A DNA stretch of 42,527 nucleotides, from assembly GCA_024653775.1 (NCBI GenBank), contig JANLHZ010000329.1, positions 1 to 42,527 on the forward strand, written 5' to 3'. Every line of letters starts with the position of its first letter. The stretch's first letter is position 1. Positions 1 to 42,527 of this stretch are shown here, piece by piece. The position numbers were made by a program, and so were the translations under genes. This stretch comes from Planctomycetota bacterium. GTDB lineage: Bacteria; Planctomycetota; UBA8742; JACQVU01; JANLHZ01. The notes beneath the pieces are model-generated. The model ran no database searches, was not told where the DNA came from, and saw nothing but the letters and a program-made list of their open reading frames with translations.

Positions 1-255
1 CACGAGGGAGCCGAGTCGGACGGAATAGAATCCGTTCTGGACGGTGACCGCGCTGTGATCCGAGGTCCAACCCTGGTCGCTAGAAGTTGCGTCGGTGAAA
101 AGCGAGAACCGGAAATCGTAGCTTCCGGTGAGCGCGGTCCCTGTCGCGCTGGTGAGCTTCCCCTGGAACGGGATCGTGCTTTCAGTCACGCTTTGTGCTA
201 ATGCCGGTGTGTAGGCTACAGCGATTGCGAACGCTACGTAGATGAATGGCTTCAT
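1..255 (-). CDS. Secreted protein of unknown function, N-terminal part only (runs off window)
   Basis: An open frame reads leftwards from an ATG at 255 off the edge of the window, giving 85 residues with no stop. The first 20 residues form a clear signal peptide ending in TPALA before Q21, so the product should be exported. The mature part contains PFQGKL, then LTGSYDFRFSLF and NGFYSVRLGSL. This pattern (a product made from an input element, given defaults, then compared with an expected value) recurs in large secreted or tail-fibre-like proteins of environmental bacteria, but I cannot name a family. A GGGGA sequence lies about 8 bases before the ATG. The rest of the gene, including any C-terminal anchor, is outside the window. 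Confidence 0.75.
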   Translation of the reverse strand, partial: MKPFIYVAFAIAVAYTPALAQSVTESTIPFQGKLTSATGTALTGSYDFRFSLFTDATSSDQGWTSDHSAVTVQNGFYSVRLGSLV

Positions 256-651
256 GTCGATGTCCCCGTATATTGGATTTTTATGTTCAGAGATTACTCG
301 TGATGATGGTCACGCTTTTATGCGATCGTCGGAATTGTAGGATAATCTACCCCGCGGTTGCTACACGACAGTTTGAAAACTGACCATGAATTCTATGTGA
401 ATTACGACACCGTAGTCACACGTTTGGAATCAGGAATCGGGTCGGTTCGGTGAAGCACGTGGCACGGCCGTCTCGGCCGTGTATTCACGGGCAAGATGCC
501 CGTGCCACGCCCTGGGAAACGCTTACGGCGTGTCAATTGACGTGGATCACCGAACGTTCACCAGGAATCGGGTATTCGGTAGCCTTTGCGGACTTCCGTC
601 TGTACCATACGTTTTGATCCGCTTAGCCACTCGATACTTCGGAGATATTCA
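256..651. other. Gene-free spacer with a hairpin-rich insert
   Basis: This 396-bp spacer separates two divergent secreted-protein genes, so both promoters should lie here. I see no convincing coding frame. The left part (256-430) is AT-richer and shows nothing I can name. The right part (431-573) is a repeat insert described separately. The sequence from 586 in frame with the following gene lacks a signal-like start and is taken as leader. Confidence 0.6.
431..573. repeat. Double-hairpin insert flanked by 12-bp direct repeats
   Basis: CAGGAATCGGGT occurs at 431-442 and again at 562-573. Just inside lie inverted arms GTTCGGTGA (445-453) and TCACCGAAC (547-555). The core at 459-508 holds two hairpins in a row, CACGGCCGTCTCGGCCGTG and CACGGGCAAGATGCCCGTG. 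The same two-hairpin unit recurs at 39391-39440. The direct repeats plus inverted ends look like a small insertion, although 12 bp is longer than most target duplications. Confidence 0.65.
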
Positions 652-2442
652 ATGATTCGGACAATTCTAATTTCGTTGTCTTTGATATTCGCCGCGTCCC
701 AGCTTTCGTTCGCGAATGATCTTCTTATCGTCGCGCCTTCGGAGTTGAAGGAAAGCGCGAAGGCTTTCGCCGACTACCGGCAGAATCAGGGATTCAGCGC
801 GAAACTGTTCCTCTCCGACGAATGGTTCGTGGAAGGCGACGAGGACGCAACGCGCCAGCGCATCAAGGACCGGATCGTGGAATGCTACCGCGATCTCTAC
901 CAGTGGGAAAATCTATACGTCCTCCTCCTCGGCGACGTGCGCAAGTCTGACGAACCGCCTACCGCGATGCACGTTCCGACGTGGTACGTCGACACCGTTC
1001 AGAAGCAGCCAGTCGCGAGGAGATCGCGGAATCAGACGGCGGACCAGGTTCCCGTCCACGGCTACTTCCCGGAATGGCTTTGCAGCGAGGCGGAGGTCCG
1101 CACGACGGCGCAGGGTTTCGAGATCGTCGCGAAGGTGAGCGTGGCGACGGACAACCCGTACGCGTGCGCCAACGGCGATGACAACGTTCCGGAGGTCTGC
1201 ATCGGACGAATCACCGCGAAGACGAACGACGAGGCGAAAAGCGTACTCGAGAAGATAAAGCACTACGAAGCCGGTTCTGACGACGCGGGCTACCAGCGCC
1301 GGCTGAATTTCTTCGCGAGCGAAGGCGGCTTCGGTCCCGCTATCGACGGCATCTTAGAGCGCCTTTTCACACAGATGGCGGACGAATACGTTCCATACGA
1401 TTACGACCTCTCGATGACCTACGCGAACCCAACCAGCCCGTACGTCTACCGCCCCGACCGCTTCGGCGAGCAGGTCATAAACCGCATCAACGAAGGCAGC
1501 CTGTTCCTGACGTACATAGGGCACGGAAGCCCAGACCGCCTAGATTCCATCGAAGCCGCGGGAAGGAGCTATCCGATCCTGAATCTTAGCGCGTGCTCGG
1601 AGGTGAACGTGCTTCAGACGACTGGTTCGCCGATTTTCACGGTGGTCGCGTGCTACACGGGAATGTTCGACGAGCCGACGGGTAGGGACAGCATCGCGGA
1701 GACGCTTTCCCTCGACGCGGACGGCCCCGTGGCGGTGTTCGCTAGCAGCCGGATCAGCCATCCGTACACGAACGCGCTTATCGTAAAGGAACTTATGAAT
1801 TCGTCCCTCGTCGCCTTAAAGCCAACCCTGGGCGAGGTGTTCCGTAGCGTCAAAATCGATCTCGCGACCAATAACGATCAGTATCGAAGGATGCTCGATA
1901 TGATGAGCATGCTTTTCGTCCCCGCGAGCGACAAGGCCGACTTGCAGGAAAGCCACCTCGCAATGTATAACCTCTTCGGCGACCCTGCGACGAAGGTAAA
2001 CTACCCGCAGAAGGACATCGAGCTTGCCTACAACCTTCTCGAAAACGGAAAGCTCTTCGTTTCCTGCGAAACCGAAGCGAACCTTAGTGAGGCGAAAGTG
2101 ACTTTCGAAACCGAACGCTCGAAAATCTATCACGAACTCGATCAGTGTAATCCGCAGAATCCGTCGGACTGGGAGACGGTCCAGACGAACTACGAGCGCG
2201 CGAATAACAAGGTGGTCACAAGCGCGGAAGCGACGTTCGAAGACGGCTGGTTCGAGCTTGAGTTCGACATCCCGCGGAATCTTCCCCGCGGCAAGTACGC
2301 GATCAAGGTGTTCGCGCAGTCGGACGGCGCCGCGCACACTGCGAGCGCTGTTTTCAGCTTCCCGCTACGTCCGAGCGCTCCAACGCGCCGCGCGCCGCGT
2401 CCGGCGCCTGCCACGGCTCCGGAGACCGACGGCGAGTTCTGA
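652..2442 (+). CDS. Secreted C25-family (gingipain-like) cysteine peptidase
   Basis: The product is a 596-residue exported protein resembling the catalytic domain of peptidase family C25. Residues 1-21 are a signal peptide (ends FAND). The core shows YVLLLGD near 89-95. The two motifs expected for the His/Cys dyad follow: YIGHGSPD with His291, and VVACYTGMFD with Cys334. C25 enzymes cleave after Arg or Lys in gingipains, but the specificity here cannot be read. The C-terminus ends in a Pro/Ala/Arg-rich tail and shows no type IX sorting domain, unlike Porphyromonas gingipains. I chose the ATG at 652, with GGAG upstream, because the signal peptide starts there; the frame extends to 586 without an SD. 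The next gene begins 39 bp downstream and is probably co-transcribed. Confidence 0.85.
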   Translation: MIRTILISLSLIFAASQLSFANDLLIVAPSELKESAKAFADYRQNQGFSAKLFLSDEWFVEGDEDATRQRIKDRIVECYRDLYQWENLYVLLLGDVRKSDEPPTAMHVPTWYVDTVQKQPVARRSRNQTADQVPVHGYFPEWLCSEAEVRTTAQGFEIVAKVSVATDNPYACANGDDNVPEVCIGRITAKTNDEAKSVLEKIKHYEAGSDDAGYQRRLNFFASEGGFGPAIDGILERLFTQMADEYVPYDYDLSMTYANPTSPYVYRPDRFGEQVINRINEGSLFLTYIGHGSPDRLDSIEAAGRSYPILNLSACSEVNVLQTTGSPIFTVVACYTGMFDEPTGRDSIAETLSLDADGPVAVFASSRISHPYTNALIVKELMNSSLVALKPTLGEVFRSVKIDLATNNDQYRRMLDMMSMLFVPASDKADLQESHLAMYNLFGDPATKVNYPQKDIELAYNLLENGKLFVSCETEANLSEAKVTFETERSKIYHELDQCNPQNPSDWETVQTNYERANNKVVTSAEATFEDGWFELEFDIPRNLPRGKYAIKVFAQSDGAAHTASAVFSFPLRPSAPTRRAPRPAPATAPETDGEF

Positions 2443-2481
2443 GGCATTTTCCGCAAACCGAACAATTGAGGATTTGAAACG

Positions 2482-4374
2482 ATGAAACTACGCCTCCTTA
2501 TTTCCATATTTTTTGTGGTCGCCGCGTCCTCGTCCGCGCTAGCCCGCACGCCGGAGACTCTGGAGCGCTATAAGGAGCCGCTAGCGACGCTGCATACGCC
2601 TGCGAAGGGTTTCCCGGCGGAGAAGGTCGTCGGCTTCGGCAAGGACGGGGAGCGAATGTACGTCCGCCTCGAAAACGGAAAGCTATTCTACTACGAAAGC
2701 GAATCATGGCATGAGACTCCCGATTTCCCCGCGACTCTCCTATCCGAAGGGCCTCGCGTCACTGGACCGTCAGGATACGTTTTCGAGGCGATTGACGGAA
2801 CTGGTATCAAAATCACCGGCGCCGGCGGAACAAGGACCATCTCCGTGGCGGACGGACTGCCGTTTATAGATTTGCAATTCCTTGCATATTCGGATAGAGA
2901 ACTATTCATCGCGACCAAAACCCACGGTATAGTCCGCTATACTCTTACGAATCAGGAATGGTATATTTATCGCGCGCATCGCTGGCTTCCGTCGGATGAA
3001 GTAACCGCGATTTTCATCGATGGCGATACCCTTTGGGTTGGTACCACCCACGGACTATCGAGCATTAAATTCGCGGAAGTAACGCTCGAAGAAAAAATGC
3101 TCGCGTACCATAGGAGAGTATATAAACGCCATGATCGAATGGGGTATACCGCGGAGGCGTATTTCCAGAATCCTTATGACTATTCCGCGCATATGAATAC
3201 CGATAGCGATAATGATGGATTATGGACTTCAATGTATTGCGCGTCGGAATGCTATAGATATGCAGTTACAGGGAGCGCGGAAGCGCGTTCAAAGGCGAAG
3301 TATCATTTGGATGCTATACTCCGCCTGCACGATATAGTACCGCTGCCGGGGTTCTTTGCGCGTTCGATCCAGACCTACGATCCAAACGCCCGCGGCAACG
3401 GCGGCGAATGGCACAAAGTCGATGGAGAGGAACTATGGTGGAAAGGCGATACCTCTAGCGATGAAGCCGACGGTCACTTCATGATAATGGGGGTATACTA
3501 CGATCTAGTCGCGGACGCGGATGAAAAGAAGCGTATAGCCGAGTATTGCGCGCGGGTGATGCGCAAAATAATTGCGGATGAATATTTTCTTGTCGACATT
3601 GACGGAAAGCCGACGAGCTGGGGACATTGGAATCCGAATGAGCTGCGTTTCGATCCGAACTGGATTACCGCGCGGGGACTTCAAAGCCTCGAAATACTGA
3701 GCTATCTTTCGACTGCGCACAGGATATGCAGCGAACAGTTCGGGACGAACGAATTTCTCGATGCGTATAATCATCTCGCCGGTATAGGCTACCATCGCTG
3801 GACTTTGCTGGCGCGCGCGATGAATCTCCCCGGATCGATTAACCACAGCGACGATGAACTGGCGTTCATGGCATACCTCGCACTTATGCGCCATCCCGCC
3901 ATAGCCGCGGACCATCAGTCGAATTTCAATTCGAGTATCGACCGGTATTTCCGTCTGGAAAAGCCGGAAAAAAACCCTCTATGGAATTTCATCTATGCGC
4001 TCGCGCGTCCGGAAATCGATGATATTGCGCTCTATGATTCGATCTGGACGCTTCAGCGCACGCCGATGGATCTCAGGGACTGGAAAATGACGAATAGCGA
4101 TAGGCTCGATATCGAACTGGTGAACTACGACGATCGCCACGGCGAACGACAGGCGAGTATCGTAATTGCGCCCGAGTGCAGAAGGACGATGAAATACAAC
4201 AGCAATCCATTCACAGTCGATTCAAACGGTTCCGGCCGGCAGGAGGACGAAGGGGCATTCCTTCCGTTCGCGTACTGGGTAGGAAGATATATTGGAGCTA
4301 TCGAGGAACGGCACCCGCCGCGGGAAGAAGCGGTCGCGATGTTTTGCGGAGCCATAGGAATCGAATGTGAATAG
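2482..4374 (+). CDS. Secreted protein: beta-propeller-like N-terminus plus alpha-helical toroid-like domain
   Basis: This 630-residue protein begins with a signal peptide (residues 1-21, ending SALA). Residues about 30-200 contain short repeated strands such as LFIATKTHGIVRY and LWVGTTHGLSSIKF, typical of two-component-regulator or Kelch-like propeller blades. From about 205 onwards the sequence is helical and aromatic-rich (GEWHKVDGEELWWKGDTSSD, GVYYDLVADADEK, SWGHWNPNEL), reminiscent of six-hairpin glycosidase-like folds. Catalytic residues cannot be assigned, so a sugar-active role is only an inference. GAGG precedes the ATG. Between about 2850 and 4370 the DNA is visibly AT-richer than its neighbours, with many ATA, TAT and GAT codons, which may mean separate acquisition. 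The gene follows the C25 peptidase closely and converges with the restriction gene. Confidence 0.7.
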   Translation: MKLRLLISIFFVVAASSSALARTPETLERYKEPLATLHTPAKGFPAEKVVGFGKDGERMYVRLENGKLFYYESESWHETPDFPATLLSEGPRVTGPSGYVFEAIDGTGIKITGAGGTRTISVADGLPFIDLQFLAYSDRELFIATKTHGIVRYTLTNQEWYIYRAHRWLPSDEVTAIFIDGDTLWVGTTHGLSSIKFAEVTLEEKMLAYHRRVYKRHDRMGYTAEAYFQNPYDYSAHMNTDSDNDGLWTSMYCASECYRYAVTGSAEARSKAKYHLDAILRLHDIVPLPGFFARSIQTYDPNARGNGGEWHKVDGEELWWKGDTSSDEADGHFMIMGVYYDLVADADEKKRIAEYCARVMRKIIADEYFLVDIDGKPTSWGHWNPNELRFDPNWITARGLQSLEILSYLSTAHRICSEQFGTNEFLDAYNHLAGIGYHRWTLLARAMNLPGSINHSDDELAFMAYLALMRHPAIAADHQSNFNSSIDRYFRLEKPEKNPLWNFIYALARPEIDDIALYDSIWTLQRTPMDLRDWKMTNSDRLDIELVNYDDRHGERQASIVIAPECRRTMKYNSNPFTVDSNGSGRQEDEGAFLPFAYWVGRYIGAIEERHPPREEAVAMFCGAIGIECE

Positions 4375-4406
4375 ACTACTGGTTGCCAGAGACGAAGCAG
4401 TCCTCG

Positions 4407-7277
4407 CTATTTTGCCTTTGAGAGTTGTTTGAGGATATCCAATATTTCGCCTGGTCTTCTCGCGACGGCCGAATGCCAGACGCCGAACTCGCCTGTCGAA
4501 TTTACGGCTTCGATCCATTCGCTCAGCGCGCCAAGCTTGACTCGATCCTGCTCCGATTCCTCGCCTTTGGTTTCAAGAACCAGCATCGAGCCACTTGCAA
4601 GCCTGATCAGGAAATCCGGTCTGTATTTTCTTACCACTCCGCGATAGATGTACAGAATTTCAAAACCGAGGTGATCGTTTTTCACCCAGGAGTCGACATG
4701 TTCGGAATTATCGAGTGCAAAAGCGTCCGACGACTCCCATGTGCTGTCGTAGACGCAGAAGTTTATATGCGATTTATTTGTTTTGCCACAAGGTTTGCCC
4801 GTTAACCAGGTCCGCATGTCCCCGGTCGATCTGAGGGGACGATTCGAGTCGAACACGGGGATAATTTGCTCCGAATTGATTTGCCGCACGAATAAGAAAG
4901 CATGATTCAATACTTTCGACATACTGAGAGTTATTGCCACTCTTCGCAGCAGGTCGTTTTCATTGTACGCATACGGGTGGATTCTGATTTTGTCGGAACG
5001 AATGAACCTGTCCGCGATGCAGGCCAGTTGACCGATAAGATATTCCCGATTTCCCTTCCAGTTCGTCCCCACCTGTTCGAACAGATTGCGCGCGGTTTCA
5101 AAAACGATTCGCTGGGTCCGAAATTCTCTCGCCAGTTTTTCAAGTTCGATCAGTCGCGCATTGGTGAAATCCGTTTCTCCGTCAACCATCGGAGCGATTT
5201 CGGCTATTTTCGCTATTATAGACGCGTCCAGTTCCAGTTCTTCTACAAGCTCCATGTCGATAATCAATCTTTGACGAAGCATATTTTCAATCCTGACGAT
5301 ATTTGGCCAGGTTGATTCAAACTCGATTTTCTGCGGATCGGGACCTACCTCTATTGGCTGGGTCGTAGGAGGATTGGCGTCACCTCGGCCCTCGTGCGGA
5401 AGGAACGAAAATGGAACTCCAAAAATATTTACATATTCCGCATCGAATAACTCCGTTTCCTCGCCCGATACGGGGTCGGTCGATTTTTTGACGTCGTACT
5501 TCGACCTTCGAAGACCCCGACCGACAACCTGCTCGCAAAGAAGCTGACTCGAGAACGCTCTAAGTCCCATTATGTGCGTCACGGTTTTTGCGTCCCAGCC
5601 CTCGCTGAGCATCGCAACGGAAATGATGTTTTGAAATTTCTCGCCAGGCATGCCTTCCCTGCCCACGGTGGCGACCTGCCTGCGTATCAGCTCTTTCCGC
5701 TTTTCCTTATTCGAATCCGGTCTGGCAGCTTCCGCGTCGCCCACGTCTTCCTCGGCATTCTCCGCGTCGAAATCGGGCTGCTCCTCTTCCTTCGATTCAG
5801 CTTCCTCAAGCGTTTTAGAATCGATCTGCAAACACCTCGATTTGTCGCAAAGCTCGTTGATTAAAATGTTGCCGTTATCGAACGCATGTTTCACCCGCGC
5901 CGACGTTTCAATCCTGTTGCACACCGAAATCATCACAGGCCGCACAGGACGCCCCTCGGTCTCCCATTTCCTTTTGTATTCCAGCCAGTCGAGGCCAAGA
6001 AGATAATAGGCGTTCAGCACCAGATCGGGAAGGGGCTCCTCAGGCTCCGCCTTTCGATTCAGATCGTCCTTTACCTCCGGGTCATCGTAAATATGGTAGA
6101 GCCTCGACTTGTACGTTTTCGCGTTGGGCACGGAATCGTCCCTGACAACGATCCGAGGCGTCTTTACCAGACCTGATTCGATCGCGTCGTTCAGTCCGAA
6201 ATCGCTGACGATCCACTGGAAAAGTGATTCATCCGAACTGTTCTTCCCGGAGGGAACGAAAGGCGTGGCTGAAAAATCGAAGCAGCCCAAAATGTTCCTG
6301 GACCTGTGGATTCGGTCGAGGCCGCCTATCCAGACCGTCGATTCCTTCAGTTCGTTCTGATTGTACTTGCTTGCCGATTCCGGGCTTACCCTCCATGCAT
6401 GGTGCGCTTCGTCGTTTATGACGATCAGGTTTTTCGCGCTCGCCATGTCGCATAGAATCTGCCTGGAATACGCATCTAAGCTGATTTCCATTCTTTTTCG
6501 CTTATCGACGGTATTAAGCGAACGCGCGTTGTTTTTCCCCTTCCTCTTCATCTTCTCGTCCAGCTTTTCCTGGGAATCCCAGGCGAGCGCGTGCCAGTTG
6601 TGGATTAGAACTTTTCCCTGCCTCAGTTTTTCCATCAGCGCCGACGGAACGATATCGAATGCCTCGTAGTAGTTTTCTTTGGCTGAAGGTCCGAGAACCG
6701 AAAGCCTGCTCTTTACGGTAAGACCTGGCGCGACGACGAGCACGTTTTTCGAGAACCTCGCGTCCTGTGGATACGTGACCTTGTTCAGAGTTTGCCACGC
6801 GATAAGCATTGCCATTACGATCGTTTTTCCCGAACCCGTCGCCATTTTGCAGCACCTGCGGACGAAATCTCCGCCATCGCCAGGAATGTCGACCCCCAAT
6901 TTTTCCGATTCGGGCGCTTCGATCAGCCAGATAAGAGTTTCGATCGCTTCGAGCTGACAGAAGAAAAACCTTCTCGTTCCGAAATTCTCGGGATCCTGCC
7001 AGTATTCGAGAAGCCTTCTCGTGATACTCGTGACTCCAGGATATCCGCTTTTTCTCCACCTCGCGACTCTCGGTCTGATCTTGTTGACGAGAGGAATTTC
7101 GATGAATACGCCTGCTGCATCCCGAGACCTCGAATCCTTCGAGGCGACAACGTACCCCGCGGGTCTTCTCCCTTCGATCAGATCGAATAACTTCGTCTCG
7201 TGTTCATATTTCCAGTATTTCTTCGGCTCGACATAAGGCGAGTTCACGATGAGCCTGTCTATGGTCGCGGTCGACAT
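4407..7277 (-). CDS. Restriction subunit: superfamily 2 helicase with C-terminal PD-(D/E)XK nuclease (type III Res-like)
   Basis: The 956-residue protein has the order expected of a type III Res subunit. Helicase motifs are MATGSGKT (about 145-152, Walker A), INDEAHHAW (DEAH about 289-292), FDFSATPF (about 335) and EQVVGRGLRRS (motif VI, about 640). Near the C-terminus RPDFLIRL and LVLETKG (about 886-906) form a PD-(D/E)XK nuclease core. The protein should translocate on and cut unmodified DNA with the adjacent methyltransferase. The frame is open to 7526, but I place the start at the ATG at 7277. There the Mod stop TAA and the Res ATG share one base (TAATG), the usual sign of translational coupling. 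It lies downstream of mod on the same strand and converges with the plus-strand gene ending at 4374. Confidence 0.9.
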   Translation of the reverse strand: MSTATIDRLIVNSPYVEPKKYWKYEHETKLFDLIEGRRPAGYVVASKDSRSRDAAGVFIEIPLVNKIRPRVARWRKSGYPGVTSITRRLLEYWQDPENFGTRRFFFCQLEAIETLIWLIEAPESEKLGVDIPGDGGDFVRRCCKMATGSGKTIVMAMLIAWQTLNKVTYPQDARFSKNVLVVAPGLTVKSRLSVLGPSAKENYYEAFDIVPSALMEKLRQGKVLIHNWHALAWDSQEKLDEKMKRKGKNNARSLNTVDKRKRMEISLDAYSRQILCDMASAKNLIVINDEAHHAWRVSPESASKYNQNELKESTVWIGGLDRIHRSRNILGCFDFSATPFVPSGKNSSDESLFQWIVSDFGLNDAIESGLVKTPRIVVRDDSVPNAKTYKSRLYHIYDDPEVKDDLNRKAEPEEPLPDLVLNAYYLLGLDWLEYKRKWETEGRPVRPVMISVCNRIETSARVKHAFDNGNILINELCDKSRCLQIDSKTLEEAESKEEEQPDFDAENAEEDVGDAEAARPDSNKEKRKELIRRQVATVGREGMPGEKFQNIISVAMLSEGWDAKTVTHIMGLRAFSSQLLCEQVVGRGLRRSKYDVKKSTDPVSGEETELFDAEYVNIFGVPFSFLPHEGRGDANPPTTQPIEVGPDPQKIEFESTWPNIVRIENMLRQRLIIDMELVEELELDASIIAKIAEIAPMVDGETDFTNARLIELEKLAREFRTQRIVFETARNLFEQVGTNWKGNREYLIGQLACIADRFIRSDKIRIHPYAYNENDLLRRVAITLSMSKVLNHAFLFVRQINSEQIIPVFDSNRPLRSTGDMRTWLTGKPCGKTNKSHINFCVYDSTWESSDAFALDNSEHVDSWVKNDHLGFEILYIYRGVVRKYRPDFLIRLASGSMLVLETKGEESEQDRVKLGALSEWIEAVNSTGEFGVWHSAVARRPGEILDILKQLSKAK

Positions 7278-9886
7278 TAGATGGCCTCCATGATCTTCAG
7301 ACTTTCGATTCCTCGGTCGTCCACAATTTTCACCGCGATTCGTCTGTGCGATCCAGGGTCGAACGGCAAGGACTCCGTACCTCTGAACATCTCGATTTTT
7401 TCCTCGTCTATCTCCGCTTTCAGACTCTTCGCAAGGCGCGCCCAACCGTCCTTCGCTCCCGCCATCGGAAAGAACACCTGACAGGGAAAAAGGCTTCGAC
7501 CGTCGTAATCCGTATCTAGAAGCCATACCGCGATTCTCTCCGAACCTCCGCTTTCGATCCCTCCCGTCCTCGTGTTGTAATAATCGAATCCTTCCACATG
7601 CACCTTGAGACGACCTTTGTCCTCTCCTTTCGCAACACGCTCGATTCGAACATCCGGCTGACCAATCAGCCAGAAGCTCTCATTCGACGCGCGCTTCTTT
7701 CTCAGGTCGTCGGTCAGGAGGTCCGCGTTCATCTGCGCCTTGAGCAGTGTAACCCCCGGCCAGTTCGTTTCGTCAATATCCTTCGCGGCTTCAGGGTCGA
7801 ACTGGAACGACGCGAATACCACCAGCTTCGGACGCGGAACCAGATTCTGCGCTTCCCGTATCGCGTCCTCCACCTGTCTTTGCTCGAAGGGCGCATGCTG
7901 AGGTCCAAACGACACTACGGTTCGACTTGCCTCCTCTCCTTCGTTTACTGGTATGGTTTCTCCGTCCGCGCTTAGACTTCTGCATCCCGGTAGAGCCTCC
8001 AACCTGGAAAACCTGATATACTGCCCTCCCTTTCCGCGGATTCCGGTTCGTAGTAACTCATCCCTCCACTCTTCCTGGCGAATGGTCTCTCCCGACCTCG
8101 CTATCGACGCATCCGCTCTAAACTCACGCTCTGTCTCGATTTTTCCCTCCGACAATGTGTCTTCGATGGACATCACCATCGGCGCGGGAACCGCCTCGAC
8201 CGTAAATGGACCCGTTACTCGAGATTTGCTACGATCCTTCTCCGGCTGGTCGTACAGCGTCTCGGTATCGGCGTACTTGGCGATGGCCCGGTCGATTTGC
8301 TCGCGGGTCATGCCTTCCTTGATCTCCGGGTTATTTGCGATGCTTTTGAGCGTGACGTGCGGCACGGTCTTGTATTTGAATCCGCTGCCCACGCCCTGCT
8401 CGGGATGCGCCAGCGTGTAGTAGTCGAAGACTGCGGTCATCAGGCGCTGTTTGGCGAGGGTGATGGCGACGCGCGAGGTGTCGGTGGTGATCCACCGCCG
8501 GCCCCACTGCTCCGCCACGACCGCCGTCGTCCCCGACCCGCACGTCGGATCCAGCACCAGATCGCCGGGGTCGGTGGTCATGAGGAGGCAACGCTGGATG
8601 ACTTTCTCATTCGTTTGAACAACATAGATCGGTGACGAGGCGCCCATCACGTCGGACCAAACGTTGTTCAACGGCGTCACCGCGAAGTCGTCGAGCATCA
8701 TCTTGTAACGAAGTGTTGCCTTCGTCGCTAGGATGCGGTTCGCATGGATTAAGCGCTCGATCCCCTCCGGCGAAGTGCTCCAGTACCGTCCTCCTGGAGT
8801 GAATGAACGCCCCCCGAACTGCACTGCTTCCTTCCCACGCGAATACTCGTGCGAGCTGGTGAGTGCCACCGACTGAAAAACGCGTCCGATGGTTCGCGCG
8901 ATTCGCTCGGAGGCCCGCTCCTCATCGGTGAGTCGTCGAATAGTTCCGTCGTCTAGCTCGACATAGTCATAAGAGAACGGGATCGCGCCGCCGTTGCCGC
9001 GCCCGACGAAGACGTCACGATACTTCAGGCAAGCGCGATCCTTTGCGTAGAAGAGCAAGTAGTCCGCGATCGTCTTGAGTGCTCCGGCGGTCCCACCGCC
9101 AGTTTTCTGAACCGTTATCTCGCTGACGAAGTTCGTTGATCCAAATACTTCATCCATCAACTCCCGCACGTGATGAATGTTCTCATCACTGATCTGCACA
9201 AAACACGACCCGCTCGCATGTAAAAGTTCCTTCGCCAGGAGCAGGCGGTCGCGGAGGTAGGTCAGGTAGGAGTGGATGCCCAGCTCCCACGTGTCGCGGA
9301 AGGCCTTGAGCGTTTCCGGCTCCAGCGTCAGGTCGTCGTCGCTGCCGTCCTTCACATCGCGCTTGTTGGTGAACGGCTGGAAGTTGGAGCCGTAGCGGAT
9401 GCCGTAGGGCGGGTCGATGTAGATCATCTGCACCTGCCCGCCTAAGCCTTCCTTTTCCAGCAGCGAGTTCATGACCAGCAGCGAGTCGCCGGCGATGAGG
9501 CGGTTCTTCCAGCCGAGGGGATGTTTGTAGAATTCCAGGGTGGATCTTAGCGGTGAATCCCTGTCTTCCCGAAACAATGAAAGTTGGTGTTTTTTCTCGC
9601 CGTTTTTTCTTTTGACGGATTCGACGATTGTTTTCGGATCGATGCGTTCGTGTACGTGAAGTGAAACCGTGGGTACATCGAAGGAAGTGTGCTCGGTTTT
9701 TCCGGTCCAGACCAGCGTTGGATCGAGGTGAGGATCGTAATCGTATTTTTTCTTTTTCTGTCCCCGATCCGGGTCCGTTTCAGGAGTGACGAGGCCCGCG
9801 GGAGGATTATTTGCGCGCTTCTTGTCCGCGTGTTCATAGGCTTCCACCGGACGTTTCGCGTTCGTTTTCTTTTTTGGGGGACTCAT
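7277..9886 (-). CDS. Site-specific DNA methyltransferase, beta-class N6/N4 type (type III Mod-like)
   Basis: The 869-residue product carries the amino-methyltransferase motifs in beta order. The catalytic IYIDPPYG comes first (DPPY about 158-161), and the AdoMet-binding DPTCGSGTT comes later (about 446-453). This order and the coupled helicase-nuclease gene fit a type III modification subunit, which methylates adenine on one strand of an asymmetric site. The segment between the motifs should include target recognition; the long C-terminal part (about 500-869) is less clear. I start at ATG 9886 (MSPPKKKTN), because the 22 codons upstream look non-coding. The base and codon style changes along the gene: about 8330-9530 is GC-rich, while the two ends are AT-richer. 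This suggests a mosaic origin. It ends one base into the restriction gene. Confidence 0.9.
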   Translation of the reverse strand: MSPPKKKTNAKRPVEAYEHADKKRANNPPAGLVTPETDPDRGQKKKKYDYDPHLDPTLVWTGKTEHTSFDVPTVSLHVHERIDPKTIVESVKRKNGEKKHQLSLFREDRDSPLRSTLEFYKHPLGWKNRLIAGDSLLVMNSLLEKEGLGGQVQMIYIDPPYGIRYGSNFQPFTNKRDVKDGSDDDLTLEPETLKAFRDTWELGIHSYLTYLRDRLLLAKELLHASGSCFVQISDENIHHVRELMDEVFGSTNFVSEITVQKTGGGTAGALKTIADYLLFYAKDRACLKYRDVFVGRGNGGAIPFSYDYVELDDGTIRRLTDEERASERIARTIGRVFQSVALTSSHEYSRGKEAVQFGGRSFTPGGRYWSTSPEGIERLIHANRILATKATLRYKMMLDDFAVTPLNNVWSDVMGASSPIYVVQTNEKVIQRCLLMTTDPGDLVLDPTCGSGTTAVVAEQWGRRWITTDTSRVAITLAKQRLMTAVFDYYTLAHPEQGVGSGFKYKTVPHVTLKSIANNPEIKEGMTREQIDRAIAKYADTETLYDQPEKDRSKSRVTGPFTVEAVPAPMVMSIEDTLSEGKIETEREFRADASIARSGETIRQEEWRDELLRTGIRGKGGQYIRFSRLEALPGCRSLSADGETIPVNEGEEASRTVVSFGPQHAPFEQRQVEDAIREAQNLVPRPKLVVFASFQFDPEAAKDIDETNWPGVTLLKAQMNADLLTDDLRKKRASNESFWLIGQPDVRIERVAKGEDKGRLKVHVEGFDYYNTRTGGIESGGSERIAVWLLDTDYDGRSLFPCQVFFPMAGAKDGWARLAKSLKAEIDEEKIEMFRGTESLPFDPGSHRRIAVKIVDDRGIESLKIMEAI

Positions 9887-10057
9887 CCTGCGCCTCTCGC
9901 AATTTCGGATTTTTGAACTTGATGCAGGGATAATAGACGGGTAGCCGGACATTTTTCAAAGGTTTGTAAATTTTCAGGGAATCTCGGACTCTGTTCAATA
10001 GAAGTTCGTGGAACGATTACCGAAACTGCAAATACGTTCGATTTTCCCGTCGCTTCA

Positions 10058-10251
10058 GCGCGGAGACGCGGAGAGCGCAGAGACTCGCAGAGAACCTGTA
10101 ACCCGAGCGCCCCGGCCGGCAATACAAAAGCGAATCAGGCAATGGATAATCCCGTTCAGGTTTTCCGGGCTTTACTTACAAACACAAAAATCGAGCGCTT
10201 GACGGTGGTAAGAATTCTCTGCGTTACTCCGCGTCCTTTGCGGCTCCGCGC
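10058..10251. repeat. Inverted repeat of the CGCAGAG/CGCGGAG type
   Basis: The left arm (10058-10094) begins GCGCGGAGACGCGGAGAG and ends CGCAGAGAA. The complement of the right arm (10215-10251) begins GCGCGGAGCCGC and ends GGAGTAACGCAGAGAA. The arms enclose about 120 bp. Degenerate repeats of this wording are widespread in bacterial genomes; no protein is encoded between the arms. Confidence 0.65.
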
Positions 10252-10565
10252 GGAAGATTTTAGACTTCGGTGGCGTCTTGTTGCGAACTTCCAGTGAACA
10301 CTGTCGAATCTCGCGGCGCGGACAATTCGTCCGCGATTGAGGCTGCCGAATAAGGACGCGCAAGGAAATAAGCCATACATCTCCCATCTCATATTTACGC
10401 CATCTTCGCATCGCACTCAGTCGTCCCATGACATCGACGTAAGGGCTCACCGGAACAATAGCTACGATTCCGGTTTGACTCATTCGTGCAATACGAACCT
10501 GACGCAACTCTGAGCGCGATTTTGTACGACTTGATTCCTTGCGCGTCCTAAGTGTTCGCCGAGTT

Positions 10566-10652
10566 AAGTCCCCGGCACTTTCCTTTTCTAAAGTTGCTTC
10601 GAACCTCGATTCTGAGCATACCAGCTATGAAAATCTAAAGTGCCGGGGACTT
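10566..10652. repeat. Perfect 16-bp inverted repeat around a 55-bp spacer
   Basis: AAGTCCCCGGCACTTT at 10566-10581 is exactly complementary to AAAGTGCCGGGGACTT at 10637-10652. The spacer is AT-richer and non-coding. It may be a small mobile remnant; a run of Ts after the right arm (10651-10655) would also let it act as a transcription terminator reading rightwards. Confidence 0.65.
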
Positions 10653-10684
10653 TTTCGACACCCTCCGATTGGGAGTGCGGATGT

Positions 10685-10842
10685 CTTTGTCTGTAACTGT
10701 TCACGGGGTAGTTCGCGTTCTATAGCAGGAATCTGTTCGTAGTGTGCTCGTGAGAGCATATTTCCAGATAGTAGAGGATCAAAGAAACGCCTTACGGCGC
10801 CACTACAAACGCGATCTACCCCGTGAACAGTTACCTTTGTCT
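10685..10842 (+). mobile_element. IS66-type MITE, copy A, with 8-bp target duplication
   Basis: The 142-bp element (10693-10834) begins GTAACTGTTCACGGGGTAG and ends with its exact complement; the arms stay matched for 26 of 27 bp. CTTTGTCT lies directly outside each end (10685-10692 and 10835-10842), a perfect 8-bp target duplication. Ends starting GTAA with 8-bp duplications are established features of the IS66 family. No frame inside could encode a transposase, so the element must be moved in trans. Relatives are at 23051-23196 and 42416-end. Confidence 0.88.
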
Positions 10843-10878
10843 GCGCATTCGGGCGCACGCAGCGCGCCCCTGCTATTT

Positions 10879-10897
10879 CACGGTCAAGATGACCGTG
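10879..10897. repeat. 19-bp hairpin forming the 3' end of the pseudouridine synthase gene
   Basis: CACGGTCAAGATGACCGTG is an 8-bp stem with a 3-base loop. It is a variant of the CACGGGCAAGATGCCCGTG hairpins at 486-508 and 39418-39440. Read on the minus strand it supplies the last codons and the TGA stop of the gene that ends at 10884. Confidence 0.7.
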
Positions 10898-12032
10898 CCA
10901 CGCGCAGACGTTCGAGCAGCGAGAGCATATCCGCCGGCATCGGCGCGATGAATTCTTTCTGCTCTGAAAGAAACGGATGATAGATCGAAAGATAGTGGCT
11001 GTGCAATGCGTGGCGTTCGAGGAGAATTTCGTCGCCAACGAAACCGAGCGACGACGCGCGAAGCGGATAATCCATCTCAGGATTGCCGTAGTATCTGTCG
11101 CAGAGAACCGGATGCCCGATGGCTTCAAGATGGACGCGAATCTGGTGCTGCCGGCCTGTATGGATTTCGCATTCGACGAGCGTAGCTACCTTGAGGCGCT
11201 CGATCACCTTCACGTCGGTCCTTGATGGAAGTCCCTTTTCGTCCGTTCTGATTCCCATGGCGAGCCTGATTTCACTGTCCAGCCGTGGACCGATGGGGAG
11301 ATCGATAACCTGAAAGTCGTCCGGGATAACGCCTTTCGCGATCGCGAGATATTTCTTGCGCGTCTCCCGGCGCTCGAACTGCGTCTGGAACGCCGCGCGG
11401 GCTTCCTTCTTCTTTGAAAGCATCAGCACGCCCGAAGTTTCCGCGTCGATTCGGTGGATGAGCATCGGATCGATTCCATCCGCCTTATCCTCGGCGCCTT
11501 TGTAGATCTTGTGAATCTTGTTTATCAGCGTTCCGTAGCGGACCTTCCCCGTTGGGTGGACGAGCACGCGAGGCGGCTTGTCGATGACAAGAATCCACTC
11601 GTCCTCGTAAATAGGAGTGACGTCGATTTCGTCCATCTTTTCGAGGCTCTCCCTTGGCGGAGGAACGCTTAGCTCGAGCACCTGCCCCGCGCGCAGTTTC
11701 CGGCTTGGGGATAGCGCGACAGCGCCGTCGATTTTCAGATTGCCGCTTTCGATGCGACCCTGAAACCACGTCCGCGAACGCCAGGGCATCTTTTTTCTGA
11801 GAAATGCGTCGATGCGCTCACCTGCGTCTTCGTCCTCGATCACGATTCGCACCACGTCAGGCGGCTTCGACAAATCGAGAGTCGCGTCGCCTTCCTGCAG
11901 CATGATCGGTTTACCCGGAAACATGTCCCGCGCTGGCCCGCCCTTTTCCCGCGGGGGCTTCTTATTGCGGCTTTTCTTGCCGTGTTCCCGAGGATCACGC
12001 TTTTTCATTTCTGCGCTCAGCTTTGAAGTCAT
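10884..12032 (-). CDS. RluA-family RNA pseudouridine synthase with S4 domain
   Basis: This 382-residue protein should convert specific uridines in rRNA (or tRNA) to pseudouridine. A charged Lys/Arg-rich N-terminal extension (residues 1-40) precedes an S4 RNA-binding domain (about 61-125). The catalytic domain follows, with HRIDAETSG at 193-201 (catalytic Asp196) and HTGRQHQIRVHL further on, both hallmarks of the RluA family. Which RluA/C/D paralogue it corresponds to cannot be decided; a second family member lies at 37664-38461 and lacks S4. I start at ATG 12032; an internal ATG at 12008 is possible. The last residues (VARSS) and stop are encoded by a chromosomal hairpin repeat, so the original C-terminus may have been replaced. 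Confidence 0.88.
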   Translation of the reverse strand: MTSKLSAEMKKRDPREHGKKSRNKKPPREKGGPARDMFPGKPIMLQEGDATLDLSKPPDVVRIVIEDEDAGERIDAFLRKKMPWRSRTWFQGRIESGNLKIDGAVALSPSRKLRAGQVLELSVPPPRESLEKMDEIDVTPIYEDEWILVIDKPPRVLVHPTGKVRYGTLINKIHKIYKGAEDKADGIDPMLIHRIDAETSGVLMLSKKKEARAAFQTQFERRETRKKYLAIAKGVIPDDFQVIDLPIGPRLDSEIRLAMGIRTDEKGLPSRTDVKVIERLKVATLVECEIHTGRQHQIRVHLEAIGHPVLCDRYYGNPEMDYPLRASSLGFVGDEILLERHALHSHYLSIYHPFLSEQKEFIAPMPADMLSLLERLRVARSS

Positions 12033-12132
12033 CGCCCCGCGCTCTCTTTGAACCCGACTTCAAGCGCTGAGGGCGCTGTACTAATACAATCAAAACGCGA
12101 AAAGCGAAAACCAAAAATCGGCCGGGCCTGGT

Positions 12133-13011
12133 TTAGGCGAACTTCTTTCTGTATCTCGCGATCCTCGTCGTGAACGCGTTCGGCGAGATGTTCAGAATCT
12201 TCGCGGCGTGAGAGACGCTCACGCCGTAGAGTCCGTGGCGGCCGCGGTACTCGCACAGCATTCGCGTTTGCCTGTCGATAAGTTCCGCGTGGGACCTTGC
12301 AAGAGCGTCGAACTCCTCCCTGAGATACCCTGGAACGCCCTGCCCGTACGCGACGATCTCAGACTCGACCTCGCGCATAGCGACCTTTATCCCGAGTATC
12401 TTGATGTAGCCCGCGCCTAGTTTCGCGCGAAGCTCGACCTCGCCAGAAACGCTGAACCTTCCAAGGACGTCCTCTTCGGTTTTTCTTATCATCGCGGTCG
12501 TCTCCGGAATCGTTCTCCCGGATGCGCGAGCGATGTACGAAATCTCCTCATCGGAAAACTGGAATTCGACGAGGTACATCAGCTTGAAGTGGATGATCGC
12601 GTCGATCGGAAAATTCCGAAGGTGCCGCTTCGCGGGGTCGGTGTCGGTCCATAGCTCATCGAGGCTCGCCTCCGATCTTATCGAGGTGATCTTCGTCTCG
12701 TCTTCCGCCTCTACCGACTTCAGCTCGGAATCGGAGAGCGGTCTTACTCGCACGCTCTTTCGCTTTTTCGAGCGGAGCAGATCGAGATAAAGATTCCGGA
12801 GGACTTTGCTGAGAAACGTCTTGAACTCCGCGCCCATTCCGCTTCGATACCACGTCGGCTTCGAGGCCTTGTCCCTGATCTTTTCCGTGGCGTACTCGAA
12901 GAACTCACCGCAGTTTTCCTCGCTTTCGCCCAAAACTCTTTTTGGAAACCAGTAGATGAATTCAGCGTACTCTTCTATTATCCTTTCTGGATCGCTGTAC
13001 ACGAGTTCCAT
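12133..13011 (-). CDS. ECF-like RNA polymerase sigma factor (divergent)
   Basis: The 292-residue product has the layout of an extracytoplasmic-function sigma factor. A region-2-like helix pair centres on EFKTFLSKVLRNLYLDLLRS (about 62-81), matching the FRxWLxxIARNLxxDxxR signature that binds the -10 element. The C-terminal helix-turn-helix is VSVSHAAKILNISPNAFTTR (about 262-282). It is longer than a usual ECF factor (about 190), with an extra ~100-residue middle segment, so the assignment is not certain. I use ATG 13011 (MELVYSDPER) with GGGGGA before it rather than the upstream in-frame start at 13050. Its closest partner candidate, an anti-sigma-like gene at 39558-41648, is far away. It is divergent from the membrane-protein gene at 13262. 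Confidence 0.65.
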   Translation of the reverse strand: MELVYSDPERIIEEYAEFIYWFPKRVLGESEENCGEFFEYATEKIRDKASKPTWYRSGMGAEFKTFLSKVLRNLYLDLLRSKKRKSVRVRPLSDSELKSVEAEDETKITSIRSEASLDELWTDTDPAKRHLRNFPIDAIIHFKLMYLVEFQFSDEEISYIARASGRTIPETTAMIRKTEEDVLGRFSVSGEVELRAKLGAGYIKILGIKVAMREVESEIVAYGQGVPGYLREEFDALARSHAELIDRQTRMLCEYRGRHGLYGVSVSHAAKILNISPNAFTTRIARYRKKFA

Positions 13012-13261
13012 GGTGTTCCCCCAAAATGCACGGAGCACAGACAGGTGCAAGGAGTACGAAGGTAACGCGGGGAGATAGTGATTCCCGAATGGATTAATTA
13101 TATCCCGCGATGTGATTAAAAAGCGGAAATTTTTTTACACGGATTATCCGGACAGGAATTCAAGTTTAAGCCTTGTGACACCAGGTAGCGCCAAATAACC
13201 CCCGCGGCGGCTTTTAAAGAAAAACTTGGATCGATCGCATTCCCGCGAAATTATTTTTGAA

Positions 13262-13741
13262 ATGCTGCACCTTTTCGAGATACAGAGAGTCATAACGCTG
13301 GACAGGATTCTCGTAATCGTCTTCGCGCTGCTAGCGGTGCTCGGGCTGCTTACGCTGACGGGCCACGTTCCCCGAAGGACGGCGCTGCTCGCGGTTCTTT
13401 CCTGGTTTGTGCCTGGGGCCGGACACGTGATCCTGAAAGAGAAAACGCGCGGCGTGATCTTCTTTTCGGTAATCAATTTCTTTCTCGTGATGGGGCTCGT
13501 CATCACGAAGAACAACCCCATCGATATGCTCAACCACGAGTATTACGCGCTGCTCGAGATATTCCACGGGATCGGGTTCGTAATCGGCGCCTTTGCGGGC
13601 AGCACGTTCGACGTTTCTCTCCATCCCGTAACGCAGTACGAACTCGGGATGCTTTACGTGATTGTCGCGTCGCTGCTGAACCTGCTTGCGATTATGCACC
13701 TGCTTTCGAGAAAAGAGACAGCGCCGGCGGAAGCGAAATGA
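13262..13741 (+). CDS. Polytopic membrane protein, DUF6677-like
   Basis: The 159-residue protein (from ATG 13262) has about four hydrophobic segments: LVIVFALLAVLGLLTL near residue 20, a segment with LSWFVPGAGHVILKEKTRG near 48-66, VIFFSVINFFLVMGLVI, and a C-terminal YVIVASLLNLLAIMHLL. The Trp-x-x-Pro-Gly-x-Gly-His motif followed by a basic loop is typical of the uncharacterised DUF6677 group. Function is unknown. The frame extends to 13226, but those codons precede any plausible ribosome site. A 58-residue membrane protein follows after 13 bp and is probably co-translated. Confidence 0.7.
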   Translation: MLHLFEIQRVITLDRILVIVFALLAVLGLLTLTGHVPRRTALLAVLSWFVPGAGHVILKEKTRGVIFFSVINFFLVMGLVITKNNPIDMLNHEYYALLEIFHGIGFVIGAFAGSTFDVSLHPVTQYELGMLYVIVASLLNLLAIMHLLSRKETAPAEAK

Positions 13742-13754
13742 GGGTCTGGGATAA

Positions 13755-13931
13755 ATGAACTTCGTCCACTTCATACTTCTTATCGCGGGAATCTCCGTTG
13801 TCTACCAAGCGACGCGGGTCGTCGACGTAAAAGAGATTCCCAGGTCCGCGGCGAAACTGATGCTCTTCCTCGTCTGCGCGATAGTCCTCATAGGCGTTTT
13901 CTTCGACGTGCTGTACCTGGCCTTCGCTTAG
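13755..13931 (+). CDS. Small membrane protein, 58 residues
   Basis: An ATG at 13755 opens a 58-codon frame ending TAG at 13929-13931. The product starts MNFVHFILLIAGISVVYQ and has two hydrophobic helices (about 4-18 and 34-57) separated by a charged loop VVDVKEIPRS. GGGTCTGGGA precedes the ATG. The 13-bp gap from the preceding DUF6677-like gene and the matching membrane character make it a likely co-expressed partner. A small repeat element begins exactly at its stop codon; restoring the pre-insertion sequence would still leave a TAG there. Confidence 0.65.
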   Translation: MNFVHFILLIAGISVVYQATRVVDVKEIPRSAAKLMLFLVCAIVLIGVFFDVLYLAFA

Positions 13932-14042
13932 AAACTATCGGAGGCACCTGGGACCGCGGACGTCCTCGTCTGCAAAAGCCGCCAAACATCTCGTTTGACG
14001 GCTCCGAATTATCGATGTCGCTTGCCTCCGATAGTTTCTTAG
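13927..14042. mobile_element. Small inverted-repeat element flanked by CTTAG
   Basis: AAACTATCGGAGGCA (13932-13946) is perfectly inverted at 14023-14037 as TGCCTCCGATAGTTT. CTTAG lies directly outside both ends (13927-13931 and 14038-14042), consistent with a 5-bp target duplication (3 bp, TTA, is also possible). The ~106-bp interior encodes nothing and contains, on the minus strand, the GCGGAC/GTCCGC hairpin word also found at 24641 and 26916. It is probably a MITE; the responsible transposase is not recognisable. Confidence 0.7.
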
Positions 14043-14173
14043 TCTCTCCGGAGCAATGGCCTGGCTTGTAACCTCGATCTAATTTCGATGACATTTCAGT
14101 AATTTCGTGGTTTAATCTTTTCGTTTATATTGGCTCCCCGCCGGATTATGGCGGGCGAAACCGCGATCTGACT

Positions 14174-15202
14174 ATGACTACCGCCAGTTCCGAAAAGACT
14201 TCCGTTTTCGAGGTCGTTCTGCAGAGGACGTTACGCCTTTCCATCGTCTTTGCGGCGATCCTTTTCGTGGTTTTCGTTTTCTCCGGGGTCACGTTTGTCG
14301 CGCCGGGGGAAGTCGCGCTGGTTTACCGTTTCGGGAAGTTCGTCAGCGAGAACCCTCCCGGGCTGCTTCTGACCATGCCCACTCCGTTCGACGAGGTGGT
14401 GCGGGTCGATACTTCGAAGGTGCATAGCGTACCGCTCGACGATCTTTGGATGTCTCCGGAGGAGCGCCCGCTCGGACTCTCCGCGGACGACAAGCTGTTT
14501 CTTTCCGAGGTCGAGGAATTCCGCTCGCGGGAGACGCTCGCAGTGACGGAAGGATACTCGCTCACGAAGGACCTGAGCGTGGTGCATCTGAAAGCCGTTG
14601 CGAGTTACGAAATAACCGACGCCCGCGCGTTCGTGACGAATTTCGTCGGCGCGGAAAATCTTCTCCGAAAGATCGGGGTCAGCGCGCTTGCGATGGCGAT
14701 CAGCGGACTCAGCGTCGACGAGGTTCTGTTCTCGGAGCGGAGCAGCGTGGCGCTCATAGCGAGGGCGAGCGCGCAGAAACGGCTAGACGCGCTCGAATCG
14801 GGCGTTACGCTCGTCTCCGTCTCCATCGAGGACATCTCGCCGCCGAGGGCGCTGCTGAAGGATTTCGACCAGGCGTCGAACGCTGGAATCACAGGCGAGA
14901 CCTACGTTCGGGACGCGCTTGCGTATCGAAACCGCGTAGTTCCGCTCGCGCGGGCCGAGGCGTCGGATATGACCAGAAAGGCGGAGGCGGGGAAGGCACG
15001 GACGCTAGCCAGGGCGCAGGGAGAGGCCATAGAATTCGGCCTTCTCGATGAAGCGTACAAACAGGATCCGATCGTTGTCTGGAATCGACTATATTTTGAC
15101 ACGATGAGCCGAGTTATAGCGAACGCGGGAGGCAGGAACGTGGTTTCCGCTCCCGAAGGCAGCCCCGTGAGAGTGAGGATTATCCTGGACGGGAAGGACT
15201 GA
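14174..15202 (+). CDS. SPFH/Band 7 (HflK/HflC-like) membrane protein
   Basis: This 342-residue protein has one N-terminal membrane helix (about 20-42), followed by VAPGEVALVYRFGKF and NPPGLLLTMPTPFDEVVRVD, the classical start of a Band 7/SPFH domain. A later stretch, SVSIEDISPPRALLKDFDQA, and a helical Ala/Glu/Arg-rich segment (ARAEASDMTRKAEAGKARTL) match the HflK coiled coil. HflK/C-type proteins form large membrane cages that restrain the FtsH protease; whether this one does is inferred. The insertion PLGLSADDKLFLSEVEEFRS (about 99-118) carries TxEGxSL-like text before the usual first SPFH strand. The start has no strong SD. A P-type ATPase follows 82 bp downstream. Confidence 0.8.
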   Translation: MTTASSEKTSVFEVVLQRTLRLSIVFAAILFVVFVFSGVTFVAPGEVALVYRFGKFVSENPPGLLLTMPTPFDEVVRVDTSKVHSVPLDDLWMSPEERPLGLSADDKLFLSEVEEFRSRETLAVTEGYSLTKDLSVVHLKAVASYEITDARAFVTNFVGAENLLRKIGVSALAMAISGLSVDEVLFSERSSVALIARASAQKRLDALESGVTLVSVSIEDISPPRALLKDFDQASNAGITGETYVRDALAYRNRVVPLARAEASDMTRKAEAGKARTLARAQGEAIEFGLLDEAYKQDPIVVWNRLYFDTMSRVIANAGGRNVVSAPEGSPVRVRIILDGKD

Positions 15203-15284
15203 CCCCGCGTCCGGTAGGACGCCAAAGTTATCGAGATTTTAGATTTCAGATTTCAGAATTTCGACTTCGGAGCAATTCGATAGT

Positions 15285-17306
15285 TTGCAGGTAACGACTA
15301 ACGTGGACACAGCGATCTCTGCCAGAATTACCGAGAACGAACTCAGGTCTTCCCTCGAGTCGCTGCTCACGACGAAGCAGAGGCGGACGATTGCGGTAAA
15401 GCTTCTGAGCGTCTTCGTCGGAGGCGGACTCCTCCTCGTGGGCGTGCTGTACAAATTCTTCTTTCCGGATCAGCGCGCCCTCGCGGACGTGGTTACGCTG
15501 ATCGCCGCGACGATCGTCTCGGTGCCCGTGCTGGTCAGCGCGGCCCGCGGCTTCGTTCTGAAGGATTCGAAGTCTATCACCGACCAGTTAGTCGCCGCAG
15601 CGATACTCGCGGGCTTCGCAATCCAGAATTATGAAGTCGTGACGCTCGTTCCGCTTCTGATGGTCATAAGCCACTTTTTCGAGGAGCGCAGCGTTCTTGG
15701 CGCGAGGCAGGCGGTCGAGAATCTAAGGAAGCTGCACGAGCAGAACGTGCGCCGGATTCTCCCGTCCGGGGAACTCGATGAAGTCGAGGCCAAGAGGCTG
15801 AATCCTGGAGAAGTCGTGCGAATATTCGCGGGAGAGCGAATCCAGATCGACGGCGTCGTCCAGAGCGGAAGGTCCACGGTCGATCAGAGCAGCGTCACGG
15901 GCGAAAGCCTCCCCGTGACCGTGATGAAGGACTCAGGCGTTTTCGCGGGCGGAATCAACCTGAGCGGAATGATCGACGTTCGCGTCACCGGAATAGGCAA
16001 GGACACCGCGATCGGAAAAATCTTCGCGCTGATGAAGAACGCGGAGGAGAGCAAACCCAGGTTTCTGCGACTCCTCGAAAGATACAGCGCCTCGTATCTG
16101 CCGCTCGTGATGCTCGTGGCGCTGCTCGTGCTGCTTGTTTCGAAAGATATTCAGCGAGCGATGAGCGTGCTGATCGTCGCGTGTCCGGTGGCGTTCGTGC
16201 TCGCGAGTCCGGGGGTGATGATCGCCGCGCTGTCCATCGCGAGTAAAAACGGAGTACTGATCAAAAACACCCGTTTCCTCGAAGTCTGCGCGGAAGTGAA
16301 GAACCTCATACTCGATAAGACGGGAACCGTCACGTACGGAAAGCTCGCGGTAAGCGAGACTGTTCTATCTGAAGACTTCGACCAGCGACGCTGGACCACG
16401 TTCCTCGAAGCGCGCAAAGTGAAGGCAGCGATTTCTCTCTCCGAGGAAGGCGCAAAGCTCGAAGGCTCGAACACGCTCGTGGCGCTCGCGTCGCTGATTT
16501 CCGCGGGAAGCCGGCATCCGGTCAGCTTCGCCGTGACCGAGGAAGCCGCGAAGCGTGGGCTGAAGTTCCCCGCGTTCGAGAATATAGAGGAAATAGCGGG
16601 CTGCGGGCTTTTGTCGACGGACGCTGAAGGGCGAATCTGGCGCTTCGGACGCGCGAGCTGGCTACGCGAGTGCGAAGTTGAAGTTCCGGAACTCAGGGAT
16701 AGCGCGGGATCGAAGAGTTTCCTCTCTGTCGATAAGGCCTACCTCGGCGGATTTTTCATGCTCGATCACGCGAAGACCGAGGTCGCGGGCGCGATCGAAA
16801 AACTCCGCGGCCTAGGCATCGAACGAGCCGTTCTGCTCACCGGAGATCGCAAGGAGGAAGCGGAACGCATAGGACGGGAACTCGCGCTGGACGCGATCAT
16901 CCCCGAAGTTCTTCCCGAAGAGAAACTCGCGGTCGTCAACGAAGAAAAGAAGTCCCGCAAAACGATGATGGTCGGCGACGGCATCAACGACGCGCTCGCG
17001 CTTAGCGCCGCGGACGTCGGGGTCGCGCTGCCCGGTCGCGGCGCCGACATTTCACTCCAGAGCGCCGACCTCGTTCTCCTGAGCGAAAACCTGAGCGCGC
17101 TGCCGTTCGTGATAAACCTCGCTCGAAAGGCGCACACGATCATCGCGGAAAACGTTCTCGTTGGCGTCGGATTCAGCGTCACGATGCTTATCCTCGCTTC
17201 CCTCGGCTACATCCATCCCCTCGTTGGCGCGCTGCTTCACAACGTCGGCGCGATTTTCGTCGTGTTCAACAGCGCAAGGCTTCTGAGGCTTGCCGATCGA
17301 GTATGA
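15285..17306 (+). CDS. P1B-type (heavy-metal-type) transport ATPase with atypical metal-site residues
   Basis: The 673-residue protein has the full P-type ATPase set: TGES (about 205-208, actuator), DKTGT with the phosphorylated Asp (about 344-348), SRHPVSFAV (nucleotide-binding HP motif) and GDGIND (about 563-568). It most resembles Zn/Cd/Co exporters of the ZntA/CadA group. Three things are unusual. There is no N-terminal Cys-rich metal domain. The helix that normally carries CPC reads VACPVAFVLASPG (Cys300-Pro-Val). The last helix reads LLHNVGAIFVV, with Asn where the Zn/Cd pumps have a conserved Asp. The transported ion is therefore uncertain. The start is TTG at 15285 (SD-like CGGAG upstream); GTG at 15303 is an alternative. 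It is downstream of the SPFH gene. Confidence 0.85.
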   Translation: MQVTTNVDTAISARITENELRSSLESLLTTKQRRTIAVKLLSVFVGGGLLLVGVLYKFFFPDQRALADVVTLIAATIVSVPVLVSAARGFVLKDSKSITDQLVAAAILAGFAIQNYEVVTLVPLLMVISHFFEERSVLGARQAVENLRKLHEQNVRRILPSGELDEVEAKRLNPGEVVRIFAGERIQIDGVVQSGRSTVDQSSVTGESLPVTVMKDSGVFAGGINLSGMIDVRVTGIGKDTAIGKIFALMKNAEESKPRFLRLLERYSASYLPLVMLVALLVLLVSKDIQRAMSVLIVACPVAFVLASPGVMIAALSIASKNGVLIKNTRFLEVCAEVKNLILDKTGTVTYGKLAVSETVLSEDFDQRRWTTFLEARKVKAAISLSEEGAKLEGSNTLVALASLISAGSRHPVSFAVTEEAAKRGLKFPAFENIEEIAGCGLLSTDAEGRIWRFGRASWLRECEVEVPELRDSAGSKSFLSVDKAYLGGFFMLDHAKTEVAGAIEKLRGLGIERAVLLTGDRKEEAERIGRELALDAIIPEVLPEEKLAVVNEEKKSRKTMMVGDGINDALALSAADVGVALPGRGADISLQSADLVLLSENLSALPFVINLARKAHTIIAENVLVGVGFSVTMLILASLGYIHPLVGALLHNVGAIFVVFNSARLLRLADRV

Positions 17307-17312
17307 CATTTT

Positions 17313-17398
17313 ATTCGTACCGTCTACGAATTATCAGTAATATTTTATGCAGGTACATTATCTTACATTAAATTCGTAGACGGCACGAATTTAATGTA
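17313..17398. repeat. Overlapping inverted repeats between convergent genes; possible bidirectional terminator
   Basis: ATTCGTACCGTCTACGAATT (17313-17332) pairs, with one mismatch, with AATTCGTAGACGGCACGAAT (17371-17390). The right arm also folds on itself: TACATTAAATTCG (17364-17376) and CGAATTTAATGTA (17386-17398) form a perfect 13-bp stem. The hairpin touches the stop codon of the minus-strand gene at 17399. One arm of the same repeat lies alone at 33814-33837. Confidence 0.65.
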
Positions 17399-19087
17399 TT
17401 AGAATGCCATCTCCATCGACACCGCGAAGAAATGGAACACAGGCTGCTGCCTGCTCCCGCTCGTCGCGGCGAATGCCGAGTCGAAGCGCCCGTAGCTGAT
17501 TTCGATCGAAATTCTGTCCGAATACGTGTAGCCGAGAGCGAGGTCCGTCGATGTCCCGATGAATTTATCGCCGCCCTCGACGATGCTTATTCGATACGGT
17601 TCGCCGTCGCGATTGTAAAGCGCGTCCGCGTCCGTGTCCTGCCTCAGAAAGTGGTAGCCGAAGTTCACCTGATATTTCTTTTCGTAGTCGATTCCAGCGG
17701 TTAAGCCGAGGTGGACGATATTCCGGAACCCCGTCACGTCCGTCACGCCGAATCTGCCGTGGTTCGAAGGATGGACCTGATCGTATGTTTCCACGTATCC
17801 GTCCTCCGGGTCTGAGTCTCCCGTGGCGAAATCGTAGTCGACGCGCACTTCCGGGTAGAAACCGCCGATCCAGGACGCGCGGAGTCCTTCGCTGTGCTCG
17901 GTGTTCCACTCGATTCCGACGTGCCGCGCGGACGCGCTGATCGTGTTTCCGGCGGATCTGCCGAACTGGTACGCGAAGAACGCATCCGCGGACAGCATCT
18001 CGCCGAGCTGGAGGTTCGACTCGAATCCTACCGTGTATCTATCGCTCGATCCGCTGGTACTTGACCTGTCGAAACTCTTCTCGCTGAAGAGTTTGTCGTC
18101 CTTGTTTCTCTGCATCAGGAAGAACGTATCCACGCGAAGTTCGGAAAGCAGAAGGTCGGTGAAGGTCGGGCGCGTTTTGTGTTCGCCGAACTGTTTGAAG
18201 CTGACGTACAGCCCGAACAGGTCTTCGTCGTTGAACGAGGCGTTCGCGTTTCGATAGTTCGCGAGCACCGGGAACGCATAGAACATAGCGGCTTCCATAT
18301 CTATCTCGCGAATCTTGGTCAGTCCCATCACGCCGTCGTAGGTCAGCGGAACCTGGTCCCACATATCCATGCCTAGAATTCTGCCGGAGCCGAGGTTCAG
18401 TCGGAACCTTCCTCCGCGCAGTACGAACGGCAGGTAGTAGTTGTCCCACTGGTTCAGGTCCGCGAAACCTTCGAAGAGGTCCACCGGGTCCCTTTCGAGC
18501 GGTCCCTGCTCTTTCAGATCGTTGATCGCCTCCGCGTTAACTATGTGCGCCCGGGCGACGACGACCTGCTTCACTTTGAATCTGAAGTCGTACAGCTCGC
18601 GGTTGTAGATGAACGCGCCGTCGCGGGAGAAGCTCTGCCCCACGTCCCAGTTCGTGCTGCGTTCCGCGCGGATGCGGTCGGAAAAGTGGAACTGGAACTC
18701 GAGGTCTCGCTGGTCGGCGATGGTCTCGCAAGCCCACAGAAACGCGGAATCGACAATAGGTCCGGCTTTCTCTAGCGCGTAGTCGATGTACGGTAGAGGA
18801 GTGTACTTTTCGAACGCGCCTAGGTTCCCGAACTCACTCTCGAAGAACGGCGGCTCGGCCCGTTCGTCCTCCGCTGAATCATCAGGCGGAGTCGAGGTCT
18901 CTTCAACTACCGTTTCCTCCGCCGAAGAGTCCGTCTCCTCAGTGGCTTGCGAAGTTTCCTCCGCGGACGATTCCGCGCTGGCATCCTCCGTCGCGTTTTC
19001 CGTCTCTTCGGCGCGAGCGCTCACCGAAGCCGCTGCCATAAGTATGGCGGCCAGGAACGAAACTACCAGGAATTTTGAAATGCGCAT
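17399..19087 (-). CDS. Outer-membrane beta-barrel protein, alginate-export-like
   Basis: The 562-residue product has a signal peptide (residues 1-26, ending SARAE). A Glu/Thr/Ser-rich low-complexity linker follows (about 27-80). From about 120 on, the sequence alternates in amphipathic strands with frequent Arg and aromatic residues (DIRAERSTNW-like, LRGGRFRLNLGSGRILG, GYHFLRQDTDADALYN) and ends in Phe, as outer-membrane barrels do. The overall pattern resembles the AlgE/alginate-export family, but the substrate cannot be inferred. It is followed upstream by a TolC-like gene on the same strand, 91 bp apart, so an envelope export role for the pair is plausible. It converges with the P-type ATPase gene. 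Confidence 0.7.
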   Translation of the reverse strand: MRISKFLVVSFLAAILMAAASVSARAEETENATEDASAESSAEETSQATEETDSSAEETVVEETSTPPDDSAEDERAEPPFFESEFGNLGAFEKYTPLPYIDYALEKAGPIVDSAFLWACETIADQRDLEFQFHFSDRIRAERSTNWDVGQSFSRDGAFIYNRELYDFRFKVKQVVVARAHIVNAEAINDLKEQGPLERDPVDLFEGFADLNQWDNYYLPFVLRGGRFRLNLGSGRILGMDMWDQVPLTYDGVMGLTKIREIDMEAAMFYAFPVLANYRNANASFNDEDLFGLYVSFKQFGEHKTRPTFTDLLLSELRVDTFFLMQRNKDDKLFSEKSFDRSSTSGSSDRYTVGFESNLQLGEMLSADAFFAYQFGRSAGNTISASARHVGIEWNTEHSEGLRASWIGGFYPEVRVDYDFATGDSDPEDGYVETYDQVHPSNHGRFGVTDVTGFRNIVHLGLTAGIDYEKKYQVNFGYHFLRQDTDADALYNRDGEPYRISIVEGGDKFIGTSTDLALGYTYSDRISIEISYGRFDSAFAATSGSRQQPVFHFFAVSMEMAF

Positions 19088-19178
19088 CGGATACCTGCGG
19101 GACGACCGCGTCTTTGGCGATCGTCTGTATCATAATCGACGTCTGCCCCGAATAAAAGCGAAAGCCTTTCGATAGCAA

Positions 19179-20870
19179 TTACTCTTCCGAAGTCGATTCC
19201 GCATCCTGAACCACAATGTCCTTTCCGAGCACGCCGAGGCTTCGCTGGTACGAGACGTAAGCGAGCCTTGCATCGATGAGAGCGCGCTGGTAGTTGCGTT
19301 TCGACTCGAGGTCCTGTTTGCGGAATTCGTCCACCTGGAAGCTCGTCGAAAGGCCGTTCTGCCAGCGAAGCACTTCAGCGTTGTATTGGCTCTCTTTCAG
19401 TCTTGCGTCCGCCGCGGTGACTTCGATTCTCGCGATCTGGAAATGAAGATCGCGAATCTTGCTGCGGATGTCGGAGATGGCGCTCGTCCTCGCGAGCCTT
19501 AGCGATAGCTCCGCCTGGCGCTTCGAAATAAGCGCCGACTCGTACGCGGCTTCCTTCGCCTCGTTCCCGAGCGGAACCGAGACCGAGATTCCGACGTTGT
19601 ATTCGTAGAACTGTCTTCCGAGAAGTCCGCGGTTTCCGCTGGAATGAGTGAATTCACCAGACTGAGGGAAATCCTTACCGAGGCCGGTGTAGTTGAACCC
19701 GCCTTCGAGGTTTAATTCGGGAAGCAGTCCGTTGTCCGCCGCGGTAACGACTATTTCGGCGTTCTTCATCGATAGTTCCGACTGAAGCACGTCAGGCCGC
19801 GTCTTGAGCGCGTCTGTGATAATTTCCTCCGCGTCGTAGGTCGTCCAGTCCACATTCGGAATGTCAGGCTTCGAATCGAGAACGAACTTGACTTTCCACG
19901 AGTCCAGATTCTCGTCCTCGGGCATAATGAGCGATAGCAGCGCGTCCGTCCGCTGCGCTAGAGTGTTCTGCGCGCTCAAAACCTGCGAAACCGCGCTCGC
20001 TTCCGACGCGAGAGCCTGAGTGAGGTTGATGCGCGCTACGTCGCCGACTCGGAACCTTTGAATGTTGATGAACACCATGTCCTGCGCGTTCGCGAGGTTT
20101 CGTTCGTTCACCTTGAGGTCTTCCTGCGCGTAGTAAAGCTCCCAATACGCGGATTCGACCTGCTGGACCGCCTGCATTTTCGCGTCCACCGCGCTCAACT
20201 CCGCGCTTTCGAGATTGTTCAGCGCCTGACGGTACTCGCTGAGAGTCGCGTCGGACCCGATGCCGCGGAGCAGCGGCTGCGAAATGCTGACCCCAAGGCT
20301 CTGATTGTAGGAGGGATTGAGCGTCGCGAAGGACGAATTCGACGATCCGCGGGAGACGGTGTAAGAAAGCGACGTCTGAGTTCCGAAGCTCCAGAGCTTG
20401 GATACGCCGAGGGAGTAGTTGATTCCTCTGCGGATGGAAACCGTCGCTCCCTGACCGGCGTCGAGGGCTGAACTCGGCGTGCTCTGACTGAACGATCCGC
20501 GGACGCTTCCAGTAAGCAGCGGCTCGAATGCCGCGTCGCGGCTGCGAAGCGACTGCCGCGATGACTGCGGTGAAAGCAGCGAGGTCCGAAAGCTGATGCT
20601 GCCGTCTTCAGCCATCGCCCTCGATATAGCATCGTCGAGAGATAGCTTCGTTTCCCCCTGCGCTTCCATTCCTGGAATCGCCTCGATCCGAGACAGGATT
20701 TCCTTGATCTCCGATTCGCTCAGATCCTCTTCAGAACGCATCGAGTCGGTGGCGCCGAACTCGAAACGCCTTTCCGGCGGCGGCTGAGGAGTTTCCTCCG
20801 CAGTCGCGACTTCAGTCAATGACGCGAATGCGGCTGCAAAAATCAGCACGAAAGAAGTGATTCTTGACAT
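19179..20870 (-). CDS. TolC-family outer-membrane efflux/secretion channel protein
   Basis: The 563-residue protein has a signal peptide (1-24, TEVATAEE boundary). It contains two long helical halves typical of outer membrane efflux proteins. The first has VQQVESAYWELYYAQEDL and NLANAQDMVFINIQRFRVGD, and the second has EIVVTAADNGLLPELNLEGG and SYQRSLGVLGKDI. TolC homologues form trimers bridging periplasm and outer membrane, working with an inner-membrane pump and adaptor protein. No pump or adaptor is nearby, so the partner must be elsewhere. An extra ~100-residue acidic segment precedes the first helices (about 25-120). A TATAAT sequence on the minus strand (20884-20889) lies 13 bases before the ATG. 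It is divergent from the ferredoxin gene. Confidence 0.85.
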   Translation of the reverse strand: MSRITSFVLIFAAAFASLTEVATAEETPQPPPERRFEFGATDSMRSEEDLSESEIKEILSRIEAIPGMEAQGETKLSLDDAISRAMAEDGSISFRTSLLSPQSSRQSLRSRDAAFEPLLTGSVRGSFSQSTPSSALDAGQGATVSIRRGINYSLGVSKLWSFGTQTSLSYTVSRGSSNSSFATLNPSYNQSLGVSISQPLLRGIGSDATLSEYRQALNNLESAELSAVDAKMQAVQQVESAYWELYYAQEDLKVNERNLANAQDMVFINIQRFRVGDVARINLTQALASEASAVSQVLSAQNTLAQRTDALLSLIMPEDENLDSWKVKFVLDSKPDIPNVDWTTYDAEEIITDALKTRPDVLQSELSMKNAEIVVTAADNGLLPELNLEGGFNYTGLGKDFPQSGEFTHSSGNRGLLGRQFYEYNVGISVSVPLGNEAKEAAYESALISKRQAELSLRLARTSAISDIRSKIRDLHFQIARIEVTAADARLKESQYNAEVLRWQNGLSTSFQVDEFRKQDLESKRNYQRALIDARLAYVSYQRSLGVLGKDIVVQDAESTSEE

Positions 20871-20964
20871 AGCTACTTCAGGGATTATAGTACCGTTTAA
20901 ACCTTTGGTGAGCCGCGATTCTATGCCTCACCCGTAAGGGGTTCAAGAAACAAAAAGAAAAGCG

Positions 20965-21162
20965 GTGGCACTTCAAATTTCAGAGCTATGCTTCGCTTGC
21001 GGAGCCTGCGTTCCAGAGTGTCCTTTCGACGCGATTGCGAAGACATCGGACAAGTATGAGATTCTGGATTCGAAGTGCGTCGATTGTTTGCTGTGCCTCG
21101 ATTCCTGTCCGCCAGGGGCCATATCTCTCGCGGATTACGAGCTTCGCGCGGTCTACGGCTGA
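20965..21162 (+). CDS. Small 2[4Fe-4S] ferredoxin-like protein
   Basis: The 65-residue protein carries two complete [4Fe-4S] binding motifs: CFACGACVPECP (Cys9, 12, 15, 19) and CVDCLLCLDSCP (Cys38, 41, 44, 48). This is the bacterial 2[4Fe-4S] ferredoxin fold, serving as a small electron carrier. The partner enzyme is not in the window. The start is GTG at 20965, and only a weak purine run lies upstream. A PEGA lipoprotein gene follows after about 60 bp on the same strand. Confidence 0.88.
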   Translation: MALQISELCFACGACVPECPFDAIAKTSDKYEILDSKCVDCLLCLDSCPPGAISLADYELRAVYG

Positions 21163-21224
21163 ACGGAATTCGAGTCTATAATCGGAATGTGAATCGGATG
21201 ATGAGTTGTAGAGGCGATGCGGAC

Positions 21225-21692
21225 ATGGATTCGGGACTCCCGCGGGAGCCGGCGAAACAGGGCGGTTTCCCTGTACGGGTGCCCTGTACGCTTGGCGCCA
21301 TGGTCGCGTGCGTGTTTCTTTCCGGATGTTTCTCCAGGGTTATCGAGGTGAGATCGAACCCGGAAGGCGCGGTCTGCTACATTGATGGCGAACAGGTCGG
21401 CGTTACCCCGGTCGAAATCGAATTCGTCCACTACGGTCCGCGGCAGATACGACTTTCGATGGACGGCTACCTCATTTTTTCGGAAAAGGTAGAGGTCGAC
21501 ACTCCCTGGTATGAGGTGTTTCCTCTGGATTTCTTTGTCGAGCACCTCGTGCCGTTTCCGGTGGAGGATCGGCGTGTGATGAGTTTCGACCTTGTAGAAA
21601 GGGAAAAGCCCACGCTGGACGAGGTCGAGGAATTCTACAGACGCGCAGGCGAAGTCCGCGAAGAACAATCCGGCGCTGCGGTAAAGCCCTGA
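21225..21692 (+). CDS. Lipoprotein with PEGA domain
   Basis: From ATG 21225 the product is 155 residues. A hydrophobic stretch (TLGAMVACVFLSGC) ends in a lipobox (LSGC) at about residue 32-35. A PEGA domain follows: VRSNPEGAVCYIDGEQVGVT, then PVEIEFVHYGPRQIRLSMDG. PEGA domains are short beta-sandwiches in surface or periplasmic proteins. The C-terminal 50 residues are charged and helical. The start is uncertain: ATGs at 21198, 21201 and 21300 are in frame. I prefer 21225, which has GAGG upstream and leaves a full signal sequence. The role is unknown. Confidence 0.75.
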   Translation: MDSGLPREPAKQGGFPVRVPCTLGAMVACVFLSGCFSRVIEVRSNPEGAVCYIDGEQVGVTPVEIEFVHYGPRQIRLSMDGYLIFSEKVEVDTPWYEVFPLDFFVEHLVPFPVEDRRVMSFDLVEREKPTLDEVEEFYRRAGEVREEQSGAAVKP

Positions 21693-21851
21693 ACACTATC
21701 GAGCGGCCATGTATCGCTTTTTGCTCCTCTCTACATCGGAGCGAAATCGCTGCGTCACCTTTGATTTCCGTTTCGGCGGATTCTAAGATTATAGCCCGGC
21801 TGATCCATACGCGGATCGGCTGGAAGTCAATCAGGCAAACCGGAGTCGTTC

Positions 21852-23024
21852 GTGCTTTGCGAATCGTTCACTTTCAGATACCCCCATGTGGTGCTGTTCC
21901 TGATGTCGTTCGCGGTGGCGTCGCTGCTGATTCCGGTGCTCGCGAACGCCGCGAGGAGGTTCGGCGCAGTCGACAGACCTCATACGTACAAGACTCACAA
22001 AACCCCGATACCGTTCGTCGGTGGCATCGGGGTTTTCATCGCGTTCGCGCTGATTCTGCTCACAAGTATCACGATCGCGTTTCCTATTCACAGCATTCAG
22101 GATTTCATCGACTCCCACAGGGATCCGAACGTGCGAAGCTTTTTCGGAATGATCGTGGGTGGATTCATCGTACTCGTGCTTGGGATCGTTGACGACTTCA
22201 GGCCGATAAACGCGATGCTCAAGCTCGCGATACTCGTGATCGCGTGCCTGATCCTGACGCAGATGGGAGTCAAGATATCCATTTTCGGCGAGTACGACTG
22301 GCTGAACCACGCATTCACGCTCTTCTGGATTTCCGGAGTCATTAGCGCGCTGAACAGCTTCGATAATACCGACGGCGCCACGGGCGGAGTCGCTTTTATA
22401 AGTCTGCTTGCGACGTTTGCGATCGCGTGGGGGAAGAGCGCCGAGGAGGCGCAACCCTGGCTGTCGTTCGTCGCGGTGACTCTCGCTGGCGCACTGCTCG
22501 GATTCCTCCAGAGCAATTTCCCGCCGGCGTCGGTCTACCTAGGTGACGGCGGCGCGTTCAGTCTAGGGTTCATTCTCGGCGCGACGAGCGTGTTCGGCCA
22601 GTGGTCCGAACACTGGTACAGAGCGATAGTGATTCCGATACTGCTTGTCGGTCTTCCGATATACGACATCGTCATCTGCACCGCGTTTCGGTACGTGGAC
22701 AAGACTGTATCTAGTTTTTATCAGGCGGTGGTCTACTGCGGTCGGGATCACGTCGCTCACAGGATAATGGCGCTCGGTTTTTCGAAGGTCAAAGCCGTGA
22801 TGGTTATGTATCTGATTCAGATGATACTTTGCGCGTCGGCGGTGTTTCTGGTCCAGTTCGACGATTCGCTTTCCGACGTAGCGTTCTTTTCGATCGTGTT
22901 CGTCGTCGCGGTCGCGTTTTTCATTCTGACGCTGATTCTTCACCGCGCGCCGCTTAAGGATAACGTAGGCACCGACGGTTCGCGGCCTATGCTTCCGCTC
23001 GACGACGGCGCCAGAGACGCATAA
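21852..23024 (+). CDS. WecA/MraY-family polyprenyl-phosphate sugar-1-phosphate transferase
   Basis: This 390-residue membrane protein should transfer a sugar-1-phosphate (typically GlcNAc-1-P) from UDP-sugar to undecaprenyl phosphate, the first step of surface-glycan or O-antigen synthesis. About eleven hydrophobic helices are visible. Family motifs are GIVDDF (about 111-116), ALNSFDNTDGATGG (about 166-179), VYLGDGGAFSLGF (about 228-240) and CGRDHVAHRIMALG (about 296-309). The last is the GRDHxxHR loop that separates WecA-like enzymes from MraY. The start is GTG at 21852 with CCGGAG upstream. No other glycan genes are in the window. Confidence 0.88.
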   Translation: MLCESFTFRYPHVVLFLMSFAVASLLIPVLANAARRFGAVDRPHTYKTHKTPIPFVGGIGVFIAFALILLTSITIAFPIHSIQDFIDSHRDPNVRSFFGMIVGGFIVLVLGIVDDFRPINAMLKLAILVIACLILTQMGVKISIFGEYDWLNHAFTLFWISGVISALNSFDNTDGATGGVAFISLLATFAIAWGKSAEEAQPWLSFVAVTLAGALLGFLQSNFPPASVYLGDGGAFSLGFILGATSVFGQWSEHWYRAIVIPILLVGLPIYDIVICTAFRYVDKTVSSFYQAVVYCGRDHVAHRIMALGFSKVKAVMVMYLIQMILCASAVFLVQFDDSLSDVAFFSIVFVVAVAFFILTLILHRAPLKDNVGTDGSRPMLPLDDGARDA

Positions 23025-23042
23025 CGCTTGACGCGCGCGAAA

Positions 23043-23204
23043 CAATTTCCACAACTGTTCACGGGGTAGATCGCGGTCTATGGCGGGATTCTGTAGTAGT
23101 GTGCCCGTGAGAGCATCCAGTTCGTAGTGTGCCCGTCAGGGCATCTTCAACGCCTTACAAGCCACTACGAACGCGAACTACCCCGTGAACAGTTACCAAT
23201 TTCC
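23043..23204 (+). mobile_element. IS66-type MITE, copy B, with 8-bp target duplication
   Basis: The 146-bp element (23051-23196) starts ACAACTGTTCACGGGGTAG, where the first two bases have drifted from GT, and ends CTACCCCGTGAACAGTTAC. CAATTTCC flanks it exactly on both sides (23043-23050 and 23197-23204). The interior shares GTAGTGTGCCCGT and CGCCTTAC wording with copy A. It sits between the WecA-like gene and the portal gene, so it marks the left side of the phage-like cassette. Confidence 0.88.
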
Positions 23205-23250
23205 GTGAAAAACTGCGCACTGAATTATCGCAGTTAATTACGGAGATGAA

Positions 23251-24675
23251 ATGACAGAACAACTGATTAAGGACGCGATCGAGCTGGCGCGGGAACCCTC
23301 GCCGACCCTCGCGTCGGAAACGATCGAAAAACTGTTTGCGAGTCCGGGGCGGGTTCCGAGTATGTCGCAGCGGGAGAAGCGCAGCTTTTTCGCTTTGCAG
23401 ATGTACCGCGGCGATCAGCTCGCGTTTCTCAGGGCGAACTCCTTCGAAAGCGCGGAAGACTTTTCGCGAAGGCAGGGGAAGACAGCGGTGAACTTCACGC
23501 GGCTGGTTATCGACGTGCTCGGAATGCTCTACAAGGAGAACGTCTCGCGCAGATTCACGGCGAATGGAAAGATGCGCGAGCGTCTGGAAGAGGTTCTCGC
23601 GGGCGGCGAGTTCAATGCGTTTATGAGCCAGGTCGATCGCCTTTCGAGGCTGCTCGGCACGATCGCGATAAGACCATTCTACGAGGATGGCTCCGTTACG
23701 CACTGGATCTATCCGCCGCATCGGTTTCGCGCCATCGCGGACGATGCGAATCCGATGAAGGCGAAGGCGGTCGTCATTCACTGGACGAACGACAGAGGGC
23801 GCGCCACGCAGATATGGACCGCGGACAAGTACGTGAGTCTCGAGAACGGGAAGGTCGCGGAGGAGCTAGATCACGAGTACGGCTGCGTTCCGTTCGTGTT
23901 TGCGCGGGACAAGTTCGATATCGAAAGTTTCTATTCGGCGGGGAGGGGGTTCAACGTCGCGTATCACAACCTGCTGATCAACGAGCGGCTTTCCGACCTC
24001 GCGTACACGATCAAGATGCAGGGATTCGGCGTGCTCGAGGTGAAGAATCCGGATCCGTCGGCGCCGCTATCGCTCGGACCTGGGAGCGCGATAAGTTTCC
24101 AGGTTGGACCGGGCGACGTGGCAGGCATCGACTTCAAGCATCCAGGCGCGCCGATCGAGGGGCTGATCCGCGACATCGAGTTCCTGATCCGGCAGCTTCT
24201 CGTCAGCGAGCGGATTCCGGAAAGCGCGCTCAGCGTCAGCGCCACCTCGAATTCGAGCGGCGTTGCGATCGTTGCGGCGGGTTCGCCCGTGATCGAGGAC
24301 CGCAGGGAAAGGATTCCGATTCTTCGCGCCGTCGAAAACGACATAGCCTGTATGACTGCGCGCGTCATAGCGGCGCATGAGGACGGCTTTCCCGAGGATG
24401 CTGACGTCAGCGCGCTGGTCAATTATCCGGAGCCTGAGATCGCCTGGAGCATCGAGGATCGCATCCGTCGGGACGAGTTCCTGCTGCGAAACGAGCTGAT
24501 CTCGCCGTGGGAAATTCTGTATCGCGACAATCCGGACGGCTATTCGTCGATCCAGGACGCGAAAGAGAGCTACCTCGCGCGAAGGCGGGAAATGCGGGAT
24601 TTGGGATCGAGGATGGAGGATGGAGGATCGAGTGGAAATTTCGCGGACGGTGGCGTCCGCGGTCCAGGGAAGTAG
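23251..24675 (+). CDS. Phage portal protein (SPP1 gp6/DUF1073-like)
   Basis: The 474-residue product matches the general layout of phage portal proteins: a helical N-terminus, a central beta-rich region with VTHWIYPPHRFRAIAD and HEYGCVPFVFARDKFD, and a long helical stem (GLIRDIEFLIRQLLVSERIP). Portals form the dodecameric ring through which DNA enters the capsid. A scaffold and a capsid gene follow in the standard order, but no terminase precedes it. The last ~25 codons (from about 24600) consist of repeat wording: GGATGGAGGATGGAGGATCG, then a GCGGAC/GTCCGC hairpin found elsewhere in the chromosome. This tail is therefore probably not original. An ATG with GGAGATGAA upstream gives the start. 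Confidence 0.82.
   Translation: MTEQLIKDAIELAREPSPTLASETIEKLFASPGRVPSMSQREKRSFFALQMYRGDQLAFLRANSFESAEDFSRRQGKTAVNFTRLVIDVLGMLYKENVSRRFTANGKMRERLEEVLAGGEFNAFMSQVDRLSRLLGTIAIRPFYEDGSVTHWIYPPHRFRAIADDANPMKAKAVVIHWTNDRGRATQIWTADKYVSLENGKVAEELDHEYGCVPFVFARDKFDIESFYSAGRGFNVAYHNLLINERLSDLAYTIKMQGFGVLEVKNPDPSAPLSLGPGSAISFQVGPGDVAGIDFKHPGAPIEGLIRDIEFLIRQLLVSERIPESALSVSATSNSSGVAIVAAGSPVIEDRRERIPILRAVENDIACMTARVIAAHEDGFPEDADVSALVNYPEPEIAWSIEDRIRRDEFLLRNELISPWEILYRDNPDGYSSIQDAKESYLARRREMRDLGSRMEDGGSSGNFADGGVRGPGK
24641..24665 (+). repeat. GCGGAC/GTCCGC hairpin repeat, copy 2 (inside portal gene)
   Basis: The 25 bases match 26916-26940 and, on the opposite strand, 13951-13975. The stem GCGGACG/CGTCCGC is followed by GGTCC in all three copies. 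This copy encodes part of the portal C-terminus. Confidence 0.7.
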
Positions 24676-24695
24676 CGCAGGCGTCTCGCCTGCAA

Positions 24696-24720
24696 GGAGT
24701 GCGGCTGTGAGCGAAGCGAG
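24696..24720 (+). repeat. 25-bp repeat GGAGTGCGRCTGTGAGCG-type, copy 1
   Basis: Nearly identical (23 of 25 bases) to 33739-33763. Both copies lie in spacers of the phage-like cassette, after the portal gene and before the hub-like gene. Confidence 0.65.
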
Positions 24721-24734
24721 GCATCGTGACTTCT

Positions 24735-24841
24735 GGGTTGAGGGAGCGGACTACAACGTGGGTTCGGACGATAAAAACGGGAGAGACAACCCGACTACAG
24801 AACCACCAATCGTCGTCCGCACTTCCACGCTCCCTCGACCC
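24735..24841. repeat. 107-bp inverted-repeat element
   Basis: GGGTTGAGGGAGCG (24735-24748) is complementary, with one mismatch, to CGCTCCCTCGACCC (24828-24841). The interior also shows CGGACGAT and CGTCGTCCG as further paired text. No flanking duplication is clear. It is non-coding and lies between the portal and scaffold genes. Confidence 0.6.
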
Positions 24842-24958
24842 TGAATTTTTACAAGTCCCTGGCGCCGATCCCTCACGAGGCGCTACAGGCCGCCCTCTCC
24901 CTGGGGGAAAGTGTAAAGCGGACGACGATGTCCGCGTTTCAATGAAAAAGGAGCAACG

Positions 24959-25534
24959 ATGATTACGGAAGAACTGACTGAAGTGACGGATGAGACTGGC
25001 GAACTGCGGGAGGAGCCGGAGGGCGATACGTTTCCGCGGTCGTACGTTCTCGCGCTGCGCGAGGAGAACAAAGCGCGCAGGCACGCGGAGAAAGGACTTG
25101 AGGAAAAGGTGAAGGAGTTCGAGAACAAGATGCGGGTCATCGCCTCGAACGTGCAGGCGCTGCTGGCTCCGGGCGAGCCGGCGGACGCGGACAGCATCGC
25201 GGAGCGAATCGCGGAGGCGAAGTCGCTTCTCGAAAACGAGCGAAGGAGGGCGCAGGACGCGCTCGTCCGTTTCGCATTCTCGCACGCGGCGAAGGAAGCC
25301 GGAATCGTGCATGTGGAAGACGCGATGAAACTCGCGGATCTGAGCGGCGTAAACGTCGATCTCGAAACCGGCGAAACATCCGGTCTTCACGAGGTTATCG
25401 AGGATCTTCTGACGAACAGGAGCTATCTCGCCCGGAGGAAATCTCGCGTCATCGGTATCGAGAAGCCCGCGGGAGGAATCGCGGACGAAGACGGTCTGCT
25501 CCGTCTTGCAAGAAGGGTAGGGAACAGGGAGTAA
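24959..25534 (+). CDS. Phage capsid scaffold protein (Gp20-like)
   Basis: The 191-residue protein is acidic and helical, with a long coiled-coil stretch (about 35-105: LREENKARRHAEKGLEEKV, then ERIAEAKSLLENERRRAQDA). It lies directly between the portal and major capsid genes, the usual place for the scaffolding protein that shapes the procapsid and is then removed. A strong AAAAAGGAG precedes the ATG. No separate protease gene is visible. The C-terminal codons and stop merge into a TAGGGAACAGGGAGTAA repeat run. Confidence 0.72.
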   Translation: MITEELTEVTDETGELREEPEGDTFPRSYVLALREENKARRHAEKGLEEKVKEFENKMRVIASNVQALLAPGEPADADSIAERIAEAKSLLENERRRAQDALVRFAFSHAAKEAGIVHVEDAMKLADLSGVNVDLETGETSGLHEVIEDLLTNRSYLARRKSRVIGIEKPAGGIADEDGLLRLARRVGNRE

Positions 25535-25657
25535 TCAATTACGAATTACGAATGAAGCCCTCACCCGACCTTTGAGCACCCTCCCCCGGGAGGAGGGGAA
25601 CTGAAGTCGATGCCCTTACGGGCACACTACGAACTAACAACGAAAGGACTTTGAAAA
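25535..25657. repeat. Spacer with AATTACG heptads and a small hairpin
   Basis: Two AATTACG units (25537-25550) are followed by AATGAAGCCC, the same junction seen after the longer array near 26858. CCTCCCCCGGGAGGAGG then forms a hairpin, and GATGCCCTTACGGGCACACTACGAA shares wording with the interior of the IS66-type MITEs. No coding sequence. Confidence 0.65.
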
Positions 25658-26794
25658 ATGGCATTTACAGGAAAGGCAACTTATGACGGCGGCTCGACGC
25701 TCCCGGAACTCGTTCGGGACGTGTCCGACGTCGTCGGACTCATCAGCGCCGCGGAGACGCCGCTGCTCGACGCGATCGGCGACGGCGAACTCGACGCGCG
25801 CAGCACCAAGCACGAATGGATGGAAGACGCGCTCAATCCGACCTCCGGCGCGGTCGACCACGTCGGCGGCTACAATGACAGCGCGACGGGGCTCGAGGTA
25901 GCGGACAACACGCGCTTCCGCGTGGGCGACATGATCCAGCCCGAAAGCAGCAGCGAAGTGATGCTCATCACCGCGGTCGCCTCGACGGGGATCACCGTGA
26001 CTCGCGGCTACGGCGGAACCAGCGCCGATTCGCTGTCGTCGGGCGCGACGCTCGAGATCATCAGCTTCGCGGCGCTCGAAGGCGACGACGCGCCGTCCAG
26101 CCGGGAAACGACGCGAAGCGGGAAGTCGAACTACACGCAGATATTCACCGAGGCTGTGAAGGTGTCCGGCTCGATGAACGCGGCGGACGCGGTCGCGGTC
26201 GCAAGCGAGTTCGACTACCAGGTGATGAACCGCATGAAGGAGCTGCTCCGTCAGCTCGAACGGACCGCGCTCAGCGGCGTCAAGCACGCGTCTACGCCGA
26301 TCGGATCGTCGACGGTGCGCAGGACGATGCAGGGCATCATCCCGTCGATCACCGCGGGCATCTACGACGCTTCGAGCGCGGCGCTCACCGAGGCGATCCT
26401 GAACGCCGCGATCCGTGCAGTGTGGGAGCTTGGCGGACGGCCGAACGCTATCGTCGTGGGCGGGTTCCAGAAGCGAAAGATTTCGAGCTTCATATCGAGC
26501 CAGCGCAGTTACACGTCCGAGGAGTCCTTCCTGAAGGAGACCGTCGGCGTGTACGAAAGCGATTTCGGGATGCAGCGAGTCATTCTTTCGCGCTGGGTTC
26601 CCGCGGACACTGCGCTGCTGCTCGATCTTACGAAGATCAAGGTCGTGCCGCTTCGGGGAAGGAACTTCCAGCTTCGCGAACTCGCCGCGACGGGCGACTT
26701 CAGACACTCGCAGCTCGTGGGCGAGTACACGCTCGAAATCCGCAACGCCGCGGATGGAGGGCACGGGAAGATCACGAACCTGGCGACTTCGTAG
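25658..26794 (+). CDS. Major capsid protein, SU10-like (DUF5309)
   Basis: The 378-residue product resembles the SU10/DUF5309 group of HK97-fold major capsid proteins. The early TPLLDAIGDGELDARSTKHE segment (about 35-54) is typical of that group. The middle (about 90-140) has the beta-rich VTRGYGGTSADSL region, and the C-terminus has RVILSRWVPADTALLLDLTK and ELAATGDFRHSQLVGEYTLE. This protein would build the icosahedral shell. It follows scaffold and portal in standard order, preceded by GAAAGGA. The frame is intact and its codon use looks like that of the neighbouring chromosomal genes. Confidence 0.82.
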   Translation: MAFTGKATYDGGSTLPELVRDVSDVVGLISAAETPLLDAIGDGELDARSTKHEWMEDALNPTSGAVDHVGGYNDSATGLEVADNTRFRVGDMIQPESSSEVMLITAVASTGITVTRGYGGTSADSLSSGATLEIISFAALEGDDAPSSRETTRSGKSNYTQIFTEAVKVSGSMNAADAVAVASEFDYQVMNRMKELLRQLERTALSGVKHASTPIGSSTVRRTMQGIIPSITAGIYDASSAALTEAILNAAIRAVWELGGRPNAIVVGGFQKRKISSFISSQRSYTSEESFLKETVGVYESDFGMQRVILSRWVPADTALLLDLTKIKVVPLRGRNFQLRELAATGDFRHSQLVGEYTLEIRNAADGGHGKITNLATS

Positions 26795-26958
26795 GGTTTA
26801 GGGATTAGGGGTCAGGGGTTAGTAATTACGAATTACGAATTACGAATTACGAATTACGAATGAAAGCCCCTTTCCACACTGGTTCGAAATTCCGTGGCCG
26901 TGCGCTGCACGACCTTTGCGGACGGGGACGTCCGCGGTCCAAGAACGAAAGGAAAACA
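26795..26958. repeat. Composite repeat: TAGGG run, AATTACG array and hairpin
   Basis: Directly at the capsid stop codon begins TAGGGTTTAGGGATTAGGGG. Five AATTACG heptads follow (26824-26858), then AATGAAAGCCCC. At 26916-26940 lies the third GCGGAC/GTCCGC hairpin. The same order, stop-adjacent G-rich run then AATTACG units, is seen after the scaffold gene. Confidence 0.75.
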
Positions 26959-27192
26959 ATGATTTTTGAAAGCAAATACGAAGGACACACGATCAGGACG
27001 AAGTCGGGCAAGGAAATCCGCTTCAGGGACCGTCGCTTCGACGCCCTTGGCGCGGAAGAGATCGAGGCGCTCGATAAGGCTGAAGGCGTGTCGCGTCTGA
27101 ATGCAAAGGTCCACGCGCCGGTGTCGAACGCGCTCGATGATGAACCCGCGAAGGCGAAGCCCGAGCGCAAGGGCAGAAGGAGGTCGAAATGA
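26959..27192 (+). CDS. Small protein in phage-like cassette, 77 residues
   Basis: From ATG 26959 (GAAAGGA upstream) the product has 77 residues. It starts MIFESKYEGHTIRTKSGKEI and ends in a Lys/Arg-rich tail (KPERKGRRRSK). Between the capsid and connector genes such small proteins are often head decoration or head-completion proteins, but I recognise no family. Its stop overlaps the next start (ATGA, 27189-27192), so the two are translationally coupled. Confidence 0.7.
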   Translation: MIFESKYEGHTIRTKSGKEIRFRDRRFDALGAEEIEALDKAEGVSRLNAKVHAPVSNALDDEPAKAKPERKGRRRSK

Positions 27193-27905
27193 GGGAATAC
27201 GTATCGAGACTGTTCGACGACGAAGACGTGACGAGCTTCTTCGAGTTCGAAGGCGCGACGCGCGCGAATACGGATAACGGCGCGCTCTACGCGAGCGTCG
27301 CCTACGCGGGAGGGACCGCGACCATCGACGTCTATAATCATCCCGATCGGACGGCTGCATCGAAGGTGTGCGCCGGATCGACCGCGACTATTCCGGGAAC
27401 GGTGACGCTCGCGGAGTCGAACGCGAGCGGGATCACGGGCACGGTGAAAGTGAACAAGGCGCAGTCCGCGGAGTACGTCGAACTTGGCGCGCTATACGCC
27501 GACGATGGAGACCTTGCGGTGTTCGAGCACGATCTTAGCGGGCTTCTTGACGAAAGTGGGCAACTCGCGGGGATGGACGGCTTCGAGGGTTTTCTGCGCG
27601 AAGCGAAGCGCGAGATCGATTCGATAGTCGAAATCCGTCTCAGGACGAGCGAGGCGGGCTGGGTGGGCTGGCGCGCTCCGAAGTTTCGCGTTACCAGCGA
27701 CGTCAGCCGCGCGGCTGTCGCGGAGGCGCTGGCGCTCGTTTTCTGGCACGTCCGTCGTGGGTTCGACGATCCAGTGGCGAAAACTGCGATCAGCTATAAA
27801 CAAAAGGCGCGGCAGATACTTTCGTCTGCCGCGATCGAGGTAAAGGGTCCGCTCGGCGAGACGGTGACGCTGTCGCCTCTCGCGAGCACGGTTCATCGAA
27901 GGTAA
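27189..27905 (+). CDS. Head-tail connector-like protein
   Basis: The 238-residue protein has a beta-rich N-terminal half (about 1-100, with YAGGTATIDVYNH and TGTVKVNKAQSAEY). The helical C-terminal half (AVAEALALVFWHVRRGF, AISYKQKARQILSSA) resembles the gp6-like connectors that attach the tail to the portal. That role also fits its position just after the capsid gene. No specific family is recognised and the two-domain form is unusual. The start overlaps the preceding gene by four bases. Confidence 0.6.
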   Translation: MREYVSRLFDDEDVTSFFEFEGATRANTDNGALYASVAYAGGTATIDVYNHPDRTAASKVCAGSTATIPGTVTLAESNASGITGTVKVNKAQSAEYVELGALYADDGDLAVFEHDLSGLLDESGQLAGMDGFEGFLREAKREIDSIVEIRLRTSEAGWVGWRAPKFRVTSDVSRAAVAEALALVFWHVRRGFDDPVAKTAISYKQKARQILSSAAIEVKGPLGETVTLSPLASTVHRR

Positions 27906-27914
27906 GGAGACAAC

Positions 27915-29231
27915 GTGGATACGGAAAAGATTTTCAGCGCGTTCGGCAAGATCGTCAGGATCGACTCGCATCTTTCGTTTCTTGCGGACGACGCGACTAC
28001 TATTGACATCGACGGAGGCGGCACCTTTACGAATTTCGACGGACTTCTCGAAGGCGCGAGAACCTTGCTGGACGAGGACGAACTCGAACGGGAAAGACTG
28101 ACGGAGATCGCAAACCTTCTCGGAAGGACGAAGGATCAGATCGCGCAGGCAAGGAGCGAGCTTCATTCGGTCGCGCGAAGGTTTTTCGAAAGCAGCGTGA
28201 AAGATGAGATCAGCTCCACCGCGGAAGTCGCGGAGTCGGTGGCGCGGGATCTCGGCGCGCAGATGCGCTCGGACGGAGAGAGTCTGCTTCGAAACGAAGT
28301 CGGCATCGTCAGCCAGAGCGCCGGGAGCGCGAACTGCGGGAACGGCGCGCTACTCGTCACTCTGCTTACCGCGAGCGGTCCGGGTGTGAGCATCTCCGAC
28401 GAGCGGACGCGATCGAACTTCTACAAAATCGTGTGCGACGACGATTCGTACCTCGGATCCTCTGACGAGGGCGAGGAAAGATTCATTCTCCGGGGCGCAG
28501 GCGGAAGCTCAGTCGAGATCGGCGTGGTTCCCGGAGTGAACGGCTCGGAGGCGGATCAGGTCAACAGGGTCCGCAACGGTCTGTTCGAGGTCTACAGTGG
28601 CGGTGGAAACTTCGACCAGTGGACCACGGTCAGCGGCGCGGCCAAAATTTCTCAGGGCAGCGACGCGGCGGCGTATCTCGGTTCCGGCTGTCTGATTTTC
28701 ACCGGCGACGGCGCGACCTACGGAGAGATGACTCAGAGTCTCGCGACGCTCGATCCGCCGCTCAAGATGGAGAGCGTCTACGGACTGCACGTAAGCCTTC
28801 GGGCGTCCGGAGTCAGCGCCGGGAACATCGCGATCGACGTCCGCGGCACCGGGTTCACTTCCGCGGAGAGCATTTTCGCGTCGGCAGCGGATTTGAGTTC
28901 GAGTTACGGGAGTTTCACCACCGGGGTGCTGCTGCCGAGGGACATTCCGGAGGACATAAAAATTTCGATGCGGTTTTCGAGCGGAATCGACGGCGCGGTT
29001 TTCGTCGATCATCTAGCGCTCGCGGAAGTTGCAGGCATCGACGACGACGGCGTCAAAGTGGCGCTGTTCGCGGGGAACAAAAATTTCCGCGCTGGCGTCA
29101 CGGCGGATTCGTTCACGATTCTGACGTCGTCGACGGACGCGGGTTTGTTCCAGACATTTATGCGCGACGTTTTCAAGGTCGCGCTACCGTCGACGGACGC
29201 GGGGACGATCGATGAAGCTTTCGCGCAGTAG
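27915..29231 (+). CDS. Virion-associated protein with helical N-terminus and jelly-roll-like C-terminus
   Basis: The 438-residue product starts at GTG 27915 (AAGGAGA seven bases upstream, strong). Residues about 50-150 are helical and charged (LDEDELERERLTEIANLLGR). From about 215 the sequence reads NGLFEVYSGGGNFDQWTTVS, followed by GYGLHVSLRASG-like strands and DLSSSYGSFTTGVLLP. This is the pattern of carbohydrate-binding-module jelly rolls (CBM4/9-like). A particle-surface or host-binding role is an inference. It lies between the connector and tail-like genes. Confidence 0.6.
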   Translation: MDTEKIFSAFGKIVRIDSHLSFLADDATTIDIDGGGTFTNFDGLLEGARTLLDEDELERERLTEIANLLGRTKDQIAQARSELHSVARRFFESSVKDEISSTAEVAESVARDLGAQMRSDGESLLRNEVGIVSQSAGSANCGNGALLVTLLTASGPGVSISDERTRSNFYKIVCDDDSYLGSSDEGEERFILRGAGGSSVEIGVVPGVNGSEADQVNRVRNGLFEVYSGGGNFDQWTTVSGAAKISQGSDAAAYLGSGCLIFTGDGATYGEMTQSLATLDPPLKMESVYGLHVSLRASGVSAGNIAIDVRGTGFTSAESIFASAADLSSSYGSFTTGVLLPRDIPEDIKISMRFSSGIDGAVFVDHLALAEVAGIDDDGVKVALFAGNKNFRAGVTADSFTILTSSTDAGLFQTFMRDVFKVALPSTDAGTIDEAFAQ

Positions 29232-29288
29232 CGCTTTGCGCCTTGCGCAGGGATTAGGGAGTAGGGAGTAGGGAGTAGGAAGTAGAAA
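29232..29288 (+). repeat. GGAGTAGGGAGTAGG tandem run overlapping a ribosome-binding site
   Basis: After GGATTAGGGAGTAG the 7-8-bp unit GGAGTAGG is repeated. The last unit (AGGAAGTAG) sits where the Shine-Dalgarno of the next gene should be. A related GGAGTAGGGAG lies before the gene at 32554. Confidence 0.65.
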
Positions 29289-29612
29289 ATGGAAAGTAAC
29301 GAAAATCGAGACGCAATTCAGGAGCTGTCGCAAAAGCAGGAACTCTGCGCGGGCGAAGTCAGGATGCTGCGGGAAGCGCTTCAGAGCGAGTCGCAGAATT
29401 CCGCGGAGGTCACGCGGGAGAACATCGCGTCGGGCGTGAAGGAAGCTCTTACCAGCGATGAGGTGCTGAGCGCGTGGATCGACCGGCTTTGGCAGGTTGC
29501 GGCGGAGAAGACTTCGAAGGCAGGGGCATCGTACTTCGGGAAACTGTTCCTGAAAGGCGCAGGCATAGCGGGCGTCGGGTACGCGCTTCGGGACATCATC
29601 GATCTGTTTTAA
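29289..29612 (+). CDS. Small helical protein with C-terminal Gly-rich hydrophobic segment
   Basis: The 107-residue product has a charged coiled-coil-like N-terminal two thirds (QELSQKQELCAGEVRMLREA). It ends in GKLFLKGAGIAGVGYALRDI, a short Gly/Ala-rich hydrophobic stretch that might insert in a membrane or pack in a tail tube. Nothing in the sequence names it. It is preceded by the GGAGTAGG repeat run and followed after 12 bp by the 961-residue gene. Confidence 0.6.
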   Translation: MESNENRDAIQELSQKQELCAGEVRMLREALQSESQNSAEVTRENIASGVKEALTSDEVLSAWIDRLWQVAAEKTSKAGASYFGKLFLKGAGIAGVGYALRDIIDLF

Positions 29613-29624
29613 CGAGGGAACGAA

Positions 29625-32510
29625 ATGAGCTGGAATATAATTGACGACAGGGCGCAACTCGATCTTCTCGAAGCGACGCTCGGATTGTCCGACGCTGACG
29701 CGATCGATTGCCACGGAGTCGAAAGCGTGCCGGCGATCAGACTTGTCGCGCTCGACGACGATTTCGACGCGGACACCGCGTGCGACTATCTCGCTGGAGG
29801 CGATCGCTACGGCTGGCACCTAGCGTCCGGCGCGAAGCTGAACGTCTGCGAATCTGACGGAGCTTCGCCTGGGTCGCTCGAAATCGAGCACAAAGCGTCG
29901 ACCGCGACGAACCTGAGCGCAGCCGGGCTGACGGCGCCGAGATTTTTCAAGCGCATCGAAGGCGACTTCAAAATCAGAACTGAGCTTGCAGAGTTCATGG
30001 ACGTCTGGCAGACGCACGCCGGACTCTTCGCCGCGGACGAATCCGGAGAATCGAAAAACGTCGTCGTCTCTTCGGAACTGCTTTCTGCGGAAAGCTGGAC
30101 GCACACCTTCGACGGCGGCAGCCTTCCGACGGATCAGGGATACACCGTTTTGTCGACCGGAGGCACGCCGACGCACAGCTCGTCCGACGGCGATGTGTAC
30201 CGTCTGGACACGGGATTCATCGGCGCGAACAGCTATCTTTTCGTCCGGTCGGACTCCGGAATCTCCAACGCGACGGGGACGACTCTCGAGGTCGATCTCA
30301 AGATCGACTCGGTTGGACCGACGGGACCGGCGTACGTTTCCATCAGGGACGGCGTCCGCCAGTTCTCGCTGAACTTCTTCGAAAGCGGCGGCACGCTCCG
30401 GCTTCAGCGGTACAACGGCTCCTGGTCGACCACGCCAAGCGTGCTCGCGTTCAACACCTGGTACAGGGTGCGGATGACGATGGTCGGAGGTTCGTTCGCT
30501 CTCTACATCGACGGCGCGCTCGAAGATTCCGGAAGCATCACAAGCTCAGCCACGGATAAGGACATCAGATTCGGAGACGGCGGAAGCACTGCAGGCGCGA
30601 ACTGCGATTCCTACTGGGACTTCGTCCGGTACTATATTGGAGGAGCCGCTGCGCCTTCTTACAGAGTCTCGTCGAGGCATTACTCGGGCGCAGCGAATCT
30701 GTCGTACGTTAACGACTCGTCCAACGATCGGTATCTCGAAATCGAAAGATCCGGAAATTACTTCGTCACGAGGAGAAGCCAGGACGGCATCGCGTGGACC
30801 CAAATAGCGTCGGCGGAGATAACGGGCTTCGGCGAAGTCGCAAACGTGGGTTTCACGCTGTTTACTTCCGGCGCGTCGCTTGCGAGCGCGTTCTCCGGAA
30901 GTTTCGCCGCGTTCACAGAGGCGGGCGGGAAGGATCAGTTCGCGCAAGAAAATGAGAGCGCCACGTTCCCGGAATTCAGCTTCCCTGGAATCGAGAGTAT
31001 TCGCGCGATCGACGTCACCTTCGAATCCTCAGGGTCGATCGAAACCGGCGAGACTTCGGTCTCCGTCAGAGGTTCAGGCGGCGGATCGTGGACGGACTTC
31101 GGAGTGACGAAACTCCCGGCGTCGCAGGCGACTCTCAGATTTTCAGTCGGAAGCGGCGTCTCGGACGTTCTGACGTCGAGCGCGACATTCAAACTCACGC
31201 AGCGGGGGAGCGGGATCTATCGTCCTCCCGGAGTTACGGGACTGACGGCATATTTCTCTGCTACTGAAACTCACCCGTGGACGGACGCCACGCCGACGGT
31301 GGCGAGCGTGTCGCTCGCGAGCGCGGCGTCGTTTTCAACCCTCGACTGGACGAAACTCGGCGTCGCTTCATCGGCGCTGACCCTCATAGCGGATGAAGGC
31401 GGTTCGTTCTCGTCGACGCCTCAGACAGCTTACAGCGCCGTTTTGAAGGCGAGTTCGCTTTCCGGATCGCCGGACACGCTGGGGACTGTCGTCTTTACGC
31501 ACGGAACGCCGGGGAGTCTCGCGGGCGGAACGACGACTATCGCTCTCAGGAGCCGCGCGTCTAAAGATAGCGCGTGGAACGCATTTAGCGTTCTTGGCAC
31601 TCTCGGGAGCGGCGCGAGCACGACCTTCGATATTTCGTCGATCGACTTCGAGCCGGAGACGGAACTCGAGTTCCGCGCCGCGATGGTAAGCGCGAACGGA
31701 ACCGCGCGGCCAGTTAGTATCGGAGAGGTGAGCGTCAACTGGCAGACCGACGTGACCGCGCCCGGAACACCAGTGCTGGTCGCGTTCGCGCCCGTTACGA
31801 GCGGCGACGTGAACTACGCACTTCTCGACTTCGAATCTCCGGCGGACCCGGACGTCTCGCACTTCGAAGCGCAACTTTCCGCGGAAATGGACTTCAGTGT
31901 CGTTTACGCAAGCGTCAGTCCGTACGCGTCGGACGCGGCAGGCGGGTCGGTGACGAGCGCGCTTTTCGAGGACATCGAAGACGGCACGTATTACGCAAGA
32001 CTCCGCGCGTTCGACGAAGCCGGGAATCCTTCGGCCTGGGCGGTGTCGGAAAGCGTCATTTCGGTGCCCGTGGACGAAAGCTTCGTTCTTCCGGCGGTGT
32101 CGCCCTTCGAAAGCTTCGTTCTGTTCATCACGGCGGACCTCGAAAATCCGTTTGGATTCGAGGTCAGGAGAGACGTCCAGATTCCTTCGCGGACCCTAAG
32201 CAAAAACGTTGCGACAGTCAGGCCGAAGAAATGCGAAGTCATTCGCAAACTCTCGAAGTATCGCGAAAGTCGCTTCGTCGCGGAAGTTGTTTTGCTGGTG
32301 GCTGGAAAGAACGTAGCGGAACTGAGCGAAGCCGCGCATCTTTACGCGGATCAGATTCGCGCGCACTTCAGTTCGCGCAAATTCGCGATTCCGGAGGTCA
32401 CGTACAGATCGACAAGCGTAGGCGCCGCGGAAATCGAGTTCAGCGAAAAGTCGCCGTACACGGTCTCGATCAGGTTCGAGATCGCCGGCACGGTAATAGA
32501 GGAAGCATAG
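29625..32510 (+). CDS. Large tail-associated adhesin-like protein with LamG/ConA-like and FN3-like domains
   Basis: The 961-residue protein has a modular build. Residues about 190-335 look like a LamG/concanavalin-like fold (YRLDTGFIGANSYLFVRSDS, NTWYRVRMTMVGGSFALYID). Residues about 340-435 resemble a DUF1349-like sandwich (RRSQDGIAWTQIASAEITGF). Two or three further beta-rich repeats follow, and residues about 705-815 look FN3-like (DGTYYARLRAFDEAGNPSAW). The last ~130 residues (VRPKKCEVIRKLSKYRESRF) form a separate domain, perhaps for particle attachment. Such modules bind glycans, suggesting a host- or surface-recognition protein. GAGGGA precedes the ATG. Confidence 0.65.
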   Translation: MSWNIIDDRAQLDLLEATLGLSDADAIDCHGVESVPAIRLVALDDDFDADTACDYLAGGDRYGWHLASGAKLNVCESDGASPGSLEIEHKASTATNLSAAGLTAPRFFKRIEGDFKIRTELAEFMDVWQTHAGLFAADESGESKNVVVSSELLSAESWTHTFDGGSLPTDQGYTVLSTGGTPTHSSSDGDVYRLDTGFIGANSYLFVRSDSGISNATGTTLEVDLKIDSVGPTGPAYVSIRDGVRQFSLNFFESGGTLRLQRYNGSWSTTPSVLAFNTWYRVRMTMVGGSFALYIDGALEDSGSITSSATDKDIRFGDGGSTAGANCDSYWDFVRYYIGGAAAPSYRVSSRHYSGAANLSYVNDSSNDRYLEIERSGNYFVTRRSQDGIAWTQIASAEITGFGEVANVGFTLFTSGASLASAFSGSFAAFTEAGGKDQFAQENESATFPEFSFPGIESIRAIDVTFESSGSIETGETSVSVRGSGGGSWTDFGVTKLPASQATLRFSVGSGVSDVLTSSATFKLTQRGSGIYRPPGVTGLTAYFSATETHPWTDATPTVASVSLASAASFSTLDWTKLGVASSALTLIADEGGSFSSTPQTAYSAVLKASSLSGSPDTLGTVVFTHGTPGSLAGGTTTIALRSRASKDSAWNAFSVLGTLGSGASTTFDISSIDFEPETELEFRAAMVSANGTARPVSIGEVSVNWQTDVTAPGTPVLVAFAPVTSGDVNYALLDFESPADPDVSHFEAQLSAEMDFSVVYASVSPYASDAAGGSVTSALFEDIEDGTYYARLRAFDEAGNPSAWAVSESVISVPVDESFVLPAVSPFESFVLFITADLENPFGFEVRRDVQIPSRTLSKNVATVRPKKCEVIRKLSKYRESRFVAEVVLLVAGKNVAELSEAAHLYADQIRAHFSSRKFAIPEVTYRSTSVGAAEIEFSEKSPYTVSIRFEIAGTVIEEA

Positions 32511-32553
32511 CGGGTAGGAAACAAATAAAACGGAGTAGGGAGCAGCACCAATT

Positions 32554-33723
32554 ATGGCACTAACCTGGAACATTGGAGAATCGTCCTTCGACATCGAGCC
32601 GTGGTTCAGGCTCATCGAGGAGCCGGAGTACAGCGCCGATATGGCAATCGTCGCGCGGAACGTTCGCTGGGAACTCAGGATCACCATATTCGGCGATGGC
32701 GAAGACGACATCAAGGAGGGGCGTGACGTCTTCGAGGCGGCGGCGCGGGAGCCGGGCGTCGTCCACGAACTCAGGGAAGGCGAAGTCGCGATCGCGACGA
32801 TCGACCCGGACGATTGTCTGTCGGACCCGGTGCTCGTGATGCTGACTTCGATCGCGGACGACGAGGAAGCCGCGCGGACGGGGTACATTTACTCTGCGAC
32901 GGTGAGCGCGAGAGTCCGCGTTTCAGCGGGTCCGATAGTCAGCCATGAGAAGAGTTTTCGCTACGACTACTTTTCTAACGCGCTAGAAAGGCGAACCTGC
33001 GAGGGAAGGGCGGAAGTCGCGAGGAACGAGGACGTCCGCGACTATCTGGACGAGATAATCCCCGAGACTCTTTCCGGCGCGGAACGATCGAGCAGGGAGG
33101 AAAGCTACGACCAGAATTATCGAAAACTGAAGTACGTCGTCGTGGACGAGATTCGCGCAAGCGACCTTCCGGGCGGAGTCACGAAAGGCGTTGTTACGAA
33201 TTCCCGCAGACAAAAAAACGAAGCGATCGAGGTCGAAGTCTCAGGAGAATTCTTCGGCGATCGCGCGCTTCGGGAAGCGGAGAGCCACCGTCCTCGCGGG
33301 ACGCCGCTAATCCAGAGCGAGGTCACGGAGGATCCCGCGCAAAGCAAGGTGTCTTTTCGCTACGCGTACCTCGAATCTGCGTCGAAGGCGAATCCGGACC
33401 TCATCGAATCCGCGGAGACTTATAGTTTTCACACGCGGAAGAACGTAGTGCGGCACAAGCTTCTTCGCGGAGGTCTCGCGGATTACAGACAGGAAGTCGG
33501 AAGCCCGGATTACGTGATGATCCAGGAAGGCCGAGCGGTCGGGAAATCGCGGTGGCCGGAGGTTCCGGCGCCGGTGTCGAGCGCGGACATTTGCGACCAA
33601 CGCGTCGACTACAAGTCGCCTGAACAAGACAGCCAGGGCGCGCGGACGAAATTCACTGTCGAGTTCAGGTATGAGATGGTTTTCAGCGGCGGATTCCCGG
33701 CTCTGAAGCCCGAGCGACGATGA
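32554..33723 (+). CDS. Unrecognised structural-type protein in phage-like cassette
   Basis: The 389-residue product is acidic, soluble and mixed alpha/beta. I recognise no domain. Features are RNVRWELRITIFGDGEDDIK near residue 37-56, a Glu/Arg-rich middle (SREESYDQNYRKLKYVVVDE) and a C-terminal FTVEFRYEMVFSGGFPALKP. Its place between two large tail-like genes suggests a tail or baseplate part. A repeat-like GGAGTAGGGAG supplies the ribosome site. Confidence 0.55.
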   Translation: MALTWNIGESSFDIEPWFRLIEEPEYSADMAIVARNVRWELRITIFGDGEDDIKEGRDVFEAAAREPGVVHELREGEVAIATIDPDDCLSDPVLVMLTSIADDEEAARTGYIYSATVSARVRVSAGPIVSHEKSFRYDYFSNALERRTCEGRAEVARNEDVRDYLDEIIPETLSGAERSSREESYDQNYRKLKYVVVDEIRASDLPGGVTKGVVTNSRRQKNEAIEVEVSGEFFGDRALREAESHRPRGTPLIQSEVTEDPAQSKVSFRYAYLESASKANPDLIESAETYSFHTRKNVVRHKLLRGGLADYRQEVGSPDYVMIQEGRAVGKSRWPEVPAPVSSADICDQRVDYKSPEQDSQGARTKFTVEFRYEMVFSGGFPALKPERR

Positions 33724-33853
33724 TTCAAGGAGAGTGCTGGAGTGCGACTGTGAGCGTAGCGAGCTGTCGCGTTCAGCTCCAGGAGTCGTAAATATCGGGA
33801 CACTATAGTACGATAAATTCGTAGACGGCACGAATAAAAAGAGGAAACCGAAA
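33724..33853. repeat. Spacer with two chromosomal repeat words
   Basis: GGAGTGCGACTGTGAGCGTA at 33739-33758 begins the second copy of the 25-bp repeat at 24696. ATTCGTAGACGGCACGAATA (33815-33834) is one arm of the inverted repeat at 17313-17390, here without its partner. No gene. Confidence 0.65.
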
Positions 33854-36800
33854 ATGACAATAGAAGCGACATTTGGCGGCATTGGACTGATCGAAGCGGA
33901 ATTCGAGCTTCGCACGGGAGTGAATCCGGGGACGGGTGTGCTCATGATGGCTGGGGACAAGACCCCGCCTGTTGAGGGGACGCTCAGATTTCGGGACCGG
34001 AAGACGAGCGTGGCGATTCCAGGGCTGATCGTCGTCCGCACGGAGCGCATCGAGGGCTATAATCGCAGCGCGGTCTATAAACTTCACGTAGCGGATCGAA
34101 GGCACCTCTGGCGAGCGAGGACAGTTGTCGGAAGGTTCAACTGGACGGACTCGGCGGGCACGGGATACGCGGAGGACACGACGAATGACGGCTCGCCTTA
34201 CACTTGGGCAGAAATATTCGCGTTCGTTCTCGCGGAAGTGGGGGAGGCGTCTCCTTCCGGGCTGCCGCGGGTCGACGCGACTCCCGCGGACGTTCATTTC
34301 GATCGCGTCAGCGCGGCAAAAGCGCTCGAATCGCTGCTCGATTTCGCGGGACTCGAACTCAGTCTCGACGTCTCCGGACGTCTCAACGTTTTCGAGAGGG
34401 ACTCCGCGCGCACGCAGCTTCCCGCGGACACCTTCCTGAAATCCTATTCGACCGTCCGCGCGAACTCAGGTCTGGAGTATCCATCGCGGGTTCGAATCAC
34501 GGGTGGCCTTACGCAGCGCGAGCAGACCTTTGACGGCGAATGGATTCCAGTTTGCCTGGACGACGGTAGCGGTGAGTTCGCCGAGAACGAGGTCAGGCCG
34601 CTTTCGGACGTTGTAGCGAGCTGGGGCATGAGTCTTGGCGACGTGCGGCGCGCATGCCTTTTCGACGAGGGATTTTCGTACATAGCCACGGGAGCGGACG
34701 ATGCGGAGAAGGAGAAGCGCGCCCAGATTCTTCGGCGCTGCGCTTTCCGCTGGTACCAAGTGCCGGAGGAGCGCCGTACCACGCTCCCGTGGCTCGAAAC
34801 TCGCGCGGAGGTCGACGAAAACTCCGTCCCGCTTCCGGTGAAGATCGAACATTCGTTCTTCCGCGGCATCGGGCGCGAAGTCGAAGGGTCCGACGATCCG
34901 TTCGAGAACGTCACGTCGCTGCAAGTGTCCTCCATCGGAAGGTCGGTCGATCTATGTCGCGGCATTGTGATGTTCGATCGCGTCGTCGGTCATCTCGGAA
35001 CTTTTGACGGTTCGACGCGGACTCTCGAAGGCCGCAGCGTCGCGTCCGGCGCGCAGATCGAACTGACGACCTCGTACAGCCTCAAAGGTTCCGATCGAAG
35101 CGACTTCTACGTTTACGAGGAAAGCGTTCATGGCGCGGACAAGACTTCCGCGTCGACGCTAGACCTAAGCGACGACAGCCTCGTACTTCGAGAACGCATC
35201 GTCGAAGGCGTCGTCACGCAGCAAAACAGAGCGGAACTCGATGCTCGCGCAAAGGGAATAATCGAGCTGTATCGAAAAAGCCGGTTCCGGGAATCCGTCT
35301 CGGCGGAGTTCGCGGGCGCGCATGGCGTCAATCCCCGCGGCGACTGCGACTCCGTCAAACTATGCGCGTCGAAGGACGGACTCGTGACCAGCGTGCGCAA
35401 AACAATGCGCGTCGATCTATCCCGCAGAGGCGAACTTCCGGCAATAGTTCGCAGAAGGGTTGCTCCTGGAAGGACCGTCACGCTCGGCGGTGGCGACAGC
35501 GATCGCGGCCATACCTACAGACATGTGAACGTTTCGAAGCTCGGGCCGATAGTCGCGAAAACGAGCGGCAATGTGATCCTGGCGGAGAGCGCGATCTTCG
35601 CGGAGGCGTCCGACATCGCCGCGGACGGCGTGATTACTTTCGAGAATCACGGCCCGTGGCGGACTCCGTTTTTTCTGGATCGGGAAGGCGCTGGGAATCT
35701 CGGCGGCTGGCACGAAAGCGCGCTTGTTCGGATCGTGGGCGCAAGCGCGGAAGAATACAGCGTCACGGAAGCCGGGCATTTAGGGAGCGTCGCGTCGGGA
35801 GCCGTCACGATCGCCGCGCGGGCGATTCGCGGCGCGTTTTTCGCATCGGGAGACCTTGCGATTCTCCGCGAGTCCTTCGAAGGCGAGAAGTACCTCCTGC
35901 CGCTTGCGTCCGGCGCGATGAGGCTTATTGTCGATAACCGCGATCTCGAGTCGAAGTTGAGCGCCATCGCGTTCGCTACTTCGAACGCGGGAGTCGACTT
36001 TGCGAAGTCCGCGGGACTCGACTCGCTTTTTCGCGTGTTCGAAAGTCCGCTCGCCTCGGGATCGTTCGTTCTCGGGCTTGGACTCGGCGCGAGCGGTGAC
36101 TCGGTCAGAATCGGGACCGAGCAGGGCGCAGGGTTCCTGACGGACGTCCTCGCGCTCAGGCACGGCGACCTACTGAACGGCTCCGGCGCGGCGATTCTGA
36201 CCGGCGCGGAGTTCCTTCAGTCGCCCGATCACTACCTCGTCGGACCGCTCGCGTTTTTTGACGGCGAAGTCAATCCGAAGTTCGCGTCGAGCTACGTCGC
36301 CAGCGGCGTCAAGTGGCGTTCCTGCGACATTCGGTTCACCGGAAAGCAGTGGGCGCCGGTTTTCAAGGATCTGATCGTCGCGAACTCCGAAGATCCAGCC
36401 GACTCGACACATCTCGCGGAGGTCGCGAGCGCCGCGGCTCAGGTCGCGCCTATTTCGACTTTCGCGCGGGTGACGACCGTTGGGTCGAACGACGTCGCGG
36501 GACTCTACCTCCACAGCTACCTGATTTCGGGCGCGGGCGCGTCCAAGCAGGCATCGATCGTCAGCGACGTCTTCTCCCAGGTATCAAGTGGCGGGACACT
36601 CAAAACCGCGATCAACGCGAACAGTTTCTACCAGCATCCTGACTACGGCTATGCCCGCGCCCACGTCACCGGACTCGCCAGCGGAACCGCTCTTCTCGAC
36701 TACGGCCACCGCGTCGGAAGCTTCAGCTTCGATCAGAGCAACAATAGGTTCGTCGTCCAGACCCCGATAGGGAGGACCGCGCCGACGGCGCTGAAGATCG

Positions 36801-37012
36801 TCGGCGGATACACCAGTTCCGGAGTAGGCGCGACTCCAGCGGGACGCTATCAGGCTCAGCCGTTTTTCAACGCGTCCGGCGGATTCCCGAGCTACGTGAA
36901 CGTCTACAACATCGGTTCCGGCGCGAACGTTCTGACGGCGAACTTCATCGCCTGCGCGTACTTCGATCCGCCTAGCGGCGTCTGGTGGTGCAACTATGCA
37001 GCGAAACCATAG
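33854..37012 (+). CDS. Tail hub/fibre-like protein
   Basis: The 1052-residue product is the largest in the cassette. The N-terminal part (about 1-200) alternates strands and includes AVYKLHVADRRHLWRARTVV and AAKALESLLDFAGLELSLDV. This resembles the gp27/gpD-type hub proteins at the tip of tails. The remainder is Gly/Ser/Ala-rich and beta-rich, and the last ~170 residues (GYTSSGVGATPAGRYQAQPF, YVNVYNIGSGANVLT) resemble fibre tips. A two-part hub plus fibre is my inference. No lysozyme motif is seen. The ATG at 33854 follows GAGGAAACC. A 68-residue frame overlaps its end. Confidence 0.6.
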   Translation: MTIEATFGGIGLIEAEFELRTGVNPGTGVLMMAGDKTPPVEGTLRFRDRKTSVAIPGLIVVRTERIEGYNRSAVYKLHVADRRHLWRARTVVGRFNWTDSAGTGYAEDTTNDGSPYTWAEIFAFVLAEVGEASPSGLPRVDATPADVHFDRVSAAKALESLLDFAGLELSLDVSGRLNVFERDSARTQLPADTFLKSYSTVRANSGLEYPSRVRITGGLTQREQTFDGEWIPVCLDDGSGEFAENEVRPLSDVVASWGMSLGDVRRACLFDEGFSYIATGADDAEKEKRAQILRRCAFRWYQVPEERRTTLPWLETRAEVDENSVPLPVKIEHSFFRGIGREVEGSDDPFENVTSLQVSSIGRSVDLCRGIVMFDRVVGHLGTFDGSTRTLEGRSVASGAQIELTTSYSLKGSDRSDFYVYEESVHGADKTSASTLDLSDDSLVLRERIVEGVVTQQNRAELDARAKGIIELYRKSRFRESVSAEFAGAHGVNPRGDCDSVKLCASKDGLVTSVRKTMRVDLSRRGELPAIVRRRVAPGRTVTLGGGDSDRGHTYRHVNVSKLGPIVAKTSGNVILAESAIFAEASDIAADGVITFENHGPWRTPFFLDREGAGNLGGWHESALVRIVGASAEEYSVTEAGHLGSVASGAVTIAARAIRGAFFASGDLAILRESFEGEKYLLPLASGAMRLIVDNRDLESKLSAIAFATSNAGVDFAKSAGLDSLFRVFESPLASGSFVLGLGLGASGDSVRIGTEQGAGFLTDVLALRHGDLLNGSGAAILTGAEFLQSPDHYLVGPLAFFDGEVNPKFASSYVASGVKWRSCDIRFTGKQWAPVFKDLIVANSEDPADSTHLAEVASAAAQVAPISTFARVTTVGSNDVAGLYLHSYLISGAGASKQASIVSDVFSQVSSGGTLKTAINANSFYQHPDYGYARAHVTGLASGTALLDYGHRVGSFSFDQSNNRFVVQTPIGRTAPTALKIVGGYTSSGVGATPAGRYQAQPFFNASGGFPSYVNVYNIGSGANVLTANFIACAYFDPPSGVWWCNYAAKP

Positions 37013-37202
37013 CGATCGCGAAATCGAAAGACTCATCGTGACGGAATCGACACGCAGGCTCGCGAGATTCAGCCGGGTGCCGGTGAGATCGACGCTTGTC
37101 GAGTTTTCGCTCGCCTGCGCGTACTTCGAGGTGGGAAAGAAGATCGCTCGGTTAAAGAATTTGGTCTCAGGTTTTTGCGACAGTCTTCCTCGATCCTCAT
37201 AA
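36996..37202 (+). CDS. Possible small protein overlapping the hub gene end
   Basis: An ATG at 36996, 17 bases before the end of the hub-like gene, opens a 68-codon frame. The product begins MQRNHSDREIERLIVTESTR and has an amphipathic middle (VEFSLACAYFEVGKKIARLK). Overlapping small genes are common at the end of phage modules, but there is no clear ribosome site and no recognised family. Confidence 0.4.
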   Translation: MQRNHSDREIERLIVTESTRRLARFSRVPVRSTLVEFSLACAYFEVGKKIARLKNLVSGFCDSLPRSS

Positions 37203-37223
37203 GAGCGTGTTGAACCAGTCACA

Positions 37224-37508
37224 TTATTGACCGGGGTTGCTTTCGCTTGGCGGAATTTGCGGAAAATCGAATCCTTTCTCCAATGCCTCGAGATTCTGCC
37301 AATGGAAATCCGTCCAATCATCGACATCCGCATCGAATCCCCAGAATTCAAGCGTTTTAAGAAAGATCTCGAATTCCTGCATCATGTTCCTATCTGCTTG
37401 CATTTTAGCTTTCTTCATCCGCACCCATTCAACGTGCCGCACAATAAATCCGTCAATTTTCAATTGTTGCGCACGAGGTGGATATAGTGTAGGCTTCTTG
37501 TGTGGCAT
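37224..37508 (-). CDS. Small protein of unknown function, 94 residues
   Basis: From ATG 37508 the product starts MPHKKPTLYPPRAQQLKIDG. A basic, Met-rich helix follows (VRMKKAKMQADRNMMQEFEI), and then aromatic text (LEFWGFDADVDDWTDFHWQN). It is AT-richer than its surroundings. There is no obvious Shine-Dalgarno. It is divergent from a tiny frame starting 12 bases away. I cannot assign it; an accessory or toxin-antitoxin-like gene is possible but unsupported. Confidence 0.5.
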   Translation of the reverse strand: MPHKKPTLYPPRAQQLKIDGFIVRHVEWVRMKKAKMQADRNMMQEFEIFLKTLEFWGFDADVDDWTDFHWQNLEALEKGFDFPQIPPSESNPGQ

Positions 37509-37519
37509 GGGAGATAGAT

Positions 37520-37636
37520 ATGAATAAGAGAATCTTCGAGAAGACAAGTAAGATGACCGATGCCGCAGCTAAAAAGATTCTGAAGGAAGCGCAGAAGCGG
37601 ATCGAGGAAGAAAAATTGAAAGCGAAGAAGTCATAG
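37520..37636 (+). CDS. Possible 38-residue basic protein
   Basis: An ATG at 37520, preceded by GGGAG six bases upstream, opens a 38-codon frame ending TAG. The product is very basic and helical (MNKRIFEKTSKMTDAAAKKI, ending LKAKKS). The good ribosome site supports it, but its length and lack of family make it tentative. Confidence 0.4.
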   Translation: MNKRIFEKTSKMTDAAAKKILKEAQKRIEEEKLKAKKS

Positions 37637-37663
37637 GCTTTCGCGCCCGAAGGCGGAAGAGGC

Positions 37664-38461
37664 TCAATTCAGAGCGTATTTCCGGAGGTGTTTCAGCGCG
37701 AGTTTCATATCGTCCGGAATCTCCGCCTCCACGCGGACGCGATCGCCCGAAGTCGCCTCGAACTCGAGCGCGCGGCAGTGCAGCGGCATCCTCGTCAGGA
37801 TCGGCTTCTCGGGTCTCGCGGGATCCTTCGGCCTATAGTCGCGCTTGACCGCGGAAAGCAGCAAAGGCGCGCTCGATCCGTACATCGTATCGATCATTAG
37901 CGGATGCCCGATATGCGCCAGATGAACTCGAATCTGGTGAGTCCTTCCCGTGTGAGGAACGACGCGCACGAGCGAGCAGGTCTTGAATTTCTCCAGCACC
38001 TCGTAATCCGAAATCGACGGCTTGCCGAGTTTTTCGTCTACATAAACGAGGTCCGGATAGTCGCGGTTGACGCTGAGCTTCAGTTCGATGGTGCCGGTTT
38101 CCCTGCGCGGCGTTCCGCGAACGATCGCAAGATATTCCTTATTCACCGCGCGGTCCTCGAACTGCTTCATCAGATTCTTCGCCGCGGGTTTGGTCAGCGC
38201 ACAGAGCAGCGCGCCCGAAGTATCGATGTCGAGGCGGTGCACCATGTTCGGCTTCGCGTCGATTCCGCGTAGCGCGAGGAATTCCGTGATGAGGTCGATC
38301 ATCGTAATCGTGTCGCCGCGCCTCGTAGGGATCGTCGCGACGCCCGCGGGCTTTACGAACGCGAATATATCGTCCGACTCGTACAGCACGCCGAAGCCGG
38401 AATTCTTCACTCCGAGCGCGGGGGCGAGTTTACGTTCGATGCTTGCTACTGCCTCGTCCAC
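37664..38461 (-). CDS. RluA-family pseudouridine synthase, short form without S4 domain
   Basis: From GTG 38461 the product has 265 residues. The catalytic motif HRLDIDTSG lies at about 75-83 (Asp78), followed by HTGRTHQIRVHL. The C-terminus ends in helices without an S4 domain, unlike the paralogue at 10884. The family modifies uridines in rRNA or tRNA. The frame stays open to 8752 of this block, but that extension is an Arg/Pro-rich shadow of the regulator gene. The GTG start overlaps the end of the CRP/FNR gene by 16 bases and implies translational coupling. Confidence 0.85.
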   Translation of the reverse strand: MDEAVASIERKLAPALGVKNSGFGVLYESDDIFAFVKPAGVATIPTRRGDTITMIDLITEFLALRGIDAKPNMVHRLDIDTSGALLCALTKPAAKNLMKQFEDRAVNKEYLAIVRGTPRRETGTIELKLSVNRDYPDLVYVDEKLGKPSISDYEVLEKFKTCSLVRVVPHTGRTHQIRVHLAHIGHPLMIDTMYGSSAPLLLSAVKRDYRPKDPARPEKPILTRMPLHCRALEFEATSGDRVRVEAEIPDDMKLALKHLRKYALN

Positions 38462-39171
38462 GAAAGAAGTTTTTCCCTGTCGAGAATGCGGAGTTTGCGG
38501 TCGTTGCCGATTTTGACGCTGCCTTCCTTGCGGAACACGCCTAGCTTGTGGCTCACGGTTTCGCGGTTGGTTCCGACGAGGTCTGCGAGCTCCTGGTGGG
38601 TCAGCGAGAGCGCGATGAATTCGTCGGAGACGTTTCCGTCGTTCGACTTGAACTGATCCGCGAGCTGGAGCAGTTTCGACGCGAGCCTTCCCTCGATGTT
38701 CTTGAAGGTGTGGTCTTCGATCTCCCGATCCGCGGCGCGCAGTCTCGAGCACACCTGCTGAAGAATCGCGTAGGTTATATCGAAGTTGTCCGCGAGGAGG
38801 TGTTTGAAGTCTTGCTTTTCGATCTTGAGAAGTTCCGCGTCCGTCAGAACAATCGCGGACGCGCTGCGGCGTTCCTCGTTGATGATCGCCATTTCGCCGA
38901 AGAAAGTTCCCGCGCCGAGGATCGCGAGGGTCTTAGCCTTGCGAAGGTGCGAGAACTGCGTGATCTTTATCAGCCCCCGAAGGATTATATAAAGTCCGTC
39001 CGCGAGATCGTCTTTGCGAAACAGAAACCGACCCTTGCGGAACGTTTCCACCTTCGCGATCGCGGCGATCTCGTCGAGGCCGTCGGAAGACAGGCTCGAA
39101 AAAATCGACACCTGCCGGATCGCCTGGCGCAGTCTGGTTGCGACTGTAATCTGAAGATCTTTTGTTGCCAT
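38446..39171 (-). CDS. CRP/FNR-family transcription regulator
   Basis: The 241-residue protein has an N-terminal cyclic-nucleotide-binding-type domain (about 20-140, with LADGLYIILRGLIKI and LGAGTFFGEMAIINEERRSA). A dimerisation helix (DITYAILQQVCSRLRAADRE) and a C-terminal winged helix-turn-helix follow (LTHQELADLVGTNRETVSHK, about 190-209). The GEMAIINEERRSA motif corresponds to the CRP phosphate-binding cassette, GExxLL...RSA, so a small-molecule nucleotide ligand is possible. There is no FNR-type Cys cluster. It is translated with the short RluA gene, which starts inside its end. Confidence 0.88.
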   Translation of the reverse strand: MATKDLQITVATRLRQAIRQVSIFSSLSSDGLDEIAAIAKVETFRKGRFLFRKDDLADGLYIILRGLIKITQFSHLRKAKTLAILGAGTFFGEMAIINEERRSASAIVLTDAELLKIEKQDFKHLLADNFDITYAILQQVCSRLRAADREIEDHTFKNIEGRLASKLLQLADQFKSNDGNVSDEFIALSLTHQELADLVGTNRETVSHKLGVFRKEGSVKIGNDRKLRILDREKLLSWTRQ

Positions 39172-39557
39172 CTAATTTCTGGGAGGCCCCGACTTGACCC
39201 GACTTGAATTGTGCCGCGGAACTATGCTCTGAATTTTAAATCAAACCCGCTTCGGCTAACGACGCAATTTTATTTGTTTGGTGTGATTATTGTAACACAG
39301 CCAAGCGAAGCTTGAACCAAAAACTATCCGCGGATTTCGCAGAACCATTTTTTTGTCCACAGATTAACACCGATGAACACAGATTTTTAATGTGGCATCG
39401 GCGTCCCGCCGATGTTCCACGGGCAGGATGCCCGTGCCACGATTCATCAGATTTTTTCACAATCGCGGCATCGATAAAATGAACCCCGTCAGGGGTGGGA
39501 TGTTTGTAGCTTCGAGAGTGAATAGTACAGGTTTCGCTATCGCGTCGTCTCGTCCGC
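39172..39557. other. Gene-free spacer with repeat words
   Basis: This 386-bp spacer should contain the CRP/FNR promoter near its left end. Repeat text of the common CACAGATTAACACCGATGAA type lies around 39358-39377, followed by the double hairpin at 39391-39440. Nothing else is identifiable. Confidence 0.6.
39391..39440. repeat. Double-hairpin repeat unit, second copy
   Basis: Two hairpins in series, CATCGGCGTCCCGCCGATG and CACGGGCAGGATGCCCGTG, are framed by TGTGGC and CCAC. The unit matches 459-508 in order and spacing, and a decayed copy can be read near 41887-41930. Confidence 0.7.
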
Positions 39558-41648
39558 TCACTTCTTTCTGAGTCTCAGGGTGAAGGTATCGCTTTCTTCG
39601 CTCTCGTTTTCCGGAGACTCCGCGTTATGAGGACCTTCGCCGACGAAGATGTCGCCGACGCCTTCCAGGAAGTCGTCCGCGGATGTTTCATCGATGTAGC
39701 CGTGAGCGACGAGCGCTTCGACCACGAACGCGCGCTCTTGCAGCGAAAGTTCGTACACGATTTCCTCGTCGTTTTCTTCCTTCGGCGCGATCGCGAACTC
39801 GAAAAGCAATTCCTTCAGTTCCGAGAAATCGTTCACCTGGAAATCGACCTGCCGCTCGCGGGCGCGATTGCGATTCGCTTCCAACTCATTTTGCGTCCGA
39901 GCGCGCCTTTCTCCCGCGGTCGTCGAACTTCCGGTGGATTCCGCTGTTTCGGAGCGCTCCGCCGCGGGACCGCTTCTTCCGCCCTGTTGCCGAGTGCCCT
40001 GTTGCCGGGTGATCCGTGAAACTCCGGAATCCACCGTTCCAGCGGCTTCCTGAGGCTGACCGCCACTAGCGGCGCCGAGGTTATCGTTAATGCCATTTTC
40101 AAGACCGCGTGCGCCTACGTTCGCTTCCGATTCCCGCGCGTCCTCGCCGAGTGCAGTAACGTCATTGTCCGTGTTGCGATCTTCCGCGCTTCGCGCCGTA
40201 ACTTCGGGCGTGGGTTCCGCCGCGAACGTCGTCGGCGGAGTCGGACTCGTCGGCGCGGCGGGGGCTGCTTGCGCGGGTACAGACGCAGGCGGCTGAGTTA
40301 CTGCCGGCGGAGTCATCGACGGCGTGCGGGTCGTCGCAGGCGGCGCTGACGGTTGCATTTGAACGCTGCCGCTCTGACCTCCAGGCTGGCCGAGTTCGCT
40401 TCTCGCCTCCGTCCGCTCGGCGTTCGGTTCGACGCGAACGGTTTCCTCGGACTGCCGCGCTTCCTGCTGCTGAGTCTGGAGATTGCGCATTGAGTCCGCG
40501 ATATTGCCGTCACGGACCGTAGAATCGCCACCCGCGCCGCCCGGAACCTGCGCGTTCGGATTCTGCCCGCCGAGAAGTTGCTCGATGATGCTTCTAAGCC
40601 CCGGCCCCGGTTCCGCGGGTGGGGGCGCCTGCTGATCTCCGGGCGCGGGATCGTTCTGCACGACTTCGCCCTGAGGGTCTGGCTGTGGGCCTGGCTGCGG
40701 ATTCTGCCCAAGATAGAAGTCCCGCGCGTCTTGCAGCATTTGCATAAGCTCCTGAAGCGTCTGCGGCGGCGGCGGCGGTCCCTGAAGCGTCGGCCCCTGC
40801 GAAGTTGGATCGTGAGGCATTCCAGGCGCGCCATCCGGACTTCCACCACTGATTCGTGGTCGACGGCCGACCTGCGAACCTGACCTTCTTTGCGAATCTT
40901 CCGCGGCGGCGGGGTTATCCGAAGCGGCTGGCGCGCCGGGGCCCGCGTCCGAGTTTTCGCGACTTAACGTGACGTCGTCTTCGTCGGAAGTAGCTTCGTC
41001 CGCTACGCCGTTTCTCACGGCGTTCGAGTTCGAGGTGATCGGCGCGGGATCATTGCTTCCCCACACGTTCGGCGTGGGCCTCGGCGCTTCGATCGGTGGC
41101 GAGCCGCCTTCACCTGAGCCTGACGTAGGCGGCTCATCCTCGATAGTCGGCGCGGCGAGGAGGACGTTTTCCCGTTCAGCAAAACTGTCTTCTACCCCGA
41201 ACCGCGCGATCTGATTTTGATCCGCCACTCTGATCGAAGTGGAATCTTTCGGTTCCGGGCCGGTTTGAGAGGTCGCAACTTCGCTGGACGAACCTCGATC
41301 AAGGATCGCGTCGCTCGCGACGTATACTCCGAGGGTGATTGCGAGTCCGAACACCGCAGCCGCCTGGAGGAACGGGCCGCGGGTTTTTCTTTTCGGCAGG
41401 CTTTTGAATGACGCCGCGACCTCACGGGGGTTGCGTTCGATGTTATTCATCACGCCGTCCCGGATTCCCGGAGGAGCCTTCAGCATCGGGAGATCTCTTA
41501 TCGCCTCGGTCTGGCGCATCAGCGCGAAATATTCTTCCTCCAGTACCGGCACGGCCTTGAGAATTTCGTACAGATCTTCCCTTTCGGCGTAAGTCAGTTC
41601 GCCGTCGAGCGCCCCCGACATTAAATGGGATAGTCTGTCGTGTTCCAT
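39558..41648 (-). CDS. Anti-sigma-like membrane protein with long proline/glutamine-rich region
   Basis: The 696-residue protein has an N-terminal cytoplasmic domain (about 1-90, MEHDRLSHLMSGALDGELTY). It is arranged like anti-sigma factors of the RsiW type but lacks the usual Zn-binding His-x3-Cys-x2-Cys. One membrane helix follows (about 92-112, FLQAAAVFGLAITLGVYVAS). A long Pro/Gln/Ala/Ser-rich, low-complexity extracytoplasmic region spans about 115-610. The last ~80 residues form a helical acidic domain (VNDFSELKELLFEFAIAPKE). A role in envelope signalling is inferred. AGAGGA precedes the ATG. No cognate sigma gene is adjacent. Confidence 0.6.
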   Translation of the reverse strand: MEHDRLSHLMSGALDGELTYAEREDLYEILKAVPVLEEEYFALMRQTEAIRDLPMLKAPPGIRDGVMNNIERNPREVAASFKSLPKRKTRGPFLQAAAVFGLAITLGVYVASDAILDRGSSSEVATSQTGPEPKDSTSIRVADQNQIARFGVEDSFAERENVLLAAPTIEDEPPTSGSGEGGSPPIEAPRPTPNVWGSNDPAPITSNSNAVRNGVADEATSDEDDVTLSRENSDAGPGAPAASDNPAAAEDSQRRSGSQVGRRPRISGGSPDGAPGMPHDPTSQGPTLQGPPPPPQTLQELMQMLQDARDFYLGQNPQPGPQPDPQGEVVQNDPAPGDQQAPPPAEPGPGLRSIIEQLLGGQNPNAQVPGGAGGDSTVRDGNIADSMRNLQTQQQEARQSEETVRVEPNAERTEARSELGQPGGQSGSVQMQPSAPPATTRTPSMTPPAVTQPPASVPAQAAPAAPTSPTPPTTFAAEPTPEVTARSAEDRNTDNDVTALGEDARESEANVGARGLENGINDNLGAASGGQPQEAAGTVDSGVSRITRQQGTRQQGGRSGPAAERSETAESTGSSTTAGERRARTQNELEANRNRARERQVDFQVNDFSELKELLFEFAIAPKEENDEEIVYELSLQERAFVVEALVAHGYIDETSADDFLEGVGDIFVGEGPHNAESPENESEESDTFTLRLRKK

Positions 41649-41741
41649 GGTTTCCTCTTAATCTCAAAAGGAAGAGCGATATAAATCGTCGCAACTGAAT
41701 TTATCGACACAGTTGTCGAATATTTCAATGCGATTGTCCAA

Positions 41742-41762
41742 GATATAACTATTTGTTATATC
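41742..41762. promoter_or_regulatory. Perfect inverted repeat GATATAAC-N5-GTTATATC
   Basis: The two 8-bp arms are fully complementary with a 5-bp spacer. A second palindrome, TCGACA-N4-TGTCGA, lies at 41704-41719. Both are upstream of the anti-sigma-like gene (start 41648) and could be operators; no regulator is assigned. Confidence 0.4.
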
Positions 41763-41964
41763 ACTACTTTCCTTGCTTACTCTTTTCCCTCTGTCCGACC
41801 ACTTTTGTTTCCGCCATACACTGCGAAAATCGGGCCGGAACACTCTTATTGACTTTGGTTGGCCGCAATTAGTTCCAATTTTTTTTAACAGTGGCATTGG
41901 CATCTTACCGGTGATACATCGGCAGGCGCGCCGATACCGCCGTGTGCATAACTCCCGGCGTTAC

Positions 41965-42000
41965 ACATGTAACGATACGTTGCAAATATTCGTTACATGT
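41965..42000. promoter_or_regulatory. Inverted repeat ACATGTAACGA-N14-TCGTTACATGT
   Basis: Two perfect 11-bp arms lie 170 bp before the small lipoprotein gene. This is longer than expected by chance and fits a dimeric regulator site, or a hairpin. Confidence 0.45.
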
Positions 42001-42169
42001 TCCTCTGATCTGTAAAAGCCCCCAAAACCGGAATTTCCAGTGACTTGTCGTCCTTACTGCCATTTCGAGGTCGTTTTGGCAATGCGAACAAAATCCTGAA
42101 CTTCATTGGCACGGGGAATGCGTAATAGTCTTTCGTCAAGATTAACCTTTCTAAACATAGGAGACTAAA

Positions 42170-42352
42170 ATGAAGAAACTTCTTAGCATTGCCCTTCTCG
42201 TCGTTGCCGCTTCCGCATTTTCCCTCGCGGGATGCAAAAAGGAAGAGGAAAAGCCCGCCGATGGCGAGACCACTCCGGCCGCCGAAACTCCGGCCGAGAC
42301 CCCGGCTGAGACTCCGGCCGAGACTCCGGCTACTCCCGCCAACAACGGCTAA
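42170..42352 (+). CDS. Small lipoprotein with Pro-Ala-Glu-Thr repeats
   Basis: The 60-residue product has a signal sequence ending in the lipobox SLAGC (about residue 18-22). A Lys/Glu-rich stretch follows, and then PAET repeats (PAETPAETPAETPATP) encoded by near-identical 12-bp units. It should be anchored in the envelope; the function is unknown. AGGAG precedes the ATG by 6 bases. A strong terminator follows the stop. Copy number of the 12-bp units is likely to vary between strains. Confidence 0.82.
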   Translation: MKKLLSIALLVVAASAFSLAGCKKEEEKPADGETTPAAETPAETPAETPAETPATPANNG

Positions 42353-42375
42353 TTATCGGTAAAGCTGATAAAGAC

Positions 42376-42415
42376 GAACCCCGCGATTCGCTGAATCCGC
42401 GGGGTTCTCTTTTTT
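42376..42415 (+). terminator. Rho-independent terminator
   Basis: GAACCCCGCG (42376-42385) pairs with CGCGGGGTTC (42398-42407), with extra ATTC/GAAT pairing inside, followed by TCTTTTTT. It terminates the small lipoprotein gene. Confidence 0.85.
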
Positions 42416-42527
42416 GTAACTGTTCACTGGGTAGTTCGCGTTCGTAGTGGCGCCGTAAGGCGCTTCTTTGATCCACCACACCGCGAAAATATGCTCTCAC
42501 GAGCACACTACGAACAGATTCCCGCTA
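42416..42527 (-). mobile_element. IS66-type MITE, copy C (truncated by window end)
   Basis: Begins GTAACTGTTCACTGGGTAG, one base different from the other copies, and runs in the opposite orientation to copy A, matching its complement along the interior (for example CGTAGTGGCGCCGTAAGGCG). It sits exactly after the T-run of the terminator. If intact, the copy should end about 34 bp past the window and be followed by TCTTTTTT, the 8 bases before it. Confidence 0.82.

Follow-up and report, generated by a model that had tools for sequence, protein, structure and literature searches.

The window, by which we mean the whole stretch of 42,527 nucleotides that was analysed (contig JANLHZ010000329.1 of the Planctomycetota assembly GCA_024653775.1), carries two complete copies and one partial copy of a short, gene-less repeat with inverted ends, which we describe as a MITE. 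Adjoining large genes at window 4407-9952 have family matches to type III restriction (PF04851) and DNA methylase (PF01555) proteins, and a search of the window against Rfam gave no match. The features of the three copies are as follows.

10685..10692, no strand: left target-site duplication of copy A, CTTTGTCT, an exact match to 10835-10842
10693..10834, plus strand: MITE copy A, 142 bp, with 19-bp perfect terminal inverted repeats
10739..10758, plus strand: internal GTAG-tagged REP-like hairpin of copy A, type A (GTAGTG TGCTC GTGA GAGCA)
10788..10806, minus strand: internal GTAG-tagged REP-like hairpin of copy A, type B (GTAGTGG CGCC GTAA GGCG), convergent with type A
10835..10842, no strand: right target-site duplication of copy A, CTTTGTCT
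23043..23050, no strand: left target-site duplication of copy B, CAATTTCC
23051..23196, plus strand: MITE copy B, 146 bp, whose left end begins ACAACTG and has two mismatches
23096..23115, plus strand: type-A REP-like hairpin of copy B, read from the sequence
23124..23143, plus strand: second type-A REP-like unit of copy B (an extra unit), read from the sequence
23150..23168, minus strand: type-B REP-like unit of copy B with a degenerate stem, read from the sequence
23197..23204, no strand: right target-site duplication of copy B, CAATTTCC
42416..42527, plus strand: third MITE copy, of which 112 bp remain before the contig breaks off

A sequence-only reading of this DNA had proposed three elements of about 145 bp with common ends, which describes copies A and B well, but the third is cut by the end of the contig. 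The inverted ends of copy A are GTAACTGTTCACGGGGTAG, and the perfect 8-bp duplications claimed for copies A and B are exact on both sides of each. The interiors, which had been called conserved, are indeed alike but not uniform, given the extra hairpin unit of copy B. Five ends with three or fewer mismatches occur in the window, where shuffled sequences lead us to expect none. Both strands of the element give strong folds over its full length (-71.6 kcal/mol and a z-score of -10 for copy A, a z-score of -7 for copy B), as its inverted ends would lead one to expect. Copy A sits within another dispersed repeat (window 10660-10692 and 10835-10870) that is related to L122:281-365 and L114:7834-7876, and similar repeats recur throughout the genome. 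The third copy lies directly 3' of a strong terminator-like hairpin and T run (window 42370-42416), and T runs also precede several other copies.

The source assembly comprises 5.42 Mb in 331 contigs, is 96% complete and is the sole genome of its family in the library that was searched. The search for all copies that had been suggested on the basis of the window returned 248 genome-wide matches to the 19-bp end with up to three mismatches, and a reversed control returned none. The detailed survey covered 1.51 Mb, about 28% of the genome, in contigs picked for holding the element. These contain 66 pairs of ends less than 260 bp apart, with a modal element length of 141-142 bp, and 43 of the 66 are flanked by duplications matching at seven or more of eight positions (exact in 32, 7/8 in 11); for random 8-mers placed 142 bp apart the chance levels are 0.045% for an exact match and 0.2% for 7/8 or better. 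Median identity to the consensus is 92% among 50 copies. One identical 70-bp terminus is common to 15 contig ends and another is shared by eight, and these identical termini point to a recent burst of copies. Of 102 contig ends, 42 fall within a MITE copy, a proportion that belongs to contigs chosen for the element and does not apply to the genome at large. Some hundred or more gene-less copies are scattered through the genome. In addition, a 411-bp element at L115:10095-10505, with ends GTAACTGTTCACGGGGTG and GTAACCGTTCACGGGGTG, a different interior and AATTTTCA flanks offset by one base, represents a further subfamily with this type of end.

The duplications are AT-rich, at 36% G+C against 56% in the surveyed stretches, and tend towards a palindrome of approximately SAATATTY. 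For an empty-site search the flanks of each element were joined with a single copy of the duplication and compared with the same stretches, and for several insertions uninterrupted repeat copies were found to span the junction: for copy A in L122 (75.6% over 86 bp), for L112:5237-5377 in L156 (96% over 56 bp) and for L134:10587-10727 in L143 (91% over 68 bp). Since these sites lie inside other repeats that exist without the element, they confirm insertion; they are paralogous and not orthologous sites, as the comparison was made within this one genome. A short unit with terminal inverted repeats, a constant 8-bp duplication, many copies and empty sites is what is expected of a MITE, and at 142 bp with no encoded IS66 transposase it is not an autonomous IS66 insertion sequence.

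GTAA-starting ends and 8-bp duplications had been put forward as IS66 traits, and both are borne out by real elements of the phylum. The IS66 transposase domain PF03050 is present in 56 of 149 sampled genomes of the phylum, where complete IS66 elements begin with GTAA at their ends and are flanked by exact 8-bp duplications: GTAAGCGTCCGACGA in L196, GTAAGCG(A/T)CCG in L231, GTAACGCTCCGAT in L236, GTAACACTTTAGTTC in L244, L250, L251 and L252, and GTAACCGTTCAGCCCC with GTAAGCGTTCACCCTC in L245. Some of the IS66 loci examined could not be delimited by GTAA ends and a duplication, and the ends of a few are of another kind (L206, GGGACCGTTCG). Published descriptions give IS66 inverted repeats of 20-30 bp with a GTAAGCG start and 8-bp repeats (PMC11946415), and GTAACCGTCCGGGCA has been reported at IS66 ends (PMC12888890). 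The MITE has both the GTAA-starting inverted repeat and the 8-bp target duplication, and on these sequence features its assignment to the IS66 end type is well supported.

The closest end match to an element bearing an IS66 transposase was found in another genome of the phylum. L242 is a 2571-bp element bracketed by GTAACCGTTCACGGG and GTAACCGTTCACAGGGG, with identity to the MITE ends over the first 12-15 bases only (15 at the GTAACCGTTCACGGG end), and its genes encode an IS66 transposase of 484 amino acids (PF03050, 1.4e-38) and a DruA-like frame (PF14236, 2.2e-33). No matching target duplication was found at the flanks of this copy. Lacking such a duplication, and with no more than about 15 bp of its ends in common with the MITEs, L242 is at best a relative and not the parent.

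It had been supposed that the transposase lies outside the window, which fits the family as a whole, but PF03050 has no match anywhere in the 96% complete assembly. The sequence-only reading had named the absence of an IS66-like transposase with matching ends as grounds for giving up the assignment, and taken literally this is what the genome search found. Pairs of ends with a duplication, sought in 1.5 Mb at separations of up to 6-8 kb, were all MITE-sized, the longest being 305 bp, and comparing about 4,400 frames with one another to reveal a multicopy transposase yielded nothing useful. DruA (PF14236) was not found in the source genome either, in a search with no match in a control genome, although the same model finds 41 of 392 phylum genomes elsewhere. 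We take the absent IS66 gene to mean a lost or unassembled parent, which does not refute the end type. The assembly has gaps and breaks at the MITE repeats, and metagenome bins often lack elements that occur in many identical copies; the parent may have been lost from the genome, left unassembled or collapsed in the assembly, or left unbinned, for example on a plasmid. Many accepted MITEs have no parent in the same genome.

We consider it highly probable that these are IS66-type MITEs moved in trans by an IS66-type DDE transposase and carrying a picked-up REP-like pair. A MITE without a transposase of its own would have its GTAAC[C/T]GTTCACGGGGTAG ends recognised in trans by such an enzyme, possibly one of a subgroup that carries a DruA-like gene, and would be inserted at AT-rich, roughly palindromic 8-bp targets, giving rise to the flanking duplications; a convergent pair of GTAG-tagged REP-like hairpins would have been picked up as its interior. 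It is the ends and the duplications that suggest mobilisation by IS66, and the identity of the mover, any DruA-like role and the capture of the REP pair, as opposed to its ancestral presence, are parts of this scheme that we infer. The chief competing explanation is that another DDE family with 8-bp duplications, such as IS256, ISL3, IS1595 or others, moves the MITE and that the GTAA start is coincidental. The lack of an IS66 transposase in the source genome, where the families searched for were IS66, DruA and Y1, lends this some weight, but the ends of IS66 elements of the phylum match those of the MITE up to the first 12-15 bases, and the other families with 8-bp duplications typically have GG- or CA-starting ends, so that we regard this explanation as improbable.

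The interior of the MITE, which the sequence-only reading missed along with the recent burst, consists of two convergent hairpins with a GTAG foot, GTAGTG-TGCTC-GTGA-GAGCA and GTAGTGG-CGCC-GTAA-GGCG. Among 50 aligned copies the stems are perfect in 39 for TGCTC/GAGCA and in 38 for CGCC/GGCG. Related units also stand free of MITE ends, with 14 of type A and 20 of type B in 1.5 Mb and none for four altered-foot controls, and they are arranged singly, as 45-bp doublets or in tandem arrays. The stem of free type-A units is TGCCC/GGGCA, as against TGCTC/GAGCA in the MITE, so that both partners of the pair have changed. Examples of free hairpins are found at L107:19721-19910, L125:6895-7023, L146:8138-8265 and window 25611-25630, and the doublets and arrays are regularly spaced at about 28, 39 or 48 bp. 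A GTAG foot with a palindrome, in paired and in free-standing form, is expected of REP and REPIN sequences and is seen here, and GTAG-tagged REP repeats are known from, among others, the PVC superphylum (PMC3733652). Either the MITE captured a REP doublet or the free units derive from decayed MITEs, and the arrays of free units without MITE ends lead us to favour capture.

These hairpins raise the question of whether a RAYT/Y1 transposase, and not a DDE enzyme, has spread the repeats as REP doublets (REPINs), a reading for which the GTAG-tagged pair that also occurs alone and five Y1_Tnp matches in the source genome could be cited. None of the five Y1_Tnp genes has these hairpins within 1.2 kb, which leaves no flanking RAYT among them, and neither 8-bp duplications nor long terminal inverted repeats are expected from the RAYT mechanism. 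As mobiliser of the 142-bp unit a RAYT is contradicted by the duplications and is very unlikely, though such an enzyme could yet account for the inner hairpins. A doubly mobile composite, in which a REP doublet mobile through a RAYT-like enzyme came to lie between IS66 ends and a DDE transposase then multiplied it, is a speculative possibility that we think unlikely; if true, a single element of 142 bp would link two mobility systems that are unrelated.

DruA-like genes are known from the Druantia defence system. Genes with PF14236 lie beside IS66 transposases inside GTAAC-ended elements in several genomes of the phylum (L242:825-1541 with 1531-2985; the L244 and L250 types), and several elements with both IS66 and DruA-like genes have 8-bp duplications. 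L066, too, has a DruA-like frame, which starts 0.3 kb inward from an exact GTAACCGTTCACGGGGTAG end and is cut by the contig end. Elsewhere the DruA domain is fused to a Tn5-type transposase in proteins of about 770 amino acids (L279:1207-3519; L302:633-2839), and the fusion element L302 is bounded by CTTATCTTTACCCAC-type ends with a duplication of 9 bp, which makes such fusions an unlikely source of the MITE ends. Mobilisation by a DruA-like gene fused to a Tn5/IS50-type transposase, for which the occurrence of such fusions in the phylum and the DruA-like genes in L242 and L066 could be cited, is the least credible of the explanations, being rejected on ends and duplication length, and DruA was not found in the source genome. 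Searches covering part of the literature on DruA or DUF4338 with transposases found no title or abstract describing this link; DruA-like genes that partner IS66 or are fused to a Tn5-type transposase bear on the role of DruA.

The end type reaches beyond this genome. Among species genomes the exact 19-bp end was found only in one Desulfobacterales MAG, as a single copy where two contig ends overlap (L061:16-34 and L062:66-84), and the sequence inside differs. Two stretches from another genome, whose flanks were read by eye, have ends with the same core, exact 8-bp duplications and unrelated interiors (L065, 275 bp, GAACTGAG; L068, 273 bp, AAGGGGGC). A search of viral contigs with the 16-bp core gave four stretches, two of which have paired ends and different interiors; the viral-contig stretches L193 and L194, with near matches, have interiors unrelated to the MITE. 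Plasmids searched for the MITE end gave no match. As the same core end surrounds unrelated interiors elsewhere, the end type is widespread and gene-less elements have made use of it repeatedly.

What we describe is a new and recently active MITE family with IS66-type ends and a REP-like core; it is not a new kind of thing, and targeted searches with partial coverage of the literature found no description of an IS66-derived MITE. It offers a clear example, rich in data, of a burst of IS66-type MITEs. It shows that ends of IS66 type lacking a transposase gene can build up in a genome to the equivalent of well over a hundred copies, and it illustrates both that MITE copies of this kind fragment assemblies and that REP-like hairpins can ride within a DDE-type element.

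Like the IS66 family (PF03050, with the phylum relatives L242, L244 and L250 that carry a DruA-like gene), the MITE has GTAA-starting inverted ends and an 8-bp duplication, and it has GTAACCGTTCACGGG in common with L242, but the IS66 elements whose limits were determined measure about 1.5-2.6 kb and carry a transposase, whereas the MITE is 142 bp and has none. Other bacterial MITEs such as MITEPsy1 (PMC3189936) are likewise short and gene-less, with inverted ends and target duplications, and are presumably moved in trans; MITEPsy1 is probably derived from ISPsy2 and makes a 4-nt duplication, in contrast to the IS66-type ends, 8-bp duplication and internal REP pair found here. GTAG-tagged REPs and REP dimers (PMC3733652) likewise have a GTAG foot and a short palindromic stem and are paired and clustered, whereas here no flanking RAYT was found and most units lie inside a larger DDE-type-ended element with target duplications.
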